Positions 1-64,000 of a stretch of 64,000 nucleotides of DNA are shown piece by piece; the stretch's first letter is position 1; the number at the start of each line of letters is the position of its first letter. Position numbers and translations under genes: made by a program. The DNA is from Pedobacter psychrophilus (GTDB taxonomy: Bacteria; Bacteroidota; Bacteroidia; Sphingobacteriales; Sphingobacteriaceae), in the NCBI RefSeq assembly GCF_001652725.1, contig NZ_LWHJ01000022.1:496001-560000 (forward strand), in the 5' to 3' direction. The notes under the pieces are model-generated. The model saw only the letters and a list, made by a program, of their open reading frames with translations, ran no database searches and was not told the origin of the DNA.

Positions 1-2
1 TA

Positions 3-3000
3 ATTACCATGTCAGATTTCAATTCCGGCAATTCAGTTACTCCAATTGAAATTGGTTTTCCTTTCAATTTTAGCGGCACAACATTTACTCAATGTATGAT
101 TAATGTTGATGGTGTATTAAGGTTTGGAACTGATGCCCCGGGTAGTCATTCAAGTTTATTTAGTGATAATGTTACAGAAAGTGGTTCAGCATTTACTACC
201 ACAGATTTAAATTATCAAAATGTAGTATATGCTTTGTTTATGGATTTGGTTCAGGGTAATGCCATGCCAACTTTTCATGTATTAACAGAGGGATTAACTC
301 CAAACAGAATAACCACTATCCAATGGAAAAACTTGAAAGACAATATAGCTAATAGCTCATTAAACCAATTCGAAAACCTAGAATTTCAAGTCAAACTTTT
401 CGAGACAAATAATGATATTCAAATTGTATATGGTAATTTTTTACCTTCTACAAATGGGATTGCTGGTAAATTTGCACAAGTAGGTTTAAAAGCTTCAAGC
501 ACATCATTTATTGGGGCAAAAAGAAGCAGTAGTATTAACCCATTTAATCTTACCGAATTTTTTAATCCTGCAACCCACACCATATTTAATTCATCAATGG
601 CAATACGTAATACCATGCCTCCACCCACTGGTTTTGGTTTTATTTTTTATGGAATAAAAACTTTAGATGTTGGCATTGCAAAAGCTTATGTTGATTATAG
701 TGTTGCCAAAACTGCAAATGCATCAAATTTTAATAGTGTGAGGGTAAAGAATGAAGGTACAACCACAGCGACATCAATTGATGTAACCATGACTATTACG
801 GGTTCAAATACTTTTAGCCAAACTATCAATATTCCTACTTTAGCAGCAGGTGCAGATCAAGTTGTTGCCTTTTCAAATTATAATATTTCAAATATAGGCA
901 GTCAGAATGTGCAATTTGTAGTTTCTACTGCTGGTGATGAAAGGATAGATAATAATAGTGTTACTAAAAATCAACTAGTTACTAATAGTTTTGCTCAAAT
1001 ATTTCCTGACTCACAAAGTCAAATAGCCATTGGGTTTAATAGTGTAGCTAATAATGAGGTAGCTATTAAACAATACGGTACAGGTACTAGAAGGATTTCA
1101 CAAATCAGAATCCCTTTCAGCACCTATTTGGTAAGCGTAGCTTTAAAAATTTTGGATGATGATGGAGTTGGCAATATCCCAGGAACTGTATTGCATACCA
1201 GTGCTGCTCGCTTTACAAACGCAGATGGTGAAACAATTTTTAATTTGACCACACCCATTACTGTAACAGGAGATTATTATATTTCAATCAGACAGAACAC
1301 AGCGGTAAATATGGGCTGGAATGCTGCATTACAAAGTCCAAATGTGTTAAATCGTATATATAATGGATTTTCAGGCAATTTTATTGTGCAAACTATAGGG
1401 AGTCCTTTTCATCCTATTTTAAAAGTAGTGGAGGAAAATAATTTAGCTGATGTAGGTATTATTGCGGTAACCAACCCAGCTTGTAGCTACAGCAGTACCA
1501 ATCCGGTTACGGTTTCATTGCGAAATTATTCTACTTCTGTTCATGATTTTGTTGCCAACCCAGTAACTGTAAACGGAAGTATTAAAAATGAAACTACAAA
1601 TACAAGTACACCATTTTCTGTTGTTAAAAATACAGGAACATTAGCGGCAGGTTTAAGTGTTGCTGTTGATGTATTGCCAAATTACGATTTTACACAAAGA
1701 GCAAGTCATAGGTTTCAGGTACAAAGCAACCTATTAAATGATGCAGAAGTAAGCAACGATAGTTTAACCTATGTAATTATAAATAGTATTAAAACCACAA
1801 AATCTATTGAAGGTCCAATTTGTCCGTTTACGCCAATTACAATAACTGCAGTAAGTGGAATTTTTAATAATTTACTTTGGGAAGTTAATGGAAGTACAAC
1901 AAATGTAACTTCTTTAGCACTAAATCCTAGTGTAACAACAGTTGTAAAAATTAGGGGTACTGATTATCGGGGATGTGCAATTTCTGACAGCTTAATAGTA
2001 GAAGTAAAATCAATAGGATTGCCACCAACGCCAGTAATTTTAGGAGATGTTGTATTAAGCCATACTAATGGATTTAAAACAACACTAACCATTGATGCCC
2101 TTTCAGACCATACCGTTAATTGGATAGGAGATGGAACTGTGATTAACGGAGGTTTAGGTTACGTTGTACAAGGTTTTAGAGGGATAAATCCTGAAAATCA
2201 TACGGCCTATTATAGAAATAATTTAACAGCTTGTGGCAGTAGCCCGGCAAATATTACCACATCTTTTGGGACTGGTATTTTAATGAACAACAATACGCCA
2301 GAAACCGTTTGTGCTACTAATTTTTATGATAGTGGAAATGCTTTTGGGCCGAATAATGGAAATGATAATTTTACGAAAACGTTTTTTCCTGCAACAGCTG
2401 GCGCTAAATTAAAATTAAGTATTTATGCGATTATATTGGGGCAGTTTTCGAGCATGAGAATTTATGACGGCACTGATGTTAATGCACCATTAATTGGTAA
2501 CTTGGATAGGCTTTCTGCTAACAGCTTAAGCGAGTATATGGCTTCTAATGCTGATGGAGCTATTACCATCACTTTTAGAGCAAATAGTTCAACTAGTTCG
2601 GGTTGGTTAGCAGGCATTACCTGCGAACAGCCATTGCAATTTAAATCTGTAGCAAATGGTTCTTTTACCGACCCTATTATTTGGGAAAGTAAACTTCCGG
2701 CTTCCGCAAATTATGTTCCTGCAACCCGTAGGCCATTTAAAGGCGATGATTTGGTTAGTATTTCTCATGCTGTAGTAATGCCAACAAATACCACTATTCC
2801 TTTAGGACAAACAATAGTTGAAACTGCGGGTGTTTTAACAGTACCTGCTACTGCAAGTGTTTTAATATATACTGGCGGAACAACTTACGATCTTTCTGTA
2901 AATGGAGGTTTAGATGTGGGAGGACAGATTAGATCAGATCAATCCCAAAATGGTAAAATAGCTCTTATGGGAACATTAAATCTTACGGGAGGTATCGATG

Positions 3001-4226
3001 TTGATACTGTTGTCGTCAATCCTAATGTATTGGTAGCTAACATTATTGCATTAGGGAGTGCAAATATCAGTAGGTTAAAAGTCAATAATCCTAATGGAGT
3101 TAATTTAACAGGTAATTTATCAATTACTAAGATGTTAGATTTGCAAAACGGACTCTTAAATGTATCAAATGGAAATTACATCATATTGGTATCGGGTTTT
3201 GGATCATCTTTAAAAGGTGGCTCAGCAAATAGCTATGTTAATGGAAAATTAAGACGACAATCATTTCCTACTTCAGATACGTTACAATTTCCGGTTGGAA
3301 AGAATGGCATTTACAGAAAGATTGGATTATTAGCCAACCAATCAGATTTTGACAATTCTGTAGAATATGAAGCTGAGCTTTTTCCAACTGTACCAACTTC
3401 CAGAACATTGCCAATTGGCGTCAACTCAATTAATCAGCAATGGTATCATAAATTAAATATCATTAGTGGTGCTTCAAGATTTTCTGACGGGACAGTTACT
3501 ATAGATTATCAAACTGCTGATGGAGTTACAGATTTAGCAAACCTGCGTATTGTTAAAGATGAGGGTGTAAATTGGATTGATATTGGTGCTAATGCAACCT
3601 TGGAAACGGTGAGTAGCGATGCAGTTACTACTTTAGGTGACTTTGTGTTGGGAAATGTAGATCCAGGTACACTGCCTGTTAATTTAATTCGCTTTAATGC
3701 CGAAATTATTGATAGATATGCGCAACTTAATTGGCAGGTAGCTCACGAAATTAGTTTTTCGGGTTATGAAATAGAAAGAAGCGTGGATGGTAAAATTTTT
3801 GAAAAAATAGGTAAGGTTGATGGGATTGGAGCAAATGGACTAATTAATTATGATTACAAGGATTTCAATTTAACGAATAACACTATTTATTATTACCGTT
3901 TAAAAATGATAGATGCTGACGGGAAATTCAAATATAGCAACTTGGTAAGTGTAGCTACTAAGGGTTTAATGGCTAAAGCTGATGTAAGAATAGCTCCGAA
4001 TCCTTTTATAGATAGGTTTACGGTAAATTATCAAAGCTCAGAATCGGAAAATATTAAAATTCAATTGATTGATTTAACTGGGCGAATGATTAAAGAGCAT
4101 AATTACCAAGTTGTTAAAGGGTTAAACGAAATAGCTATTTTAACAGGAGAGTTACCAAAAGCAACCTATTTGGTTAAGTTGATTTCAAAAAATGGAATGG
4201 TGGTTGAAAAAGTAATGAAGAAATAG
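3..4226 (+). CDS. Giant secreted T9SS cargo protein (5' end outside window)
   Basis: The frame is open from the left edge and no signal peptide precedes the first Met (position 9), so the gene almost certainly begins upstream. About 1,405 residues are visible. The middle holds many beta-rich stretches of adhesin type. Residues about 764-875 look CUB-like (Cys near FYDSG, MRIYDGT, ITFRANSS, then another Cys). Residues about 1240-1320 resemble the domain that often precedes a sorting signal (SGYEIERSVDG, YYYRLKMIDADG). The last 80 residues (APNPF, IQLIDLTGRMI, ATYLVKLIS, ending VMKK) form a type A T9SS C-terminal sorting domain, so the protein should cross the outer membrane by T9SS and be released or anchored. 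Ligand or substrate is unknown. A terminator follows 25 bp after the stop. Confidence 0.85.
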   Translation: MTMSDFNSGNSVTPIEIGFPFNFSGTTFTQCMINVDGVLRFGTDAPGSHSSLFSDNVTESGSAFTTTDLNYQNVVYALFMDLVQGNAMPTFHVLTEGLTPNRITTIQWKNLKDNIANSSLNQFENLEFQVKLFETNNDIQIVYGNFLPSTNGIAGKFAQVGLKASSTSFIGAKRSSSINPFNLTEFFNPATHTIFNSSMAIRNTMPPPTGFGFIFYGIKTLDVGIAKAYVDYSVAKTANASNFNSVRVKNEGTTTATSIDVTMTITGSNTFSQTINIPTLAAGADQVVAFSNYNISNIGSQNVQFVVSTAGDERIDNNSVTKNQLVTNSFAQIFPDSQSQIAIGFNSVANNEVAIKQYGTGTRRISQIRIPFSTYLVSVALKILDDDGVGNIPGTVLHTSAARFTNADGETIFNLTTPITVTGDYYISIRQNTAVNMGWNAALQSPNVLNRIYNGFSGNFIVQTIGSPFHPILKVVEENNLADVGIIAVTNPACSYSSTNPVTVSLRNYSTSVHDFVANPVTVNGSIKNETTNTSTPFSVVKNTGTLAAGLSVAVDVLPNYDFTQRASHRFQVQSNLLNDAEVSNDSLTYVIINSIKTTKSIEGPICPFTPITITAVSGIFNNLLWEVNGSTTNVTSLALNPSVTTVVKIRGTDYRGCAISDSLIVEVKSIGLPPTPVILGDVVLSHTNGFKTTLTIDALSDHTVNWIGDGTVINGGLGYVVQGFRGINPENHTAYYRNNLTACGSSPANITTSFGTGILMNNNTPETVCATNFYDSGNAFGPNNGNDNFTKTFFPATAGAKLKLSIYAIILGQFSSMRIYDGTDVNAPLIGNLDRLSANSLSEYMASNADGAITITFRANSSTSSGWLAGITCEQPLQFKSVANGSFTDPIIWESKLPASANYVPATRRPFKGDDLVSISHAVVMPTNTTIPLGQTIVETAGVLTVPATASVLIYTGGTTYDLSVNGGLDVGGQIRSDQSQNGKIALMGTLNLTGGIDVDTVVVNPNVLVANIIALGSANISRLKVNNPNGVNLTGNLSITKMLDLQNGLLNVSNGNYIILVSGFGSSLKGGSANSYVNGKLRRQSFPTSDTLQFPVGKNGIYRKIGLLANQSDFDNSVEYEAELFPTVPTSRTLPIGVNSINQQWYHKLNIISGASRFSDGTVTIDYQTADGVTDLANLRIVKDEGVNWIDIGANATLETVSSDAVTTLGDFVLGNVDPGTLPVNLIRFNAEIIDRYAQLNWQVAHEISFSGYEIERSVDGKIFEKIGKVDGIGANGLINYDYKDFNLTNNTIYYYRLKMIDADGKFKYSNLVSVATKGLMAKADVRIAPNPFIDRFTVNYQSSESENIKIQLIDLTGRMIKEHNYQVVKGLNEIAILTGELPKATYLVKLISKNGMVVEKVMKK

Positions 4227-4227
4227 T

Positions 4228-4305
4228 TATTTCAGTATTCAACTAAAATTAAAAACCCTGCTTATCTATTAAATAAGCAGGGTTTTCTTTGTTTTTGATG
4301 TTTAT
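4228..4305. repeat. Left copy of 78-bp terminator-containing direct repeat
   Basis: This stretch matches 8101-8178 at 68 of 78 positions without gaps, by hand alignment. It contains the hairpin at 4252-4286. Four of the ten differences lie in the stem and preserve base pairing, two are in the 7-nt loop and four lie 5' of the stem. The last 28 positions are identical in both copies. The two copies bracket the genes at 4581-8074. Confidence 0.8.
4252..4286. terminator. Rho-independent terminator, bidirectional
   Basis: AAAA-CCCTGCTTAT (4252-4265) pairs perfectly with ATAAGCAGGG-TTTT (4273-4286) around a 7-nt loop, giving a 14-bp stem. The A and T runs on the two sides let it work in both directions. 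It follows the T9SS cargo gene stop by 25 bp. Confidence 0.85.
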
Positions 4306-4580
4306 TTTTTGAATCTTAAATAAATTTTTTCGGACTCTTCAGTATCCGATCTTAATACGGAATCTCAGTTTATTATTAATTTATTTGATGCATTGGATAA
4401 TGAGAAATATTAAAATACAATAGCAGACACGCTAACTAAATCAAAATCTAATAAACAATTTAATTTCGAAAGGGTTATTTTTTTCATATCCGTAAGTTCA
4501 GACTCTAAGCTTTCTATCATATAAAAATCAAGCTCAATAAGGAGGGATTGCAAATTTTATTTTTTATACATTGTACAATA
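4306..4580. other. Non-coding AT-rich leader before the lipid cassette
   Basis: No convincing gene is seen. A short open stretch (about 4327-4411, no start codon, about 28 codons) ends in TAA and could be a gene remnant, but it is too short to name. A GGAGGG sequence at 4541-4546 lies only 1 nt before an in-frame TTG (4548) and 34 nt before the preferred ATG (4581). Confidence 0.4.
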
Positions 4581-5297
4581 ATGAAGGCTATTTCAGAAAT
4601 CGTTTTTGCAACTTGGTATCATGCTTTTATAGCCATGTTCCTATTCTTTAACCTTATTTATTGGGGATTCTCGCTTACTGCTAAGCTTGTTTTTCGGTAT
4701 TTCGAACGCAAAAAACAATTGGTACAAGTAGATAATCACTTTCTATATCCATGGCAACAAAAAAAAGAAATTCTGCAATCTATGAGGTCGATATTTATCT
4801 TTAGTTTACAGGGTATCTTGATTCAACAAGGAATTGTAAATGGCTGGTTTCATATTGGCACAACGTTAAGTTGGTGGCTTTTACCCCAAATCATTATTCT
4901 TTTTTTATGGAATGAAATTCATTTTTACCTGGTTCATTTTCTTTTACATACTAAATTCATGATGAAGAATATCCATCATGTACATCATCAATCAAAAGAA
5001 CCTACTGTGTTTTCTACGTTTAGTTTTCACTGGTTAGAAGCATTTTTATTGGGTACGGTCATATTTTTTCCATTGTTGATTTTTCCTTTTCAGCTTTGGG
5101 CAATACTTTCTTTACCGATAATGAGTTTGATTATCAATCTAATGGGACATTCCAACTATGATTTGTTTCGCAATAACAAGCCAGAACATATTCTTAAGTT
5201 TTCATATCGCCACAGCATGCACCATAAGCGAGGAAAAGGTAATTTAGGATTTTTATTACCGTGGCTAGATCAACTTTTTAAAACAACAGCAAAGTAG
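4581..5297 (+). CDS. Fatty acid hydroxylase / sterol desaturase family membrane protein
   Basis: A 238-residue integral membrane protein with four or so hydrophobic segments. It carries the histidine clusters of the non-haem diiron hydroxylase/desaturase superfamily: H114 and H119 (HFYLVH), H132-H133 and H135-H136 (HHVHH), H190, and H211/H214/H215 (HSMHH). Members hydroxylate or desaturate acyl chains, sterols or carotenoids at the membrane; the substrate here cannot be read from sequence. I chose ATG 4581 over the in-frame TTG at 4548 because the TTG sits only 1 nt from GGAGGG and adds a short, poorly conserved-looking leader; the TTG start remains possible. The next gene begins 5 bp after the stop, so the two are very likely cotranscribed. 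Confidence 0.8.
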   Translation: MKAISEIVFATWYHAFIAMFLFFNLIYWGFSLTAKLVFRYFERKKQLVQVDNHFLYPWQQKKEILQSMRSIFIFSLQGILIQQGIVNGWFHIGTTLSWWLLPQIIILFLWNEIHFYLVHFLLHTKFMMKNIHHVHHQSKEPTVFSTFSFHWLEAFLLGTVIFFPLLIFPFQLWAILSLPIMSLIINLMGHSNYDLFRNNKPEHILKFSYRHSMHHKRGKGNLGFLLPWLDQLFKTTAK

Positions 5298-5302
5298 AAC
5301 AA

Positions 5303-7174
5303 ATGACTAAAGTTTATATTACGGCAACAGGTAGTTATTTGCCAAATAAACCGGTTGACAATGACGAGATGGAAAATTTTTTAGGGTTAATTAACGAAAC
5401 TCCATCCCGTACAAGAGCAATTTTTCTAAGAAAAAACGGAATAAAAACTAGATTTTATGCTTTAGACCGTCAACAAAACACCACGCATAAAGCTTATGAA
5501 ATGGCAGCTTTGGCTGTAAGAAACTGTATCAATGTTAGTTCGTTAGATTTTAGTGAAGTAGAAATGTTAAGTGCAGCAACTACCCAAAGCGATTTGCCTG
5601 TACCTGGTTTTGCAAGTATGGTGCATGCAGAAAGTGGAATTGGACGCTGTGGGTTGGCCTCTCATCAAAGTGTTTGTGCGGCAAGTTTAATGGCTATACA
5701 AAATGCCTATTTACAGGTAAAATCTAACACGGTTAACAATGCGGTTTGCTGTGCAGCAGAATTACCCAGCAGAATGTTTAAAGGAAAACGTTTTGAAGGT
5801 CAGCAAGCTTTTGCAAATGGAGAAACAGCGCTTCCTTTAGAAACGGATTTTCTCCGTTGGATGCTGAGCGATGGGGCAGGAGCTATGCTATTACAAAATG
5901 AGCCGAGTAGACAAAAACTTTCGTTAGCGATAGAATGGGTAGATTTAAAATCCTATGCACATGCGCATGAATTGTGTATGTACACCGGAACGCAAAAAGA
6001 AGCTGGCGAAATTGGGAAAACATGGTTGGATTATGATAACATCAGCCAAGCTAATGCTGCAGGGGCGCTAAACCTGAAACAGGATATGAGCCAAGTTGAT
6101 AATATCGTGAAACTGGGTATTCAGCGTTTTTTCGAATTGGTGGATGAAAATCAGTTCAATCCTGATGAAATTGATTGGTTGGTTTGTCATTATTCTTCCC
6201 ATCATTTTAGGCCTCAGATTGTAGAATTGCTTAAAAAAGGTGGTGTAGAAATACCAGCAGAAAAATGGTTTACCAATCTTTATACTACCGGCAATATTGG
6301 TTCAGCCTCTATTTTTGTGATGTTGGATGATTTAATTAAAAGTGGTAATCTAAAGGCTGGACAAAAAGTATTGTGCATGGTGCCCGAAAGTGGCAGATTC
6401 ATTACTGGTTATATGCTACTTACGGTAACAGGACCAGAAAACGGAAGTGCATTCACAGAGAATATCGCAGAAATTAAACCTCCAGAAATCAGAGTTCAGG
6501 ATAAACCAATCCAAGAATGGTTGGTGCGCCAGCTTTCTGTGGTTTGGTTCGATTTCGAACGCGGTCTGCAACAAGTGCCAATTGTGAAGAAAATCTTTAA
6601 CGGGAGTTTGACATTGGAAGAATACAAACGCTTGTTGGTCAACCTACGTCAGCAAGTAATTGATGGTTCTCAATGGATAGCCAGAGCGGCTTCTAACGTA
6701 AGTATGGAATATTTCCCGGTTCGTTCAGCTTTTATAAAACACTCTTCTGATGAACACAGAGATTACCAGATTTTAGAGAAAAACTATATTAATTGTGGCG
6801 GATTGTCAGAGGAAATTCTGACAGGTAATAAAAATATTGGAAGCGAAGCACTCAGCGCCTACATGTTTCATCGGGCAAGTCAGCCCAACCCCTTCGATTT
6901 ATTGGGTGGCATGTTTATCATTGAAGGATTAGGCAACAGAGTTTCTGGGAAGTGGGGCAGAGCAATCCAGCAACAGCTTAATTTAGATAAAGATCAGGTT
7001 TCATTTTTTATCTACCATGAATCCAGTGATAGCAACGATAATCATTTTGAACGTTTTGAGCAAGCCATCCAATCAGAATTGCTGACCAAAGAAATGGCAG
7101 AAAAAATAGTAAAGACAGCGAAGGTGGTGGCCAAGCTTTACACGCTGCAATTACAGGAATTAGACAATTTTTAA
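5303..7174 (+). CDS. Ketoacyl synthase III (FabH-like) fused to a haem-oxygenase-like domain
   Basis: 623 residues, nearly twice the usual FabH length. Residues 1-380 are a thiolase-fold ketosynthase III: the probable nucleophile is C125 (HQSVCAASLMAIQ), with H296 in the HQAN-like position (LVCHYSSH) and N331 (TTGNIGSAS) completing the Cys-His-Asn triad. Residues about 400-610 form an all-helical domain resembling TenA/haem-oxygenase-like iron oxidases. Candidate metal ligands are E484/H485 (SSDEHRD), E541 (MFIIEGLG), H572 and D579/H581 (YHESSDSNDNH). The ketosynthase probably condenses two acyl units and the C-terminal domain may modify the product oxidatively, but product and metal are inferred. 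A dialkylresorcinol-type ketosynthase role is an alternative for the first domain. It lies between a hydroxylase and an unknown protein, 12 bp before the latter. Confidence 0.75.
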   Translation: MTKVYITATGSYLPNKPVDNDEMENFLGLINETPSRTRAIFLRKNGIKTRFYALDRQQNTTHKAYEMAALAVRNCINVSSLDFSEVEMLSAATTQSDLPVPGFASMVHAESGIGRCGLASHQSVCAASLMAIQNAYLQVKSNTVNNAVCCAAELPSRMFKGKRFEGQQAFANGETALPLETDFLRWMLSDGAGAMLLQNEPSRQKLSLAIEWVDLKSYAHAHELCMYTGTQKEAGEIGKTWLDYDNISQANAAGALNLKQDMSQVDNIVKLGIQRFFELVDENQFNPDEIDWLVCHYSSHHFRPQIVELLKKGGVEIPAEKWFTNLYTTGNIGSASIFVMLDDLIKSGNLKAGQKVLCMVPESGRFITGYMLLTVTGPENGSAFTENIAEIKPPEIRVQDKPIQEWLVRQLSVVWFDFERGLQQVPIVKKIFNGSLTLEEYKRLLVNLRQQVIDGSQWIARAASNVSMEYFPVRSAFIKHSSDEHRDYQILEKNYINCGGLSEEILTGNKNIGSEALSAYMFHRASQPNPFDLLGGMFIIEGLGNRVSGKWGRAIQQQLNLDKDQVSFFIYHESSDSNDNHFERFEQAIQSELLTKEMAEKIVKTAKVVAKLYTLQLQELDNF

Positions 7175-7186
7175 GGACAATATCGC

Positions 7187-8074
7187 ATGTTGCATAAAAA
7201 AGAATATTTCGAAAATATGGTGAACGAGCCGAGAAACCCAAGCCATTGGCATGCGATGTTTCTTGATAAAAGTGTTCCATTTAATGCAGATGCTAAGGCT
7301 GCATTTTTATACGATTCTTCTACAAAAAGCAGGCAGTTTCTATATCCAGTGGCTAAAGTTTTTGCAAGACTTTCAATTGTGCTGATGCAATTTTTTAAGA
7401 TTTTTATTCCGAACCTAATCAATGCGCCAAAGATGCTGCATAAAAGTCTGTTTTGGGGAATGAAATATTTTATTACACCAGAAGCAAACTTTATCATCCT
7501 TCGGCATTTTTACCTCGGTTCAGAAGTGCTTCGTTTTATCAAAGACAACGTAGACGGATCAACCGATATTCCAATGAATCCGTTAAAGCCTTTGGGAGTG
7601 AGCGACGTGAAAGACAATCTTTTTTTAGAACACGACCTTAACCTTTATAATTTCATTATCAACCTAAACAAGGCAATAGAAGAGAAGGGTTTAAAAATAA
7701 CAAAGAAAGAAAAACCTGATTTTAGCGCTATTACTGCAGGAGAAATTCCTTTCAGAGAGTTTAGAGACGGATGGACAAATTTTATCGACTTAGGTACTGC
7801 TATAGAAATTTTCACACCAGTATATCAGTTTTATCTTACAGACAATGATTTTTGGAGAGCGACCAATTCTTTACAGCTTGATGAAGTAATAGGGATTTAT
7901 GCAGCAACCATTATGGATTGCCCCGAGAAACTTACTGCGCTGAATAACAAACATCCTATGATTCCACTACCGACTGCGGGGGCTGCTTTCAGGCTATTGC
8001 TACACGGATTTTCTACGGAAGTATTACATGCATTATTGGTGCAGGGTAAGCTTGCAAAGATTGAAAGTACTTAG
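7187..8074 (+). CDS. Uncharacterised cassette protein
   Basis: 295 residues that I do not recognise with confidence. It starts with ATG at 7187, preceded by an AAGGA-like sequence, 12 bp after the ketosynthase fusion. It has no signal peptide. Residues about 50-100 are hydrophobic and aromatic (FARLSIVLMQFFKIF) and may associate with the membrane. His residues are frequent (SHWHAMF, FIILRHFYLG, LLLHGF), and a distinctive acidic pair occurs at LFLEHDLNLYN. It could be a lipid-modifying partner of the two upstream enzymes, because the three genes are tightly spaced on one strand and end at a shared-type terminator. A distant Coq4-like helical fold was considered, but the expected metal motif was not clear. 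Confidence 0.6.
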   Translation: MLHKKEYFENMVNEPRNPSHWHAMFLDKSVPFNADAKAAFLYDSSTKSRQFLYPVAKVFARLSIVLMQFFKIFIPNLINAPKMLHKSLFWGMKYFITPEANFIILRHFYLGSEVLRFIKDNVDGSTDIPMNPLKPLGVSDVKDNLFLEHDLNLYNFIINLNKAIEEKGLKITKKEKPDFSAITAGEIPFREFRDGWTNFIDLGTAIEIFTPVYQFYLTDNDFWRATNSLQLDEVIGIYAATIMDCPEKLTALNNKHPMIPLPTAGAAFRLLLHGFSTEVLHALLVQGKLAKIEST

Positions 8075-8100
8075 GGTAGGATGATTTCGCTTGATTTTGT

Positions 8101-8178
8101 TAATTCAATATTCTTCTAAAATTAAAAACCCTGTTCATTTATTATATGAACAGGGTTTTCTTTGTTTTTGATGTTTAT
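8101..8178. repeat. Right copy of 78-bp terminator-containing direct repeat
   Basis: Partner of 4228-4305 (offset 3,873 bp, no gaps). It begins 26 bp after the cassette's last stop codon and ends 2 bp before the encoded CCA end of tRNA-Lys. The stem changes relative to the left copy are paired (C-G to T-A and T-A to C-G). Confidence 0.8.
8125..8159. terminator. Bidirectional terminator for the cassette and tRNA-Lys
   Basis: AAAA-CCCTGTTCAT (8125-8138) pairs with ATGAACAGGG-TTTT (8146-8159) around a 7-nt loop. It can end the rightward cassette transcript, and also the leftward tRNA-Lys transcript, which meets the stem 21 bp after its CCA end. Confidence 0.85.
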
Positions 8179-8179
8179 C

Positions 8180-8255
8180 TGGTGATCCCTCTGGGATTCG
8201 AACCCAGGACCACTACATTAAAAGTGTAATGCTCTACCAGCTGAGCTAAGGAATC
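8180..8255 (-). tRNA. tRNA-Lys (anticodon TTT)
   Basis: Read on the minus strand this folds into a complete cloverleaf. The acceptor arm is GATTCCT paired with AGGGATC (one G-T pair), the D-arm is GCTC/GAGC with AGCTGGTA, the anticodon stem is TTACA/TGTAG with loop CTTTTAA, and the T-arm is CTGGG-TTCGAAT-CCCAG. The discriminator A is followed by an encoded CCA. The anticodon TTT reads Lys codons AAA and AAG. Confidence 0.97.
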
Positions 8256-8284
8256 ATTAAAAAAACGAATTTTTTTAAGTTGTG

Positions 8285-8315
8285 CAAAGATAGAGTTTCT
8301 CTTTAACCTTGCAAA
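8285..8315 (-). promoter_or_regulatory. Promoter of tRNA-Lys, Bacteroidota -33/-7 type
   Basis: On the minus strand TTTG (complement of 8312-8315) is followed after 19 bp by TATCTTTG (complement of 8285-8292). This matches the known Bacteroidota housekeeping consensus TTTG-N19-21-TAnnTTTG. It lies 30 bp upstream of the mature tRNA 5' end. Confidence 0.8.
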
Positions 8316-8422
8316 TAGTTTCTGTCTTTTTTTAAATTCAGTTTGTTAAGCGTCTTAACATCAACTAAAAAAAAATTAATTATTTCTTAACAACCTAAAA
8401 ATGGGGCGTTTGTTTTTAATAT

Positions 8423-9265
8423 TTATGAATAACTAATTGCCATTCTGTTTTCATGATGTTGATAGAAAGGCTCAAAATCATTATCTAATAATCCACAGGT
8501 TACTACACTAGAGATAAAGGAAACATCACCAAAGATATTGGCCACAGCGGCGTCGGCAGCATCACGTCCGATAGCTATTTTAACCATTCCGTTTAATGGG
8601 ATTAATCTGGTTGCATCAAACAATAACCACTGACCATTAATATAGGCTTCAAAACAAGCATGAAAATCTTGAGGAACAAGTTGGTAGGCATATCCAGTAA
8701 AGTATCTGGCCGGTATGGTTAAAGCCCTACATAAAGCAATTCCTAAATGGGCAAAATCCCTGCAAACACCAGCTTGTTCTGTAACCGTGTCATAAGCAGA
8801 GGTTTCAGAATTAGTAGAGCCGCTTAAATATTCTACATTTAGATAAATCCAATAGGTTAATGCCTGAACTTTTTCAAAATCATCTTTTTTATAGCCAAAC
8901 ATATTATTTGCTAAACGATATAATTTATCCGATTGGCAATACCTGCTGGGATTTAAATAAGTTAAAACATCACCTGGCAATTTTGCAATATTAACATCAC
9001 TAAAGGCTTCTATTTCTTTAATTATAAAGGCATTCTCTACAGTTGCCTCATAACTTATTGATAAGTTTTCTGTGGGTTTTAAAGCCAGGCTTACTAATCT
9101 ATTTGCTTCTGCAGTGGATAATAGTTCTTTGAAATCTGTTTCTGGTGAAATAAGTAATTGTTCGGAAATTATTTTTTGTTCCGTTTTTAAGGCATGGATA
9201 CTTAAGATGATGGAACTTTCCGAATTGATTTTATATTTTAAATCAGCATTTACTTTAAATTTCAT
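8423..9265 (-). CDS. Transglutaminase-like cysteine protease family protein
   Basis: 280 residues with no signal peptide, so probably cytoplasmic. Residues about 1-100 form a beta-rich N-terminal domain of the type that precedes bacterial transglutaminase-like domains. Residues 130-220 carry the transglutaminase core with a clear papain-like triad: C168 (EQAGVCRDFAHL), H202 (DFHACFEAYI) and D217 (WLLFDATR). Such proteins act as proteases or peptide-modifying enzymes; the substrate is unknown. It is transcribed alone, leftwards, toward tRNA-Lys. The start ATG at 9265 is the natural N-terminus because the leading beta strands (MKFKVNADLKY) fit the family. Confidence 0.85.
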   Translation of the reverse strand: MKFKVNADLKYKINSESSIILSIHALKTEQKIISEQLLISPETDFKELLSTAEANRLVSLALKPTENLSISYEATVENAFIIKEIEAFSDVNIAKLPGDVLTYLNPSRYCQSDKLYRLANNMFGYKKDDFEKVQALTYWIYLNVEYLSGSTNSETSAYDTVTEQAGVCRDFAHLGIALCRALTIPARYFTGYAYQLVPQDFHACFEAYINGQWLLFDATRLIPLNGMVKIAIGRDAADAAVANIFGDVSFISSVVTCGLLDNDFEPFYQHHENRMAISYS

Positions 9266-9582
9266 AGATTAAGACAAGTAGATTATACAAAAACTAAATT
9301 ATTAGCCTCTTACTTTAACGGATAAAGGTATGTATTGAAGTGCTTGATTTTTGTATGATTAATAACATTTTAAAAGAATTTTGAACGCAATAACAGCGTT
9401 TTACTTTATGATGGCAACAAATGCCATTACTGGCAAAATCATTTTTTTTACTAGCTAATTTGATGCCGATAATTATAATTTTATCAGAATAATTAAAGCC
9501 TTAATGATAAATTATAACCAAGGTTTAAAAATTCATTTTGCAGCCCGCATTAAAATATTGATTTTGCGATAAATATTTAAAC
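9266..9582. other. Divergent intergenic region, 317 bp
   Basis: Separates the leftward transglutaminase-like gene from rightward threonine aldolase and must hold both promoters. It is AT-rich. One small inverted repeat, ATGGCA / TGCCAT separated by 5 nt (about 9409-9425), is visible. I saw no complete -33/-7 promoter and no RNA gene. Confidence 0.4.
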
Positions 9583-10602
9583 ATGATAGATTTTAGAAGC
9601 GATACGGTAACGAAACCAACCGAAGCCATGTTGGCAGCTATGATTACCGCAAAAGTGGGTGATGATGTTTTTGGGGAAGATGAGACCGTAAATGCATTAG
9701 AAGAAAAAACTGCTGCACTTTTTGGGATGGAAGCTGGTTTATTTTGCCCTTCTGGCACCATGACCAATCAAATCGCTATAAAATGTTTTACGCAGCCTTT
9801 AGATGAAGTAATTACCGATCAAACTGCCCATGTTTATAGGTATGAAGGTGGTGGAATCATGTTTAATTCTGGAGCTTCGGTAAGATTACTCAATGGAAAT
9901 AGAGGCATAATCACTGATGAAATGATTGAAGAGGAAATTAATCCGATAGGAAATGTACATCATCCGCATACCAGTTTAGTTGTTTTAGAAAATACAGTGA
10001 ACCGTGGTGGCGGTAGTTGTTATTTTTTAAAGGATATTGAACCAATATATCATTTGTGTAAACTAAAAAATTTGAAGCTCCATTTAGACGGTGCAAGAAT
10101 TTTTAATGCCCTGGCTTATACTAAAGATGAGGCAAAATTATACGGTAATTATTTTGATGGTATTTCTGTTTGCCTATCCAAGGGTTTAGGTGCACCAGTA
10201 GGTTCTGTTTTGTTGGGTAGTAAGCAAACCATCCAATATGCAAAAAGGATAAGAAAGGTTTTAGGAGGAGGAATGCGACAGGCAGGTTTTTTGGCTGCTG
10301 CTGGAATATATGCATTGGACTATCATATCGATAGATTACAGACTGATCATTTGCATGCAAAACAATTAGAAAGCTGTTTATTAAAATTGCCTTTTGTAAA
10401 GCGGGTTTTGCCGGTGCAAACTAATATTGTAATTTTTGAGATTGATGATTCCAGAGATGCAGAAAAATTAGTAAATCAGCTTAAAGAAAAAGGCATTTTA
10501 TCCGGAACTTTTGGTAAGCAAACGATAAGATTTGTTACTCATCTAGATATTAGTAAGCAGCAGATAGAACAAACTATTGAAATATTAAGTCTTATCGATT
10601 AG
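9583..10602 (+). CDS. ltaE: Low-specificity L-threonine aldolase
   Basis: 339 residues, the normal length for this PLP enzyme, which splits L-threonine or L-allo-threonine into glycine and acetaldehyde. The N-terminus [13 protein letters not shown] is the family signature. H83 ([13 protein letters not shown]) should stack on the cofactor ring, D169 and R172 (HLDGARIFN) bind the pyridine and substrate, and K200 ([13 protein letters not shown]) is the Schiff-base lysine. It acts in the cytoplasm in glycine and threonine metabolism. Its last 18 bp overlap the 3' end of the convergent histidine kinase gene, so no terminator separates them. Confidence 0.93.
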
Positions 10603-11871
10603 ACTTTTAGGTAATGTGATTATAAAAGTTGTTCCTAAATCTACAACACTTTCTACGTCAATTTGACCTTTAAGATTTTTTAATAGCTCTTTAACAATAA
10701 ATAAACCCAAGCCTGAAGAGCTTTCATTGTTGGTTGGTTTATTTCTGAGTTTATTAAATTTATCGAATAGTTTTTTCTGATCTTCTTCAGATATTCCAGG
10801 TCCCTCATCCTTGATTTTGATGAGAAAATTATTTTTCACAAATTCTAAATCAACATTTATATTTTTTTGAAACGGCGAGAATTTTACTGCGTTGGAAATA
10901 ACATTATATAAAACCCTTTTCAAAAAATTAAGGTCTGTCTTTATAATTTCTTCTTTAGATTTAGCCGTGTAAAAAATCTTAATAGATTTTGCTTCTGCGA
11001 TAGAACTGAAAGATTTAACCGTTTCTTTGATAAAACCATCAAGATTAAATTCTTCTATATAAACGTTTAAAGGGAAATTCTCTACGCTATTTAGTGTCTC
11101 CATTTGCTCTATCAAATGGAAAACATATTCTAAACTTTTATTAAAAATACCTATTAATTCCTCGCTCTCCTCATTGGTAGCAAATTCCTGAAAAAGATAG
11201 GAAAGCATTTTAATATTGCTTAACGGAGATTTAAGATCATGAACCAATATTTGTAATAATTGGTTTTTTTCTTCCATGATGTTCTCTAAATCATCATTCT
11301 TTTTTTCAAGTTCTATGTTTAATTTTTCTAATTCTAAATTTTTATTGTAGAGAGAGTCTTTATAATATTGCCTATCTAAATAATGACTTACCCATTGCCC
11401 TAAATAATGCACTAAATCTATATCGGCAACAGAAAATTCTTTTTCTTTCGGCTTTGTTGATGAGAAATTTAGTGTTCCTACTTCCCCATCATTATATTTG
11501 ATGGGTGTACCTATGTAACAATTTACATTGTTTTTTTGATGACTAAAATTTTTGCTATAATCAGAATTTGCAATGTTATTTATCGCTAATAAGGCATCCT
11601 TTTTTAAGGTCTCGTCACATAAAGTGTTCTTAACATCAATGGATTCATTTTTATCAAATATTTGATTAGATAGGCTGTAGTATTCATTAAAGGTATATTT
11701 ATTGTCTTTAATAAGACAAATGACCCCTAATTCTAAATTCAATAAAGTACAGGCAGCTTTTAAAATGTCATTTAATGAATTTTGTTTTTCTACATTATCG
11801 TTGATTAAAATAGAACTGAGTTTATAAATTTCGTTCAAACGACTTTTATATTCTTGTGGAGTATGATTCAT
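10585..11871 (-). CDS. GAF-domain sensor histidine kinase, soluble
   Basis: 428 residues without transmembrane segments. Residues about 15-165 form a GAF domain ([29 protein letters not shown]). A coiled coil at about 170-205 leads to the HisKA domain with phospho-acceptor H211 ([14 protein letters not shown]). The C-terminal HATPase has the N box ([11 protein letters not shown]), G1 box ([11 protein letters not shown]), F box (LFDKFNKL) and G2 box ([13 protein letters not shown]), so it is an intact kinase. No response regulator is adjacent, so it is an orphan and its partner is unknown. It may sense a small cytoplasmic ligand or redox state through GAF. Its 3' end overlaps ltaE tail-to-tail by 18 bp. 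Confidence 0.92.
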
Positions 11872-12029
11872 AAAAAATAACAGTTGCTTTGTGGTGCGCT
11901 ATTTTTAAATATCATGCAATATATAAATATTATTAAAAATTAATAAGCCACCATCAACTGCCTTACGTAATAAATATGATGGAAATTTTTTAATAAGGAT
12001 GTTTCTATAATTATTTTAAATTTGTTTTG

Positions 12030-13517
12030 ATGGATAAAATATTGATAGCTAATAGAGGAGAAATTGCGTTGAGGGTAATGCGCAGCGCCAAAGAAATGGG
12101 AATTAAAACAGTTGCTGTTTTTTCTGAAGCAGATAGAAATGCCCTTCATGTTCGTTATGCAGATGAAGCTGTCTTTATTGGTCCTGCTGCATCGAATCAA
12201 TCTTATTTAGTTATTGATAAAATAATTGATGCCTGCAAATTAACAGGTGCTCAAGGGATACATCCTGGATACGGATTTTTATCCGAAAATGCAGAATTTG
12301 CCAGAAGGGTAAAAGATGCGGGTTTAATATTAATCGGGCCATCTCCTGAGGCAATGGAAATAATGGGTAACAAACTATCGGCGAAAGCTGCTGCCTTAAA
12401 ATACAATATTCCTATGGTTCCTGGTACAGAAGAAGCCATTACTGATGTTGCTGATGCTAAAAGAAGAGCGATAGAAGTAGGTTTCCCGATTTTGATAAAG
12501 GCTGCTGCAGGCGGCGGCGGAAAAGGGATGAGAATAGTAGAAAAATCCGAAGATTTTGTTGAACAAATGGATTTAGCGGTTTCAGAAGCTGTTTCTGCTT
12601 TTGGGGATGGTGCGGTTTTTATTGAAAGATATGTTACCTCTCCCCGTCACATAGAAATCCAAATATTAGGAGATACACACGGTAATATCGTTCATCTTTT
12701 TGAAAGAGAATGTTCAGTTCAGCGTCGCCATCAAAAGGTGATTGAGGAAGCGCCATCATCAGTTTTAACCGAAGAAATTAGAACTAAGATGGGGAAATGT
12801 GCTGTAGATGTTGCCCGGTCTGTTAATTATACGGGAGCAGGGACAGTAGAATTTATTTTAGATGAAAATCTGGATTTTTTCTTTTTAGAGATGAATACCC
12901 GTTTGCAAGTAGAACATCCTGTTAGCGAATTGATTACCGGAATAGATTTGGTAAAAGAACAGATTAAAATTGCCAGGGGAGAAGCCATCAGCTTTAAGCA
13001 AGAAGATTTAAAAATTAATGGGCATGCCATGGAACTTAGGGTTTATGCAGAAGACCCAAAAAATAATTTTTTACCTGATATTGGCACTTTGCAAACTTAT
13101 ATTACTCCGAAAGGAAACGGTGTAAGGGTTGATGATGGTTTTGAACAAGGAATGGAAATCCCTATTTATTACGACCCTATGATTGCTAAATTGATCACCT
13201 ACGGAAAAGATAGGGAAGAAGCAATAGAAAGAATGGTAAGGGCGATTGACGAATATGAGATTACAGGGATTGAAACCACCTTGCCTTTTGGTAAATTTGT
13301 GATGCAACATCAGGCTTTTACGTCTGGTAATTTTGATACGCATTTTGTGGGTAAATATTTTGAGCCACAAATGTTGGATCATCAGAATGAAGATGAAGCA
13401 ATGATTGCTGCGATATTAGCTACCAAATTATTATCAGAAAAAGAAAACAAAAATGTTATCAATAAAGTTGCTCAAACATCTTCTGCTTGGCAAAAGAACA
13501 GGAAGATTTATTCATAA
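12030..13517 (+). CDS. accC: Biotin carboxylase (acetyl/propionyl-CoA carboxylase subunit)
   Basis: 495 residues. The N-terminal domain starts MDKILIANRGEIALRVMRSA. The ATP-grasp domain has the glycine-rich loop KAAAGGGGKGMRIV and the catalytic region FLEMNTRLQVEHPVSE. The biotin carboxylase C-terminal domain (HAMELRVYAEDP) follows. It carboxylates biotin on a carrier protein using ATP and bicarbonate, the first half-reaction of acetyl-CoA or propionyl-CoA carboxylation. Compared with a typical AccC of about 450 residues it has a roughly 40-residue C-terminal extension (ending KNRKIYS). No carrier-protein or carboxyltransferase gene is next to it. ATG at 12030 is preferred to the TTG immediately before it. 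Riboflavin synthase follows by 12 bp. Confidence 0.93.
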   Translation: MDKILIANRGEIALRVMRSAKEMGIKTVAVFSEADRNALHVRYADEAVFIGPAASNQSYLVIDKIIDACKLTGAQGIHPGYGFLSENAEFARRVKDAGLILIGPSPEAMEIMGNKLSAKAAALKYNIPMVPGTEEAITDVADAKRRAIEVGFPILIKAAAGGGGKGMRIVEKSEDFVEQMDLAVSEAVSAFGDGAVFIERYVTSPRHIEIQILGDTHGNIVHLFERECSVQRRHQKVIEEAPSSVLTEEIRTKMGKCAVDVARSVNYTGAGTVEFILDENLDFFFLEMNTRLQVEHPVSELITGIDLVKEQIKIARGEAISFKQEDLKINGHAMELRVYAEDPKNNFLPDIGTLQTYITPKGNGVRVDDGFEQGMEIPIYYDPMIAKLITYGKDREEAIERMVRAIDEYEITGIETTLPFGKFVMQHQAFTSGNFDTHFVGKYFEPQMLDHQNEDEAMIAAILATKLLSEKENKNVINKVAQTSSAWQKNRKIYS

Positions 13518-13529
13518 AACTATACAATT

Positions 13530-14123
13530 TTGTTTACAGGAATTATAGAAACATTGGGCACAGTTACCCAATTGGTAAAGGAACAAAGCAATTTACACAT
13601 CACCATTAAATCGGCTTTTTCTAGAGATTTAAAAGTTGATCAATCGGTGGCGCACAACGGGGTTTGTTTAACGGTTGTGGCTTTCGCCGATGATGAGCAT
13701 ACGGTTACTGCCATTGATGAAACCTTGCAAAAATCTAATATTGGATTCTTTAAAGTTGGCGATTTAGTAAACCTGGAACGTTGTATGCAAATGAACGGAC
13801 GTTTGGACGGGCATATTGTTCAAGGTCATGTAGATCAAACCGCTGTTTGTAAAAACGTGGAAGAGACCAATGGAAGTTGGGTTTTTACATTTGAATATGA
13901 TGCTGCAAAAGGAAACGTAACTGTAGAAAAAGGTTCTGTTTGTGTAAATGGGATTAGTTTAACCGTTGTTAATTCTGGTGTAAATACATTTTCTGTCGCC
14001 ATTATTCCCTACACTTATGAGCATACCAATCTTCAAAATATTAAATCTGGCGACACAGTAAACCTAGAATTCGATATTATTGGGAAATATGTAGCCAAGA
14101 TGATGGGAGTCAAAACCTTATAA
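13530..14123 (+). CDS. ribE: Riboflavin synthase, alpha subunit type
   Basis: 197 residues made of two homologous lumazine-binding repeats. The first begins at MFTGIIETLGTV and contains VAHNGVCLTVV; the second runs from about residue 97 (GHIVQGHVDQ) with VEKGSVCVNGISLTVV. It converts two molecules of 6,7-dimethyl-8-ribityllumazine to riboflavin and a pyrimidine by-product. The start codon is TTG at 13530: the invariant MFTGII N-terminus begins exactly there, and no ATG is available nearby. The use of TTG and the 12-bp spacing from accC suggest low or coupled expression. Symbol usage differs among species (ribE or ribC). Confidence 0.95.
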   Translation: MFTGIIETLGTVTQLVKEQSNLHITIKSAFSRDLKVDQSVAHNGVCLTVVAFADDEHTVTAIDETLQKSNIGFFKVGDLVNLERCMQMNGRLDGHIVQGHVDQTAVCKNVEETNGSWVFTFEYDAAKGNVTVEKGSVCVNGISLTVVNSGVNTFSVAIIPYTYEHTNLQNIKSGDTVNLEFDIIGKYVAKMMGVKTL

Positions 14124-14255
14124 AATCCTAATCCAATTCTTCTTTAACGATTTAAAAAATCAATTTCCTCATTTTCCTAAAATAATTATATCCGTTCTAA
14201 TGTTAATTTAATATTAATTTTATGTAAATTTAAAATTAATAAAACCTAATTAGCA

Positions 14256-15467
14256 TTGATAATCAAAAACTTAATAAAATTTTTTTTCTTGATTGTGAGC
14301 TTTATCTGCTTTTCTAATAGACCTGTTTATGCCCAAAATATTGCATTTCAATTTTATGATGAAACATTCAATATCAAGATCGATAGTGCCTTAAATATAC
14401 CTTTCAATGATTCTTTAACCCAAGAATCTGTGATCAAATTCTATCAGGCTGCCAGCAAACAAGATTTTGAACCCATAATAAATAAGTTAATCAGTTATAA
14501 AAATAAAGAGAAATTAAACGATTGGTTTTATTATCAATTGGTTAGAAAAACCGTTCAGCAAATTAGCCCTAAGGAAGTTAATTATGAAAGATATACCCTT
14601 TACAAATGGTTTTTCTTATTAAAATCTGGTTATGATACAAGGCTGGCGGTTGGTAAAAATCAGTTATTATTTTATGTTTGGAGTGATGATGATATCAGTG
14701 ATATCCCATTTTACAAAGACGGTAAAAAGCAATTGGTTTGTTTAAACTTTCATGATTATCCAAATGCAGATTATCAAAAGGATAAATTATATCCGGTAGC
14801 TATCGAATTGCTAGAAAATAATGTGATGTTTTCTTACAAAGTAACCCAAATCCCAGATTTTAAAACTGAAGATTACCAGGATAAAACGCTTCAGTTTGAT
14901 TATAAACAGAGGAACTATCATTTTAATATAAAGCTGAATAACGAGGTTCAAACTTTGTTTAAGAATTATCCTGTTGTAGATTTTGAATCTTATTTTAATA
15001 TCCCTTTAAGCAGGGAAACCTATCAGTCGATTATTCCATACCTAAAAAGAAACCTAAAGGGATTAAGCCAAAGAAAAGGTGTTGATTATCTGATGCGTTT
15101 TACCAGAAATGCTTTTTTGTATGAAAGTGATCAGGAAAACTTTGGCAAAGAGAAACGTTTATCTCCAGAGCAAACTTTGTTCAATAATTATAGCGATTGC
15201 GATGATCGGGCTGCTTTATTTTTTTATTTGGTAAAAGAGATTTATAATTTACCAATGATTGCTTTGTTGTATCCAACTCATATTACCATGGCTGTTAATT
15301 TTGATAAAGCTATAGGCAACCCCATTTTTTACAAGGGACAAAATTATTACGTTTGCGAGCCTACCCCGCAAAAAAAGGATTTGAAATTAGGGCAGCAAAA
15401 TCCTTTATTATCAAAAGTTGAATATCAAGTTGTTTATCAGTATTTGCCTATTGGCAACAAGAATTAA
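14256..15467 (+). CDS. Exported transglutaminase-like protein
   Basis: 403 residues beginning with TTG at 14256. A signal peptide is evident (FFFLIVSFICFSNRPVYAQ, likely cut after the AQ), so the protein is periplasmic or secreted. Residues about 310-375 resemble the transglutaminase core: a Cys in YSDCDDRAALFFYL, a His in YPTHITMAV, and an acidic residue in YVCEPTP, giving a plausible Cys-His-Glu/Asp triad. The rest is not recognised. Function is probably peptide or protein processing in the envelope, but no substrate is apparent. The 3' end overlaps the convergent lipoprotein gene by 4 bp. It is unrelated in overall sequence to the transglutaminase-like protein at 8423. Confidence 0.65.
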   Translation: MIIKNLIKFFFLIVSFICFSNRPVYAQNIAFQFYDETFNIKIDSALNIPFNDSLTQESVIKFYQAASKQDFEPIINKLISYKNKEKLNDWFYYQLVRKTVQQISPKEVNYERYTLYKWFFLLKSGYDTRLAVGKNQLLFYVWSDDDISDIPFYKDGKKQLVCLNFHDYPNADYQKDKLYPVAIELLENNVMFSYKVTQIPDFKTEDYQDKTLQFDYKQRNYHFNIKLNNEVQTLFKNYPVVDFESYFNIPLSRETYQSIIPYLKRNLKGLSQRKGVDYLMRFTRNAFLYESDQENFGKEKRLSPEQTLFNNYSDCDDRAALFFYLVKEIYNLPMIALLYPTHITMAVNFDKAIGNPIFYKGQNYYVCEPTPQKKDLKLGQQNPLLSKVEYQVVYQYLPIGNKN

Positions 15468-15925
15468 TTTTTAAGTCCTTTAGCATAATTATTCTCAATT
15501 ACATATCTTTCACTCCCTTCATTATCCCTATAATTTTCTTCGGTAGTAGTAACTAAACTGGTATTGTTAAGCACTTTAATTTCTAAAAAATTAATAGAAT
15601 CTTTTATACTTTTTAATGTGATCACGTTATCAGCAAAAAGGTAGATTCCTGTTTCGGAAACTTTTTTGTTTTTTCGTATTACATAGGAGCCATCAATAAA
15701 AGTGACAGAAGTTTCTTCAATTGAATCTACTAAATTTTCATCAGTTAAATTCCCATTAATAAATGAGCTATATTTTGTTGAAACTAAACTCCAGGAACCT
15801 TGTAATTTGGAGGAATCAGAAACAGAATTTTCATCTTTTTTACAAGAAGAAGTTATAGTGAAAATAAACGTAAAAATTAATAATAGTGGATTCTTAATTA
15901 TTTTAAAGTAATTACTTTTTTGCAT
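15464..15925 (-). CDS. Small lipoprotein, lipocalin-like
   Basis: 153 residues. The N-terminus has a hydrophobic stretch (LLLIFTFIFTIT) followed by a lipobox-like TSSC, so Cys would be lipidated and the protein anchored to the membrane facing the periplasm. The mature part begins with a Lys/Asp/Glu/Ser linker and then LQGSWSLVSTKYSS, the pattern of Bacteroidota lipocalin-like domains, with alternating beta strands (TSVTFIDGSYVIRK, LFADNVITLKS). Such domains may bind a small hydrophobic ligand, but no ligand can be inferred. It is transcribed leftward with a 4-bp tail-to-tail overlap with the exported transglutaminase-like gene. Confidence 0.6.
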   Translation of the reverse strand: MQKSNYFKIIKNPLLLIFTFIFTITSSCKKDENSVSDSSKLQGSWSLVSTKYSSFINGNLTDENLVDSIEETSVTFIDGSYVIRKNKKVSETGIYLFADNVITLKSIKDSINFLEIKVLNNTSLVTTTEENYRDNEGSERYVIENNYAKGLKN

Positions 15926-16122
15926 AAATTAAATTACGTGATACAATTAAAAACAGATTTTTTAATTGTAAAACCCTTTTCAAGACATCAATTTAGAATG
16001 ATAAAATGCTTTAAAATAGTGGATAAAAAATTCTCTTTTGAAGCATCCAATTAGCCTTAATTTATTAACTTCGCATACAATTTTTCAAGGGTAAATCCCT
16101 TTATTTTTGAATAAACTAAATT

Positions 16123-18744
16123 ATGGCAGAAGAAACCGATTCAGGCGAAGCACAGTTTGATAAAATCATAAAAATAAATATTGAGGAAGAAATGAAATCG
16201 GCGTACATCGATTATTCGATGTCGGTTATTGTTTCGAGGGCTTTGCCCGATGTGAGAGATGGATTAAAGCCCGTACACCGCAGGGTTTTGTACGGAATGC
16301 TGGATTTAGGTTTAGCGAGTAATAAGCCTTATAAAAAATCTGCCCGTATTGTTGGGGAGGTTTTAGGTAAATATCACCCACATGGTGATAGTTCTGTTTA
16401 TGATACCATGGTGCGTATGGCACAACCCTGGAGCTTACGTTATCCATTAGTAGACGGTCAAGGTAACTTTGGGTCAATTGATGGAGATTCGCCGGCTGCA
16501 ATGCGTTATACGGAGGCTCGTTTCAAAAAAATGGCCGAAGAGATGTTGGCTGACATCAATAAAGATACGATTGATTATCGTTTAAACTTTGATGATTCCT
16601 TACAGGAGCCTACAGTTTTACCTTGTAAATTCCCTAATTTATTGGTGAATGGTGGTAGTGGTATTGCAGTAGGTATGGCTACCAATATGGCTCCACATAA
16701 TTTAACGGAGTGTATTGATGGGATCATGGCTTACATTGATAACAGAGATATTGAGATTCCGGAGTTGATGCAATATGTAAAAGCACCAGATTTCCCTACC
16801 GGAGGTATCATTTACGGTTATGAAGGTGTAAAAGATGCTTTTGAAACTGGTCGTGGACGTATCATGATGCGAGCCGTTGCCGAGATTGAAACTTTACCAA
16901 ACGATAGGGAAAGAATTATAGTGAGCGAAATACCTTATCAGGTAAATAAAGCCATGATGATTGAGCGTACTGCTGATTTGGTTAACGATAAAAAAATTGA
17001 AGGTATTTCTGAAATCAGGGATGAATCTGACAGAGATGGAATGCGTGTTGTTTATGAGATTAAGCGTGATGCCAATGCTGCTATCGTTTTAAATAACCTT
17101 TACAAACACACTGCTTTACAAACTTCTTTTAGTGTTAACAATATCGCTTTAGTGCATGGTCGCCCGATGATGTTAAATCTTAAAGATTTGATTCGTCATT
17201 TTGTAGAGCACCGCCATGAAGTTGTGGTAAGAAGAACCAAATTTGAATTAGCAGAAGCAGAGAAAAGAGCTCATATTTTAGAAGGTTTATTAATTGCTCT
17301 AGATCATATTGAAGAAGTAATTAAATTGATAAGAGCTTCTCAAACTCCAGAAGAAGCTAGACTAGGTTTAATCTCTGAATTTGGATTATCTGATATCCAA
17401 GCTAGGGCAATTTTAGATATGACGCTTCGTCGTTTAACTGGTCTTGAAAGAGATAAGATTAAAGACGAATATGCAGAATTGATGAAAACCATCGAATACT
17501 TAAACTCTATCTTAAACGATGAAGGTTTAAGGATGCAGATCATTAAGGATGAATTGCTAGAGATGAAAGAAAAGTATGGTGATGAACGTAGAACCCAAAT
17601 AGTTCACTCGGCAGCAGAAATGATGACAGAAGATTTCATCGAAGATGAAGATGTTGTGATTACCATTTCTAGGGAAGGTTATATGAAACGAACAGCCTTA
17701 ACAGAATATCGTACTCAAGGCAGGGGAGGGAAAGGTAGTTTAGGTTCTAATTCTAGAGATGAAGATTTTATTGAGCGTATTTTCATTGCATCAAACCATA
17801 ATTATTTATTGTTTTTTACCGATAAAGGAAAATGTTATTGGTTAAGGGTATTTGAAATTCCGGAAGGAACAAGAACCAGTAAAGGAAGAGCACTTCAGAA
17901 TATTATCAATATCGATAAAGAAGAAAAAGTTAGGGCTTATGTAAAAGTTGTAAATCTAAAAGATAAAGAATACCTAGAGAACAATTGTATTATTATGTGT
18001 ACCAAAAAAGGTACCATCAAGAAGACAACTTTAGCAGCTTACAGTCGCCCACGTAGTAATGGTATCAATGCCATTAATATTAACGATGGTGATGAATTAT
18101 TAGAAGCAAACTTAACTTCTGGTACTTCTGAAATTGTAATGGCTTTACGTAGCGGAAGGGCTATTAGGTTTAACGAATCTAAAGTTAGGCCAATGGGACG
18201 AACTGCCACTGGTGTAAGAGGAATTACCTTATCAGCCCCAGACGATGAGGTTGTTGGTATGATAAGTGTTGAGTCGAATGAGAGTACTATTTTGGTAGTT
18301 TCAGAAAACGGTTACGGAAAGCGTACGGACGTTGATGACTATAGAGTAACCAACAGAGGTGGAAAAGGAGTTAAAACCATAAACGTAACAGAAAAAACCG
18401 GTAAGTTAGTTTCTATTAAAGATGTAACTGATAAAGACGATTTAATGATAATTAATCGTTCTGGTATTGTAATAAGAATTGCGATGAGCAGTTTAAGGAT
18501 AATGGGAAGAGCTACCCAAGGTGTTAGATTGATAACATTGAAAGGAAAAGATTCTATAGCCTCAGTTGCAAAAGTAGAACATGATGACGAAGAAGTTTTA
18601 GACGAAAGCGTTATTGTAACTGATGGAGAAGTTTTAGATGTGGTTGAAGAAGAAGAGTCTCCAGAAGATTTAGATGAGGAGACTGAAGCAGAAGATGATG
18701 CATCTGAAGATACAGAAGAAGATAATAACGAAGAAGAAAACTAA
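16123..18744 (+). CDS. gyrA: DNA gyrase subunit A
   Basis: 873 residues. The breakage-reunion domain has catalytic Y129 ([10 protein letters not shown]) and the quinolone-determining region [17 protein letters not shown], with Ser and Asp retained at the positions equivalent to E. coli S83 and D87, so no classical resistance change is seen. The C-terminal DNA-wrapping beta-pinwheel contains a GyrA box written QGRGGKG (usually QRRGGKG) near residue 530, which separates gyrase from ParC. The final 60 residues are a strongly acidic tail (Asp/Glu runs) that could modulate wrapping. It introduces negative supercoils with GyrB, which is not in the window. A small hairpin AAGGG-TAAAT-CCCTT (16087-16101) and a TATTTTTG element (16102-16109) precede it. 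A TPR gene follows by 23 bp. Confidence 0.97.
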
Positions 18745-18767
18745 ATTAGAAACAACAATTTAAAAGA

Positions 18768-19946
18768 ATGAAAAAGACCATTTTAAGTTTAATGATGCTT
18801 TCTTACTTTTCTGTTGCTTTTGCGCAAAAAAGTGAAATTGCCAGTGCCAAGCAAAATTATGCCTTGTACGAGGTAGGATTACAGACTAAATCTCCGATGA
18901 AAAAACAATTGGAGCTCTTAAACTTGGCTAAAGAATCAACAGATAAAGCTATAATAAATGCAAAAACAAAAGATGATGCAGAATTATGGGCATATCGTTC
19001 TATCATTTTTTCTTCAATTGCAGTTACAGATACAGTTAATAAAGCAAATTCAGAATCTGCATTTAAATCTGCACAGGATGCTTTAGCTAAAGCAAAGGAA
19101 TTGGATACCAAAAAAGAAAATGTAAGGTATATTGATAGTTCTGAGCAAAATTTGGCTATTATGATGCAAAACAAAGGTGTTGCAGCTTTCAACAAGAAAG
19201 ATTACCAAGAAGCTTATAGCTCTTTTAAATTTATTGCTGACGTTAAGCCTCAGGATTCTTTATTCAATATGTATACTGCAATTGCCGCAAATAGTGCACA
19301 AATGTATGATGAAGCAGCAAAATATTACAGGAAAACAATTGATGTAAATCCTACAAATCCTGCTTTATATGATGAGTTAGCTAAAGTTTATTTAGCGAAA
19401 ACTGATACTACCAACGCATTAAAAGTAATAGAAGAAGGAAGGATCAAACACCCAGAATTTATGACTTTGATTTATGATGAGTTAAATATTTATTTAAATC
19501 GTGGTCAGGCTGCTAAGCAAATTTCTAAAATTGAAAATGCAATTGCTAAAGATCCAAAAAACAAAACTTTATATTTTGTTGCTGGTGTTGCTTACTCTGC
19601 TAATAAACAATTAGATAAAGCAGAAGAATCTTATAATAAAGCTTTAGAAATTGACCCAAGTTATGCTGATGCGATTTATAATTTAGCGGTAATTTACATT
19701 AATAGAGGTAATGAATATATTACTCAAGCAAATAAATTACCAAATAACAAAGCTTCTGATGTTAAATATAACGAGCTTAAGAAAAAATTTGAAACTGAAT
19801 TGGGTAAATCTGTCCCATTATTAGAGAAAGCTCAAGAACTTAATCCTAAGGATGTAAACACCCTAAATACTTTAAGAGAGGTTTACATTAAATTAAATAA
19901 ATTAGATAAAGCTGCGGAAGTTAAAAAGACATTAGATCAAATGTAA
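18768..19946 (+). CDS. Exported TPR-repeat protein
   Basis: 392 residues with a signal peptide (LSLMMLSYFSVAFAQ), so it should be periplasmic. At least six tetratricopeptide repeats follow (for example MYDEAAKYYRKTIDVNPTNP, LDKAEESYNKALEIDPSYAD, LDKAAEVKKTL), forming an alpha-helical scaffold that binds partner proteins. It lies 23 bp after gyrA on the same strand and ahead of a terminator, so it is probably cotranscribed with gyrA. That arrangement is positional and does not imply a gyrase role. The specific partner is unknown. Confidence 0.85.
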   Translation: MKKTILSLMMLSYFSVAFAQKSEIASAKQNYALYEVGLQTKSPMKKQLELLNLAKESTDKAIINAKTKDDAELWAYRSIIFSSIAVTDTVNKANSESAFKSAQDALAKAKELDTKKENVRYIDSSEQNLAIMMQNKGVAAFNKKDYQEAYSSFKFIADVKPQDSLFNMYTAIAANSAQMYDEAAKYYRKTIDVNPTNPALYDELAKVYLAKTDTTNALKVIEEGRIKHPEFMTLIYDELNIYLNRGQAAKQISKIENAIAKDPKNKTLYFVAGVAYSANKQLDKAEESYNKALEIDPSYADAIYNLAVIYINRGNEYITQANKLPNNKASDVKYNELKKKFETELGKSVPLLEKAQELNPKDVNTLNTLREVYIKLNKLDKAAEVKKTLDQM

Positions 19947-19969
19947 TTTCTTATTAGAATAATGAATTG

Positions 19970-20000
19970 AAAGTCCTGAAGAAATTCAGGACTTTTTTTT
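19970..20000. terminator. Terminator after the gyrA-TPR unit
   Basis: AAAGTCCTGAA (19970-19980) pairs with TTCAGGACTTT around a 4-nt GAAA loop and is followed by a T run to 20000. Because the leftward YihY gene ends at 19999, it may also serve that unit. Confidence 0.85.
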
Positions 20001-20979
20001 ATCCTAGTTTTTCTGAGTTGGTAGATTTAAAAGTGTTAAATCTTGGTCTGTGGATTTTAACAGTTCTTTTAGACAAATCTAAACTGGCATTTAATTCAAA
20101 CCCTATCAATAAAATTAAAGAATTAAGATAAAGCCAAAGCATAACTACCAACAGTGTACCGATAGAACCGTAAAGCTTGTTATAGGTGCCAAAATTATTG
20201 ATATAATAGGTAAATCCTAAAGAAGTTAAAATCGCAAGTATTGTTGCAAACCAAGAACCAGCACTAAAAAACTTCCACTTTTTGGAATTGGCAGGACCGT
20301 ATCGATATAATAATGATGTTGTAACAAAATATACAATTATGATGATTAACCATCTGCTTACCATAATTAAATATATCCAAAATGCGCCATCTTTTAAATG
20401 CAATTCGTTTCTTATAAAAGTGATTATAAATTCACCAATTATCATTACGGCCACTCCAAGAATCAATGAAAAAGAAGTGAGTATAGTAAGTACTAATGCA
20501 ACGATTCTTTGTTTTATCCAAGATCTTGTCTCTACTATCAAAGATGATTTATTAAAAGCTTGCATTAAAGTATCAATTCCATTAGTAGCAAATATTAAAG
20601 CCAAGATAAACCCTAAAGACAATAATTTAGAATTTTGATTTTTCACAATATCTTCTAAAGTAGATTCAAAAGCTAAATAGGCATTCTCAGGTAATAATAT
20701 AGAGATGAGTGCCATTAACTGATTTTGAAAGTTATCTATAGGAATATAAGGAATCAGTGTAAATAGAAAGATGATAGACGGGAATAAAGCCATCATAAAA
20801 TTATAGGCCAAAGAAGAAGCTTTGTTAACCAAAGAATCTTTTTGTATTTCCTGAAAGAAAAATGAAGCAACGGTATAAAGTGGTAGTGGACTAAAACCAG
20901 GTAATACAATTACCTTTGTCCATTCTATAAATGTTTGGTAAAATTTAAATCTTAGAAGAAATTGATGAAACCAAAGCAT
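19999..20979 (-). CDS. YihY/UPF0761 family inner-membrane protein
   Basis: 326 residues with six or so transmembrane helices. Family signatures include SLAYNFMMALFPSIIFLFTLIPY near residue 60, FATNGIDTLMQAFNK (small-residue helix) and YGSIGTLLVVMLWLYLNSLILLIGFELNA near the C-terminus. YihY/BrkB proteins were once called RNase BN, but that is not their activity; they are membrane proteins of uncertain transport role. The start codon overlaps the stop of the upstream thioesterase gene by 1 nt (TAATG), showing translational coupling within the leftward operon from 23567 to 19999. Confidence 0.9.
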   Translation of the reverse strand: MLWFHQFLLRFKFYQTFIEWTKVIVLPGFSPLPLYTVASFFFQEIQKDSLVNKASSLAYNFMMALFPSIIFLFTLIPYIPIDNFQNQLMALISILLPENAYLAFESTLEDIVKNQNSKLLSLGFILALIFATNGIDTLMQAFNKSSLIVETRSWIKQRIVALVLTILTSFSLILGVAVMIIGEFIITFIRNELHLKDGAFWIYLIMVSRWLIIIIVYFVTTSLLYRYGPANSKKWKFFSAGSWFATILAILTSLGFTYYINNFGTYNKLYGSIGTLLVVMLWLYLNSLILLIGFELNASLDLSKRTVKIHRPRFNTFKSTNSEKLG

Positions 20980-21395
20980 TAATCTAAGTTAGGAAAATAA
21001 GTCTCAATCTTTTCCATAAAGTTTTTTGGGGCGAGGCAAGGCTTGTTCTTCTCCATATTCACAAAAACCAAAGTTGTTTCCCCAATATGGATAAGTTCAT
21101 CTTTTTCATTAAATAATTCATAGATGAAAATAATCCTTACACTTGGCTTTTGATTGATAGTTACCCTAATTTTCAATACCTCATCATACAAAGCTGGTTT
21201 AATGTATTTCGATTTCATCTCTAAAACAGGCATCATCACACCATCTTGCTCCATACCTCTGTAGGTTAAGCCTAAACTGCGAAGCATTTCTGTACGGGCA
21301 ACTTCAAAATAAGAAGCATAATTACCGTAATATACATAACCCATTTGGTCTGTATCGGCATATCTTACTCTTAAACTGGTTTCAAACTCAAACAT
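20979..21395 (-). CDS. Acyl-CoA thioesterase, YbgC/4-hydroxybenzoyl-CoA type
   Basis: 138 residues forming a single hot-dog fold. The active-site signature YADTDQMGYVYYGNYASYFEVARTE is complete, including the catalytic Asp followed by Gly-Tyr/Val-Tyr-Tyr. It hydrolyses acyl-CoA or acyl-ACP thioesters; chain preference is not evident. Both ends overlap neighbours by 1 nt (stop/start TAATG with MltG upstream and YihY downstream), so the three are translated together. Its position among envelope genes suggests a phospholipid or envelope link like that of YbgC beside the Tol-Pal genes, but this is inference. Confidence 0.92.
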   Translation of the reverse strand: MFEFETSLRVRYADTDQMGYVYYGNYASYFEVARTEMLRSLGLTYRGMEQDGVMMPVLEMKSKYIKPALYDEVLKIRVTINQKPSVRIIFIYELFNEKDELIHIGETTLVFVNMEKNKPCLAPKNFMEKIETYFPNLD

Positions 21396-22441
21396 TATTT
21401 TTTAATATTTCTTTCATTTAAAGCTTGTTGAAACCTTTTGGCATTGGCCAAATGATCTTTTAAATTATCAGCAAAATTATGATAACCAGAAAAATCTTCT
21501 TTAGCACACATGTAAATGTAATTGTGATTTTCATGATTCAAAACAGCATCTATGGCTGCTATAGAAGGCATCATGATTGGTCCTGGTGGCAATCCTTTGT
21601 ATAAATAAGTGTTATAAGGAGAATCTTTTCTAAGTTGTTTATTTAATACTCGCCTTATGCTAAAATCATTATTTGCAAATATAACAGTAGGATCTGCTTC
21701 TAATTTTATCCCTCTTTTTAAACGATTTAAATATAAGCCGGCAATGGTTGGCATTTCTTTATCCATTAAAGCTTCCGAATCTACAATTGAAGCTAAAACG
21801 GTGACCTCTTGAGGAGACAAATCAATTTCTTTGGCTTTGTTTCTTCTTTCATCTGTCCAAAATTTTTCATATTCCTTGTTCATTCTCTCAAAGAAATCTT
21901 TGGCAGAAATATTCCAATACATCTCATAAGAGTTTGGGATAAACAGGGTATAGATGTTATCTTTTGTAAAGCCGTAATTTTTAATAAAATCTACAGAATC
22001 AATTAAATTAATTAAGGATGTAGAATCAAATTCTAGTTTTTTTGCTGCAGTGGCGGCGAAGTTTTCTTTTAATCTGATGTTTCTAAAACCTACCTGTACA
22101 GGTTCCTGATTTCCTGCAATAAGCATATTTAATATTTGCCTATTATTCATTCCTTTTTTAAAAGGATATTTACCTGATTTTATTTTAGAACTATACTCAC
22201 GGTCTTGTGCTAAATTTAAAAATGTTTTTTTATCCTTTAATAATTGGTGCTTATCAATAGAATCTAAAACTTGTTGGTAAGTGGCATTTGTAGGGATATA
22301 TAGATAAGTCTTGCTATCGATGTTTGTATTGGCTTTTAAGTATTTCCTATAAATACCTGGCAAAATTAAAACGCAAGCTAGAACTATTAATACTATTAAA
22401 ATTAAGGCAACTGAGCCTCCTTTTTTTTGATGATTATCCAT
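21395..22441 (-). CDS. mltG: Endolytic murein transglycosylase MltG
   Basis: 348 residues. One N-terminal transmembrane helix (ALILIVLIVLACVLILPGIY) anchors it in the inner membrane and a LysM-like region follows (SKTYLYIPTNATYQQVLDSI). The YceG catalytic domain contains VLASIVDSEALMDKEMP with the conserved Glu after the ASIV block, LEADPTVIFA, and the C-terminal signature YKGLPPGPIMMPSIAAIDAVLN. MltG cleaves nascent peptidoglycan strands inside the chain and sets glycan length. It lies between the rhodanese gene (47 bp upstream) and the thioesterase (1-nt overlap). Confidence 0.95.
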   Translation of the reverse strand: MDNHQKKGGSVALILIVLIVLACVLILPGIYRKYLKANTNIDSKTYLYIPTNATYQQVLDSIDKHQLLKDKKTFLNLAQDREYSSKIKSGKYPFKKGMNNRQILNMLIAGNQEPVQVGFRNIRLKENFAATAAKKLEFDSTSLINLIDSVDFIKNYGFTKDNIYTLFIPNSYEMYWNISAKDFFERMNKEYEKFWTDERRNKAKEIDLSPQEVTVLASIVDSEALMDKEMPTIAGLYLNRLKRGIKLEADPTVIFANNDFSIRRVLNKQLRKDSPYNTYLYKGLPPGPIMMPSIAAIDAVLNHENHNYIYMCAKEDFSGYHNFADNLKDHLANAKRFQQALNERNIKK

Positions 22442-22488
22442 TAAATTTAATAAATGTTTAAAACGATCTTGATTGAAAAATTATACAA

Positions 22489-22797
22489 TTAAGAAGAAAT
22501 ACTTTGTAGCTTAAGTAAGCCACCGATTAAATTTTGGGTTTTTTTAAAGCCAGCATTTTGTAAAATAATTTTAGCTGTTTTACTTCTCAACCCTCTTTGG
22601 CAGATTACTATAATTGGTTTGTTTTGGTCGATATCTAATTCATCTTCTTTAATGGCATTTGGTAATTCTCCTAATGGGATATTTATACCGCCAATGTTAA
22701 ATGTATAAAACTCTAATTTTTCCCTAACATCAATAATCTGAAGATTAGGTTGTAATTTTCTCAATTTTATAAAATCTTCTGCAAATATATCTTCCAT
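22489..22797 (-). CDS. Single-domain rhodanese-like protein
   Basis: 102 residues, one rhodanese domain without a signal peptide. The N-terminal part has the CH2A-type motif (IIDVREKLEFYTFNIGGINIPLGEL). The active-site loop IVICQRGLRSKTA holds a reactive Cys followed by the Arg-rich cradle, so a persulfide can form. It likely moves sulfur from thiosulfate or another donor in the cytoplasm. It begins 2 bp after the PASTA gene stop, in the same leftward operon. Confidence 0.9.
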   Translation of the reverse strand: MEDIFAEDFIKLRKLQPNLQIIDVREKLEFYTFNIGGINIPLGELPNAIKEDELDIDQNKPIIVICQRGLRSKTAKIILQNAGFKKTQNLIGGLLKLQSISS

Positions 22798-22799
22798 TG

Positions 22800-23567
22800 T
22801 TATTGGTTAGATATAACAACATTAATATTGGTACCAATGTTTACCTTAATTAAGGAATCAGGATTGTAAAGCGGAGTTTGATATTTAATTACTGCACTTA
22901 AAGAATCTTTAACAGCTCCTTCATAAGTTATACTACCTAATGTTAACGATGCACCTTTTAAAGAAAACATTGCTTCGCTTAAAGTTAAGCCTACTAAATT
23001 TGGAAGCTCTACTTCACTTGCACCAAAACCATCACCTAAAACTAAATTTATCTTAGATCCTTTTGGTACTTTTTGTCCTATTCTAAGAGGCTGCCCAGCA
23101 AAAGTAAATTCTAAAACTGCATCTCTCGCAATATCAGATCTATAAATGGTATCACCCACTTTTAAACCATAATTGCTTAACATGGCTTGTGCTTCAATAA
23201 ATGTTTTATTTTCTATATCAGGGAAATTAACATCTGGAGTTTGTGAACTTACAATGGTCAAATAAATCATCCTGTTATCTTTCACATTTGTATTCGCATC
23301 CGGATCTTGTTCCGTAACTAATCCGGGTGCTTTATCCAAAATAAAAACAGAATCTACCTGATATCTAAATCCTTCGTTTTCTAAAATTTCTACAGCTTTT
23401 TCAATTGATAAACCTTTAAGATCTGGAACTGGTTTCCCTTCACCATGTCTTGTATAAAATCGCAAACTTATAAACAGCGTAAAAATCAATATACTGATTA
23501 CAGCAAAGGCAATAATTAAATTTTTACGAAAAACTGGTGTTGCTAAATATTTAAAGAATTTACTCAT
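22800..23567 (-). CDS. Membrane-anchored PASTA-domain protein
   Basis: 255 residues. A single N-terminal transmembrane helix (LIIAFAVISILIFTLFISLRF) is followed by three extracytoplasmic PASTA repeats, each with the start pattern PDLKGLSIEKAVEIL, FPDIENKTFIEAQAML or LPNLVGLTLSEAMFSL. PASTA domains bind peptidoglycan fragments. There is no kinase or penicillin-binding domain, so this is a stand-alone sensor or scaffold. It is first gene of the leftward operon PASTA-rhodanese-mltG-thioesterase-YihY, and is divergent from ddl. Confidence 0.92.
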   Translation of the reverse strand: MSKFFKYLATPVFRKNLIIAFAVISILIFTLFISLRFYTRHGEGKPVPDLKGLSIEKAVEILENEGFRYQVDSVFILDKAPGLVTEQDPDANTNVKDNRMIYLTIVSSQTPDVNFPDIENKTFIEAQAMLSNYGLKVGDTIYRSDIARDAVLEFTFAGQPLRIGQKVPKGSKINLVLGDGFGASEVELPNLVGLTLSEAMFSLKGASLTLGSITYEGAVKDSLSAVIKYQTPLYNPDSLIKVNIGTNINVVISNQ

Positions 23568-23718
23568 TTACAATAGGTACATCATTTTATGCAAACTTAA
23601 CCAATTTAAAGAAATTGCATCAATTAAATTATCTACAAAAATGTATGCTTGAAAGATTAAATTTATATTTGGTTAAATTTTAAAATGATCCTTTAGGATT
23701 AAATCAATCATAAAATAG

Positions 23719-24705
23719 ATGAGGAAAAAGGTCGCATTGCTTGCTGGCGGTTATACTGGAGAATACGTAGTATCATTAAACAGTGCTCAACAAATTGAAC
23801 ATCAATTAGATGAAAACTTATATGAAGTTTATAAAATCATCATCAATAAAACAGAATGGTATTACGAGAGTAAAAGCGGTCAAAAAATCCAAATTGATAA
23901 AAACGATTTTAGTTTATTAGTGGACGGAGATAAGATAAATTTCGATGTGGTTTTTATTATTGTTCATGGTTCGCCGGGAGAAGACGGTAAAATGCAAAGC
24001 TATTTTGATTTGTTGCAAATTCCATATACCACTTGTGATGCTACAACATCTGCGATAACTATGAATAAGGCCTACACAAAGGCCGTTGTGAAAGATATTA
24101 ATGGTTTAAATACCGCAAATTCTATTCAATTATTTACACAAGAAAATTCAAATACAAAAGAGATAGAAAGCCAGTTAAAGCTTCCTTTATTTATTAAACC
24201 CAATAACGGTGGTAGCAGTATTGGAATGTCTAAAGTCAATAGTTGGGATGAACTACAAGAGGCTTTAAATAAGGCTTTCGCCGAGGACAATCAAATTTTA
24301 ATAGAAGAGTTTATCAAAGGAAGAGAATTTACGGTTGGTGCTTATTTAGAGAAAGGGGAAATTAAGGTTTTACCCATTACAGAGATAAAATCATCTAAAG
24401 AGTTTTTTGATTATGAAGCAAAATATACTGCGGGAGTTACCCAAGAAATTACGCCAGCAGAAATCGCTGAGGAACAAACTTTAAAAGTAGGGGAAATTGT
24501 AAAGTCTATTTATTCAAAACTAAACTGTAAAGGAATGGTTAGGGTAGATTTTATTCTTCAGGATTTTACAGAAGAATTCTTTTTTATAGAAATCAATACT
24601 GTTCCTGGTCAATCAGAAAACAGTATTATACCACAACAAGTAAGGGCCGCCGGTATGAAAGTGAAAGATTTTTATTCTTTATTGATTGAAGAAGCTTTGA
24701 CATGA
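23719..24705 (+). CDS. ddl: D-alanine--D-alanine ligase
   Basis: 328 residues, the standard length. The N-terminal domain starts KKVALLAGGYTGEYVVSLNS; the conserved HG of VFIIVHGSPGEDG follows. The ATP-grasp domain has LFIKPNNGGSSIGMSKV, ILIEEFIKGREFTVG and the metal-binding IEINTVPGQSENSIIPQQ. It joins two D-alanines with ATP to make the dipeptide used in peptidoglycan precursors. It is divergent from the PASTA-mltG operon, which fits a cell-wall neighbourhood. A terminator follows directly. Confidence 0.96.
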   Translation: MRKKVALLAGGYTGEYVVSLNSAQQIEHQLDENLYEVYKIIINKTEWYYESKSGQKIQIDKNDFSLLVDGDKINFDVVFIIVHGSPGEDGKMQSYFDLLQIPYTTCDATTSAITMNKAYTKAVVKDINGLNTANSIQLFTQENSNTKEIESQLKLPLFIKPNNGGSSIGMSKVNSWDELQEALNKAFAEDNQILIEEFIKGREFTVGAYLEKGEIKVLPITEIKSSKEFFDYEAKYTAGVTQEITPAEIAEEQTLKVGEIVKSIYSKLNCKGMVRVDFILQDFTEEFFFIEINTVPGQSENSIIPQQVRAAGMKVKDFYSLLIEEALT

Positions 24706-24707
24706 AA

Positions 24708-24736
24708 TAGCCCATGATTTTAATCATGGGCTATAA
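24708..24736 (+). terminator. Terminator after ddl
   Basis: TAGCCCATGAT (24708-24718) pairs perfectly with ATCATGGGCTA (24723-24733) around a 4-nt loop. The following tract is A-rich, so the stem ends the leftward rluB-type gene side as well; its T run is on the minus strand only in part. Stem strength makes it convincing. Confidence 0.7.
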
Positions 24737-24739
24737 AAA

Positions 24740-26476
24740 TTATCCTTTTGTAAAATGTTTCAATTGGATAATTTCTTGTTCTGTTAAATATCTCCAGCGT
24801 CCGCGAGTTAAATCTTTTTTGGTAAGATTTGCATAGATTACACGGTCTAATTTTATTACATCGTAACCCAAACTTTCAAAAATTCTTCTTACAATTCGGT
24901 TTTTACCGCTATGAATTTGAATTCCAACTTCACTTTTGCTACCACCAGTTACATATCTTACATCATCCGGTTTAATAAAACCATCTTCTAGTTCTAAACC
25001 AAATGCAATTTTGTTAAAATCTCCTTGTGATAGCGCTTTATCAAGTTCTACATTGTAGATTTTAGAAATGCTGTTTTTTGGATGGGAAAGCTTGTCGGCT
25101 AAATCGCCATCATTGGTTAATAGAAGAAGACCAGTTGTGTTTCTATCTAATCTTCCGACAGGATAAATGCGATCGCTCGTAGCTTTATCTACCAGATCCA
25201 TCACAGTTTTACGTTCTTGTGGATCATCAGTAGTGGTGATATAATCTTTGGGCTTATTTAGCAAAACATAAACCATTTTACCTCTTTTTAATAGCTCTCC
25301 ATTGTACCTAACTTGATCAATTGCTGGATTTACTTTTGTGCCTAATTCCGTTACCGCTTCTCCGTTAACGGAAACCACACCTGCAGCAATTAATTCGTCT
25401 GCTTTTCTTCTGCTACAAATGCCAGCATTAGAAATAAATCTATTCAATCTTATAGTATCATCTTCATTCCTAAAGCTTTTATTATTACTTCTGCTTTTAA
25501 GCTTTACCTGATCATCATTGAATTGATTCGAATCTCTTCTAAGATCATCAGATCTTCTTTTAAATGAATTTTCGTCGCTATTATTATAATTTTCTCTGTT
25601 TGCATAAGGAGTTTTTTCTCCTCCAAAACTTTTATCGCTACTTACAAAAGGCTTTCTTTCGCTATCAGTCTTGTTAAAGTTTCTTTTCTCGCCATAAGCT
25701 TTTCTTCCTTCAAAAGAAGTATCCTTTTTTTGGTAAGGTTTTCTATCTCCACCTTCTCTTTCACCGAAAGGTTTTCTATCTCCGAAAGAGCCTTCTCTTT
25801 TATCACCGAAAGGTTTTCTATCACCGAAAGAACTTTCTCTTTTATCCCCAAAAGGTTTTCTATCTCCAAAAGAGCTTTCTTTTCTATCCCCAAAAGGTTT
25901 TCTATCTCCAAAAGAGCTTTCTTTTCTATCCCCAAAAGGTTTTCTATCGTTACTTCCTTCTCTCTTTTCGCCGAAAGGTTTTCTATCTCCAAAAGAGCTT
26001 TCTTTTCTATCTCCGTAAGGTTTTCTATCGTTACTTCCTTCTCTCTTTTCGCCGAAAGGTTTTCTATCTCCATAAGAACCTTCTCTGCTTCCAAATGGCT
26101 TTTTATCGCCAAAATTTTCTTTTCTATCTCCGTAAGGTTTTCTATCGTTACTTCCTTCACTACGGGTGCCATAAGGTTTTTTATCTCCGTAACTGCCTTC
26201 GCTACGAGTGCCGTAAGGTTTTTTGTCTCTATAAGAACCTCCGCTGCTTCCTTCTCTTGAACCGTAAGGAGCTTTTCTTTCTCCAGAAGCGCTTTTTTCT
26301 CCATAAGGCTTTCTTTCTGTATTAAAGCTAGAATCGTCTTTCTTTTTATAATCTGAAGAAGAATTGAAAGGGCGATTTTCGGATTTAGATCTATTGGTAG
26401 ATTCAGATCTATCAGACTTTTTGAAGTCTTTTCCGGATTTGTCATCACGACTGTTCCTATTTTTATTGAATGGCAT
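24740..26476 (-). CDS. rluB: RluB/RsuA-family pseudouridine synthase with long repetitive N-terminus
   Basis: 578 residues, more than twice the usual length. Residues 340-578 are the enzyme: an S4 RNA-binding domain (IRLNRFISNAGICSRRKADELI) and a RsuA-type catalytic domain with the active Asp in YPVGRLDRNTTGLLLLTNDGD, then KNRIVRRIFESLGYDV. It isomerises uridine in rRNA, most likely 23S. Residues 1-335 are disordered, made of Ser, Gly, Asp, Arg, Lys and Phe/Tyr in repeats such as GDRKPFGEKREGS and GDRKPYG. Such RG/KP-rich tails are seen on other Bacteroidota members and may bind RNA. Its DNA is tandemly repeated (25730-26260), so copy number can vary. A TATCTTTG element lies 35 bp upstream on the minus strand. 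Confidence 0.9.
   Translation of the reverse strand: MPFNKNRNSRDDKSGKDFKKSDRSESTNRSKSENRPFNSSSDYKKKDDSSFNTERKPYGEKSASGERKAPYGSREGSSGGSYRDKKPYGTRSEGSYGDKKPYGTRSEGSNDRKPYGDRKENFGDKKPFGSREGSYGDRKPFGEKREGSNDRKPYGDRKESSFGDRKPFGEKREGSNDRKPFGDRKESSFGDRKPFGDRKESSFGDRKPFGDKRESSFGDRKPFGDKREGSFGDRKPFGEREGGDRKPYQKKDTSFEGRKAYGEKRNFNKTDSERKPFVSSDKSFGGEKTPYANRENYNNSDENSFKRRSDDLRRDSNQFNDDQVKLKSRSNNKSFRNEDDTIRLNRFISNAGICSRRKADELIAAGVVSVNGEAVTELGTKVNPAIDQVRYNGELLKRGKMVYVLLNKPKDYITTTDDPQERKTVMDLVDKATSDRIYPVGRLDRNTTGLLLLTNDGDLADKLSHPKNSISKIYNVELDKALSQGDFNKIAFGLELEDGFIKPDDVRYVTGGSKSEVGIQIHSGKNRIVRRIFESLGYDVIKLDRVIYANLTKKDLTRGRWRYLTEQEIIQLKHFTKG
25730..26260. repeat. Tandem in-frame coding repeats in the pseudouridine synthase tail
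   Basis: On the plus strand a core of about 13-16 bp, GGTTTTCTATCTCC or a close variant, recurs every 36-60 bp at least a dozen times. Blocks around 25850-25945 are near-identical. The units encode GDRKP[FY]GxKRE-type peptides and remain in frame. Long open frames in two other reading frames here are by-products of the repeats. Confidence 0.85.
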
Positions 26477-26694
26477 GGTTTGTATTTTTATATACCTCTT
26501 TTAAGGGGTGCAAAGATACAAAAAACTTTATAAATCAGAAGCTTAAGCAGATTTATGATAGGTGAATTTAATGCTATTTAAAGCCAGTTTTAACTATCCT
26601 ATTTTTGGTATTAATCATAACTATTTGAAAATGTGATATATAAATATTACCTTTGCCAAGCTTTTTGTTAAAATGAATAATTAAACAAGAAATT

Positions 26695-27450
26695 ATGAAG
26701 AAAAAAATCATGATTGCTTGTAGCCTAGTATTGGTATTATGTGTACTCACAAAAATATTTGGTTACCGCAATTCATCCATAAATCAACCCGTTGTTAAGA
26801 CGGATTTACCAGATGTAAAACAAGAGTTAAAGAATGAGGATTTTACATCACTAAATTTTGCTAATGAACTTGTACCGACAGGAAATAAGCGGATTGATGG
26901 TAAAATGAAGTTAGCTATTAATGCTAATTCTTTCAAAAATTTACAAACCCATCAATTGCACCAAAGAGCAGAAGTTTGGTTTCCAATTATTGAACCGATA
27001 TTAAAAAAATACGGAATTCCTGAAGATTTTAAATACGTTCCATTGATTGAAAGCGGAATGAAAAGAGGTCAATATTCGCCAAAAGGAGCTGCAGGATTAT
27101 GGCAATTTATGCCGCAAACAGGTAGAGATTATGGCTTAACGGTTAACAGTAATGTTGATGAACGTATGAACGTTAGATTATCAACAATTGCAGCTGCTAA
27201 ATATATTAAAGATTTATACAAGCAATTTAATAGTTGGACATTGGCTGCTGCTGCTTATAATGGAGGTGAGGGTAGACTTTGGCGCCAAATTAAATCTCAA
27301 AAACAAGATGATTATTTTAAAATGAAATTAAATAGAGAAACGGGTAAATACGTTTATAGTTTAATTTCAATGAAAGAAGTAATAGAACATCCGGAAGATT
27401 ACGGTTATAAAATTAAAAATGCCAGAAGGTTATTGGCATTAAAGGATTAA
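26695..27450 (+). CDS. Lytic transglycosylase (SLT family)
   Basis: 251 residues. An N-terminal signal anchor (IMIACSLVLVLCVLTKIFG) places it in the envelope. The Slt-type domain at residues about 95-245 has the catalytic Glu in YVPLIESGMKRGQYSPKGAAGLWQFMP, followed by the supporting signatures RLSTIAAAKYIKDLY and LAAAAYNGGEGR. It cleaves the MurNAc-GlcNAc bond in peptidoglycan with formation of 1,6-anhydro ends. There is no LysM domain, unlike MltD-type enzymes. It is transcribed alone and ends at a strong terminator. Confidence 0.93.
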   Translation: MKKKIMIACSLVLVLCVLTKIFGYRNSSINQPVVKTDLPDVKQELKNEDFTSLNFANELVPTGNKRIDGKMKLAINANSFKNLQTHQLHQRAEVWFPIIEPILKKYGIPEDFKYVPLIESGMKRGQYSPKGAAGLWQFMPQTGRDYGLTVNSNVDERMNVRLSTIAAAKYIKDLYKQFNSWTLAAAAYNGGEGRLWRQIKSQKQDDYFKMKLNRETGKYVYSLISMKEVIEHPEDYGYKIKNARRLLALKD

Positions 27451-27477
27451 AAATAAATATTTCAAAAAGCAATATTG

Positions 27478-27508
27478 AAGCCTTCTAATCTTTTTAGAAG
27501 GCTTTTTT
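27478..27508. terminator. Terminator after the lytic transglycosylase
   Basis: AAGCCTTCTAA (27478-27488) pairs with TTAGAAGGCTT (27494-27504) around a 5-nt loop and is followed by a T run. The convergent DUF72 gene stops at 27511, so the hairpin may act for both. Confidence 0.85.
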
Positions 27509-27510
27509 TA

Positions 27511-28401
27511 TTAAAACAATGTTGGATTTTCATCAGCCATTACTGGCACATGTAAATTTAAATCCAATGCTTTGTTAAGTTTTTTGATAAAGTATGCTGA
27601 TAATAAGGGAGATGCTTTTTCAATATTTTGATGGACAAAAAAATTGAGTTCTTGTAAGCCCTCTTTTTTCCATTTTGCAATTCTCACAACCCAATCATCT
27701 AATCTTTTATAATCACTTTCATCATTTGCGCCAACGTAACGTATAAATGCCTGGGGAGTAGTCAATTTCATGTGTAACATGTCTCTTCTGCCTGCGGTAT
27801 CAACTATTATATTTGAGATTTGATGCTGATGAAACAGTTCAAAAATTTCATCAGAGATATTCTCATCCGTAAACCATTCTTCATTTCTTAGCTCAATAGC
27901 TAATGGAATAGCCTTGGGAAATTCTGTTACTAAAGTCTTTAACCTATCAAAATCTTTTGGTTTAAAGTTATCATGCAATTGCAAAAACACCATTCCCAGT
28001 TTTTCCTCAAAGTTACTTATGGCATCGCAATATTGAGTTAATGGTTCTTTAACATTACTTAATCGTCTAAAATGACTTATCGTATTTGATATTTTTGGAT
28101 AAAATTTAAAGTCTGCTGGAGTTTTCTCTTTCCAGGTAATCACTTGTTCTCTATCAGGGATTTTATAGAAAGTAGCGTTCAATTCAATAGAATTAAATTG
28201 GGTAGAGTAATATTCTAACTCATCTTTTGTTTTTTTTGGATAAAAACTTTTCAAATCAGTTTTATTCCATTTTGCACAACCAACATAAGCTTCAAATTTT
28301 TTATTCGATTTGTTCTCGTTTAAAACTTTTAAAGTTTGTTTATCATCAGCCGGAAGGCTAAAATCTATTTCTGAGGGATTATCTACTTTTCCAAATTGCA
28401 T
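27511..28401 (-). CDS. DUF72 (YecE-type) TIM-barrel protein
   Basis: 296 residues. The DUF72 signature is clear: YVGCAKWNKTDLKSFYP near residue 40, YSTQFNSIELNATFYKIPD, FKFYPKISNTISH, and AIELRNEEWF around residue 180. This family is widespread with a TIM-barrel fold; its activity is not established, so I assign none. No signal peptide, so it is cytoplasmic. It is transcribed alone, downstream of the toxin-antitoxin pair on the same strand (70-bp gap). Confidence 0.9.
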   Translation of the reverse strand: MQFGKVDNPSEIDFSLPADDKQTLKVLNENKSNKKFEAYVGCAKWNKTDLKSFYPKKTKDELEYYSTQFNSIELNATFYKIPDREQVITWKEKTPADFKFYPKISNTISHFRRLSNVKEPLTQYCDAISNFEEKLGMVFLQLHDNFKPKDFDRLKTLVTEFPKAIPLAIELRNEEWFTDENISDEIFELFHQHQISNIIVDTAGRRDMLHMKLTTPQAFIRYVGANDESDYKRLDDWVVRIAKWKKEGLQELNFFVHQNIEKASPLLSAYFIKKLNKALDLNLHVPVMADENPTLF

Positions 28402-28471
28402 TTTTAAAAATACAGATGTAAAGTGAAAATGCGATACTTAAAATGAAGAATTTGAAATAAAAGACTAAAAT

Positions 28472-28891
28472 TTATTTTATAAGGTACTTTTCTGCAAATC
28501 CTTTACAATCTAAAACTTCTAAATCTGCAAAATAAAAGTCTTTTAAATTTTCTGTAAGGATGCAATTACATCCAGCTTCTTCTGCAGCATAGTATTCCAG
28601 CCCATCTTCAAAATCATGAACTTTTTTATTATTTAAAGTTTTAAGAATGGCACTGTTTAAATTTTCTGCAATTTGAATATGCTCTAAAAGGATTTTAATT
28701 TTATTTTTAGCTATCGAGGATGATGTTTTCTTTTCGGCAAAATAAAAAGAGATAGCTAAGCAAACAGGGGAAGTGTAAAAAGTATATTTAGGTTGGTCGG
28801 CCAAACTTAAAATTCTAGCAGCGAGAGAAAAAATAGGATATTTCTTATTTAAAATGGCAACTAAGATGTTGGCATCTAAAAAAACTTTCAT
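28472..28891 (-). CDS. PIN-domain toxin (VapC-like ribonuclease)
   Basis: 139 residues forming a PIN domain. The acidic metal-binding residues are visible: Asp in MKVFLDANILVAIL, Glu in the middle region, Asp in VHDFEDGLEYYAAEEAG, and the C-terminal ILTENLKDFYFADLEV strand. PIN toxins cleave RNA, often tRNA or rRNA, when their antitoxin is degraded. It starts 4 bp inside the antitoxin gene, the typical order antitoxin then toxin, so they are translated together. The exact RNA target is unknown. Confidence 0.88.
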   Translation of the reverse strand: MKVFLDANILVAILNKKYPIFSLAARILSLADQPKYTFYTSPVCLAISFYFAEKKTSSSIAKNKIKILLEHIQIAENLNSAILKTLNNKKVHDFEDGLEYYAAEEAGCNCILTENLKDFYFADLEVLDCKGFAEKYLIK

Positions 28892-29142
28892 TTTTTAGAT
28901 TCAAAAAAATCTGATTTATCTATTTTTTTTGATTTTTTGGTTTTGTACTCTGCAGGTCCTTCGGCAACCATGCCCACCCAATCAGAAATCGGAAAATCTT
29001 CTAAAGATTGATAAGGTTTTTCTACAACCTTAGTTAACAAATGTTCAATCATCCTGGAAAGGCTGATGTTATTTCTATCGGCATACCGCTTTGCCTTTTG
29101 GATAATCTCCTCATCAAAGCTTAATGTTAATTTGGTATCCAT
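28888..29142 (-). CDS. Antitoxin with ribbon-helix-helix-like N-terminus
   Basis: 84 residues. The first 45 (TKLTLSFDEEIIQKAKRYADR, NISLSRMIEHLL) have the strand-helix-helix pattern of RHH DNA-binding antitoxins of the DUF6364 type. The C-terminal half (KPYQSLEDFPISDWVG) should wrap the toxin, and the end is Lys-rich and disordered. It would neutralise the PIN toxin and repress its own promoter. A TATCTTTG promoter element and an ACACGT/ACGTGT inverted repeat lie upstream. Confidence 0.85.
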   Translation of the reverse strand: MDTKLTLSFDEEIIQKAKRYADRNNISLSRMIEHLLTKVVEKPYQSLEDFPISDWVGMVAEGPAEYKTKKSKKIDKSDFFESKK

Positions 29143-29165
29143 ATCTATTAATATCTTTTATTACC

Positions 29166-29210
29166 CAAAGATACTTATTTACACGTAAATAAAAAATAAC
29201 TTATACGTGT
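29166..29210 (-). promoter_or_regulatory. Toxin-antitoxin promoter and candidate operator
   Basis: On the minus strand TATCTTTG (complement of 29166-29173) fits the -7 consensus, 24 bp before the antitoxin start. An inverted repeat ACACGT (29181-29186) and ACGTGT (29205-29210), spaced 18 bp, brackets the region just upstream of -7. It is a plausible antitoxin-binding operator; its outer half touches the folD stop codon. Confidence 0.55.
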
Positions 29211-30091
29211 TAATTATAAAATTCCTTTTTAGCTGCAGATAAAGTGTTTTTTAGTAAACTCACAATGGTCATTAAACCAACGCCTCCGGGTACGGGAGTA
29301 ATGTAAGAACATTTAGGAGCAACATTTTCGAAATCTACGTCTCCAAAAAGTTTGTAACCAGATTTTGTTTTCTCAGAAGTTTCTCTGTTCATACCCACGT
29401 CAATTATTACAGCACCATCTTTAACCATATCTGCGGTGAGGTAATTTTTTTTACCAATAGCTACAATAATAATATCCGCTTTAAGCGTAATTTCTGTTAA
29501 ATTTTTAGTTTTACTATGAGTTAAGGTAACAGTGGCATTTCCAGGGTTTGAGTTGCGAGCCATTAAAATACTCATCGGACTACCCACAATATTACTTCTA
29601 CCAATAACTACACAATTTTTACCTGCGGTTTCAATTCCGTAAAACTCTAGCATCAACATAATTCCAAAAGGAGTTGCGGGTAAAAAACAGGGAAGATTGC
29701 GTTGCATTCTACCTAAGTTAATAGGATGAAAACCATCAACATCCTTTTTATAATCTATGGCTTCTGTTACTTTATCAGGATTGATATGGTTTGGTAAAGG
29801 CAATTGAACAATAAATCCATCAATAGATTTATCCTGATTTAACTCTTCAATTTTATTCAGCAATTCGACTTCGGTAACGGTTTCATCATATCTGATTAAA
29901 GAAGATTTAAAACCTACCTTTTCGCAGTTTCGCATTTTACTGGCAACATAGGTTTCACTACCGCCATCATTGCCCACTAAAACAGCAACCAAATGTGGTT
30001 TTCGTCCTGTTTTTTCCAGCATTTCTGCTGCTTCAATTGCTATTTGTTTCTTTAATTCTTCTGAAACGTGTTTTCCGTCGAGTAGATTCAT
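29210..30091 (-). CDS. folD: Bifunctional methylene-THF dehydrogenase / methenyl-THF cyclohydrolase
   Basis: 293 residues. N-terminal catalytic domain with [14 protein letters not shown] (catalytic Lys) and [15 protein letters not shown]; Rossmann domain with [19 protein letters not shown] and the C-terminal signature [22 protein letters not shown]. It interconverts 5,10-methylene-THF, 5,10-methenyl-THF and 10-formyl-THF using NADP in the cytoplasm, feeding purine and formyl-Met synthesis. It lies downstream of lepA on the same strand, separated by a 77-bp hairpin-like element. Confidence 0.96.
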
Positions 30092-30170
30092 AACCCCAAG
30101 CCCCTAAAGGTGATAAATTTAATATTTATATAATAAACCCAGTTTCCCCTTAAGGGGATTAAGGGGTCTT
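30092..30170. repeat. Intergenic hairpin element with inverted C/G-rich ends
   Basis: Almost the whole lepA-folD gap. The left end (30092-30110, ACCCCAAGCCCCTAAAGG) and the right end (30148-30170, CCTTAAGGGGATTAAGGGGT) are imperfect inverted repeats around an AT-only core. The right end contains a perfect 12-bp palindrome CCCCTTAAGGGG (30146-30157). In a genome this AT-rich the C/G runs stand out. Confidence 0.6.
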
Positions 30171-31953
30171 AATCCAATTTTAAAACTGCCATAAACGCTG
30201 TTTGTGGAATCTCTACATTTCCAACCTGGCGCATACGTTTTTTACCTTTTTTCTGTTTCTCTAATAATTTACGTTTACGAGATATATCACCACCATAACA
30301 TTTAGCCGTAACATCTTTACGCAATGCTTTTACGTTTTCACGAGCAATAATTTTTGCTCCGATAGAAGCTTGTATGGCGATATCAAACTGTTGTCTTGGA
30401 ATTAATTCCCTTAATTTTTCGCAAATGCGTTTACCAAAATCGTAAGAATTACTTCTGTGGATTAAAGATGATAAAGCATCTACATGTTCACCGTTTAGCA
30501 TGATATCTAATTTTACCAAATCAGATTGTTTAAAACCTATTTGATGATAATCAAAAGAAGCATAACCTTTAGATATGGTTTTTAATTTATCGTAAAAATC
30601 AAAGACAATTTCGCCCATGGGCATCTCAAAAACCAATTCCACTCTATCAGCTGTCAAATAGTGCTGATTGATAATCATTCCTCTTTTTTGAATACAAAGC
30701 GACATTACAGGTCCAACAAATTCTGCTTTGGTAATGATATTTGCTTTTATAAAAGGCTCCTCAACAAATTCTAGTTTTGAAGGATCTGGTAATTCGGAAG
30801 GATTATTTACTGTAAAAGGATCGCCTTTGGTGGTATGGGCAATGTAAGAAACGTTAGGAACGGTTGTAATTACCGTCATATCAAATTCACGCTCTAATCG
30901 CTCTTGGATAATTTCCATATGTAGCATCCCTAAGAAACCACAACGGAAACCGAAACCCAACGCCGCAGAAGATTCTGGCTCAAAAACCAAAGAAGCATCA
31001 TTTAATTGCAACTTGTGCATAGCTTCACGTAATTCTTCAAACTCATCGGTATCAACAGGATAAATTCCTGCAAAAACCATCGGTTTAACTTCTTCAAAAC
31101 CTTGTATACTTGGTGCAGGTCTGTCTCTTAAAACTATAGTATCTCCAACTTTTACTTCTCTTGCTTCTTTAATTCCAGAAATAATATAACCAACATCGCC
31201 AGTTTTGACAACATCTTTTGGGGTAGGATTCAATTTCAAAATCCCAACTTCATCAGCAATATATTCTTTACCTGTTGCAACAAATTTTACCCTGTCGTTT
31301 TTCTTGATTTGTCCATTTACAACTTTAAAATAAGCAATAATTCCCCTAAAAGAATTAAAAACAGAGTCAAAAATCAAAGCTTGTAATGGAGCGTCAGGAT
31401 CTCCAACGGGAGGTGGCACTCTATCAATGACCGCGGTTAAAATATCTTGAATTCCTAAACCTGTTTTACCGGATGCTGGAATAATATCAGACCTTTCTCC
31501 GCCAATTAAATCTACAATTTGATCTTTAACTTCTTCGGGCATCGCCCCTGGCAAATCCATTTTATTTAAAACAGGAATAATGATTAAATCTTGCTCTAAA
31601 GCCAGGTATAAATTAGAAATAGTTTGGGCTTGGATACCTTGAGAAGCATCTACAATTAATAATGCACCTTCACAAGCTGCAATGGAACGAGAAACTTCAT
31701 AAGAAAAATCTACGTGTCCCGGAGTATCAATCAAGTTCAAAATATATTCCTGACCTTCATGGATATAATTCATTTGGATGGCATGACTTTTTATAGTGAT
31801 TCCACGTTCACGCTCCAAATCCATATTATCCAACAGTTGAGCCTGCGACTCACGTTTGGTAACGGTAGAAGTAAATTCTAATAATCGATCGGCAAGAGTA
31901 CTCTTACCATGATCTATATGTGCAATAATGCAAAAATTACGTATATGCTTCAT
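30169..31953 (-). CDS. lepA: Elongation factor 4 (back-translocase LepA)
   Basis: 594 residues, full length. GTPase domain: [16 protein letters not shown] (G1), RERGITIKS (G2), DTPGHVDF (G3), NKMDLPGA (G4). Then EF-G-like domains II, III and V ([25 protein letters not shown]), and the LepA-specific C-terminal domain ([24 protein letters not shown]). It acts on ribosomes and helps recover stalled or mis-translocated complexes. It is the upstream gene of a leftward unit with folD. A CAAAGATA sequence (31962-31969; TATCTTTG on the minus strand) lies just upstream. Confidence 0.97.
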
Positions 31954-32048
31954 TTGAAACGCAAAGATAGATTTTTAACGAGAAATTATTGAGATTTTAA
32001 AGATTTTAGATAGCCAATTCTACATTTATCGATATTGGCGCTTTAACA

Positions 32049-32114
32049 CTCCGCCAGCTGGAGGATATATATTTTTTTTGCAAATGAAAAAAGCTTGTCC
32101 GACTACTGGCGGAG
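32049..32114. repeat. Inverted repeat CTCCGCCAG / CTGGCGGAG
   Basis: Perfect 9-bp inverted repeat (32049-32057 and 32106-32114) spaced 48 bp in the gap between the helicase and lepA. The left arm sits in a further GC-rich partial palindrome (CTCCGCCAGCTGGAGG). GC content is unlike the surroundings, suggesting a repetitive-element remnant. Confidence 0.5.
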
Positions 32115-32189
32115 ATGTCGTTTCAATCGTTAGCGCAAAAAAAAATCTTTATTTCTATGTTAAAACCTTTGTATTTTCTGTGGTTATAT

Positions 32190-34490
32190 TCAATTTTCCA
32201 GTATTCTCAATTTTGCATATTTCAATAACAACTGTTTCTGTCCAATTTCTTTGAAAAACACCGTTGCTTTTATATCGCCCTTGCTACCTTCTAAGTTTAT
32301 TACTTTTCCAAACCCAAAACGTTCATGCTCTACTTCTTGTCCAGTTTGTAATTTTGAAGTATCACTTGGTGCAAAACCTGGTGTTGGTACATGAGCTTTT
32401 GCCAATAATGAAGTGGTAGATATTGGTTTAGTTGTTGGAGGTTTTGGTTTCGAGAAAAAATCTCCCTGAACAGTTTTTTCTGATGTTTTACTTTGCCATT
32501 TATTACGTTCATCACCAAAACTTGTATTTTCCCTTGGTGCTTTTTGAGTAAACTCCAGCTCTAAATATTTAGCATCAATTTCATCTAAAAAGCGAGAAGG
32601 CTCGCAATTAATTAAAGTTCCAAACCTAAACCTTGATGTTGCATAACTTAAATGTAGACGTTTTTCTGCTCTAGTTATCGCCACATAAAATAAGCGACGT
32701 TCTTCTTCTAAATCTGCCCTAGAGTTTAAAGCCATCTGAGATGGGAATAGATTTTCTTCTAAACCCACAATATAAACTTGAGGATATTCTAATCCTTTAG
32801 AAGAGTGAATCGTCATTAAAGATACGGTGTCTTTATTTGGGTCTTTATCGTTATCGTCGTTAGTCAATAATGCAATATCCTGCATAAAAATATCCAGACT
32901 ACGTTCTTCAATATCCTCACGTTCAGAAAACTCTTTAATACCATTTAAAAGCTCCTGAATATTTTCATAGCGATTTAAACCTTCAACTGATTTATCAGAA
33001 TATAAATCTTTTAAAAGACCGGATTGTTGAGCAATGTGTAAAGCAGTATCATAAGCATTGCTATTTTTTGCTACTACCGCAAAACTTTGAATTGCAGTCG
33101 CAAAACTCTCTACCGCCATTGCAGAGCGATTTTCTAAATATTTTGGAGCATCACAAATAATCTCAAACAAGGTTTTTTGGTTTTGATCAGCTGCTAAAAT
33201 AATTCTGTCTAACGTGGTTTTTCCAATTCCTCTTGCTGGATAATTTATCACTCTTTTAAAAGCTTCTTCATCACTAGGATTAAATGTTAAACGGAAATAA
33301 GCAATTAAATCTTTAATTTCTTTTCTTTGATAAAATGATAAACCACCATAGATTTTATAAGGAACATTCAATTTCCTCAAACCTTCCTCCATGGATCTTG
33401 ATTGCGCATTGGTACGATATAAAATGGCAAAACTTTTCCATTCTAAATTATTGTTTCCACGTTCTTGGATAATGGATTCTGCAACAGATTTACCTTCTTC
33501 ATTATCAGAAAAGGAACGAGTTATTTTTATTTTTTCGCCAATCTCATTATCAGAAAAAACATTTTTTTCTAATTGATTTTTATTATTGGCAATTATGCTA
33601 TTTGCAACATTTACAATGTTTTGTGTAGAACGATAATTCTGCTCTAACTTGTAAACCTTAACATCTGGATAGTCTTTTTGAAAGTTGAGGATATTTTGAA
33701 TATTGGCACCTCTAAAGGCATAAATACTTTGTGCATCATCACCAACCACACATAAATTTTCTCTAATAGCAGCCAGCTTTTTAACAATAAGATATTGAGA
33801 AAAGTTAGTATCCTGATACTCATCAACCATTAAATATTTAAATTTATTTTGGTATTTATATAAAACATCGGGATGCTCCTTTAAAAGTACATTTGTTTTA
33901 AACAATAAATCGTCAAAATCCATTGCACCCGCCTTAAAACAACGGTTTACATAGGTTTCATATATTTTACCTAAAAATCCTCTTCCACTGGTAAAATCTT
34001 CAGCCTGTATGGTTTCGTTTTGTTGATATTCTTGAACAGAAATTAAATTGTTTTTAGCATTTGAAATTCGCCCATAAACAAAATTATGATGATACAGTTT
34101 ATCATCAAGACTCATTTCTTTTAAGATAGTTTTTATCAGACTTTTACTATCATCGGTATCGTAAATGGTAAAATTGTTTGGGTAACCGATTTTATTAGCT
34201 TCTACTCTCAGAATTTTGGCAAATACAGAGTGAAATGTTCCCATCCAAATATTTTTAGCTTCAGAACCTACAACTGAAGAAATACGATTACGCATTTCTT
34301 TTGCGGCTTTATTGGTAAAAGTTAATACCAATACATTAAATGGGTCAACTCCTTTTCTAATTAAATGTGCTACCCGATAAGTAATTACTCTTGTTTTCCC
34401 CGAACCTGCGCCAGCAATAATCATTACTGGTCCTTCTGTTTGTTCTACCGCTTGTTTTTGTGAAGTGTTTAATCCTGCTAAAAAATCCAA
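32190..34490 (-). CDS. pcrA: UvrD/PcrA-type superfamily 1 DNA helicase
   Basis: 766 residues. All SF1A motifs are seen: Q motif (LNTSQKQAVEQ), Walker A (GAGSGKTRVITYRVAHLI), motif Ia (VLTFTNKAAKEMRNRI), Walker B (VDEYQDTNFSQYLIVK), motif III (VVGDDAQSIYAFRGA), motif IV (EQNYRSTQNIVNVAN), motif V (VSLMTIHSSKGLEYPQVYIVGLEE) and VI (RRLFYVAITRAEKRL). The C-terminal 70 residues form the Tudor-like domain (GQEVEHERFGFGKVINLEG) that binds RNA polymerase in PcrA/UvrD. It unwinds DNA 3' to 5' in excision repair and removes RecA or stalled polymerase. Confidence 0.95.
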   Translation of the reverse strand: MDFLAGLNTSQKQAVEQTEGPVMIIAGAGSGKTRVITYRVAHLIRKGVDPFNVLVLTFTNKAAKEMRNRISSVVGSEAKNIWMGTFHSVFAKILRVEANKIGYPNNFTIYDTDDSKSLIKTILKEMSLDDKLYHHNFVYGRISNAKNNLISVQEYQQNETIQAEDFTSGRGFLGKIYETYVNRCFKAGAMDFDDLLFKTNVLLKEHPDVLYKYQNKFKYLMVDEYQDTNFSQYLIVKKLAAIRENLCVVGDDAQSIYAFRGANIQNILNFQKDYPDVKVYKLEQNYRSTQNIVNVANSIIANNKNQLEKNVFSDNEIGEKIKITRSFSDNEEGKSVAESIIQERGNNNLEWKSFAILYRTNAQSRSMEEGLRKLNVPYKIYGGLSFYQRKEIKDLIAYFRLTFNPSDEEAFKRVINYPARGIGKTTLDRIILAADQNQKTLFEIICDAPKYLENRSAMAVESFATAIQSFAVVAKNSNAYDTALHIAQQSGLLKDLYSDKSVEGLNRYENIQELLNGIKEFSEREDIEERSLDIFMQDIALLTNDDNDKDPNKDTVSLMTIHSSKGLEYPQVYIVGLEENLFPSQMALNSRADLEEERRLFYVAITRAEKRLHLSYATSRFRFGTLINCEPSRFLDEIDAKYLELEFTQKAPRENTSFGDERNKWQSKTSEKTVQGDFFSKPKPPTTKPISTTSLLAKAHVPTPGFAPSDTSKLQTGQEVEHERFGFGKVINLEGSKGDIKATVFFKEIGQKQLLLKYAKLRILEN

Positions 34491-34570
34491 ATGTTTAATT
34501 TTTATAAGAAAGCAAAATTAAAAAAAATGGGGCAGAGATTTTCACCTTGCCCCATTTAAAGATTTCCACT

Positions 34571-36025
34571 TTAATTATTTTTATTTAAATGATATCTGGT
34601 TGGGTCGTTTAAGGCTTCGTTGATGTCCATTATCTGTTCATCAATCTTATTTACACATTTAACTATTTGAGGGGTTATTTCGTTGCTGTCCACCATATCG
34701 TCTTCAATTAAAAGCATTAAACCCTTAAGTGTAGCAACAGGACCTCTTATTTGATGAGAGAGGTGACTAGAATATTCTGAAAGTTTTTGGTTTTTGATAA
34801 TTAGATCTTTGGTGCGCTCAGCAATTAATTCTTCTAATCGATGGTTTATCTTATCAACATTATCTTTTTGTCTGGAAACCTCTTCATTTAAAACCTTTAG
34901 TTTATCATTAGAATTTTTAGATTTCTTATTTGTTTTAACTAATAAAAATATAACAAAAAAAGCAAGAATGGCAACAATTGCTGTAGCTATAGATAATTTT
35001 TTTGCGTTTTTCTGTTGCTCAATCGTAAGTTCACTTTCTTTTTGTAGTTGTTGTTGTTTAAGGGTTTGTTGGATAAGATTGATGTTTGAAGTTATGTTCC
35101 TTTTATAGAAAATGCTATCCTGATCATGAACTTCTTTTAAATAAATTAAAGCTTTTTCATAATTTTTCTTTTTAAATTCCAATTCATAATTAGTATAAGT
35201 ATAATCATAAATTCTTTTATCATCACTAACTAATTTAGCAAATGCTTTACCCTCTTGTAAATATTGCTCTGCTTTTAAAAAGTTATTTTTTGCTATATAT
35301 ATAGAGGTTAGATTTAAATTTATAGAAGCAACACTACTATTTAACTCATGAATTTTTGCTTTTTCATTAGCTTCTAATAAAAGTTTTTCTGCTTTATCAT
35401 ATTGATTAGTACTAAAATAAATTACACCTCTATTTTGTAAACTTTGAGTTATTCCAATTGGATTGTTTATTTCATTAAAAAGTTGGCTGCTCTTTTCATA
35501 ATTATTTAAGGCAACGCTATAGTTTTTTTTTCTATAATAAGCATTTCCAATATTTAGATAAGATCCGGCAATTAATTCCTTAATATTTCTTTTTCTAGCT
35601 ATAACAAGCGTTTTCTCATAATATTCTAATGCTTTATCATAATCAATCTCAGCCCATAAGTTCCCAATATTGTTAGAAACTTTCGTTTCTCCAATTTCAT
35701 TCTTTTTGGATTTAAATAATTCTAGTGCCTTTTGATAGTAGTTTAAAGCAGAATCTCTTTGATTGAGGTAATAAAAACCAATTCCAATTACTCGATATGA
35801 TTCGGCAAGACCTTCATAGTAATTAATTAGATTAGCTATTTTTGCGGATTTTTTTGCAGTAAGAATAGTTTGTTCTGGATCAGTTAATCTATTTTGATAA
35901 CCTTTTATATTAAGAGCATTTACAGTAGATGTGTCTTTTTTTAGACTCTTGTCTAAAATGTCATTTTGATAGCCTTGACAGATATTATAAATGAATAAAA
36001 ATAAAAGAGTACAAAAAAATTTCAT
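34571..36025 (-). CDS. Exported TPR sensor with histidine-kinase dimerisation domain but no ATPase
   Basis: 484 residues. A signal peptide (FFCTLLFLFIYNICQG) is followed by about six TPR repeats (residues about 60-320; for example RDSALNYYQKALELFKS, YDKALEYYEKTLVIARK), predicted to be periplasmic. A transmembrane helix lies at about 340-362 (IATAIVAILAFFVIFLLV), then a cytoplasmic coiled coil and a HisKA-like hairpin whose H-box SHLSHQIRGPVATL offers H424 as phospho-acceptor. The protein ends about 60 residues later, where a full kinase would have its HATPase. No frameshifted ATPase remnant fits in the 80 bp before pcrA. It may be phosphorylated by another kinase or signal by dimer change. 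It is divergent from three small exported peptides. Confidence 0.8.
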   Translation of the reverse strand: MKFFCTLLFLFIYNICQGYQNDILDKSLKKDTSTVNALNIKGYQNRLTDPEQTILTAKKSAKIANLINYYEGLAESYRVIGIGFYYLNQRDSALNYYQKALELFKSKKNEIGETKVSNNIGNLWAEIDYDKALEYYEKTLVIARKRNIKELIAGSYLNIGNAYYRKKNYSVALNNYEKSSQLFNEINNPIGITQSLQNRGVIYFSTNQYDKAEKLLLEANEKAKIHELNSSVASINLNLTSIYIAKNNFLKAEQYLQEGKAFAKLVSDDKRIYDYTYTNYELEFKKKNYEKALIYLKEVHDQDSIFYKRNITSNINLIQQTLKQQQLQKESELTIEQQKNAKKLSIATAIVAILAFFVIFLLVKTNKKSKNSNDKLKVLNEEVSRQKDNVDKINHRLEELIAERTKDLIIKNQKLSEYSSHLSHQIRGPVATLKGLMLLIEDDMVDSNEITPQIVKCVNKIDEQIMDINEALNDPTRYHLNKNN

Positions 36026-36227
36026 TTTTGAGCGTTACAGTAAAGATGTTCAATCGAGTTAAATTATTAATTTAAAAAGAAATTAAACTATCTTTTTATT
36101 AAATTTTATGATACAATTATAATTTAAAAGATATAATTTTTAATTATAAAGAATTATTTCTAATAATACATCAAACCTAGCAATTTTGTACGGTACAATT
36201 GATAAATAGTTACAAATTATTAAAAAT
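36026..36227. promoter_or_regulatory. Divergent control region between TPR sensor and TWD peptides
   Basis: 202 bp, extremely AT-rich. A perfect 13-bp palindrome TTGTACGGTACAA lies at 36186-36198, 29 bp before the first peptide start, and could be an operator. No clear -33/-7 pair was identified for either side. Confidence 0.45.
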
Positions 36228-36389
36228 ATGAAAAAATTAATGATAATGTTATTTGTAGTTTCAGCAATAGCTGCAACCTCATGTAAAAAAGAATCTGAAG
36301 TTGCTCCATCAAAAAATGATAAGACAATAAAGATGACTGAAGGTGATGAAGATAATATTGATAAATCTAATGTAGGTACTTGGGATTAA
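36228..36389 (+). CDS. Small lipoprotein peptide ending TWD, copy 1
   Basis: 53 residues. The first 18 form a lipoprotein signal peptide (KKLMIMLFVVSAIAATSC, lipobox ATSC with Cys19). The mature 35-residue peptide is charged (KKESEVAPSKNDKTIKM, EGDEDNIDK) and ends NVGTWD. It is strikingly similar to the next copy (153 of 162 bp identical). The divergent TPR sensor begins 203 bp upstream. A secreted signal, a ligand of the TPR domain, or a processed natural product are possible. No known family is recognised. Confidence 0.7.
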   Translation: MKKLMIMLFVVSAIAATSCKKESEVAPSKNDKTIKMTEGDEDNIDKSNVGTWD

Positions 36390-36399
36390 GCTATAAAAT

Positions 36400-36561
36400 A
36401 TGAAAAAGTTAATGATAATGTTCTTTTTAGTTTCAGCGATAGCTGCAACCTCATGTAAAAAAGAATCTGAAGTTGCGCCATCAAAAAATGATAAGACAAT
36501 AAAGATGACCGACGGCGATGAAGATAATATCGATAAATCTAATGTAGGTACTTGGGATTAA
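36400..36561 (+). CDS. Small lipoprotein peptide ending TWD, copy 2
   Basis: 53 residues, a tandem duplicate of the preceding gene with a 10-bp gap. Nine substitutions separate them, six silent; the three replacements are conservative (Leu to Phe, Val to Leu in the signal peptide, Glu to Asp in the mature part). The lipobox ATSC and C-terminal NVGTWD are unchanged. This pattern of mainly silent differences indicates the peptide is translated and selected for its sequence. Confidence 0.7.
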   Translation: MKKLMIMFFLVSAIAATSCKKESEVAPSKNDKTIKMTDGDEDNIDKSNVGTWD

Positions 36562-36571
36562 ATTATTAATC

Positions 36572-36727
36572 ATGAAAAAGTTAATCATAATTACTTTAAT
36601 AGCTGTTTCAGGAATTGCTGGTGCAGCAACTTTAGGTATGCAAAATAAAGAAGAAGTTAAAGAAGCAAAGCTTCCTATTAATAATTCTGTTAATCAAAAA
36701 AGTGCAAGTGTAGCCACTTGGGATTAA
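36572..36727 (+). CDS. Small exported peptide ending TWD, divergent copy 3
   Basis: 51 residues. The N-terminus (MKKLIIITLIAVSGIAGAAT) is a signal peptide but lacks the lipobox Cys, so the product should be cleaved by signal peptidase I and released in the periplasm, or stay anchored. The mature part (KEEVKEAKLPINNSVNQK) differs from copies 1 and 2, but the end SASVATWD keeps the exact TWD terminus, encoded by the same ACTTGGGATTAA. It starts 10 bp after copy 2, so all three are probably one transcript. Confidence 0.65.
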   Translation: MKKLIIITLIAVSGIAGAATLGMQNKEEVKEAKLPINNSVNQKSASVATWD

Positions 36728-36741
36728 AAATAATCTTTAAA

Positions 36742-36759
36742 AGCCTTTAACAAAAGGCT
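36742..36759 (+). terminator. Short hairpin after the TWD peptides
   Basis: AGCCTTT (36742-36748) pairs with AAAGGCT (36753-36759) around AACA, 14 bp after the last peptide stop. No T run follows, so termination is uncertain; it may limit read-through into the dipeptidase. Confidence 0.4.
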
Positions 36760-36773
36760 AAACTATAATTTGA

Positions 36774-36781
36774 TATATTTG
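36774..36781 (+). promoter_or_regulatory. -7 promoter element of the M20 dipeptidase
   Basis: TATATTTG matches TAnnTTTG and lies 15 bp before the ATG at 36797. No clear -33 TTG was found at the right spacing. It shows that the dipeptidase may be transcribed separately from the peptides. Confidence 0.45.
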
Positions 36782-36796
36782 TATAAATCCTATTTT

Positions 36797-38167
36797 ATGC
36801 AAATTATTAAAAATTACGTAGAAGAAAATCGTCAGCGTTTTCTTGACGAATTATTTGAACTGTTAAGATTTCCTTCTGTAAGTGCAGATCCAAAATATAA
36901 GGATGACATGCAAAAAACAGCGGATTTTGTTGCAGATAAATTAATAATAGCCGGAGCAGATAAAGTTGAGATTTGCTCTACCGATGGCTATCCTATTGTT
37001 TATGGGGAGAAGATTATTGATTCTTCATTACCCACTGTATTAGTGTATGGACATTACGATGTTCAGCCACCAGACCCTATTGAGCTTTGGAAAACACCGC
37101 CATTTGAACCCACACTGCGAGATGGAAAAATCTACGCAAGAGGTGCATGTGATGATAAAGGTCAGTTTTATATGCATGTTAAAGCATTTGAGCTGATGAT
37201 GAAAACTAATACCTTGCCATGCAATATCAAATTTATGATAGAAGGGGAGGAAGAAGTTGGATCTGATAATTTAGGGAAATTTGTTTCTCAAAACAAAAGT
37301 CGCTTAAAAGCAGATGTAGTTTTAATTTCAGATACATCTATGATTAGCATGGAAAACCCTAGTATCGAAACTGGGCTCCGTGGACTTGCATACATGGAAG
37401 TAGAAGTTAGCGGACCAGGCAAAGATTTACACTCTGGCGTTTACGGAGGGGCAGTTGCTAATCCCGCAACCATTCTATGCCAAATGATAGCTTCATTACA
37501 TGATGATCAAAATCATATTACTATTCCAGGTTTTTATGATGGCGTAATTAATCTTTCTGAAGAAGAAAGAAAAGCTTTAAACGATGCACCTTTTGATTTA
37601 GAAGAATATAAAAAAGAACTTTCTATTGATGATGTTTGGGGCGAAGTGGGATATTCTACAATTGAAAGGACAGGCATAAGACCAACCTTAGAAGTAAACG
37701 GAATTTGGGGTGGCTATACTGGTCCTGGTGCTAAAACAGTACTTCCTGCAAAGGCAAATGCCAAAATCTCAATGAGGCTTGTTCCGGGCCAGGATTGGAA
37801 AAAAATATCAGAACTATTTAAAAATCATTTTGAAAGCCTAGCACCAAAATCTGTTAAAATAAAAGTTACTGCACATCATGGAGGTACTCCTTATGTAACT
37901 CCTACAGATTCAATTGCTTTTAAAGCTGCTTATAGAGCAATAGAAGAGTCCTTCGGTAAAGAACCTGTGCCAACTAGAGGAGGAGGAAGCATCCCTATTG
38001 TTGCATTATTTGAAGAAGAATTAGGAATTAAAACCGTATTAATGGGTTTTGGATTGGATAGCGATAGTTTGCATTCTCCAAATGAGAAGTATGACGTTTT
38101 TAATTATTATAAAGGAATAGAAACCATCCCATTATTTCATAAATATTTTGCTGAAATGAGCAAATAA
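36797..38167 (+). CDS. M20-family dipeptidase
   Basis: 456 residues. Metal-binding signatures of the two-zinc M20 fold are present: VYGHYDVQPPDP (His and Asp), ARGACDDKGQF (bridging Asp), and EGEEEVGSDNL (catalytic Glu and ligand Glu). The lid dimerisation domain (DLHSGVYGGAVANP) and the C-terminal ligand-His region (TRGGGSIPIV, DSLHSPNEKY) follow. It hydrolyses dipeptides or related amides in the cytoplasm (no signal peptide). An upstream in-frame TTG (36770) would add 9 residues, but ATG 36797 begins the conserved part. It lies next to the TWD peptides, but broad specificity is expected, so a link is unproven. Confidence 0.9.
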   Translation: MQIIKNYVEENRQRFLDELFELLRFPSVSADPKYKDDMQKTADFVADKLIIAGADKVEICSTDGYPIVYGEKIIDSSLPTVLVYGHYDVQPPDPIELWKTPPFEPTLRDGKIYARGACDDKGQFYMHVKAFELMMKTNTLPCNIKFMIEGEEEVGSDNLGKFVSQNKSRLKADVVLISDTSMISMENPSIETGLRGLAYMEVEVSGPGKDLHSGVYGGAVANPATILCQMIASLHDDQNHITIPGFYDGVINLSEEERKALNDAPFDLEEYKKELSIDDVWGEVGYSTIERTGIRPTLEVNGIWGGYTGPGAKTVLPAKANAKISMRLVPGQDWKKISELFKNHFESLAPKSVKIKVTAHHGGTPYVTPTDSIAFKAAYRAIEESFGKEPVPTRGGGSIPIVALFEEELGIKTVLMGFGLDSDSLHSPNEKYDVFNYYKGIETIPLFHKYFAEMSK

Positions 38168-38178
38168 GATTTTTTTAA

Positions 38179-38216
38179 ATTGAAGAATTTCTAATTCTAT
38201 TAGAAATTCTTCAATT
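38179..38216. terminator. Bidirectional terminator between dipeptidase and acyltransferase pair
   Basis: A long near-perfect palindrome: AATTGAAGAATTTCTAAT on the left pairs with ATTAGAAATTCTTCAATT on the right around TCT. A T run on the right (and the mirrored run on the left) suits both converging genes. Confidence 0.85.
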
Positions 38217-39170
38217 TTTATTAAAATATGGTTTTAAATCTTGAATAAAAATCTTAGTCCTCTTTTCTCTTCCTTCCCTGTTTAAATGATAAACAGTATC
38301 GTAGAATAAATTATCATTAAAAATATAATCTTCTGGTTTGTTTATAAAAGGAACTTTATCAATCTTCTGATGTAAAAGATCATTTAAATCATTAATCCCT
38401 ATTTTGTTTTTCTGATATTCTGATTTTGGATAGGATACAAATGATATCAAAAGTTTAGCTCCCTTTTGTTTACATTCTATTTCAAACTGATTAATAAGTT
38501 TAGCACTTTTATCGATTTCCAACTCCCCTATACGCTCTTTATCTCTCAATTCTTTTAATCCTGGTAAACCGAGGTGACCAATATTATCTCCATAGATATT
38601 AAATTTTTGACGATTAAAAACGGGATCAATTTTTAAGGTTTGTTCTTCAAAATGCTTTTTGAATTTAGCATAGTTTTCTAAAAACTTTTCTTCGATATTT
38701 AAATGATAATAATCTTTTGAAGGAGGATATAAATGTTGTGTAAAACTAATTAAATCAATATCCTTTTTAAAATCATCTAAATAAATAGGATACTCTAAAC
38801 AAAGAACAATGATATCTCCCTTTTTTATAGAAGGTTTAACTTCATTCAGCATAAATTCTAAACCTAAAGCAGCGTGTAAACCCATATTAATTACGTTTAC
38901 ATTTAACTTTTCAACTATCAATTGACTATTTAATCCAAATGCCAAATTTGATCCACCTATTAAAATCAATCTATTGCTATCTATTTCATTTAAACGACGA
39001 TGTTTATCTATCATCGCCCCCAGGTAGTCAGTTTTTGGGCTGTATTTTCTTTTAAAAGTTAAGGATAGGGAAAAGAAAACCAAACTTAAGATGGCTAAAA
39101 AAACAACAGATTTAATGATAAATTTTTTCAAATCTTTAAAATTGGAAATAAATAAATTGTCTGTTATCAA
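38211..39170 (-). CDS. Membrane-anchored SGNH-like partner of MBOAT acyltransferase
   Basis: 319 residues. The N-terminus has one transmembrane helix (SVVFLAILSLVFFSLSL). The segment NRLILIGGSNLAFGLNSQLI resembles the GDS-like block of SGNH hydrolases, and the C-terminal DTVYHLNREGREKRT resembles block V, with Asp-x-x-His replaced as DTVYH. These are typical of AlgX/PatB-type acetyl-transfer partners and DltD-like proteins. It probably passes an acyl group from the MBOAT protein to a periplasmic polymer or teichoic-like acceptor. The TTG start at 39170 lies 3 bp after GGAG and 35 bp inside the MBOAT gene; the overlap suggests translational coupling. Confidence 0.7.
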   Translation of the reverse strand: MITDNLFISNFKDLKKFIIKSVVFLAILSLVFFSLSLTFKRKYSPKTDYLGAMIDKHRRLNEIDSNRLILIGGSNLAFGLNSQLIVEKLNVNVINMGLHAALGLEFMLNEVKPSIKKGDIIVLCLEYPIYLDDFKKDIDLISFTQHLYPPSKDYYHLNIEEKFLENYAKFKKHFEEQTLKIDPVFNRQKFNIYGDNIGHLGLPGLKELRDKERIGELEIDKSAKLINQFEIECKQKGAKLLISFVSYPKSEYQKNKIGINDLNDLLHQKIDKVPFINKPEDYIFNDNLFYDTVYHLNREGREKRTKIFIQDLKPYFNKN

Positions 39171-40581
39171 AAACTCCGCAAACCATTATGGTTAGTGCAA
39201 CTATAAAATATGTAGTCCATCTAAATATCAAAGGTTTTGATGTAAACCAAAGGGAGATATCATATTTGTCTTTAAAATAATTAATTGTTTCTAAAAAGAT
39301 GATTAAGCCCAAAGCGAAAAACTTTGAAATCCCTAAATATTCAAATACAGGTAAGCTATGGATAAGATTAAAATAGATTTCTTGAAAGCCACTCCAAAAG
39401 TGAGTGATTACGTATAAAGCAATGGGGAAATTATCTGCTCTAAAAAATATCCATGCAAATGCTACGAAAATGAAAGTAATAACTGTAGGTAAAAAAGTAA
39501 TCTTATCTAGGTACATTTTTTTGCTCCATTTGCTACGAAACTTTGAAGTGATAGTACCGAAAATAATATAAATGCCATGTAAAGCGCCCCAAATTACAAA
39601 TGTCCAGCTTGCGCCATGCCATAATCCGCTCACCAAAAAGACAATAAAAATATTTAAGTACCACCTTGGGATAGCTACTCTATTACCACCTAGAGGAATA
39701 TATAAATAATCTTTAAACCAAGTAGACAGAGAAATATGCCATCTTGTCCAAAACTCCTGCACACTTTTAGATTGATAAGGACTTCTAAAATTGGTCATTA
39801 ATTTAAAACCCATAACTCTTGCAGCCCCTATGGCCATATCAGAATATCCGGAAAAATCACAAAATATTTGAAAGGCAAAAAATACAGTTGCTATAATTAA
39901 GCTTGAATCTTTATGGCTTTGTGGGTTATTATAGACTGTATCTACTAAAATAGCTAGCCTATCGGCGATGACCACTTTCTTAAAAAGGCCCCAAATCATT
40001 AATCTTAAACCGCTTGATACCCTATCATAATCAAAATCAAATTTTTCTCTAAATTGGTGTAGCAAATTTTGTGGTCTCTCAATTGGTCCTGCAACTAATT
40101 GCGGGTAAAACATTACATAAAGGGAATAAATTCCAAAATGCCTTTCTGCTTTTTGATTTCCACGATAAACTTCTATCGTATAACTCATAGCTTGAAAAGT
40201 GTGAAACGATAATCCAACAGGTAATAGAATTGATAAATAGGGTATTGGATCTTGCAAACCAAATCCTTTCATTAAGAAAGAAAAATTATCATTTAAGAAA
40301 TTGAAATATTTAAATATTGCCAAGACTCCAATATTTGCAATTAAACTAATCACCAAAAAAAGCTTTCTCCTTTTTCCCTTAGAATTTTCTATATAAATAC
40401 CAGCTATATAATCTATGACAATGGTAAAACCTAAGATTAAAATATAGATAGGCACAAATGCCATATAAAAATAACAGCTACTTGCAAGTAATAATATCCA
40501 TCTTTTACTGTATGGAATTGCAAAATAAAGTGAGGTAACAATAATAAAAAAGAATAGAAAATGAAATGAATTAAAAAGCAT
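39136..40581 (-). CDS. MBOAT-family O-acyltransferase (AlgI-like)
   Basis: 481 residues with ten or more transmembrane helices. AlgI/DltB signatures: LVAGPIERPQNLLHQF (family motif), RWHISLSTWFKDYLYIPLGGNR, and FLVSGLWHGASWTFVIWGALHGIY, containing the conserved membrane His residues. It likely moves an acetyl or other acyl group across the inner membrane for O-acylation of an exopolysaccharide or lipid. The acceptor is not identified, since no alginate or cellulose genes are near. The next gene starts 35 bp before its stop. Confidence 0.92.
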   Translation of the reverse strand: MLFNSFHFLFFFIIVTSLYFAIPYSKRWILLLASSCYFYMAFVPIYILILGFTIVIDYIAGIYIENSKGKRRKLFLVISLIANIGVLAIFKYFNFLNDNFSFLMKGFGLQDPIPYLSILLPVGLSFHTFQAMSYTIEVYRGNQKAERHFGIYSLYVMFYPQLVAGPIERPQNLLHQFREKFDFDYDRVSSGLRLMIWGLFKKVVIADRLAILVDTVYNNPQSHKDSSLIIATVFFAFQIFCDFSGYSDMAIGAARVMGFKLMTNFRSPYQSKSVQEFWTRWHISLSTWFKDYLYIPLGGNRVAIPRWYLNIFIVFLVSGLWHGASWTFVIWGALHGIYIIFGTITSKFRSKWSKKMYLDKITFLPTVITFIFVAFAWIFFRADNFPIALYVITHFWSGFQEIYFNLIHSLPVFEYLGISKFFALGLIIFLETINYFKDKYDISLWFTSKPLIFRWTTYFIVALTIMVCGVFDNRQFIYFQF

Positions 40582-40721
40582 ATCCTTTTTTAAATGTCTT
40601 TGAACGAGATTTGATTCAAATATATTAAATAAAGATTTAAAGCAAATTTTTTATCTGCTTATTAAAATAAACAAAAAAATCTCGCCGTAGCAAGATTTTT
40701 AACTATTTATGATTGCTATAA

Positions 40722-42563
40722 TTATTTTAAAATTTCCTTCACTTTTTTAATGATATGCTTTGCATCAATCTCTGCGGCATTTAATAATTGAGTTTTTTCT
40801 CCTGAAGATGATATTTTTGTCACTGCCATTTTAATTATTTCAATTTTTTCATTTGCTAATGCAGAAGCAACGAAATCTCCAAAACCACCATGTGCATAAT
40901 GATCTTCTACAGTAATGATAATAGATTTATCAGTTTCTGAAGCACATTTTATTAGGGTTTCGGCATCAATAGGATTAATAGAATAACAATCAACAATTCT
41001 AACTTTTATATCATCTTTTTTTAATTCTTCTGCAGCTTTTAATGCTTCAATAACCGTAATTCCTGTTGCTGCAATGGTTAGATTATCATTCTTAGATTGT
41101 TGAACAATTTTAGAACCACCAATTTTAAAGGTTTCGTCTTCTCCATATAATATAGGAGTTTTAGGACGTAATGTTCTCATATAACTAATCCCTTGATGGT
41201 TAACCATTAAAGGAACAAGCTTATCTGTAGATACTGCATCACTTGGTTGCAGGATAATTACATCGGGTTCTGCACCAAAAAAAGCAATATCCTCTAAACC
41301 CATTTGTGAAGGTCCATCCTCGCCAATAGAAACACCCACATGTGAACCTATAAATTTTATGTTTGCTTCAGATACTCTTGCCATTCTAATTTGGTCAGCT
41401 GCTCTTGTAAAGAAAGCGGCAAAGGTTGCTACAAAAGGTATTTTGCCTAACCTTGATAAACCTACGGCTACAGAAACCATATTTTGCTCTGCTATAAAGC
41501 ATTCAACAAATCTTTCTGGATAAGCTTTTAAAAAATCTAAGGTATATGTAGAATTTTTAACATCGGCATCTAAACCGTACAAGTTAAAATTTGATTTACC
41601 TAATTCTGTAAAAACCTGTCCGAAAATTTCTCTTGTGGCATATTCTTTATTTTTATCAAATTTTAATTTAGAAAAAGATTGTTGCTGAGGGTTGTCTGTT
41701 AACTCAGTTTTTTCAGTCATTTGCAATTCAAAACGTAAGCTGTCATCAATATCACCTAATTCTTGTAAAGCAGATTTCAGTTCTTCAGAGTTTAAAGGCT
41801 TTCCATGCCAACCTGCTTTATCCTCTAAAAAAGAAATACCCTTACCCTTTATAGTCTCTGCAATTATGGCAACTGGCTTACCATTTGTATTTCTATGCGC
41901 TTTTTCTAATGCCTTATCTATTTCTTCTAAATTATGACCATCTATTTCAATAACTTCAAACCCAAAGGCTTTAAATCTATCAGAGTATTCATTTAAATGA
42001 TGACCGAACATTGTCTCTCCGCTTTGCGCTAAACGATTAATATCTAAAATTGCAATCAAATTATCTAATTTATGATAAGATGCAAAATTTGCCGCCTCCC
42101 AAACCTGACCTTCTGCTAACTCTCCATCACCTAGAACCACATAAGTTTTAAAAGGAAGTTTTTCTCGTTTTCCTACTAAAGCCAACCCAGCTCCAACAGA
42201 TAAACCTTGGCCTAAAGATCCAGTGGCAGCTTCAGTATATTTAAATTTCGGAACGGGATGCCCTTCAAATTGACTTCCAAATTTTCTTAATGTTTTTAAA
42301 TTTTCTAGAGGATAAGCACCTGCGATTCCAAACAAGGTATAAAGTAAAGGTGCAGCGTGACCTTTTGATAAAACAAATCTATCGTTGTATTTCTTTAATG
42401 GGGCTGCTAAATCGAATGTAAAATACTTATCAAATAAAACTGTAGTAATATCTGCTATTGATAGACATGAGGTTGGGTGACCTGAGTTAGCTTCAGTGGT
42501 AGAAACCATGCACCATTTGCGTACTAATTTTGCTTTTTCTTTTAATAATTCTATGTTTTTCAT
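40722..42563 (-). CDS. tkt: Transketolase, single-chain
   Basis: 613 residues. The N-terminal thiamine diphosphate domain has the metal/cofactor motif VVLGDGELAEGQVWEAANFASYHKLDNLIAILDINRLAQSG, preceded by SKGHAAPLLYTLFG. The pyrimidine-binding domain has FIAEQNMVSVAVGLSRLGKIPFVATFAAFFTRAADQIRMA and the C-terminal domain carries VEDHYAHGGFG. It transfers two-carbon ketol units in the pentose phosphate pathway. A linker of about 30 residues (Lys/Glu/Gln/Asp-rich) joins the halves. A second, split transketolase occurs at 54435-56347. No terminator after it was identified. Confidence 0.93.
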   Translation of the reverse strand: MKNIELLKEKAKLVRKWCMVSTTEANSGHPTSCLSIADITTVLFDKYFTFDLAAPLKKYNDRFVLSKGHAAPLLYTLFGIAGAYPLENLKTLRKFGSQFEGHPVPKFKYTEAATGSLGQGLSVGAGLALVGKREKLPFKTYVVLGDGELAEGQVWEAANFASYHKLDNLIAILDINRLAQSGETMFGHHLNEYSDRFKAFGFEVIEIDGHNLEEIDKALEKAHRNTNGKPVAIIAETIKGKGISFLEDKAGWHGKPLNSEELKSALQELGDIDDSLRFELQMTEKTELTDNPQQQSFSKLKFDKNKEYATREIFGQVFTELGKSNFNLYGLDADVKNSTYTLDFLKAYPERFVECFIAEQNMVSVAVGLSRLGKIPFVATFAAFFTRAADQIRMARVSEANIKFIGSHVGVSIGEDGPSQMGLEDIAFFGAEPDVIILQPSDAVSTDKLVPLMVNHQGISYMRTLRPKTPILYGEDETFKIGGSKIVQQSKNDNLTIAATGITVIEALKAAEELKKDDIKVRIVDCYSINPIDAETLIKCASETDKSIIITVEDHYAHGGFGDFVASALANEKIEIIKMAVTKISSSGEKTQLLNAAEIDAKHIIKKVKEILK

Positions 42564-42663
42564 ATCTAATTAAATCAACAAATATGCCATTAGATTTTAT
42601 TAACAGATATATAATAAAGGTTTAAAAATTGAATGATTAGTTGGTTAGCTAAAAAATAAACCA

Positions 42664-42694
42664 TTTGCATGATACAGTTTTATATCTATTTTTG
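42664..42694 (+). promoter_or_regulatory. efp promoter, Bacteroidota type
   Basis: TTTG (42664-42667), 19 bp spacer, TATTTTTG (42687-42694), 21 bp before the efp ATG. This is an exact match to the TTTG-N19-TAnnTTTG consensus and supports the start at 42716. Confidence 0.8.
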
Positions 42695-42715
42695 CAGTCC
42701 GAAATAAATACAATT

Positions 42716-43276
42716 ATGGCAAAGGCAGGAGATTTAAAAACAGGTAATATTATTCGTTTTAACGGAGAGTTGGTAACTATTGATGAATTGATACATCGTA
42801 CACCTGGAAAAGGTGGAGCTTTTTATACAGGTAAAATGCGTAGCATCAAATCTGGAAGAATTATAGAATTGCGTATGCGTACTGATGAAGAGGTTGATAT
42901 AGCAAGGGTAGAAACAAAAGACTACCAATATTTATATGATGATGGAGACTTTTTTGTTGTGATGGATAATATTTCTTTTGAGCAGTTTAATGTGCCTAAA
43001 GAGTTATTTGGCAACTCTGCGAGATTTTTAAAAGAAGGGATGAATGTTTTGATTGCTATGGAAAGCGATGAGCCTATTATAGCAAAAGCTCCAAATAATG
43101 TTGAATTAGAAATTGTTTATACCGAACCTGCTGTTAAAGGTGACACTTCTACTAATGCTTTCAAGAATGCAACTGTAGAAACAGGAATTGAAATTAAAGT
43201 GCCTTTATTTGTTAACCAAGGTGATAAAGTAAAAGTTGATACTGCTACTGGTGCGTATATTGAAAGAGTAAAATAA
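42716..43276 (+). CDS. efp: Translation elongation factor P
   Basis: 186 residues in three beta-barrel domains: KOW-like domain with IRFNGELVTIDELIHRTPGKGGAF, central domain with ARVETKDYQYLYDDGDFFVVMD, and OB domain ending KVDTATGAYIERVK. The loop-tip residue in PGKGGAF is Lys, the position that is beta-lysylated, rhamnosylated or otherwise modified in different bacteria; the modification here is not evident. EF-P relieves ribosome stalling at proline runs. The start is ATG 42716 since MAKAGDLKTG is conserved and a promoter overlaps the longer open frame. Confidence 0.96.
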   Translation: MAKAGDLKTGNIIRFNGELVTIDELIHRTPGKGGAFYTGKMRSIKSGRIIELRMRTDEEVDIARVETKDYQYLYDDGDFFVVMDNISFEQFNVPKELFGNSARFLKEGMNVLIAMESDEPIIAKAPNNVELEIVYTEPAVKGDTSTNAFKNATVETGIEIKVPLFVNQGDKVKVDTATGAYIERVK

Positions 43277-43294
43277 ATACAAAATGAATCTAAT

Positions 43295-43331
43295 AAAAAC
43301 GGCTTTCGAGATATTCTTGAAAGCGTTTTTA
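43295..43331 (+). terminator. Terminator after efp
   Basis: AAAAACG(G)CTTTC pairs with GAAAGCGTTTTT around an 11-nt loop, with one bulged G, 20 bp after the efp stop. The T run is in the stem's 3' side. Confidence 0.75.
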
Positions 43332-43353
43332 TTAAAACAAAATTATTAAAAAT

Positions 43354-43863
43354 TTATTTTGATGGGATAAATTTTAAAGCTGCAGAATTAATACAATATC
43401 TTAAGCCTGTTGGTGCTGGCCCATCATTAAAAACATGACCTAAATGTAATCCTGTTTTGGCATCAACAACTTCATCTCTAGTCATACCGAATGATGTATC
43501 TTTAGCCCAAATAACTGCTTTATCATTTAGCGGTTTTGTAAAACTAGGCCAACCAGTACCAGAATCAAATTTATCTTCAGAACTAAAAAGAGGTTCGCCG
43601 GTAGCGGCACTTACATAAATTCCTTTTTTATGATTGTTGTAAAACTCATTCTTAAAAGGTGGTTCGGTACCTTCTTTAACCATGATTTCATAAGCTGCAG
43701 GAGAAAGTGAAGATCTCCATTCTGCATCTGTTTTTGTAATAGGGAATTTCCCTTTTTTTGCATCTACATTTTCTGTTCCTGAAGTTTCTTTAGCTTTGTT
43801 TTGTCCACAAGCGGTTAAAGAGGTAGCTGCAATTATTATAGCGAATAAAATATTCTTTTTCAT
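43354..43863 (-). CDS. msrB: Lipoprotein methionine sulfoxide reductase B
   Basis: 169 residues. The signal peptide ends in lipobox LTAC (residues 16-19), so the enzyme is membrane-anchored and exported. The MsrB domain has TEPPFKNEFYNNHKKGIYV, SGTGWPSFTKPL, GLHLGHVFNDGP and RYCINSAALKF with the catalytic Cys. The two CxxC zinc-binding pairs of the canonical enzyme are absent (VSAATGEPLF replaces the first), so this is the metal-free type. It reduces methionine-R-sulfoxide in envelope proteins and likely needs a periplasmic thioredoxin-like donor. Confidence 0.93.
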   Translation of the reverse strand: MKKNILFAIIIAATSLTACGQNKAKETSGTENVDAKKGKFPITKTDAEWRSSLSPAAYEIMVKEGTEPPFKNEFYNNHKKGIYVSAATGEPLFSSEDKFDSGTGWPSFTKPLNDKAVIWAKDTSFGMTRDEVVDAKTGLHLGHVFNDGPAPTGLRYCINSAALKFIPSK

Positions 43864-43943
43864 GATGATTTTTCTTGTTTAATATAACATACGATGTCTT
43901 ATAAATTCACGATGTTTTTTATCTGTTAAATTATGTTAAGAAA

Positions 43944-46900
43944 TTACCAACCTGGCGCAAAGGCTAAACCGAAGACTGGTTTGCTTATATCCTTTCTGTT
44001 AAATGGAAAAGCCAAATAAGGTTCTAATACAAAATAGCCAAATACATTAACCCTTGCAGATATACCTGCACTTAAGGCAGGAACTTTTACATTAGAAGCG
44101 TAAACTGGCAGATTAGTTGGGCCAGAAGTACCAATTTGATCTGGACCTTTCTGGTCTACTTTTACAACGTCTCCTTTACTCCAGGCTAAACCAGCGTCAA
44201 AAAACAAGTTTAGTTCTGAAAACAAGAATTTAGAAGTAACTACAGATAATTTTTCTGGACCTGTAAATGGTAATCTTACTTCAAAATTTGCAACTGCAAT
44301 TCTATCACCCACTAATTGGTTAATATCAAAACCATTTGATGAATTTCCTGAAGTTCCATTTTTATAAAAACTGTTAGCTTCATAACCTCTAATTAAATAT
44401 GGATATCCTATAAAAAGTGGATATAATTGTTGGTTATTAGTATCACCTATTCGGCCATAACCATATAATCTCCCTGCAAATGTTACTGGTTTTGTCCTAA
44501 CATATTTACGTAAATCTATTGTTGGTGCTGTATAAGTAAATGTTCCGAAGTTTTGCTCTATCCCAATTCTATATCTAAAACCATCTAAGGGTGATGCCAC
44601 ACCTTGAAAAGAATTATCGCCAACCAAAGCTGTATTTAACTGAAAAATAGTGTAAGGAGTAAGCTGATACCCAAAGCCATTGTTTTGGTTATATTCTGCT
44701 AAGCTTATTTTATTTCTATCCTGATAAATTGGATTTCCAACAAAACCGCCGCCTAAATCTTGATAATAGGTACTATATCTATCTACTCTATAAGAATAGC
44801 TAGAAACACCTGCTCCAAACTCTGCTCTGGTAATTCTAGAAAAAGGATAAGATGTAAAACCTTGTGCAGACTCTTCAAATACCCTGATTATATCATAAAA
44901 CTGATTAAATGTTGGGGTGGTTCCACCTCCGGAAATTGGTAAGTTCTCTTGTTGAATACCATAAGTACCAAATTGATAAGGAACATGGGATAATGCGCCA
45001 CCCCAATTCCATCTGCTTTGTTGATTGACATAAGCTACCTGAGCACCAAAATCGTAAATTTCTCCATTTACATTAGCAGCAGCAAAAATTTGATCTCTAC
45101 TTAAAATATCACTAAAAATAGCCTGTACACCTCCGGCAAGGCCGGTTCCAAAACGACTAGTAGATACTCCAGCCCCAGTATTTGCTATATAATCTAATTT
45201 AAATTTAGATTTAAACGGAATTGACTTTACAGAATCTGCTGGCAAATCATTATAAACTTGAAAATTCTCTAAGTTTTTATTAATGATATTTACACCAACA
45301 GAATTTGGAGGTGGCAATGTTGCGGCAGCTAAATTTACGTATCCTGGGTCAATAACTTTTCCCTTAAAATCAGTGCTTTTAGCATTATACAAAGTATATT
45401 TTTGAGCTCTGTAATAAGAATAAACTATATCGTTTTTATTTGAGATACTTAATGCTGGTGAATTTTCTGTGATACCACTAATACCAGTAAAGTAATCTGT
45501 TAACTGTTCTACTTTACCACCTGCGATAGTGTATTTGTAAAGATTTCTAAAACCGTCTCTGTTAGATAAAAAATAAATTTTAGAATCGTTTTCTGCAAAA
45601 AGTGGATTAAAATTATTTGCCCCATTAAATACATTTATTTGTTTAACAGATTTATTTTTTAAATCCATAATTGCCATTCCCATTGGAATTTGAGCGGCAA
45701 TGTTATCACTTTCCACACTAAATCTATCTGTAGAGAAAACTAGTTTGGTACCGTCTGCAGAATACGAAGGTTGATATTCAGAATATTTGTCATTCGTAAG
45801 TTGAGTTACTTCTTCTGAAGTCATGTTATAAGAAAACACATCGCTTTGCCCATTTTTTAACCCTGAAAAAGCAATATTTTCTCCGTCAGGCGACCAGCTT
45901 AAGTTCCCAAACTGTTCAACATCGCCCATGCCTTTTTCTAAAACGGTGCGTCCGTTATCTATATTTACAACAATCAATTTGTTTCTACCTTCAGAAAAAA
46001 CACTGGTTGCAAATCTTTTACTATCTGGAGACCAAGCTCCGGCAGACTCAATAAAATTAAATTCTTCTATATGTCCGTTTTTTATCTTTGAGGTAAGTTT
46101 TCTGATGGTTTTGCCTGTACCGGCATCTGCTAAGTATAAATCTATTGAAAATAAATCCCGTTCAGATAGATAAACCAAATAATTGCCATCTGGGCTTATT
46201 GCGGGAGCTACATTCATGTTACCTCCATTGGTCTCGTCCACTATCTTAATGCCGATAGGTGTTTGAGTGGTGTCTTTTAAATAAGGATTATAAGCATTCT
46301 CAATTGAGCTTTTCCATAATCCAGAAAGTGTTTTCTCATCATAACCAAAAGTTCGTCTTATTGCTGCTTGGTAACCATATTTAGCGGTCGATTTAAAAAA
46401 TGGAAAAATAGTTGTATCGCCATAAGTTGATCCTATGAAAGACCAAAAAGCCTGTCCATAACGATAAGGAAAATACTTGCTATTTGTAGTTAAGTCTTCT
46501 AAAGTTGGTATATCCTTATTTAGAACTGCGTCCCTCATCCACATTGCAGTATTTGCATCAACTTTTCCCAAAGAAAGGTATTCTGCCATACCTTCAATCA
46601 TCCAAAGCGGCAGATTACCTAAATTTTCTAATTGGGTAGAATCTCCTTCAATTAAAGAATGATATTGAAATGCATGAACCAATTCATGACCTAAAACGTG
46701 ACGAGTTTGTGCGTTTATTTCTTGAAAAGGCATTACAACCCTGTTTTTTAAGCCTTCTGTAACACCACCAGTTCCTACTCCAATCTCGCCACCAATGGCT
46801 GTAGTCTGTTGAAACTCTGGTGAGTTTCCGTAAAGAATAATTGGATTTGGTTTTTTAAAAGTATCCCTAAATATTTGTTGATGCAATGCATACCAAGCCT

Positions 46901-47117
46901 CACTTTCTTTAGCGAAATTTTTAATTAAACTATCATTCTCTGTATAATAATAAAGATTAAAGTGAGGGGTTTCATAAACCTTAAACTTCAAATTCTTATA
47001 CCTTACCTTATTTTGTCCAAAATATTGGGCTTGGGCGCCTAAGGAACATAAAATAATTAACGCCGTTAAAAATCCAATAGATTTGTTAGCATTAAAAAAG
47101 CGGATAATATCTTTCAT
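43944..47117 (-). CDS. Zinc metalloprotease / TolB-like propeller / outer-membrane barrel fusion
   Basis: 1,057 residues. A signal peptide (ALIILCSLGAQA) is followed by a gluzincin protease domain with H144-E-L-V-H148 (VLGHELVHAFQY) and third ligand E175 (PLWMIEGMAEYLSLG). Residues about 290-600 hold several PD40/TolB-like repeats (YLVYLSERDLFSIDLYLAD, KLVFSTDRFSVESD, KIYFLSNRDGFRN). The last 400 residues are beta-rich, with YLIRGYEANSFYKNG and FGLAFAPGW at the end, typical of an Omp85/surface-antigen-like barrel. It is probably an outer-membrane exposed protease, substrate unknown. Confidence 0.8.
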   Translation of the reverse strand: MKDIIRFFNANKSIGFLTALIILCSLGAQAQYFGQNKVRYKNLKFKVYETPHFNLYYYTENDSLIKNFAKESEAWYALHQQIFRDTFKKPNPIILYGNSPEFQQTTAIGGEIGVGTGGVTEGLKNRVVMPFQEINAQTRHVLGHELVHAFQYHSLIEGDSTQLENLGNLPLWMIEGMAEYLSLGKVDANTAMWMRDAVLNKDIPTLEDLTTNSKYFPYRYGQAFWSFIGSTYGDTTIFPFFKSTAKYGYQAAIRRTFGYDEKTLSGLWKSSIENAYNPYLKDTTQTPIGIKIVDETNGGNMNVAPAISPDGNYLVYLSERDLFSIDLYLADAGTGKTIRKLTSKIKNGHIEEFNFIESAGAWSPDSKRFATSVFSEGRNKLIVVNIDNGRTVLEKGMGDVEQFGNLSWSPDGENIAFSGLKNGQSDVFSYNMTSEEVTQLTNDKYSEYQPSYSADGTKLVFSTDRFSVESDNIAAQIPMGMAIMDLKNKSVKQINVFNGANNFNPLFAENDSKIYFLSNRDGFRNLYKYTIAGGKVEQLTDYFTGISGITENSPALSISNKNDIVYSYYRAQKYTLYNAKSTDFKGKVIDPGYVNLAAATLPPPNSVGVNIINKNLENFQVYNDLPADSVKSIPFKSKFKLDYIANTGAGVSTSRFGTGLAGGVQAIFSDILSRDQIFAAANVNGEIYDFGAQVAYVNQQSRWNWGGALSHVPYQFGTYGIQQENLPISGGGTTPTFNQFYDIIRVFEESAQGFTSYPFSRITRAEFGAGVSSYSYRVDRYSTYYQDLGGGFVGNPIYQDRNKISLAEYNQNNGFGYQLTPYTIFQLNTALVGDNSFQGVASPLDGFRYRIGIEQNFGTFTYTAPTIDLRKYVRTKPVTFAGRLYGYGRIGDTNNQQLYPLFIGYPYLIRGYEANSFYKNGTSGNSSNGFDINQLVGDRIAVANFEVRLPFTGPEKLSVVTSKFLFSELNLFFDAGLAWSKGDVVKVDQKGPDQIGTSGPTNLPVYASNVKVPALSAGISARVNVFGYFVLEPYLAFPFNRKDISKPVFGLAFAPGW

Positions 47118-47206
47118 ATTTTAAATTTTGAAATACAATTTATAAACGAGAAAAGTAAGCGTTAAAATTTGTACCAAAAAAACGTTTACATTAAAAAGAT
47201 AATCAG

Positions 47207-49678
47207 TTACTTATCATTTGTATTTTTTCTTTGCTCTCGTTTTAGTTTTCTTTCTTCTTGTTTGGTTAATGGTTCTTTTAACGGTTGTGTTTGTTTTCTC
47301 TCTTCTTTATTAGGAGTTGAGTTATTTGGTTTGATTTGCTCTTTTTTTAGATTTCCATTTTCTTTAATAACCCTGTTTTCATCATTTTGGTTTTCTTGTA
47401 GGTCTACTTCTGGATTTTCTATATTTAAGGAATCAGAAAAAACACTATCAACGGAAAAAGTATCAACTACAATACGTGGAGATACACAATTATAAGTACG
47501 TGTTATTTCAACCTCAGGTTTTGGGAAAGGACCTTGCGTAATGCCAGTAGATGGATCTTTATAAACTTTTTCCATAAATTTCGCAAAGATTGGCAAAGCT
47601 GTTCTAGAGCCTTCCCCTGTTTGAGAAGTTTTAAAATGTACACTTCTATCATCGGCACCTACCCAAACTCCTGTTACTAAATCTTTTGTAATTCCCATAT
47701 ACCAGCCATCAACATAATCCGATGAAGTACCGGTTTTACCCCCAATTTGATTATTCTTTTTCCATAAATCCCATTCCCATAAAGCTTGTGAAGTTCCCCC
47801 AGGTTCTTCCATACCTCCTCTAAACATATAAAGCATTAACCAAGCAATTTCTTTACTTAATACTGGCGTTTGTTTAGCTTTAAAATCTTCGATCAAATTA
47901 TTATCCTGATCTGTAATTCGCTCCACCAAAATAGGATCAACTTTGTTCCCCTTATTTAAAAAAGTTCCGTAAGCTCTCACCATTTCATAAACTGAAACAT
48001 CATTAGGACCTAAACTTACAGACGGTACGGATTGTAACTTACTTTCGATACCACATTTATGCGCAAATTCTACTACTTTATCCCAACCAACTTTTTCTGT
48101 TACTTGTGCAGTAATAGAATTTACTGATTTTGCCATTGCCCATCTTAAAGACATTTCTCTATAACTAAAATTCCAGTCAGAATTTTTTGGCTCCCATGTT
48201 TCTGTTTTGTTTCCTACTTTATAACTGATGCTGACTGGTTTATCTGTAAACTTATCACAAGGACTCATCCCGCTTTCTAAAGCAGCTAAATAGGCAAAAG
48301 GTTTAAATGTAGAACCAGCTTGTCTTTTAGATTGTATCACATGATCATATTTAAAATAAGTATGATCAACACCACCAACCCAAACTTTTATTTTTCCAGA
48401 AAATGGGTCTAATGTCATCATACCTGTGTTCAATATTTTAGCATAATATTCAATTGAATCTATGGTAGAAAACTGAACCTCTTTGTCTCCATCCCAGGAA
48501 AAAACAGTCATTGGCTTTTTCTTATTTAAAATGATATCAATAGAATCTGGATTGTTGGCATATTTTCTCTTAAAATCATAAAACCAGGGTAAGCGTTCTA
48601 TACTGTTTTCAATAAAATTCGGAATGATGTTATCTTCAGAATCTCGCCAAGGTTCCTCATTTCCCCAAACATTATCAAAACGTTTTTGAAGTGTCCTCAT
48701 CTGTTCATGAACTGCTTCTTCTGCATATTTTTGCAATTTTGAATCTATGGTTGTATAAATTTTTAATCCATCCTCATAAAGATTATAGTCATTGTCTTTA
48801 CACCATTTTTCTAACCATTTTGCAACAGCAGATCTTAGGTAAGAATCGCCTTCGTTTTTACCTGTATCTTTTCCTAAATCTAATTTTAAAGGTTTTTTAA
48901 CTGCAGTTTGATATTGATTGTCTGACAGAAATTTATATTTATTCATCTGCGCAAGCACAACATTTCTTCTTTTTACAGCATTTTCAGGATTTTTTATCGG
49001 GTTGTAAGTAGAAGTTGCTTTCAACATTCCCACTAACATTGCCGCTTCATCAACATCAATATTTGAGACAGGTTTATTAAAATAATGTTTTGCTGCTGTA
49101 TTAATACCGTATGAGTTATTTCCAAAAGGTACCGTGTTTAGATACATCGTGATAATATCATTTTTTTTATAGTTAGACTCTAATTTGAAGGCAGTTAACC
49201 ACTCTTTAAATTTAGAAACTAAGGTTCTTACCAAAGGTACTTTTCTTAATAAGCCTTGAGATTTTTTTAACCGAGTACTGTATAAATTTTTTGCTAATTG
49301 CTGTGTAATAGTACTTCCACCTCTTTTATCGCCAGTTGCTGTAGAAATAATTCCGGATACTAATGAGAAAAAATCTACCCCACTATGTTTGTAAAATCTA
49401 ACATCCTCGGTGGCAACCAAAGCATTAATTACATTACTATCTATTTCATTAAAATTGACTGGAGTACGATTTTCGGTGTAATATTTACCAATTAAGACAC
49501 TATCTGCTGTGTAAACTTCTGAAGATACATTTAAGGTTGGTAATTTAATGTCTTTTTTTGATGGTGAGTAACCAAATAATCCCAAAAAATTTAGTTCTAC
49601 AGCACAAATAAAGACGATTATCAAGTAAACAAAAATGGTGAAATATCTTAAAAACTTATTGGGTATTTCTCTAAACAT
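47207..49678 (-). CDS. mrcA: Penicillin-binding protein 1A (bifunctional)
   Basis: 823 residues. Single N-terminal transmembrane helix (YFTIFVYLIIVFICAVELNF). Family 51 glycosyltransferase: ATEDVRFYKHSGVDFFSL (catalytic Glu), RGGSTITQQLAKNLY and TMYLNTVPFGNNSYGI. Transpeptidase: SKRQAGSTFKPFAYLAALESG (SxxK with active Ser), SVNS and KTGTSSDYVDGWY. It polymerises and cross-links peptidoglycan. The C-terminal 80 residues are a disordered Lys/Glu/Asn tail. It belongs with mltG, ddl and lytic transglycosylase as the envelope genes of this region. Confidence 0.95.
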   Translation of the reverse strand: MFREIPNKFLRYFTIFVYLIIVFICAVELNFLGLFGYSPSKKDIKLPTLNVSSEVYTADSVLIGKYYTENRTPVNFNEIDSNVINALVATEDVRFYKHSGVDFFSLVSGIISTATGDKRGGSTITQQLAKNLYSTRLKKSQGLLRKVPLVRTLVSKFKEWLTAFKLESNYKKNDIITMYLNTVPFGNNSYGINTAAKHYFNKPVSNIDVDEAAMLVGMLKATSTYNPIKNPENAVKRRNVVLAQMNKYKFLSDNQYQTAVKKPLKLDLGKDTGKNEGDSYLRSAVAKWLEKWCKDNDYNLYEDGLKIYTTIDSKLQKYAEEAVHEQMRTLQKRFDNVWGNEEPWRDSEDNIIPNFIENSIERLPWFYDFKRKYANNPDSIDIILNKKKPMTVFSWDGDKEVQFSTIDSIEYYAKILNTGMMTLDPFSGKIKVWVGGVDHTYFKYDHVIQSKRQAGSTFKPFAYLAALESGMSPCDKFTDKPVSISYKVGNKTETWEPKNSDWNFSYREMSLRWAMAKSVNSITAQVTEKVGWDKVVEFAHKCGIESKLQSVPSVSLGPNDVSVYEMVRAYGTFLNKGNKVDPILVERITDQDNNLIEDFKAKQTPVLSKEIAWLMLYMFRGGMEEPGGTSQALWEWDLWKKNNQIGGKTGTSSDYVDGWYMGITKDLVTGVWVGADDRSVHFKTSQTGEGSRTALPIFAKFMEKVYKDPSTGITQGPFPKPEVEITRTYNCVSPRIVVDTFSVDSVFSDSLNIENPEVDLQENQNDENRVIKENGNLKKEQIKPNNSTPNKEERKQTQPLKEPLTKQEERKLKREQRKNTNDK

Positions 49679-49889
49679 ATATTTTTGAATGATTATGATA
49701 CGCTATAATCGGTTAATTAGTATTGATAACTATAAGAGGTAAACAAATGTAATCTTAGTTTTTTAAAAGTGTTTAATATAAATTGGATAATGATGGTTGA
49801 GCAGATGATTTTGAGCTTTTATTTTGTTGTATAAGGGTTTGGAAATAAAATTTTAACAAATTTTAACAATGTGTTATACAGTTATTTTA

Positions 49890-50666
49890 TCACATAATTT
49901 TAAATCTATCGGCGTCTTTTAAAAATGGCATTTCATTTCTGGTTTTTTCAACCTCATCGTGTTGTATTGTAAATGTATAAAGGTCTTCATCATCCTTTTT
50001 ATAATAGATAACTTTTCCTTGAGGACTTAAGCAAGTGGTATCGCCACTATAATAAATTTCGTTTCCATCATGTCCCACTCTATTTAAAGCTATAATATAA
50101 GATTGATTTTCGATAGCTCTGGCTGGTATTAAAGTTTGCCAATGATGGCTGCGTTTTTCTGGCCAATTTGCAATAACTAATAAAAGATCATAATAATCTT
50201 CAGTGTTTCTTAACCAAACCGGAAAACGTAAATCATAACATATTACAGGCATAATTTTCCATCCATTTAAATCTACAATTAACCTTTCATTGCCAGCTGT
50301 AAAGACTTCATTCTCTTTTGCCATTCCAAAAAGGTGCTTTTTATCGTATTTCTCAAAAGTGCCATCAGGTCTCATCCAAATTAATCTATTGAAATATTTT
50401 TCATTTTCTTTTATGATTAATGAACCAACAACAACCGCCTCATATCTGTAAGCCTTTTCTTGCATCCATTTTATAGTTTTGCCATCCATTTCTTCCGCTA
50501 AATTTTCAGCATTCATGCTAAAACCGGTGTTGAACATTTCAGGCAAAATAATTAAATCTGTTTTCTCTCTAATACTGCCTAGTTTTAATCCTAAATTTTG
50601 AAGGTTTTTATCAATATTTTCCCAAAATAAATAAGCCTGAACTAGAGTGATTTTTAATGGATTCAT
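49890..50666 (-). CDS. Nitrilase-superfamily omega-amidase (YafV-like)
   Basis: 258 residues. The nitrilase triad is visible: E43 (LPEMFNTGFS), K109 (KYDKKHLF) and C143 (MPVICYDLRFPVW). The sequence fits the omega-amidase/YafV branch that hydrolyses alpha-ketoglutaramate and alpha-ketosuccinamate to the corresponding 2-oxo acids and ammonia. It is 20 bp downstream of an aminotransferase of the methionine/glutamine type on the same strand, which supports that substrate. No signal peptide. Confidence 0.88.
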   Translation of the reverse strand: MNPLKITLVQAYLFWENIDKNLQNLGLKLGSIREKTDLIILPEMFNTGFSMNAENLAEEMDGKTIKWMQEKAYRYEAVVVGSLIIKENEKYFNRLIWMRPDGTFEKYDKKHLFGMAKENEVFTAGNERLIVDLNGWKIMPVICYDLRFPVWLRNTEDYYDLLLVIANWPEKRSHHWQTLIPARAIENQSYIIALNRVGHDGNEIYYSGDTTCLSPQGKVIYYKKDDEDLYTFTIQHDEVEKTRNEMPFLKDADRFKIM

Positions 50667-50686
50667 AAATTAATTTTGATGTAGAT

Positions 50687-51832
50687 TTAAACATTTATTA
50701 AATTATCAACAGCCTTTTCTAAGGTTTCATCTTTCTTGGCAAAACAAAACCTTAGGGTTTTATAATCGTTATTTTTGGTATAAAAACTAGAATTTGGGAT
50801 ACAAGCAACCTTAAAATCCTTGACCAATCTTGTAGCTAATTCAACGTCTTTTTCATCGCTTATATTTTGATAGCTCACATTTTGAAAATAAGAGCCTTTA
50901 CATGGCAGCAAAGTAAACTTTGTTTGCTTTAATAAGGTTCTGAAAAGATCTCTTTTATTTTGATAAAATTCTGAAAGCCTTAAATCAAGATTATTCTTAT
51001 TTAAATAACTATCAATTGCATGTTGAATTGGAGTGTTTACACTAAAAACTAAGAACTGATGGATTTTTCTAAACTCTTTCATCAGGTATTGTGGCGCTAA
51101 ACAATATCCAATTTTCCATCCGGTGCAATGCAACATCTTTCCAAAACTTGCAGTGATAAATGTGCGTTCTTTAAGTTCAGGAAATTTTGATAAACTTAAA
51201 TGTTCCTGATTATCAAATACAATTTGTCCATAAACTTCATCGCTGATTATAAATATATCTGTATTTTTTGTAATAATTTTTAATTGATCTATATCTTCTT
51301 GCTTTAATAATCTGCCTGTTGGATTTTGTGGAGAATTGATGATTATCAATTTAGTATTTACAGTAACTAACTTTTTAACCATATCCCAATCAATATCAAA
51401 AAGGGGAGGTTGCATTTCAAAAGCCTTAACCAAACCACCAAAAGCTTTTACAGTTGGGGCGTAACAATCGTAAGCAGGTTCAAAAATAATAGCTTCATCA
51501 TTAGGTTTAATAATAGTGGCAATAGCGGTATAAATTGCTTGTGTTCCTCCTGCAGTAATGGTTATCTCGTCTTCTGGTGAGTAATAAGACTGATAATTAT
51601 TTTCTATAAATTTTGAAATGGTATGTCTTAAGCCCAAAATTCCAGGCATAGGAGCATATTGATTATGCCCATCTTTCATTTCCTTATTTACCATTTTGAT
51701 AAGTTCTGAATCGATATCAAAATCAGGGAAACCTTGCGAAAGATTAATGGCATTATGCTTAACTGCAAGAGCCGTCATTTCTGAAAAAATAGAATTAGTA
51801 ACTTGTGGGAGCTTTGAAGATAAATGGATCAC
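50687..51832 (-). CDS. Methionine/glutamine aminotransferase (KAT III / YbdL type)
   Basis: 381 residues, class I fold PLP enzyme. The PLP Lys lies in TASFGKMLHCTGWKIGYCLAP, the Asn in IINSPQNPTGR, the Asp/Tyr in ISDEVYGQIVFD, and the final Arg in LRFCFAKKDET. The N-terminal INLSQGFPDFD is typical of the kynurenine/methionine aminotransferase branch. The start codon is GTG at 51832. With the adjacent omega-amidase it can form the transaminase-amidase couple that converts 4-methylthio-2-oxobutyrate to methionine with glutamine as donor. Confidence 0.9.
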   Translation of the reverse strand: MIHLSSKLPQVTNSIFSEMTALAVKHNAINLSQGFPDFDIDSELIKMVNKEMKDGHNQYAPMPGILGLRHTISKFIENNYQSYYSPEDEITITAGGTQAIYTAIATIIKPNDEAIIFEPAYDCYAPTVKAFGGLVKAFEMQPPLFDIDWDMVKKLVTVNTKLIIINSPQNPTGRLLKQEDIDQLKIITKNTDIFIISDEVYGQIVFDNQEHLSLSKFPELKERTFITASFGKMLHCTGWKIGYCLAPQYLMKEFRKIHQFLVFSVNTPIQHAIDSYLNKNNLDLRLSEFYQNKRDLFRTLLKQTKFTLLPCKGSYFQNVSYQNISDEKDVELATRLVKDFKVACIPNSSFYTKNNDYKTLRFCFAKKDETLEKAVDNLINV

Positions 51833-51952
51833 TTTAATTTTTGATTGTTTTATTTTTTCAAAATAACTTTAATTTTTAAGTATTGTGAAACTATTTATTA
51901 AAACAATTGTAATTTTATTTTAACGTAATAGAAATTTGTCAAATCATTTTTC

Positions 51953-52726
51953 ATGAACCATCAATCCAAAGAAAGTAAGCTTTTTTTAATACTGGGTACC
52001 TTTTTAATTGCCAATGCTATTTTAGCTGAATTTATAGGCGTAAAAATTTTTTCTGTCGAGAAATCTTTGGGTTTTGCAAAATTTAACCTTGACCTATTTG
52101 GAGTAAAAGGACTTTCTTTTAATATGTCTGCAGGGGTTGTTACTTGGCCAATTGTATTTATCATGACAGATATCATCAATGAATATTATGGAGCTAAAGG
52201 TGTTAAATTTTTATCCTATTTAGCTGCCATTTTAATTGCTTTTGCATTTATCGTTGTTTTTGCATCCATGAATTTGGTTGGTGCAGATTTTTGGGTTAAC
52301 CAAACTATCAATGGCTCAAACATAAATATGAATAATGCTTTTAGTGGGATTTTTGGTCAGGGAATGTGGATTATTGCAGGTTCAATAACTGCTTTTTTAA
52401 TTGGGCAAATAGCCGATGTTAGCATTTTTCATAACATAAAAAAAATAACTGGTGAGAATAAATTGTGGTTACGAGCGACAGGTTCTACGCTTGTATCTCA
52501 ATTGATAGATAGCTTTGTGGTGATTTTTATAGCTTTTTATTTAAACCCACAATACCATTGGAGTTGGCAAATGGTTGCCGCTATTGGTTTGGTAAATTAC
52601 ACCTATAAATTTATTGTTGCGCTGTTAATGACACCTATACTTTATCTGGTTCACGGGGTAATTGATAGGTATTTGGGTAAAGATTTATCACATCAGTTGA
52701 TGGAAAATGCTGCTAATGAAAAATAG
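51953..52726 (+). CDS. yhhQ: Queuosine precursor transporter (YhhQ/VUT family)
   Basis: 257 residues with six or seven transmembrane helices. Signatures of the family: LIANAILAEFIGVKIFSV, TWPIVFIMTDIINEYYGAKGVK, SQLIDSFVVIFIAFYL, and KFIVALLMTPILYLVHGVIDRY. It imports preQ0 or preQ1, the precursors of queuosine tRNA modification, across the inner membrane. No preQ1 riboswitch-like stem was seen in the 120-bp leader. It is transcribed alone and converges on the Spy-like gene. Confidence 0.88.
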   Translation: MNHQSKESKLFLILGTFLIANAILAEFIGVKIFSVEKSLGFAKFNLDLFGVKGLSFNMSAGVVTWPIVFIMTDIINEYYGAKGVKFLSYLAAILIAFAFIVVFASMNLVGADFWVNQTINGSNINMNNAFSGIFGQGMWIIAGSITAFLIGQIADVSIFHNIKKITGENKLWLRATGSTLVSQLIDSFVVIFIAFYLNPQYHWSWQMVAAIGLVNYTYKFIVALLMTPILYLVHGVIDRYLGKDLSHQLMENAANEK

Positions 52727-52743
52727 ATTTTTTCTAATTAAAA

Positions 52744-53178
52744 TCAGTTATTTTCTCTTCTATTCTTTAATTGTTTAATCAATTCTTCCCTAAAATCTCT
52801 TTCTGCAACATAAAGGCTTTTTATCTTTTCTGGCGATAAAACTTTTTTAAACTCATTGCGATATTTTTTCTTGAGGTCAAGAATTTTATCTTCATATCTA
52901 AAATCATCATCTACCAATTTATTTGCATCATCACCATTTTGAGCTCTAGCTGCTTTTCTTTGGCGATTTATATCTTGCATTTCTTGCTGATATTGATTGT
53001 AAACTGGCCAAAATTTTTGCGATTCTTCCGTTGATAAATCTAATCTACGTGTTAAATATCCTATTTTAATAGCATCAATTTGTTTAGCTTTATTTTGGTT
53101 ACTGCCATTTTGTGCATTAGTGGGTAAGCTAAAAAACATCCCGAGGGCAATAAAAAGAATATAAATCTTGTTTTTCAT
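52744..53178 (-). CDS. Exported Spy/CpxP-like helical protein
   Basis: 144 residues. Signal peptide (YILFIALGMFFSLPTNAQ) then an alpha-helical, charged mature part (SQKFWPVYNQYQQEMQDINRQR, KYRNEFKKVLSPEKIKSLY) like the periplasmic Spy/CpxP or zinc-resistance chaperones (LTxxQ-type helices). No LTxxQ motif is exact. It is last gene of the leftward operon sigma factor, anti-sigma, Spy-like, and may be an effector or feedback partner of the anti-sigma factor. Confidence 0.75.
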   Translation of the reverse strand: MKNKIYILFIALGMFFSLPTNAQNGSNQNKAKQIDAIKIGYLTRRLDLSTEESQKFWPVYNQYQQEMQDINRQRKAARAQNGDDANKLVDDDFRYEDKILDLKKKYRNEFKKVLSPEKIKSLYVAERDFREELIKQLKNRRENN

Positions 53179-53181
53179 CTG

Positions 53182-53796
53182 TTATGGGGTAGTATCTAAA
53201 AGTTTGATCAATTCTTCTTCAGTTAATTTAGATTTATCAGTAGAAAAAACTGCCTTATCAGATAAATTTTCAATGATTACTGGAACATCTCCATTATCAA
53301 CATTTTGCTGTAAATAGCTTTCAATTTCTTCATCAGGAATCTCTGATAATTGATGACTTAAATTTTTGGATTGATGGATGTTAAAATAAATCCCGAAAGA
53401 AGTCATCATTAAAATACAAGCTGCAGCGGCATATCTAATTAAATTCAAATTAATAATTCTTGTAATCCCTTCTTTCTTTGGTTCTACAGATTTAAGAATT
53501 TGTTGCTTTGTGTTTTCAAAATATTTTTCAGGAGTAGCAAATCCTAAACCTTCTGAAATAATTTCATTCAATTTTATCTGATTGATTATTTGTTGACTCA
53601 AATTTTCAAAATAACCCTTTGGAGTTTTAAAATTATCAATATTTGATTTTAAATTTTCTAAAAATAATTCATTTTGAATCCTTTCATCAAGATCCTCAAA
53701 ATAATTTGTTGGCACTTTAAAAGGATTATCCTTTTTAATAGATGCAAGAAGAGGTGCGTCTTTTTCCCAGTTCATGTTTGTATCCTCTGTTTTCAT
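53182..53796 (-). CDS. Putative anti-sigma factor, single-pass membrane protein
   Basis: 204 residues. The cytoplasmic N-terminus holds three copies of a 14-15-residue motif: residues 26-40 (FKVPTNYFEDLDERI), 56-70 (FKTPKGYFENLSQQI) and 86-100 (FATPEKYFENTKQQI). A transmembrane helix follows at about 120-138 (YAAAACILMMTSFGIYF) and then a periplasmic tail with no recognised domain. It starts 31 bp after the ECF sigma gene's stop. I infer anti-sigma function from position and topology; the repeats replace the zinc-binding HxxxCxxC motif, which is absent. Confidence 0.75.
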   Translation of the reverse strand: MKTEDTNMNWEKDAPLLASIKKDNPFKVPTNYFEDLDERIQNELFLENLKSNIDNFKTPKGYFENLSQQIINQIKLNEIISEGLGFATPEKYFENTKQQILKSVEPKKEGITRIINLNLIRYAAAACILMMTSFGIYFNIHQSKNLSHQLSEIPDEEIESYLQQNVDNGDVPVIIENLSDKAVFSTDKSKLTEEELIKLLDTTP

Positions 53797-53827
53797 TGTT
53801 TTATTGATAGATTATTTAACAAAAGGT

Positions 53828-54376
53828 TTAATCATGAGATAATAAATGATGTTCTATTTTTTTAACTGCCAAATGATACGATGCTTTTAATGCGCCAACG
53901 CTTGTTCCCAAAATATCAGAAATTTCTTGAAACTTTAAATCATCAAAATACTTCATGTTAAAAACTAATTTTTGTTTTTCCGGCAAAGTGAGTAACGCTT
54001 CTTGTAGTTTTTTTTGAATGGCATCACCACTAAAATAATTTTCTTCATTTAAATTCTGGCTTAGCTGTTCTGTTAAATCCTCTATAGGAACATTGTTTTT
54101 TTGTCGCTTTTTCTTTAAGAATGTGATGCACTCATTAGTTGCAATACGATAAATCCAAGTGTATAACTGAGAATCTTGCCTAAAATTGATTAAGTTTTTC
54201 CAAACTTTTATAAAGACATCTTGAACCAAATCATCGGCATCATCGTGATTTAAAACCATTCTTCTGATATGCCAATAAACCTTTTGCTGGTATTTTTCTA
54301 AAAGCAATGAAAATGACTCATTACGGGTCTTTTCATCTTCAAACTTTTGGAGGATTAACGAGTCTTCTACAATCAT
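53828..54376 (-). CDS. RNA polymerase ECF sigma factor
   Basis: 182 residues. Region 2: YQQKVYWHIRRMVLNHDDADDLVQDVFIKVWKNL, with the Asp/Asp-Leu-Val-Gln-Asp helix that binds -10 DNA and core polymerase. Region 4: LTLPEKQKLVFNMKYFDDLKFQEISDILGTSVGALKASYHLAVKKIE, a helix-turn-helix for -35 recognition. A linker with Asn/Glu-rich residues separates them. It should direct polymerase to a small regulon, probably including its own operon, and be held at the membrane by the next gene's product. The inducing signal is unknown. Confidence 0.92.
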   Translation of the reverse strand: MIVEDSLILQKFEDEKTRNESFSLLLEKYQQKVYWHIRRMVLNHDDADDLVQDVFIKVWKNLINFRQDSQLYTWIYRIATNECITFLKKKRQKNNVPIEDLTEQLSQNLNEENYFSGDAIQKKLQEALLTLPEKQKLVFNMKYFDDLKFQEISDILGTSVGALKASYHLAVKKIEHHLLSHD

Positions 54377-54383
54377 CTTAAAT

Positions 54384-54415
54384 AAATAAGCCGAAGTTTA
54401 AATGCTCCGGCTTAT
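54384..54415 (-). terminator. Terminator of the split transketolase operon
   Basis: ATAAGCCGGAG (minus strand, complement of 54405-54415) pairs with CTTCGGCTTAT (complement of 54386-54396), one G-T pair, followed by TTATTT. It lies 20 bp beyond the restored transketolase stop at 54435, which supports the original gene end there. Confidence 0.75.
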
Positions 54416-54434
54416 GAAATGCTTATTTTTAGTC

Positions 54435-55390
54435 TTACTTTTTTCTTTTCATCACTTTTTTAACAGCTTCAACAATGTTGCTGCTATCTAAGCCGTATTT
54501 TTTCATTAATTCTTCTGGCTTACCACTTTCCCCAAAAGTATCGTTAACTGCAACAAATTCCATTGGGGTAGGAGTGTTAGTAGACAATAATTGCGCAATA
54601 CTTCACCCAAACCACCATATCTATTGTGCTCTTCACAAGTTACCACGCAACCAGTTTTTCTAGCAGATTTTAAGACCGCTTCTTCATCTAAAGGTTTAAT
54701 AGTATGAATGTTTATGATCTCTACATCTATTCCTTCTTCTGCTAGTTTTTCTCCAGCTAAGATAGCTTCCCAAACTAAATGCCCTGTTGCAAAAATACTT
54801 ACATCCGCACCCTCATTAACCATCCAGGCCTTTCCAATTTCAAATTTTTGGTCAGGAGCTGTGAAAATAGGTACAACCGGACGCCCAAATCGTAAATAAA
54901 CAGGACCATGAAATTCTGCGATGGCTTCTGTAGCTGCTTTAGTCTGATTATAATCACAAGGATTTATAACCGTCATGCCAGGCAACATTTTCATTAAACC
55001 AATATCTTCTAAAATTTGATGTGTTGCACCGTCTTCCCCTAAAGTTAAACCAGCATGTGAGGCACAAATTTTAACGTTTTTATCAGAATAGGCAACAGAT
55101 TGACGGATTTGATCATAAACCCGACCAGTAGAGAAATTTGCAAAAGTTCCTGTAAAAGGAATTTTACCACCAATTGTTAATCCAGCAGCTACACCTATCA
55201 TATTAGCTTCCGCTATTCCCATTTGTATAAAACGATCTGGAAACTCATTGATAAAATCTTGCATTTTTAAAGAACCAACAAGATCAGCACATAAAGCTAC
55301 AACTTCTGGGTTCTTTTTTCCCGCTGCCAATAGTCCGGCACCAAATCCAGAACGGGTATCTTTTTTTTCTGTATATGTATATTTTTTCAT
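54435..55390 (-). CDS. Transketolase C-terminal subunit, frameshifted near its end
   Basis: Pyrimidine-binding and C-terminal half of a split transketolase (FIQMGIAEANMIGVAAGLTIGGKIPFTGTFANF; VVTCEEHNRYGGLGE). As sequenced, the frame shifts at about 54601-54604 (GGTGAAGTATTG) and stops early at 54506 with an unrelated tail (VLRNYCLLTLLP). Adding one A in the GAAG run restores SIAQLLSTNTPTPMEF, VNDTFGESGKPEELM, ending AVKKVMKRKK at 54435, matching family ends. The deletion is in a homopolymer, so it may be a real mutation or a sequencing error. The N-terminal subunit gene lies 111 bp upstream. Confidence 0.85.
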
Positions 55391-55501
55391 CTTTTAGTAT
55401 TTTGAATTGAAGCATTTAAGATTGCTACGCAGTTTTCATTAGTTTTTATATTGACTTTGGCTTTCAAAATTGCTTCGTAGTTTTTGTTTCTTTAATTGAG
55501 A

Positions 55502-56347
55502 TTAAAAATCGCCATAAGTTTCTTCTAACTGACCTAATGCTTCTGCTAATTGTTGTTCATTTGGAGCAACACCATGCCATTTATGAGATCCTTCCATAAA
55601 ATCAACACCTTTACCCATTTCTGTTTTCATTAAAATCATAACAGGTTTTCCTTTTCCACTTCTGTCTTTAGCTTCTTCTAAGGCTTTAACAATTCCTTCC
55701 ATATCATTTCCATCGGCATGCATGACATCCCAACCAAAAGCAGAGAACTTTTCATGTAAATCTAATAAACCTAAAACTTTATCAGTTGGCCCATCAATTT
55801 GTTGTCCGTTAACATCAACTGCAGAAATTAAATTATCTACTTTATTGAAAGGTGCAAACATTGCAGCTTCCCAATTTTGTCCTTCTTGCAACTCGCCATC
55901 TCCGTGTAAAGAGAAAACTAAAGAATGATCTTTATTCATTTTCTTTGCTAATGCAGCGCCAATTGCTACTGACATTCCTTGGCCTAAAGAACCAGATGCA
56001 ATTCTAATTCCTGGTAAACCTTCATGTGTGGTTGGATGACCTTGAACTCTTGAATTTATTTTTCTAAAGGTTTTTAACTCTGCAATGTCAAAATATCCCG
56101 ATCTAGCTAAAATACTATAAAAAACAGGAGAAATATGCCCATTTGATAAAAAGAAAATATCTTCTCCTTTTCCATCCATATTAAAAGATGGGTCATGCTT
56201 CATGATTTTAAAATATAAGGCTGTTAAATAATCTGTGCAGCCTAAAGATCCTCCGGGATGTCCGGATTGACATTCATAAACCATACGCAAAATGTCTCTT
56301 CTAACCTGAGAGGCCATGCGTTTTAAATCAGTATTGTTAAGTGTCAT
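55502..56347 (-). CDS. Transketolase N-terminal subunit
   Basis: 281 residues. The thiamine diphosphate-binding half: CQSGHPGGSLGCTDYLTALYF, LSNGHISPVFYSILARSG, GSLGQGMSVAIGAALAKK and SLHGDGELQEGQNWEAAMFAPFNKVDNLISAVDVN (the GDG...N metal motif). Together with the following gene it should form the split transketolase of the TktA/TktB-like type found in many Bacteroidota. It is separated from that gene by 111 bp and ends with GDF. It acts in the cytoplasm in the pentose phosphate pathway. Confidence 0.92.
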   Translation of the reverse strand: MTLNNTDLKRMASQVRRDILRMVYECQSGHPGGSLGCTDYLTALYFKIMKHDPSFNMDGKGEDIFFLSNGHISPVFYSILARSGYFDIAELKTFRKINSRVQGHPTTHEGLPGIRIASGSLGQGMSVAIGAALAKKMNKDHSLVFSLHGDGELQEGQNWEAAMFAPFNKVDNLISAVDVNGQQIDGPTDKVLGLLDLHEKFSAFGWDVMHADGNDMEGIVKALEEAKDRSGKGKPVMILMKTEMGKGVDFMEGSHKWHGVAPNEQQLAEALGQLEETYGDF

Positions 56348-56553
56348 AATTGATAATTGTTAATCGAACACTAAAGTAACTAAATAAGTGTAAATGACTA
56401 ATGGCTTTTTAGATTCATGATGTTAACAACACATTGTGGAAAACTTTTAGAATTGTTTATAATTTTATAAATAATCTTTGTTTAAACAATAATCCAATCA
56501 TTTAATTATTGTAAAGAATGTTTATAACTCTACGTTGATAACTTTTAAAATCG

Positions 56554-57312
56554 ATGGAAAAAAAAATACAAAAAAATAAGTTACCTAATGTTTTACAAAA
56601 CTTAAAAAAGTTGGGATGGGCGGCTGGTTTTTTAATGTTATCTCATTTTACTCAAGCCCAAACAAATGGCTCAGTTGGCATTGGTACTTTAACACCGTAT
56701 TCAAATGCTGCATTAGACGTGTCATCAACTACTAAGGGTGTACTCTTTCCTCGTTTAACTGCCGCACAAAGGACCACTTTAACTCCCCTTTTAAATAATG
56801 CTACTGCTTCTGCAGGATTATTGATTTATAATACAACAACCACAAGGTTTAATTATTGGGACGGAACACAATGGAATGATGTTGGTGCCGGAGCAACTGG
56901 TGCAGACGGTACAATTTGGTATGCCGGACAAGGTGTGCCTTCAAATACTTTGGGTAAGACAAGCGATTTTTATTTAGATGGAGTAACTGGAGATGTTTTT
57001 TCTAAAGATTTTTCTAATACCTGGGTAAGATTTGGAGGAGCAAATTCTGTTAATCTAAAAAATATTAATAGACAGGAAATAAGCCAAGCGGCTTTTAGTG
57101 TACCTAATGGTTTTAGTATGCAAACATTTGCATATGCGGGTGCGGCAGTAACTAATGCGGTAGCTTTTTCTCCAAAAAATGGGTTTCCAGACGGCGTTAT
57201 TGTGGCTTATGCAAGAGTAAGTGCCGCAGGAGTTATAGAAGTGAAATTTTATAATCCTACTGCTACTGCAATTGCTATACCTGCTGCTGCTTATGAAATT
57301 GCATTCTTTTAA
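56554..57312 (+). CDS. Secreted cell-surface protein with GVLFPR motif
   Basis: 252 residues with a signal peptide (GWAAGFLMLSHFTQAQ, cut near AQT). The next block, VGIGTLTPYSNAALDVSSTTKGVLFPRLTAAQR, is a well-known N-terminal pattern of secreted Bacteroidota surface proteins, often followed by YWDGTQWNDVG. The C-terminal 110 residues form a beta-rich domain, ending AAYEIAFF, that resembles no named family to me. It starts the rightward unit that runs on to T9SS components (10 bp gap to the next gene). Confidence 0.7.
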   Translation: MEKKIQKNKLPNVLQNLKKLGWAAGFLMLSHFTQAQTNGSVGIGTLTPYSNAALDVSSTTKGVLFPRLTAAQRTTLTPLLNNATASAGLLIYNTTTTRFNYWDGTQWNDVGAGATGADGTIWYAGQGVPSNTLGKTSDFYLDGVTGDVFSKDFSNTWVRFGGANSVNLKNINRQEISQAAFSVPNGFSMQTFAYAGAAVTNAVAFSPKNGFPDGVIVAYARVSAAGVIEVKFYNPTATAIAIPAAAYEIAFF

Positions 57313-57321
57313 AATTACCGG

Positions 57322-58548
57322 ATGAAAATAAAGTTTACTTATCCTTTTTTCTCATTCTTAGTTCTGATTTTAATCGGGAAATCTAGTAATGCCCAATTTG
57401 TTAATAATGGTAGTCCGCTAATTATCCAAAACGGGGCTACTTTATTTGTTTCTGGAGATTTTGTGAATCAAAATAATGCTAGCATTACCAATTTGGGAGA
57501 TATTACCTTAACTGGTAATTGGACGAATAATGATCCTCAAGGTGCTTTTAACTTTGTTGCAAATCTAAACTTAGGTAATGTTAATTTTTTCGGTGCTGAT
57601 CAAAGCATCGGCGGAAGCCAAAAAACAAATTTCCCAAATGTATTTTTAGGAGGTACAGGTATTAAAAAACTTTTATTCACTACCGATATAACTGGAACAT
57701 TAGATTTAAAAGACAGAGAATTGGCTGTTGATGCTCAAATTCTTTCAGTGTTAAAAACTGATATTACAACTATAACATTTACCACAGGTTTTATTAGTAC
57801 AGATGGAAAAGGGTTTTTATACCGGAATACTAATATTTCTGATGATTATGTATTTCCTTTAGGATCAAATTTAAAACCAACATTTCTTTATAGACCTGTA
57901 AATATTAAACCATTGGATAATGCTATTAACAGCTTTGGTGTTAGTTTTATTAATAATGATCCAACTGCAGAAGGATTTGATAGACAATCTAAAAGATTTG
58001 ACGTAAACGCAGTTAATCCTAATTACTTTCATATTTTAAATCAAAGGCAAGGTGCGAGTTTGGCTAATTTTGATTTTTTCTACAATATCCCATTAGATGG
58101 AAACGCTAACCAATTGGTAAACTGGATTCCTTTTAATTTATGGGAAAAAGCAGGAATTTCTAATCCAAGACCTTTTATAGGTGGAAATGCTCAACTTAAT
58201 CAGGTAATGACGTTTTCTTCATTAAGAAGGGTAAGCAATTTGCCTATGGCATTATCAAATATTTTAGCCAATAACGATCCAATTACGTTTTTTAATAGTT
58301 TTTCTCCAGATGGGGATGGAAGGAATGATAGATGGGAAATCAAGAATATTGATCTTTTCCCGGATAATGATTTAACAATCCTAAATAGATGGGGTAGTGA
58401 AGTTTTTAAAGCTAAAAATTACACCAATGGAAATGCATGGGATGGTTTAGGGTTAAATACCGGAACTTATTTTTACCTGTTGAAAGTCAACGTAAATAGC
58501 GAACCTAAAGTTTATAAAGGCTTTATAACCCTGTTAAGACATGATTAG
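57322..58548 (+). CDS. T9SS type B cargo protein
   Basis: 408 residues. Signal peptide (FFSFLVLILIGKSSNAQ), a beta-rich body with few recognisable domains, and a C-terminal 85-residue type B sorting domain: NSFSPDGDGRNDRWEIKNIDLFPDNDLTILNRWGSEVF, NAWDG, TYFYLLKVN, ending LLRHD. Type B domains depend on a cognate PorP/SprF-like protein for secretion or surface retention. That partner follows directly: its start lies 8 bp inside this gene's end. Surface function of the body is unknown. Confidence 0.9.
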   Translation: MKIKFTYPFFSFLVLILIGKSSNAQFVNNGSPLIIQNGATLFVSGDFVNQNNASITNLGDITLTGNWTNNDPQGAFNFVANLNLGNVNFFGADQSIGGSQKTNFPNVFLGGTGIKKLLFTTDITGTLDLKDRELAVDAQILSVLKTDITTITFTTGFISTDGKGFLYRNTNISDDYVFPLGSNLKPTFLYRPVNIKPLDNAINSFGVSFINNDPTAEGFDRQSKRFDVNAVNPNYFHILNQRQGASLANFDFFYNIPLDGNANQLVNWIPFNLWEKAGISNPRPFIGGNAQLNQVMTFSSLRRVSNLPMALSNILANNDPITFFNSFSPDGDGRNDRWEIKNIDLFPDNDLTILNRWGSEVFKAKNYTNGNAWDGLGLNTGTYFYLLKVNVNSEPKVYKGFITLLRHD

Positions 58549-59524
58549 GATAAAGAAAAGTTTGATTTTGGGCTTTGCTTTATTGGCAAGTACTTTTTAT
58601 GCAGAGGCACAACAAGATCCTCAGTATAGCCAGTATATGTTTAATAGTTTGGTTATCAATCCCGCTTATGCCGGCTATAAAGAAACTTTGAACGCAAGTG
58701 GTTTATATAGAAACCAATGGTTAGATGTGCCAGGCGGACCTATAACACAATCTTTAGTTTTAGATGGTAGCTTTTTTAATGATCAAATAGGTTTAGGTTT
58801 ATCGGTTGTAAAGGATAAAATTGGTTTACAAGAACAGTCAACAGCTTATTTGAATTTTGCCTATAAATTAACTGTAGGTGATGGCGCAACTTTGGCTTTT
58901 GGAATGGGTGCTGGTGTTGGGCAATATAAATATAACGGGGGGCAAGCAGAATATGATGATCCTAACGACCCAACCTTAGCAATTGGAAGTGCTTCTTTCA
59001 TCAGCCCGGATTTAAGGGCAGGCGTACATTATAGTACCGATAAATTTTATGCAGGTTTCTCTTCAACTAATTTAATTTCTTCAGTTATTAATAGTGGGCA
59101 AACCGCAAAGGATGCTATCGTTAGACAAGGAAGACATTTCTTTTTAACAGCTGGTTACTTAATAGATTTTGGGAGTTTTGTAAAATTTAAACCTTCTTTT
59201 TTAATTAAGGAAGACACTAAAGGACCTACAAATTTAGATATTAATAATTTTTTCTTGTTGGGAGAAAAAGTTTGGCTGGGTGCATCTTATCGTACTTCCG
59301 TAAATCTATTGAACAAAAAAGGAGTTGTAGGAAATGTAAAATCACCAGATGCTTTAGTAGGAATGATAGAAATTTTTGCAGCTGACGGCGTAAGAATTGG
59401 ATATGCTTATGATTATAGCTTATCAGCTTTAAAGGGTTTTGATAATGGGTCGCATGAAATTTCTTTAGGGATAACGTTTGGTCCAAAAAGAAGGGTACCT
59501 ATACTTTCACCACGATATTTTTAA
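58541..59524 (+). CDS. PorP/SprF-family T9SS outer-membrane protein
   Basis: 327 residues. Signal peptide (ILGFALLASTFYAEAQ), then the family hallmark DPQYSQYMFNSLVINPAYAGYKETLNASGLYRNQW, and repeated amphipathic strands of a 14-stranded-type barrel (LNFAYKLTVGDGATLAFGMG, HEISLGITFGPKR). It is thought to tether or help deliver the cargo bearing the type B domain. Its start overlaps the cargo gene by 8 bp, indicating translational coupling. Confidence 0.93.
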   Translation: MIRIKKSLILGFALLASTFYAEAQQDPQYSQYMFNSLVINPAYAGYKETLNASGLYRNQWLDVPGGPITQSLVLDGSFFNDQIGLGLSVVKDKIGLQEQSTAYLNFAYKLTVGDGATLAFGMGAGVGQYKYNGGQAEYDDPNDPTLAIGSASFISPDLRAGVHYSTDKFYAGFSSTNLISSVINSGQTAKDAIVRQGRHFFLTAGYLIDFGSFVKFKPSFLIKEDTKGPTNLDINNFFLLGEKVWLGASYRTSVNLLNKKGVVGNVKSPDALVGMIEIFAADGVRIGYAYDYSLSALKGFDNGSHEISLGITFGPKRRVPILSPRYF

Positions 59525-59527
59525 GCC

Positions 59528-61561
59528 ATGAAAATAAAAAAGATACTTTACATCGTTTTATCATTAGGCATAATCATTTATTTTTTACCGTTTAAATTAT
59601 TTTCTGATGATTTGGGCAAAGCGAATAAATATTATGAGCGTTACGATTATAAATACGCCATAGAAATTTATGAGAGGCTTTTAAGTGATAAGCCAACATT
59701 AGAAGTAGCTCAAAAATTAGCAAATAGTTATCGTTTTATAAACAATACGGTAGAAGCTGAAAAAGCATATGCAACGGTTTTAACTTTTCCAGGTTTTGAT
59801 CCTATCAATTATATTTATTATGCCGAAGTTTTAAAGCAGAATGGAAAATTTGATCAGGCAAAACGCAATTATTTAATTTACGCCGAGAGGGTTCCTGCTA
59901 AAGCAGATGAATCAGTAAAATTGGCTAATGGTTGTGATGCTGCTAGATTATGGTTAGATAATCCAGATTTAAATGTAAAATTGGTAAACGAAAGTGGAAT
60001 GAATACTGAATATTCTGATTTCTCCCCAATTCCTTACGACAAGGGTTTCATCTTTGTATCCGATAGAGAATTTTTAAGACCAATAAAAAATAAGGATAAT
60101 AAATCGAAGAAAATTTATGGATGGACAGGAAATCCATATTTAAAATTATATCAGGCAGAAAACCAAAACGATACTTTAGATGGAAATCTAAAATTGACAG
60201 TGATGCCAGAGCAAATAAACGATCTATATCATTCTGGACCGGCTACTTTAACTTCTGATGGTAGGGTAATGTACTTTACCAAAGCTGGTATTGTAAATGA
60301 TCCTAATATTAATGAGAGGAAGATAAAAGGATTGGTAATGAAAAAAGCCATTTATTATTCTGTTAAACAAGGTGGGGTTTGGACTCAGGCAGTTTCATTT
60401 CCTTACAACAAACCTTATGATTATTCTTTAGAACATCCAGCCTTAAGTCCAGATGGCAAAACCTTATATTTTGCTTCAGATATGCCTGGAACATTAGGCG
60501 GAATGGATTTATTCTATTCTGAAAATACAGGTTCAGGATGGTCTAAACCTAAAAATTGCGGTCCGGAAATTAATACGGCACAAGATGAAGTATTTCCTTA
60601 CGTGAGAAAAGATGGAAAGTTGTTTTTCTCTTCAAGAGGACATATTACTATTGGTGGTTTAGATATTTTTTCCTCAACGGGAGATAAATCTAACTGGACC
60701 GAACCTGAAAATTTAAAAGCACCTTTCAACTCACCTAAAGATGATTTTGGAATCTATTATTTTGATGATAATTTAACCGGTTTCATATCTTCAAACCGTT
60801 TTGGAGGTAAAGGTTCTGATGATATTTATCAGTTTGATACCAAACCAAAACCTGTGTTTTTTGCGGTACAGGGTGAAGTTGTTGAAAAAGGAACAGGTAA
60901 TCCGATTGCTGGTGTTAAAATTTTCTTAGTTGATAAAAAGACAGGAAAAGAAACTAGTTTATTTTCTGATGAAGAAGGTTCTTTCAAATTTGATTTGAAC
61001 AAAGAAACTGATTATGTTGTTCGTGGCGATTTGGATAAATACTTTAGCCGCCAACAAGGTGAAATCACGACAAAGGGAGCAAAAGAATCTACCGTTTATA
61101 ATGTAAAATTTGAGGTGGAAAAAGGAGAAGATGCTTATTTAGTAAGATTGAATAATATTTATTATGATTTTAATAAAGCTAACATCCGTAAAGATGCCGA
61201 ACCAGAATTAAATAAGGTTTTAAGCTTTATGAGCACAACTCCAAATGTAAATGTGGAGTTAAGATCACATACAGATTCTAGAGGTAATGCAGCTTACAAT
61301 ATGGATTTATCTCAAAGAAGAGCAAAATCTGCAGAACAATATTTATTAAAGAATGGTGCTAATAAAGAGAAACTAACTGCCCAAGGTTTTGGAGAAACGC
61401 AATTGCTAAATAAATGTAGTGATGGTGTTAAATGTTCTAAAGAAGAACATCAATTAAACCGTAGAACAGAGTTTAAAGTAGTAAAAGTAACTCCTACAAT
61501 ATCTTATGTTCCTGCTTTTAAATTAGAGTCAATGTTTCCATCAATTAGTGGAACCAAATAA
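59528..61561 (+). CDS. PorE-like OmpA-family protein with TPR and PD40 repeats
   Basis: 677 residues. N-terminal signal anchor (ILYIVLSLGIIIYFLPF), TPR helices (residues 30-140; YKYAIEIYERLLSDKP), PD40 propeller repeats (SPDGKTLYFASDMPGTLGGMDLFYS, KLFFSSRGHITIGGLDIFS), a carboxypeptidase-regulatory-like domain (VVEKGTGNPIAGVKIFLVD) and the OmpA domain, with peptidoglycan-binding Asp/Arg in NVELRSHTDSRGNAAYNMDLSQRRAKSAEQYL. The order matches PorE of T9SS, which links the machinery to peptidoglycan. It follows PorP/SprF by 3 bp and ends at a terminator. Confidence 0.9.
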   Translation: MKIKKILYIVLSLGIIIYFLPFKLFSDDLGKANKYYERYDYKYAIEIYERLLSDKPTLEVAQKLANSYRFINNTVEAEKAYATVLTFPGFDPINYIYYAEVLKQNGKFDQAKRNYLIYAERVPAKADESVKLANGCDAARLWLDNPDLNVKLVNESGMNTEYSDFSPIPYDKGFIFVSDREFLRPIKNKDNKSKKIYGWTGNPYLKLYQAENQNDTLDGNLKLTVMPEQINDLYHSGPATLTSDGRVMYFTKAGIVNDPNINERKIKGLVMKKAIYYSVKQGGVWTQAVSFPYNKPYDYSLEHPALSPDGKTLYFASDMPGTLGGMDLFYSENTGSGWSKPKNCGPEINTAQDEVFPYVRKDGKLFFSSRGHITIGGLDIFSSTGDKSNWTEPENLKAPFNSPKDDFGIYYFDDNLTGFISSNRFGGKGSDDIYQFDTKPKPVFFAVQGEVVEKGTGNPIAGVKIFLVDKKTGKETSLFSDEEGSFKFDLNKETDYVVRGDLDKYFSRQQGEITTKGAKESTVYNVKFEVEKGEDAYLVRLNNIYYDFNKANIRKDAEPELNKVLSFMSTTPNVNVELRSHTDSRGNAAYNMDLSQRRAKSAEQYLLKNGANKEKLTAQGFGETQLLNKCSDGVKCSKEEHQLNRRTEFKVVKVTPTISYVPAFKLESMFPSISGTK

Positions 61562-61592
61562 AAAAACACAACAATAAAACATAGATTAACCC

Positions 61593-61624
61593 AAGGGCAG
61601 CAATTAATTGCTGCCCTTTTTTTT
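61593..61624. terminator. Terminator between porE-like gene and recO
   Basis: Perfect 26-bp palindrome AAGGGCAGCAATT / AATTGCTGCCCTT (61593-61618) followed by a T run. The convergent recO gene stops at 61629, so it serves both directions. Confidence 0.9.
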
Positions 61625-61628
61625 ATGC

Positions 61629-62351
61629 CTAACTCAAAACCTCTTCTAAGATTAAATTAGATTTTACCTGTCCAAAATCTTCAATGTGTAAAGTATAATA
61701 ATCTATAATTTTTTGAAGGAGATATTTTCTGGTTTCTGTACCTAGTTGCAAAGTGTAAAAATTATCTATAGAACTGCTGAGCAATTGCAGCCAGAATTTG
61801 ATATATTTTTCTTCTATAAAATGGATGTGAGGAGGTTGATTTGCTACGAAATTTCCTGCAATTAAATCGAAAAATTTAAATTGCGAATCGCTTAAATCTG
61901 GATAAAAGCCTAAAAATCGCGTTAGCTTAATTAAAAAAATCAAATGAAAATTTACAAAACCTTTTTCGCTCTCGTCTAATAATTCAATACTTTTTTCTAT
62001 AAAATGAAACATTACTTCGTCTTCATGCTGTTGCTTTAACGATTTATAAATCATCTCATTCATAAACATCACAATTGCACTTTTAGAAATATGATATGGA
62101 ATACTTTGTAAAACAGGTTCGGTACGGGCATCAGAAATTCGCTGAATATTTCCATTTGGTTTATGATAAACCACCAAATCTAATAAGTGCAAAGGCTGCA
62201 ACATATTCATTCTAATTTTTGCCTTAGGCTTTTTAACTCCGTTAATCAGATAGGATTGTAAACCAAACTTAGCTGTGTAAATTTTGGCAACTACACTGTT
62301 TTCAGAATAATCTGTCACTTTTAAAACTATTCCACGGGTTTTGTGCAGCAT
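61629..62351 (-). CDS. recO: DNA repair protein RecO
   Basis: 240 residues. N-terminal OB fold: HKTRGIVLKVTDYSENSVVAKIYTAKFG, LINGVKKPKAKIRMNMLQPLHLL. The helical C-terminal half has HLIFLIKLTRFLGFYPDL and EKYIKFWLQLLSSS. RecO binds single-stranded DNA and loads RecA with RecR in the RecF pathway. The zinc-cysteine cluster of some RecO proteins is absent, as in other Bacteroidota. Its ATG begins immediately after the upstream stop codon of porZ (TAA-ATG), so the two are cotranscribed. Confidence 0.94.
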   Translation of the reverse strand: MLHKTRGIVLKVTDYSENSVVAKIYTAKFGLQSYLINGVKKPKAKIRMNMLQPLHLLDLVVYHKPNGNIQRISDARTEPVLQSIPYHISKSAIVMFMNEMIYKSLKQQHEDEVMFHFIEKSIELLDESEKGFVNFHLIFLIKLTRFLGFYPDLSDSQFKFFDLIAGNFVANQPPHIHFIEEKYIKFWLQLLSSSIDNFYTLQLGTETRKYLLQKIIDYYTLHIEDFGQVKSNLILEEVLS

Positions 62352-63998
62352 TTATCTAATAATTAATATTTTAGAAACTGCCGTATCGCTACCGTCATTA
62401 TTAACCACTAAAATCAAATAAACACCAGAGGACGCCACTTCTCCACTAAAATTTTTTCCATTCCAAGTTGCTGTACCTCCGTTTGCGGTGGTTTCATAAA
62501 CTAAATTTCCATTGATGTCGGTAATTTTAACTGATGCATTATCTGCTAAACCTTTTATCCCAATTGTTCCGTTGTAACCCGGTCTTACTGGATTTGGATA
62601 GGCTATTACTTTGCTCATTTTAACAGTTGGCTCGGTTGCATCTCCTCGATAAGAAATAATTCCGCTGGCTGTTCCCATAAAAACTTCTCCAGTTTCATCG
62701 TTAATTGCAATACTTAAAACTGCATTATTTAGCAATGGAGAGTTATTGATATTAAAATTTAAAATCTGCTTTGAGCCATCTTTATTAAAAAGCCAAACTC
62801 CATTATTAGTTCCAATCCATTTCCGATTTGCGCCATCTACAGTAATACAATTGATATTTTCATTTGCTAGTAAAGGCCTTAAAAACTGACCTTCAATTAG
62901 GTTTGGGATTTCCACTTTTTGTCCACTAAAAGCATCTTGGGGATTATACACTACGGCCACACCTTGGTCAGTTCCTAACCAAACTGCGCCCTCTTTATCT
63001 AGCGTAAGCGAATTTACATTTGAACCTGGAATAGCACCGTTATTAATAGAAAAACCTAATTTTTTAGAAATACTTCCATTAAAAATTACTAATCCATCAT
63101 TTCTAATGCTTAACCATTTATTATCTTCCTGATCAATCAATAAATTGGTAATTGCTGCAAAAGGATTAGGAATTTCATTTGGGAAGCCGTAAGAAGTCCA
63201 TTGGTTACTTTCTGTTTTAACCGATAAAGGTTTTGCCACACCGTATTGTGAAACCCAAAGTTTACCATCACTATCATAAGCTAAACCGCTAATGCGGATG
63301 TTGGTCGGGTCGCCAATAGTGGTTTGTAAACTGCTATTGGTTTGGTTATAAATTTTTAAAGAAAGATTATCAGGATTAAAATCTAAAACCCCATTTAAAA
63401 ACGACCCTAAAAAAATGTTTTTTGATGTTGAGGAAGACGCTGATATTACAATATCTCTAATTGGCGAAAAGGCAGGTGTGTTTAAGGAACTGAAACTTTT
63501 CCATGTTTCATTTTCAAAAATAGAGAAGCCATCGTTATTAAAACCTGGAGAAAAATTTTGTGAAATTGTACCAGGCGACAAAATAATCTGACCATTTTTG
63601 TAAGCTAAATTCTGAACGCTTGAAGTATTTGGTCCGTTTGGTAAAATGAAATTAAAAGAATTTCCGTTGCTGGTTTTTACTAAACCTTTATTACCATCGG
63701 CAATCAAAAACTCATTTTGTTGATTAATAATTGCATCGTTAGCATTAGAAAAATTGCTTGTATTCTGAATATTTTTTATGATATTTTCATTGATATCATA
63801 ACTGATGATTCGGAATGGAGCAATGGTTAACAATTGATTATTGCTTGTCTTAACCTTTTTTACATCTGGTGCAAAAATACCAGTAAGTTGCCAATTGTTA
63901 TTTTTGAATTTATAAATGCCATTGTCAAAAACTCCATAAATAAATCCGTTAAATAAGGTAATAGATTTAGATATTCCTCCCGGATAATTTTGCAAAAC
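62352..63998 (-). CDS. porZ: T9SS protein PorZ (5' end outside window)
   Basis: The minus-strand frame is open to the right edge; about 547 residues are visible and the signal peptide and start of the first propeller are missing. Beta-propeller repeats are clear (EGAVWLGTDQGVAVVYNP, NRKWIGTNNGVWLFNKDG, DNKWLSIRNDGLVIFN). The C-terminal 90 residues (YPNPVRPGYNGTIGIKGL, VKITDINGNLVYET, TATWNGKNFSGEVASSGVYL, ending KILIIR) match the PorZ C-terminal domain. PorZ is a surface component of T9SS that helps attach A-LPS to cargo. The T9SS locus at 57322-61561 lies nearby. Confidence 0.85.
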   Translation of the reverse strand, partial: VLQNYPGGISKSITLFNGFIYGVFDNGIYKFKNNNWQLTGIFAPDVKKVKTSNNQLLTIAPFRIISYDINENIIKNIQNTSNFSNANDAIINQQNEFLIADGNKGLVKTSNGNSFNFILPNGPNTSSVQNLAYKNGQIILSPGTISQNFSPGFNNDGFSIFENETWKSFSSLNTPAFSPIRDIVISASSSTSKNIFLGSFLNGVLDFNPDNLSLKIYNQTNSSLQTTIGDPTNIRISGLAYDSDGKLWVSQYGVAKPLSVKTESNQWTSYGFPNEIPNPFAAITNLLIDQEDNKWLSIRNDGLVIFNGSISKKLGFSINNGAIPGSNVNSLTLDKEGAVWLGTDQGVAVVYNPQDAFSGQKVEIPNLIEGQFLRPLLANENINCITVDGANRKWIGTNNGVWLFNKDGSKQILNFNINNSPLLNNAVLSIAINDETGEVFMGTASGIISYRGDATEPTVKMSKVIAYPNPVRPGYNGTIGIKGLADNASVKITDINGNLVYETTANGGTATWNGKNFSGEVASSGVYLILVVNNDGSDTAVSKILIIR

Positions 63999-64000
63999 AC

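Follow-up and report, generated by a model that had tools for sequence, protein, structure and literature searches.

The RRNPPA signature, in which a secreted propeptide is encoded next to a TPR receptor, has been described (PMC10075063), and phage Phr systems carry duplicated pheromones within one propeptide (PMC11343458). We compared with these systems a locus lying in a window of 64,000 nucleotides of Pedobacter psychrophilus DNA (the window being the whole stretch that was analysed). As in the RRNPPA systems of Bacillota (Rap-Phr, NprR-NprX and PlcR-PapR), a small Sec-exported propeptide adjoins a TPR receptor gene, the candidate signal is a short linear peptide, and the TPR superhelix is predicted to have a similar shape (Z about 20-25). 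Unlike in RRNPPA, where the receptor is cytosolic, the putative receptor is membrane-anchored and periplasmic, a DHp hairpin stands in place of the HTH or phosphatase parts, the host is Gram-negative, precursors can be lipoprotein-like, a single precursor can carry up to about 37 cores, and the system was found in Sphingobacteriaceae only.

The locus shares with AgrC/AIP and ComD/CSP an exported peptide, here presumed to be sensed outside the cytoplasm, and a membrane-bound partner that contains a dimerisation hairpin, but it differs from them in its TPR sensor domain and in that no HATPase domain, adjacent response regulator or dedicated peptide exporter was seen. The TPR sensor kinases of Bacteroidota (FimS, NF053520) have the same series of signal peptide, periplasmic TPRs, TM helix and HisKA-like region; the match of our sensor to the NF053520 profile was weak (86.6 bits against a 600-bit cut-off) and, unlike it, four of five TPR-HisKA relatives in its own genome carry a HATPase domain. 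A second HATPase-less TPR-TM-HisKA protein of this genome (C30, L002 1480-2916; 478 aa, H-box NSHRVRKHMANILG) lies downstream of a Nif3-like gene, and inspection of its surroundings showed no precursors. The precursors also recall that of the yeast alpha-factor, where a signal peptide is followed by spacer-separated tandem copies of one short pheromone; this is an analogy and not homology, and dibasic Kex2-type sites do not recur between the units here.

The earlier note on this DNA knew of no named system of such a kind in Bacteroidota, and our search of open-access text, which included the core sequences, agreed with it, finding neither a description of peptide-based signalling there nor any paper that mentions these peptides. 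The locus looks like an undescribed peptide signalling system of Sphingobacteriaceae, which are soil and water bacteria.

The putative receptor and the precursors of the window

The sensor described by the earlier note, in which a signal peptide and TPRs are joined by a single TM helix to a hairpin of the HisKA type, was confirmed by Pfam, by an AF2 model and by 81 orthologs (Table 1). Its domains follow in the order signal peptide (read from the hydrophobic N-terminus), periplasmic TPR superhelix, single TM helix, coiled coil and HisKA-type DHp hairpin. The results of our Pfam searches showed a TPR_12 match (E=2.3e-22) and a weak HisKA match at residues 416-468 (21.6 bits against a cut-off of 26.9 bits), while the HATPase domain was absent and the orthologs likewise end after the DHp hairpin. 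The sensor is therefore not a complete histidine kinase or two-component kinase. No HTH was found by Pfam or in the AF2 model.

Table 1. Features of the sensor-precursor locus, in positions of the window
Feature	Position	Strand	Description and basis
Putative peptide receptor (sensor) gene	34571..36025	-	484 aa; ORF, Pfam, 81-ortholog alignment, AF2 model
Linker + DHp hairpin	34604..34858	-	residues 390-474; Pfam and ortholog conservation
Transmembrane helix	34925..34993	-	residues about 345-367; sequence reading, continuous helix in AF2 model
TPR superhelix	35111..35932	-	residues 32-305; alignment and AF2 model
Divergent intergenic region, receptor to precursor array	36026..36227	.	202 bp between sensor start and first precursor start
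Precursor 1	36228..36389	+	53 aa, lipoprotein-like (AATSC lipobox), with its KSNVGTWD core at 36363-36386
Precursor 2	36400..36561	+	53 aa, lipoprotein-like (SC lipobox), core KSNVGTWD at 36535-36558
Precursor 3	36572..36727	+	51 aa, signal peptide type-I-like and without a lipobox Cys, SASVATWD core at 36701-36724

The AF2 model, built with the 81 orthologs (mean pLDDT 87.7), predicts seven TPR-like helix pairs, followed by a long membrane-spanning helix that leads to the hairpin; in length and TPR content the protein falls within the range of RRNPPA-type receptors (250-500 aa with TPRs). In the 81-ortholog alignment, the A helices that line the concave face of the superhelix were more conserved than the B helices (2.79 and 2.48 bits, respectively), with R78, N119 and N158 invariant and E75, N118 and Q197 nearly so. 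HisKA kinases usually carry an acidic residue after the phosphoacceptor histidine. The putative phosphoacceptor H424 (codon 34754-34756), R427 and P429 were kept in 81/81 orthologs, and the residue after H424 is a glutamine in 77 of the 81 rather than E or D.

All three precursors of the window end in TWD and carry export signals, as first noticed, with the refinement that precursors 1 and 2 look like lipoproteins and the third has a type-I-like signal peptide. Precursors 1 and 2 are 94% identical and differ by six synonymous changes over 31 sites and three non-synonymous changes over 128, a pattern as would be expected of translated genes. A Cys-less type-I variant is the last gene, preceded by lipoprotein-like ones, in several arrays (L018, L020, L021, L025, L027, L031 and the window). 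Precursor 1 matched the PG1828 lipoprotein family of NCBIfam weakly and mainly over the signal-peptide part, and this assignment was rejected. A palindrome, TTGTACGGTACAA, precedes precursor 1 by about 30 bp (36186-36198) and was not seen at the corresponding place in relatives. The pattern ACNTGGGAYTRR occurs five times in the genome, three of them at this locus, against four for the reversed-pattern control; the decisive evidence is therefore conservation in relatives. Counts of TWD followed by a stop were near background across the genus and were not used alone.

Pairing of the sensor with small exported precursors

We searched for the sensor in 80 genomes, and 80 species loci were taken from named genomes, nearly all of them labelled Sphingobacteriaceae (Pedobacter, Mucilaginibacter, Daejeonella, Arcticibacter, Hufsiella and others). 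With this sampling, sensor orthologs were found only in Sphingobacteriaceae. Small Sec-secreted precursors, their signal peptides judged from sequence, lie upstream of the sensor on the opposite strand in 56/56 loci with full flanks, at a median distance between starts of 286 bp (65 loci). This pairing is obligate, and far stronger than the single locus had suggested.

An automatic detector found precursors on the expected side and strand in 55/62 loci, compared with 7/62, 8/74 and 4/74 in three control positions; the seven missed loci with ample upstream sequence hold giant polyproteins beyond its length limit, which were read by eye (L072 and L087 are partly masked). A profile built from 26 precursors, with full-length matches counted at E<=2e-10, matched 18 of the 19 sensor-bearing genomes among G000-G029, and in the remaining one (G007) the sensor gene starts at a contig end. 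The profile matched none of 30 sensor-less genomes (the 11 family genomes of the same set and 19 of other families), and no precursors were seen at 22 distant out-of-family TPR loci checked. Generalised beyond TWD, peptides mostly lacking a nearby TPR sensor, which would have counted against the proposal, are thus not what was observed: the full-length matches in G000-G029 adjoin the sensor. Extra precursor copies in G018 lie on a separate small contig, which is probably an assembly break.

Comparison of the flanks showed pcrA in 51 and an M20 gene in 49 of the 56 full-flank loci within 4 kb of the sensor. These neighbours are themselves largely syntenic, as would be expected if the precursors were structural or surface repeat proteins that merely share synteny with the TPR gene. 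Precursors were, however, still present in all 12 loci where one of these two neighbours was missing from the 4 kb, they are strictly co-absent with the sensor, and no genome among those examined kept many precursors after receptor loss. With the selection of an exact core across different architectures and the co-variation of this core with the TPR concave face (both below), shared synteny alone is very improbable as an explanation. In the window, as in most loci, the M20 dipeptidase gene (36770-38167) comes after the precursors and shares their strand, which might reflect co-expression or synteny alone; between the precursors and this gene of the window lies a hairpin-like stretch, AGCCTTTAACAAAAGGCT.

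Within about 6 kb of the receptor, no modification enzyme was recurrent among the 81 loci; no exporter or regulator recurred in all of them, and no HATPase protein was recurrent beside the receptor. This bears on the view that the precursors are multi-core RiPP substrates of an unlinked modifying enzyme, with the TPR protein as an aid to maturation. Multi-core precursors do exist among RiPPs, and in NCBIfam precursor 1 weakly resembled an MNIO RiPP family, as the sensor did a TPR maturation protein, both far under cut-off. The lack of a recurrent enzyme or RiPP transporter nearby, the ordinary Sec-type signal peptides and the polyproteins without a family match make it the least probable of the readings weighed here. 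The same neighbourhoods speak to antagonism, in which the peptides would be small antibacterial or anti-kin toxins that the TPR protein senses or to which it confers immunity. Secreted, multi-copy, species-specific peptides beside a dedicated membrane protein would suit such a role, but the cores are short and polar and do not look membrane-active, the neighbouring genes include no recurrent modification enzyme or dedicated exporter, and the most conserved segment of the receptor in the ortholog alignment is its cytoplasmic part, which would be odd for pure immunity. We regard antagonism as improbable, though slightly less so than shared synteny.

Variation, repetition and selection of the peptide core

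Apart from their signal region, the precursors have little in common but a core at the C-terminus, whose consensus is about K-x-[DN]-Φ-G-[TSQ]-[AWG]-D. The ending TWD proved to be the version of the window's lineage and not a general signature. Among 70 species, with cores assigned by eye, the last residue was D in 67 and E in 3, positions -4, -3 and -2 were occupied by glycine in 49, by T, S or Q in 53 and by A, W or G in 61, respectively, and 55 distinct cores were counted; the core is species-specific. Strongly departing cores were also seen (TYEE and TYGE). Some precursors extend past the core, as with ...GTWDGRSDSLSNP in L101 of Hufsiella, which makes it uncertain where the mature peptide ends. 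Daejeonella-type cores contain a CxxC (CRGCGDWD; L051, L053, L077 and L114), as does the similar CQNCLGTGD of L109, and judging by these residues the CxxC of the Daejeonella type could form a disulfide ring.

The number of core copies per small exported precursor varied from one to about 37, the core being reiterated inside one precursor in Mucilaginibacter-type loci: five NKKDVGTAD in L062, 29 DKNNTGSGD in L068 and about 37 EKGxTGTGD-like units in L083. When up to four mismatches were allowed in the core, pN between repeat units was 0-0.03 in 16/18 loci (0.09 in L072 and 0.10 in L083), while pS reached 0.5-0.77 in most of the 18. The copies are thus near-identical in protein but far apart at synonymous sites, which shows that the peptide itself is selected; the core is under purifying selection and is not the product of recent DNA duplication. 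In genomes that the core pattern fits, its matches fell almost only in the one array, with all 15-23 matches in each of four genomes and 6/7 in a fifth; the pattern is too narrow for L098, L104, L119 and L075, so that their score of 0 does not mean absence. Profile searches gave no family for the polyproteins, and their matches to FAM47 and collagen-like adhesin profiles were taken as repeat composition.

Variation and repetition of the core also bear on the choice between a pheromone and a sentinel of the envelope. DegS and RseB read the C-termini of OMPs, and by this model the precursors would be decoys whose core builds up in the periplasm when export, lipoprotein sorting or proteolysis fails, the TPR protein monitoring its own envelope and not other cells. 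The periplasmic receptor and the many lipoprotein-like precursors fit this, and the same adjacency and selection would be expected; a sentinel has no obvious gain, however, from 55 cores in 70 species or from 29-37 copies in one precursor. Because the cores are species-specific and the copies amplified, we favour the pheromone and consider the sentinel unlikely, if less so than antagonism.

Co-variation with the TPR domain and the proposed route of signalling

Core distance was correlated with TPR distance (0.65) and with that of receptor residues 300-474 (0.55), the permutations used for these correlations ignoring phylogeny, which when shared inflates mirror-tree correlations. The partial correlation of core distance was 0.44 for the TPR domain given the rest and 0.15 for the rest given the TPR domain; the corresponding values were 0.31 and 0.08 in Mucilaginibacter-like loci and 0.70 and -0.17 in the other loci, respectively, and the order persisted with size-matched TPR subsets. 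Concave helices given convex ones gave 0.35-0.42, compared with 0.02-0.15 for convex given concave. Co-variation of the core with the TPR domain, chiefly its concave helices, is support for a pairing of peptide and TPR domain, not proof of it. When the penultimate residue of the core was compared with each receptor column by mutual information, the signal came mostly from C-terminal columns; it reflects the clade split and was not used.

Structure alignment of the model showed an RRNPP-like fold of the predicted TPR domain, with Z of about 20-27 against APPBP2-degron, Rap-Phr and NprR-NprX and about 22-24 against LGN complexes, a range that many TPR proteins reach; likeness of fold is no proof of peptide binding. 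The suggestion that secreted peptides are sensed in the periplasm drew support from the repeats, the purifying selection, the species-specific cores, the concave-face co-variation and the Rap-Phr/NprR-NprX-like superhelix.

These results are best explained by a peptide pheromone that is exported and that the TPR protein senses in the periplasm, an explanation that in our judgement is probably right. Sec would export the precursors, some to be lipidated and others by way of a type-I signal peptide, and proteases would free a peptide about 8-10 residues long with Asp at its end (DKSNVGTWD-like in the window). This peptide would bind to the divergently encoded membrane receptor, in the groove on the concave side of its periplasmic TPR domain, and the receptor would relay the change through the TM helix to its ATPase-less HisKA-type hairpin, which may act on a separate, unlinked kinase or response regulator. 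A query of the P. psychrophilus genome with the DHp alone gave weak matches only, none of them an obvious partner kinase. With a core specific to each species, the channel would be a private one, like that of a pheromone. We infer the maturation and release of the free peptide, its binding, the direction of signalling, the output partner and the role of the peptides, including their use between cells rather than by the producer itself.

In its fullest form, which we judge about as likely as not, the proposal is of a pheromone language of Bacteroidota, in which private nonapeptides from alpha-factor-like polyproteins would be read in the periplasm by a receptor with an RRNPP-shaped TPR domain and an ATPase-less HisKA hairpin and relayed via a separate kinase or regulator. 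If true, each species of Sphingobacteriaceae, for example in Mucilaginibacter and Pedobacter, would have a private peptide signal readable from its sequence, and the natural multi-copy precursors with a single candidate receptor would make cell-cell communication testable with synthetic nonapeptides. The receptor raises the question of how a HisKA hairpin signals without an ATPase domain, and a TPR-TM-DHp gene with a divergent repeat precursor is a rule usable to seek similar systems elsewhere.

A small XRE-type HTH gene adjoins the sensor in 44 loci, of the Mucilaginibacter type only (for example at 8098-8466 of L052), and it may be part of the output in these loci.
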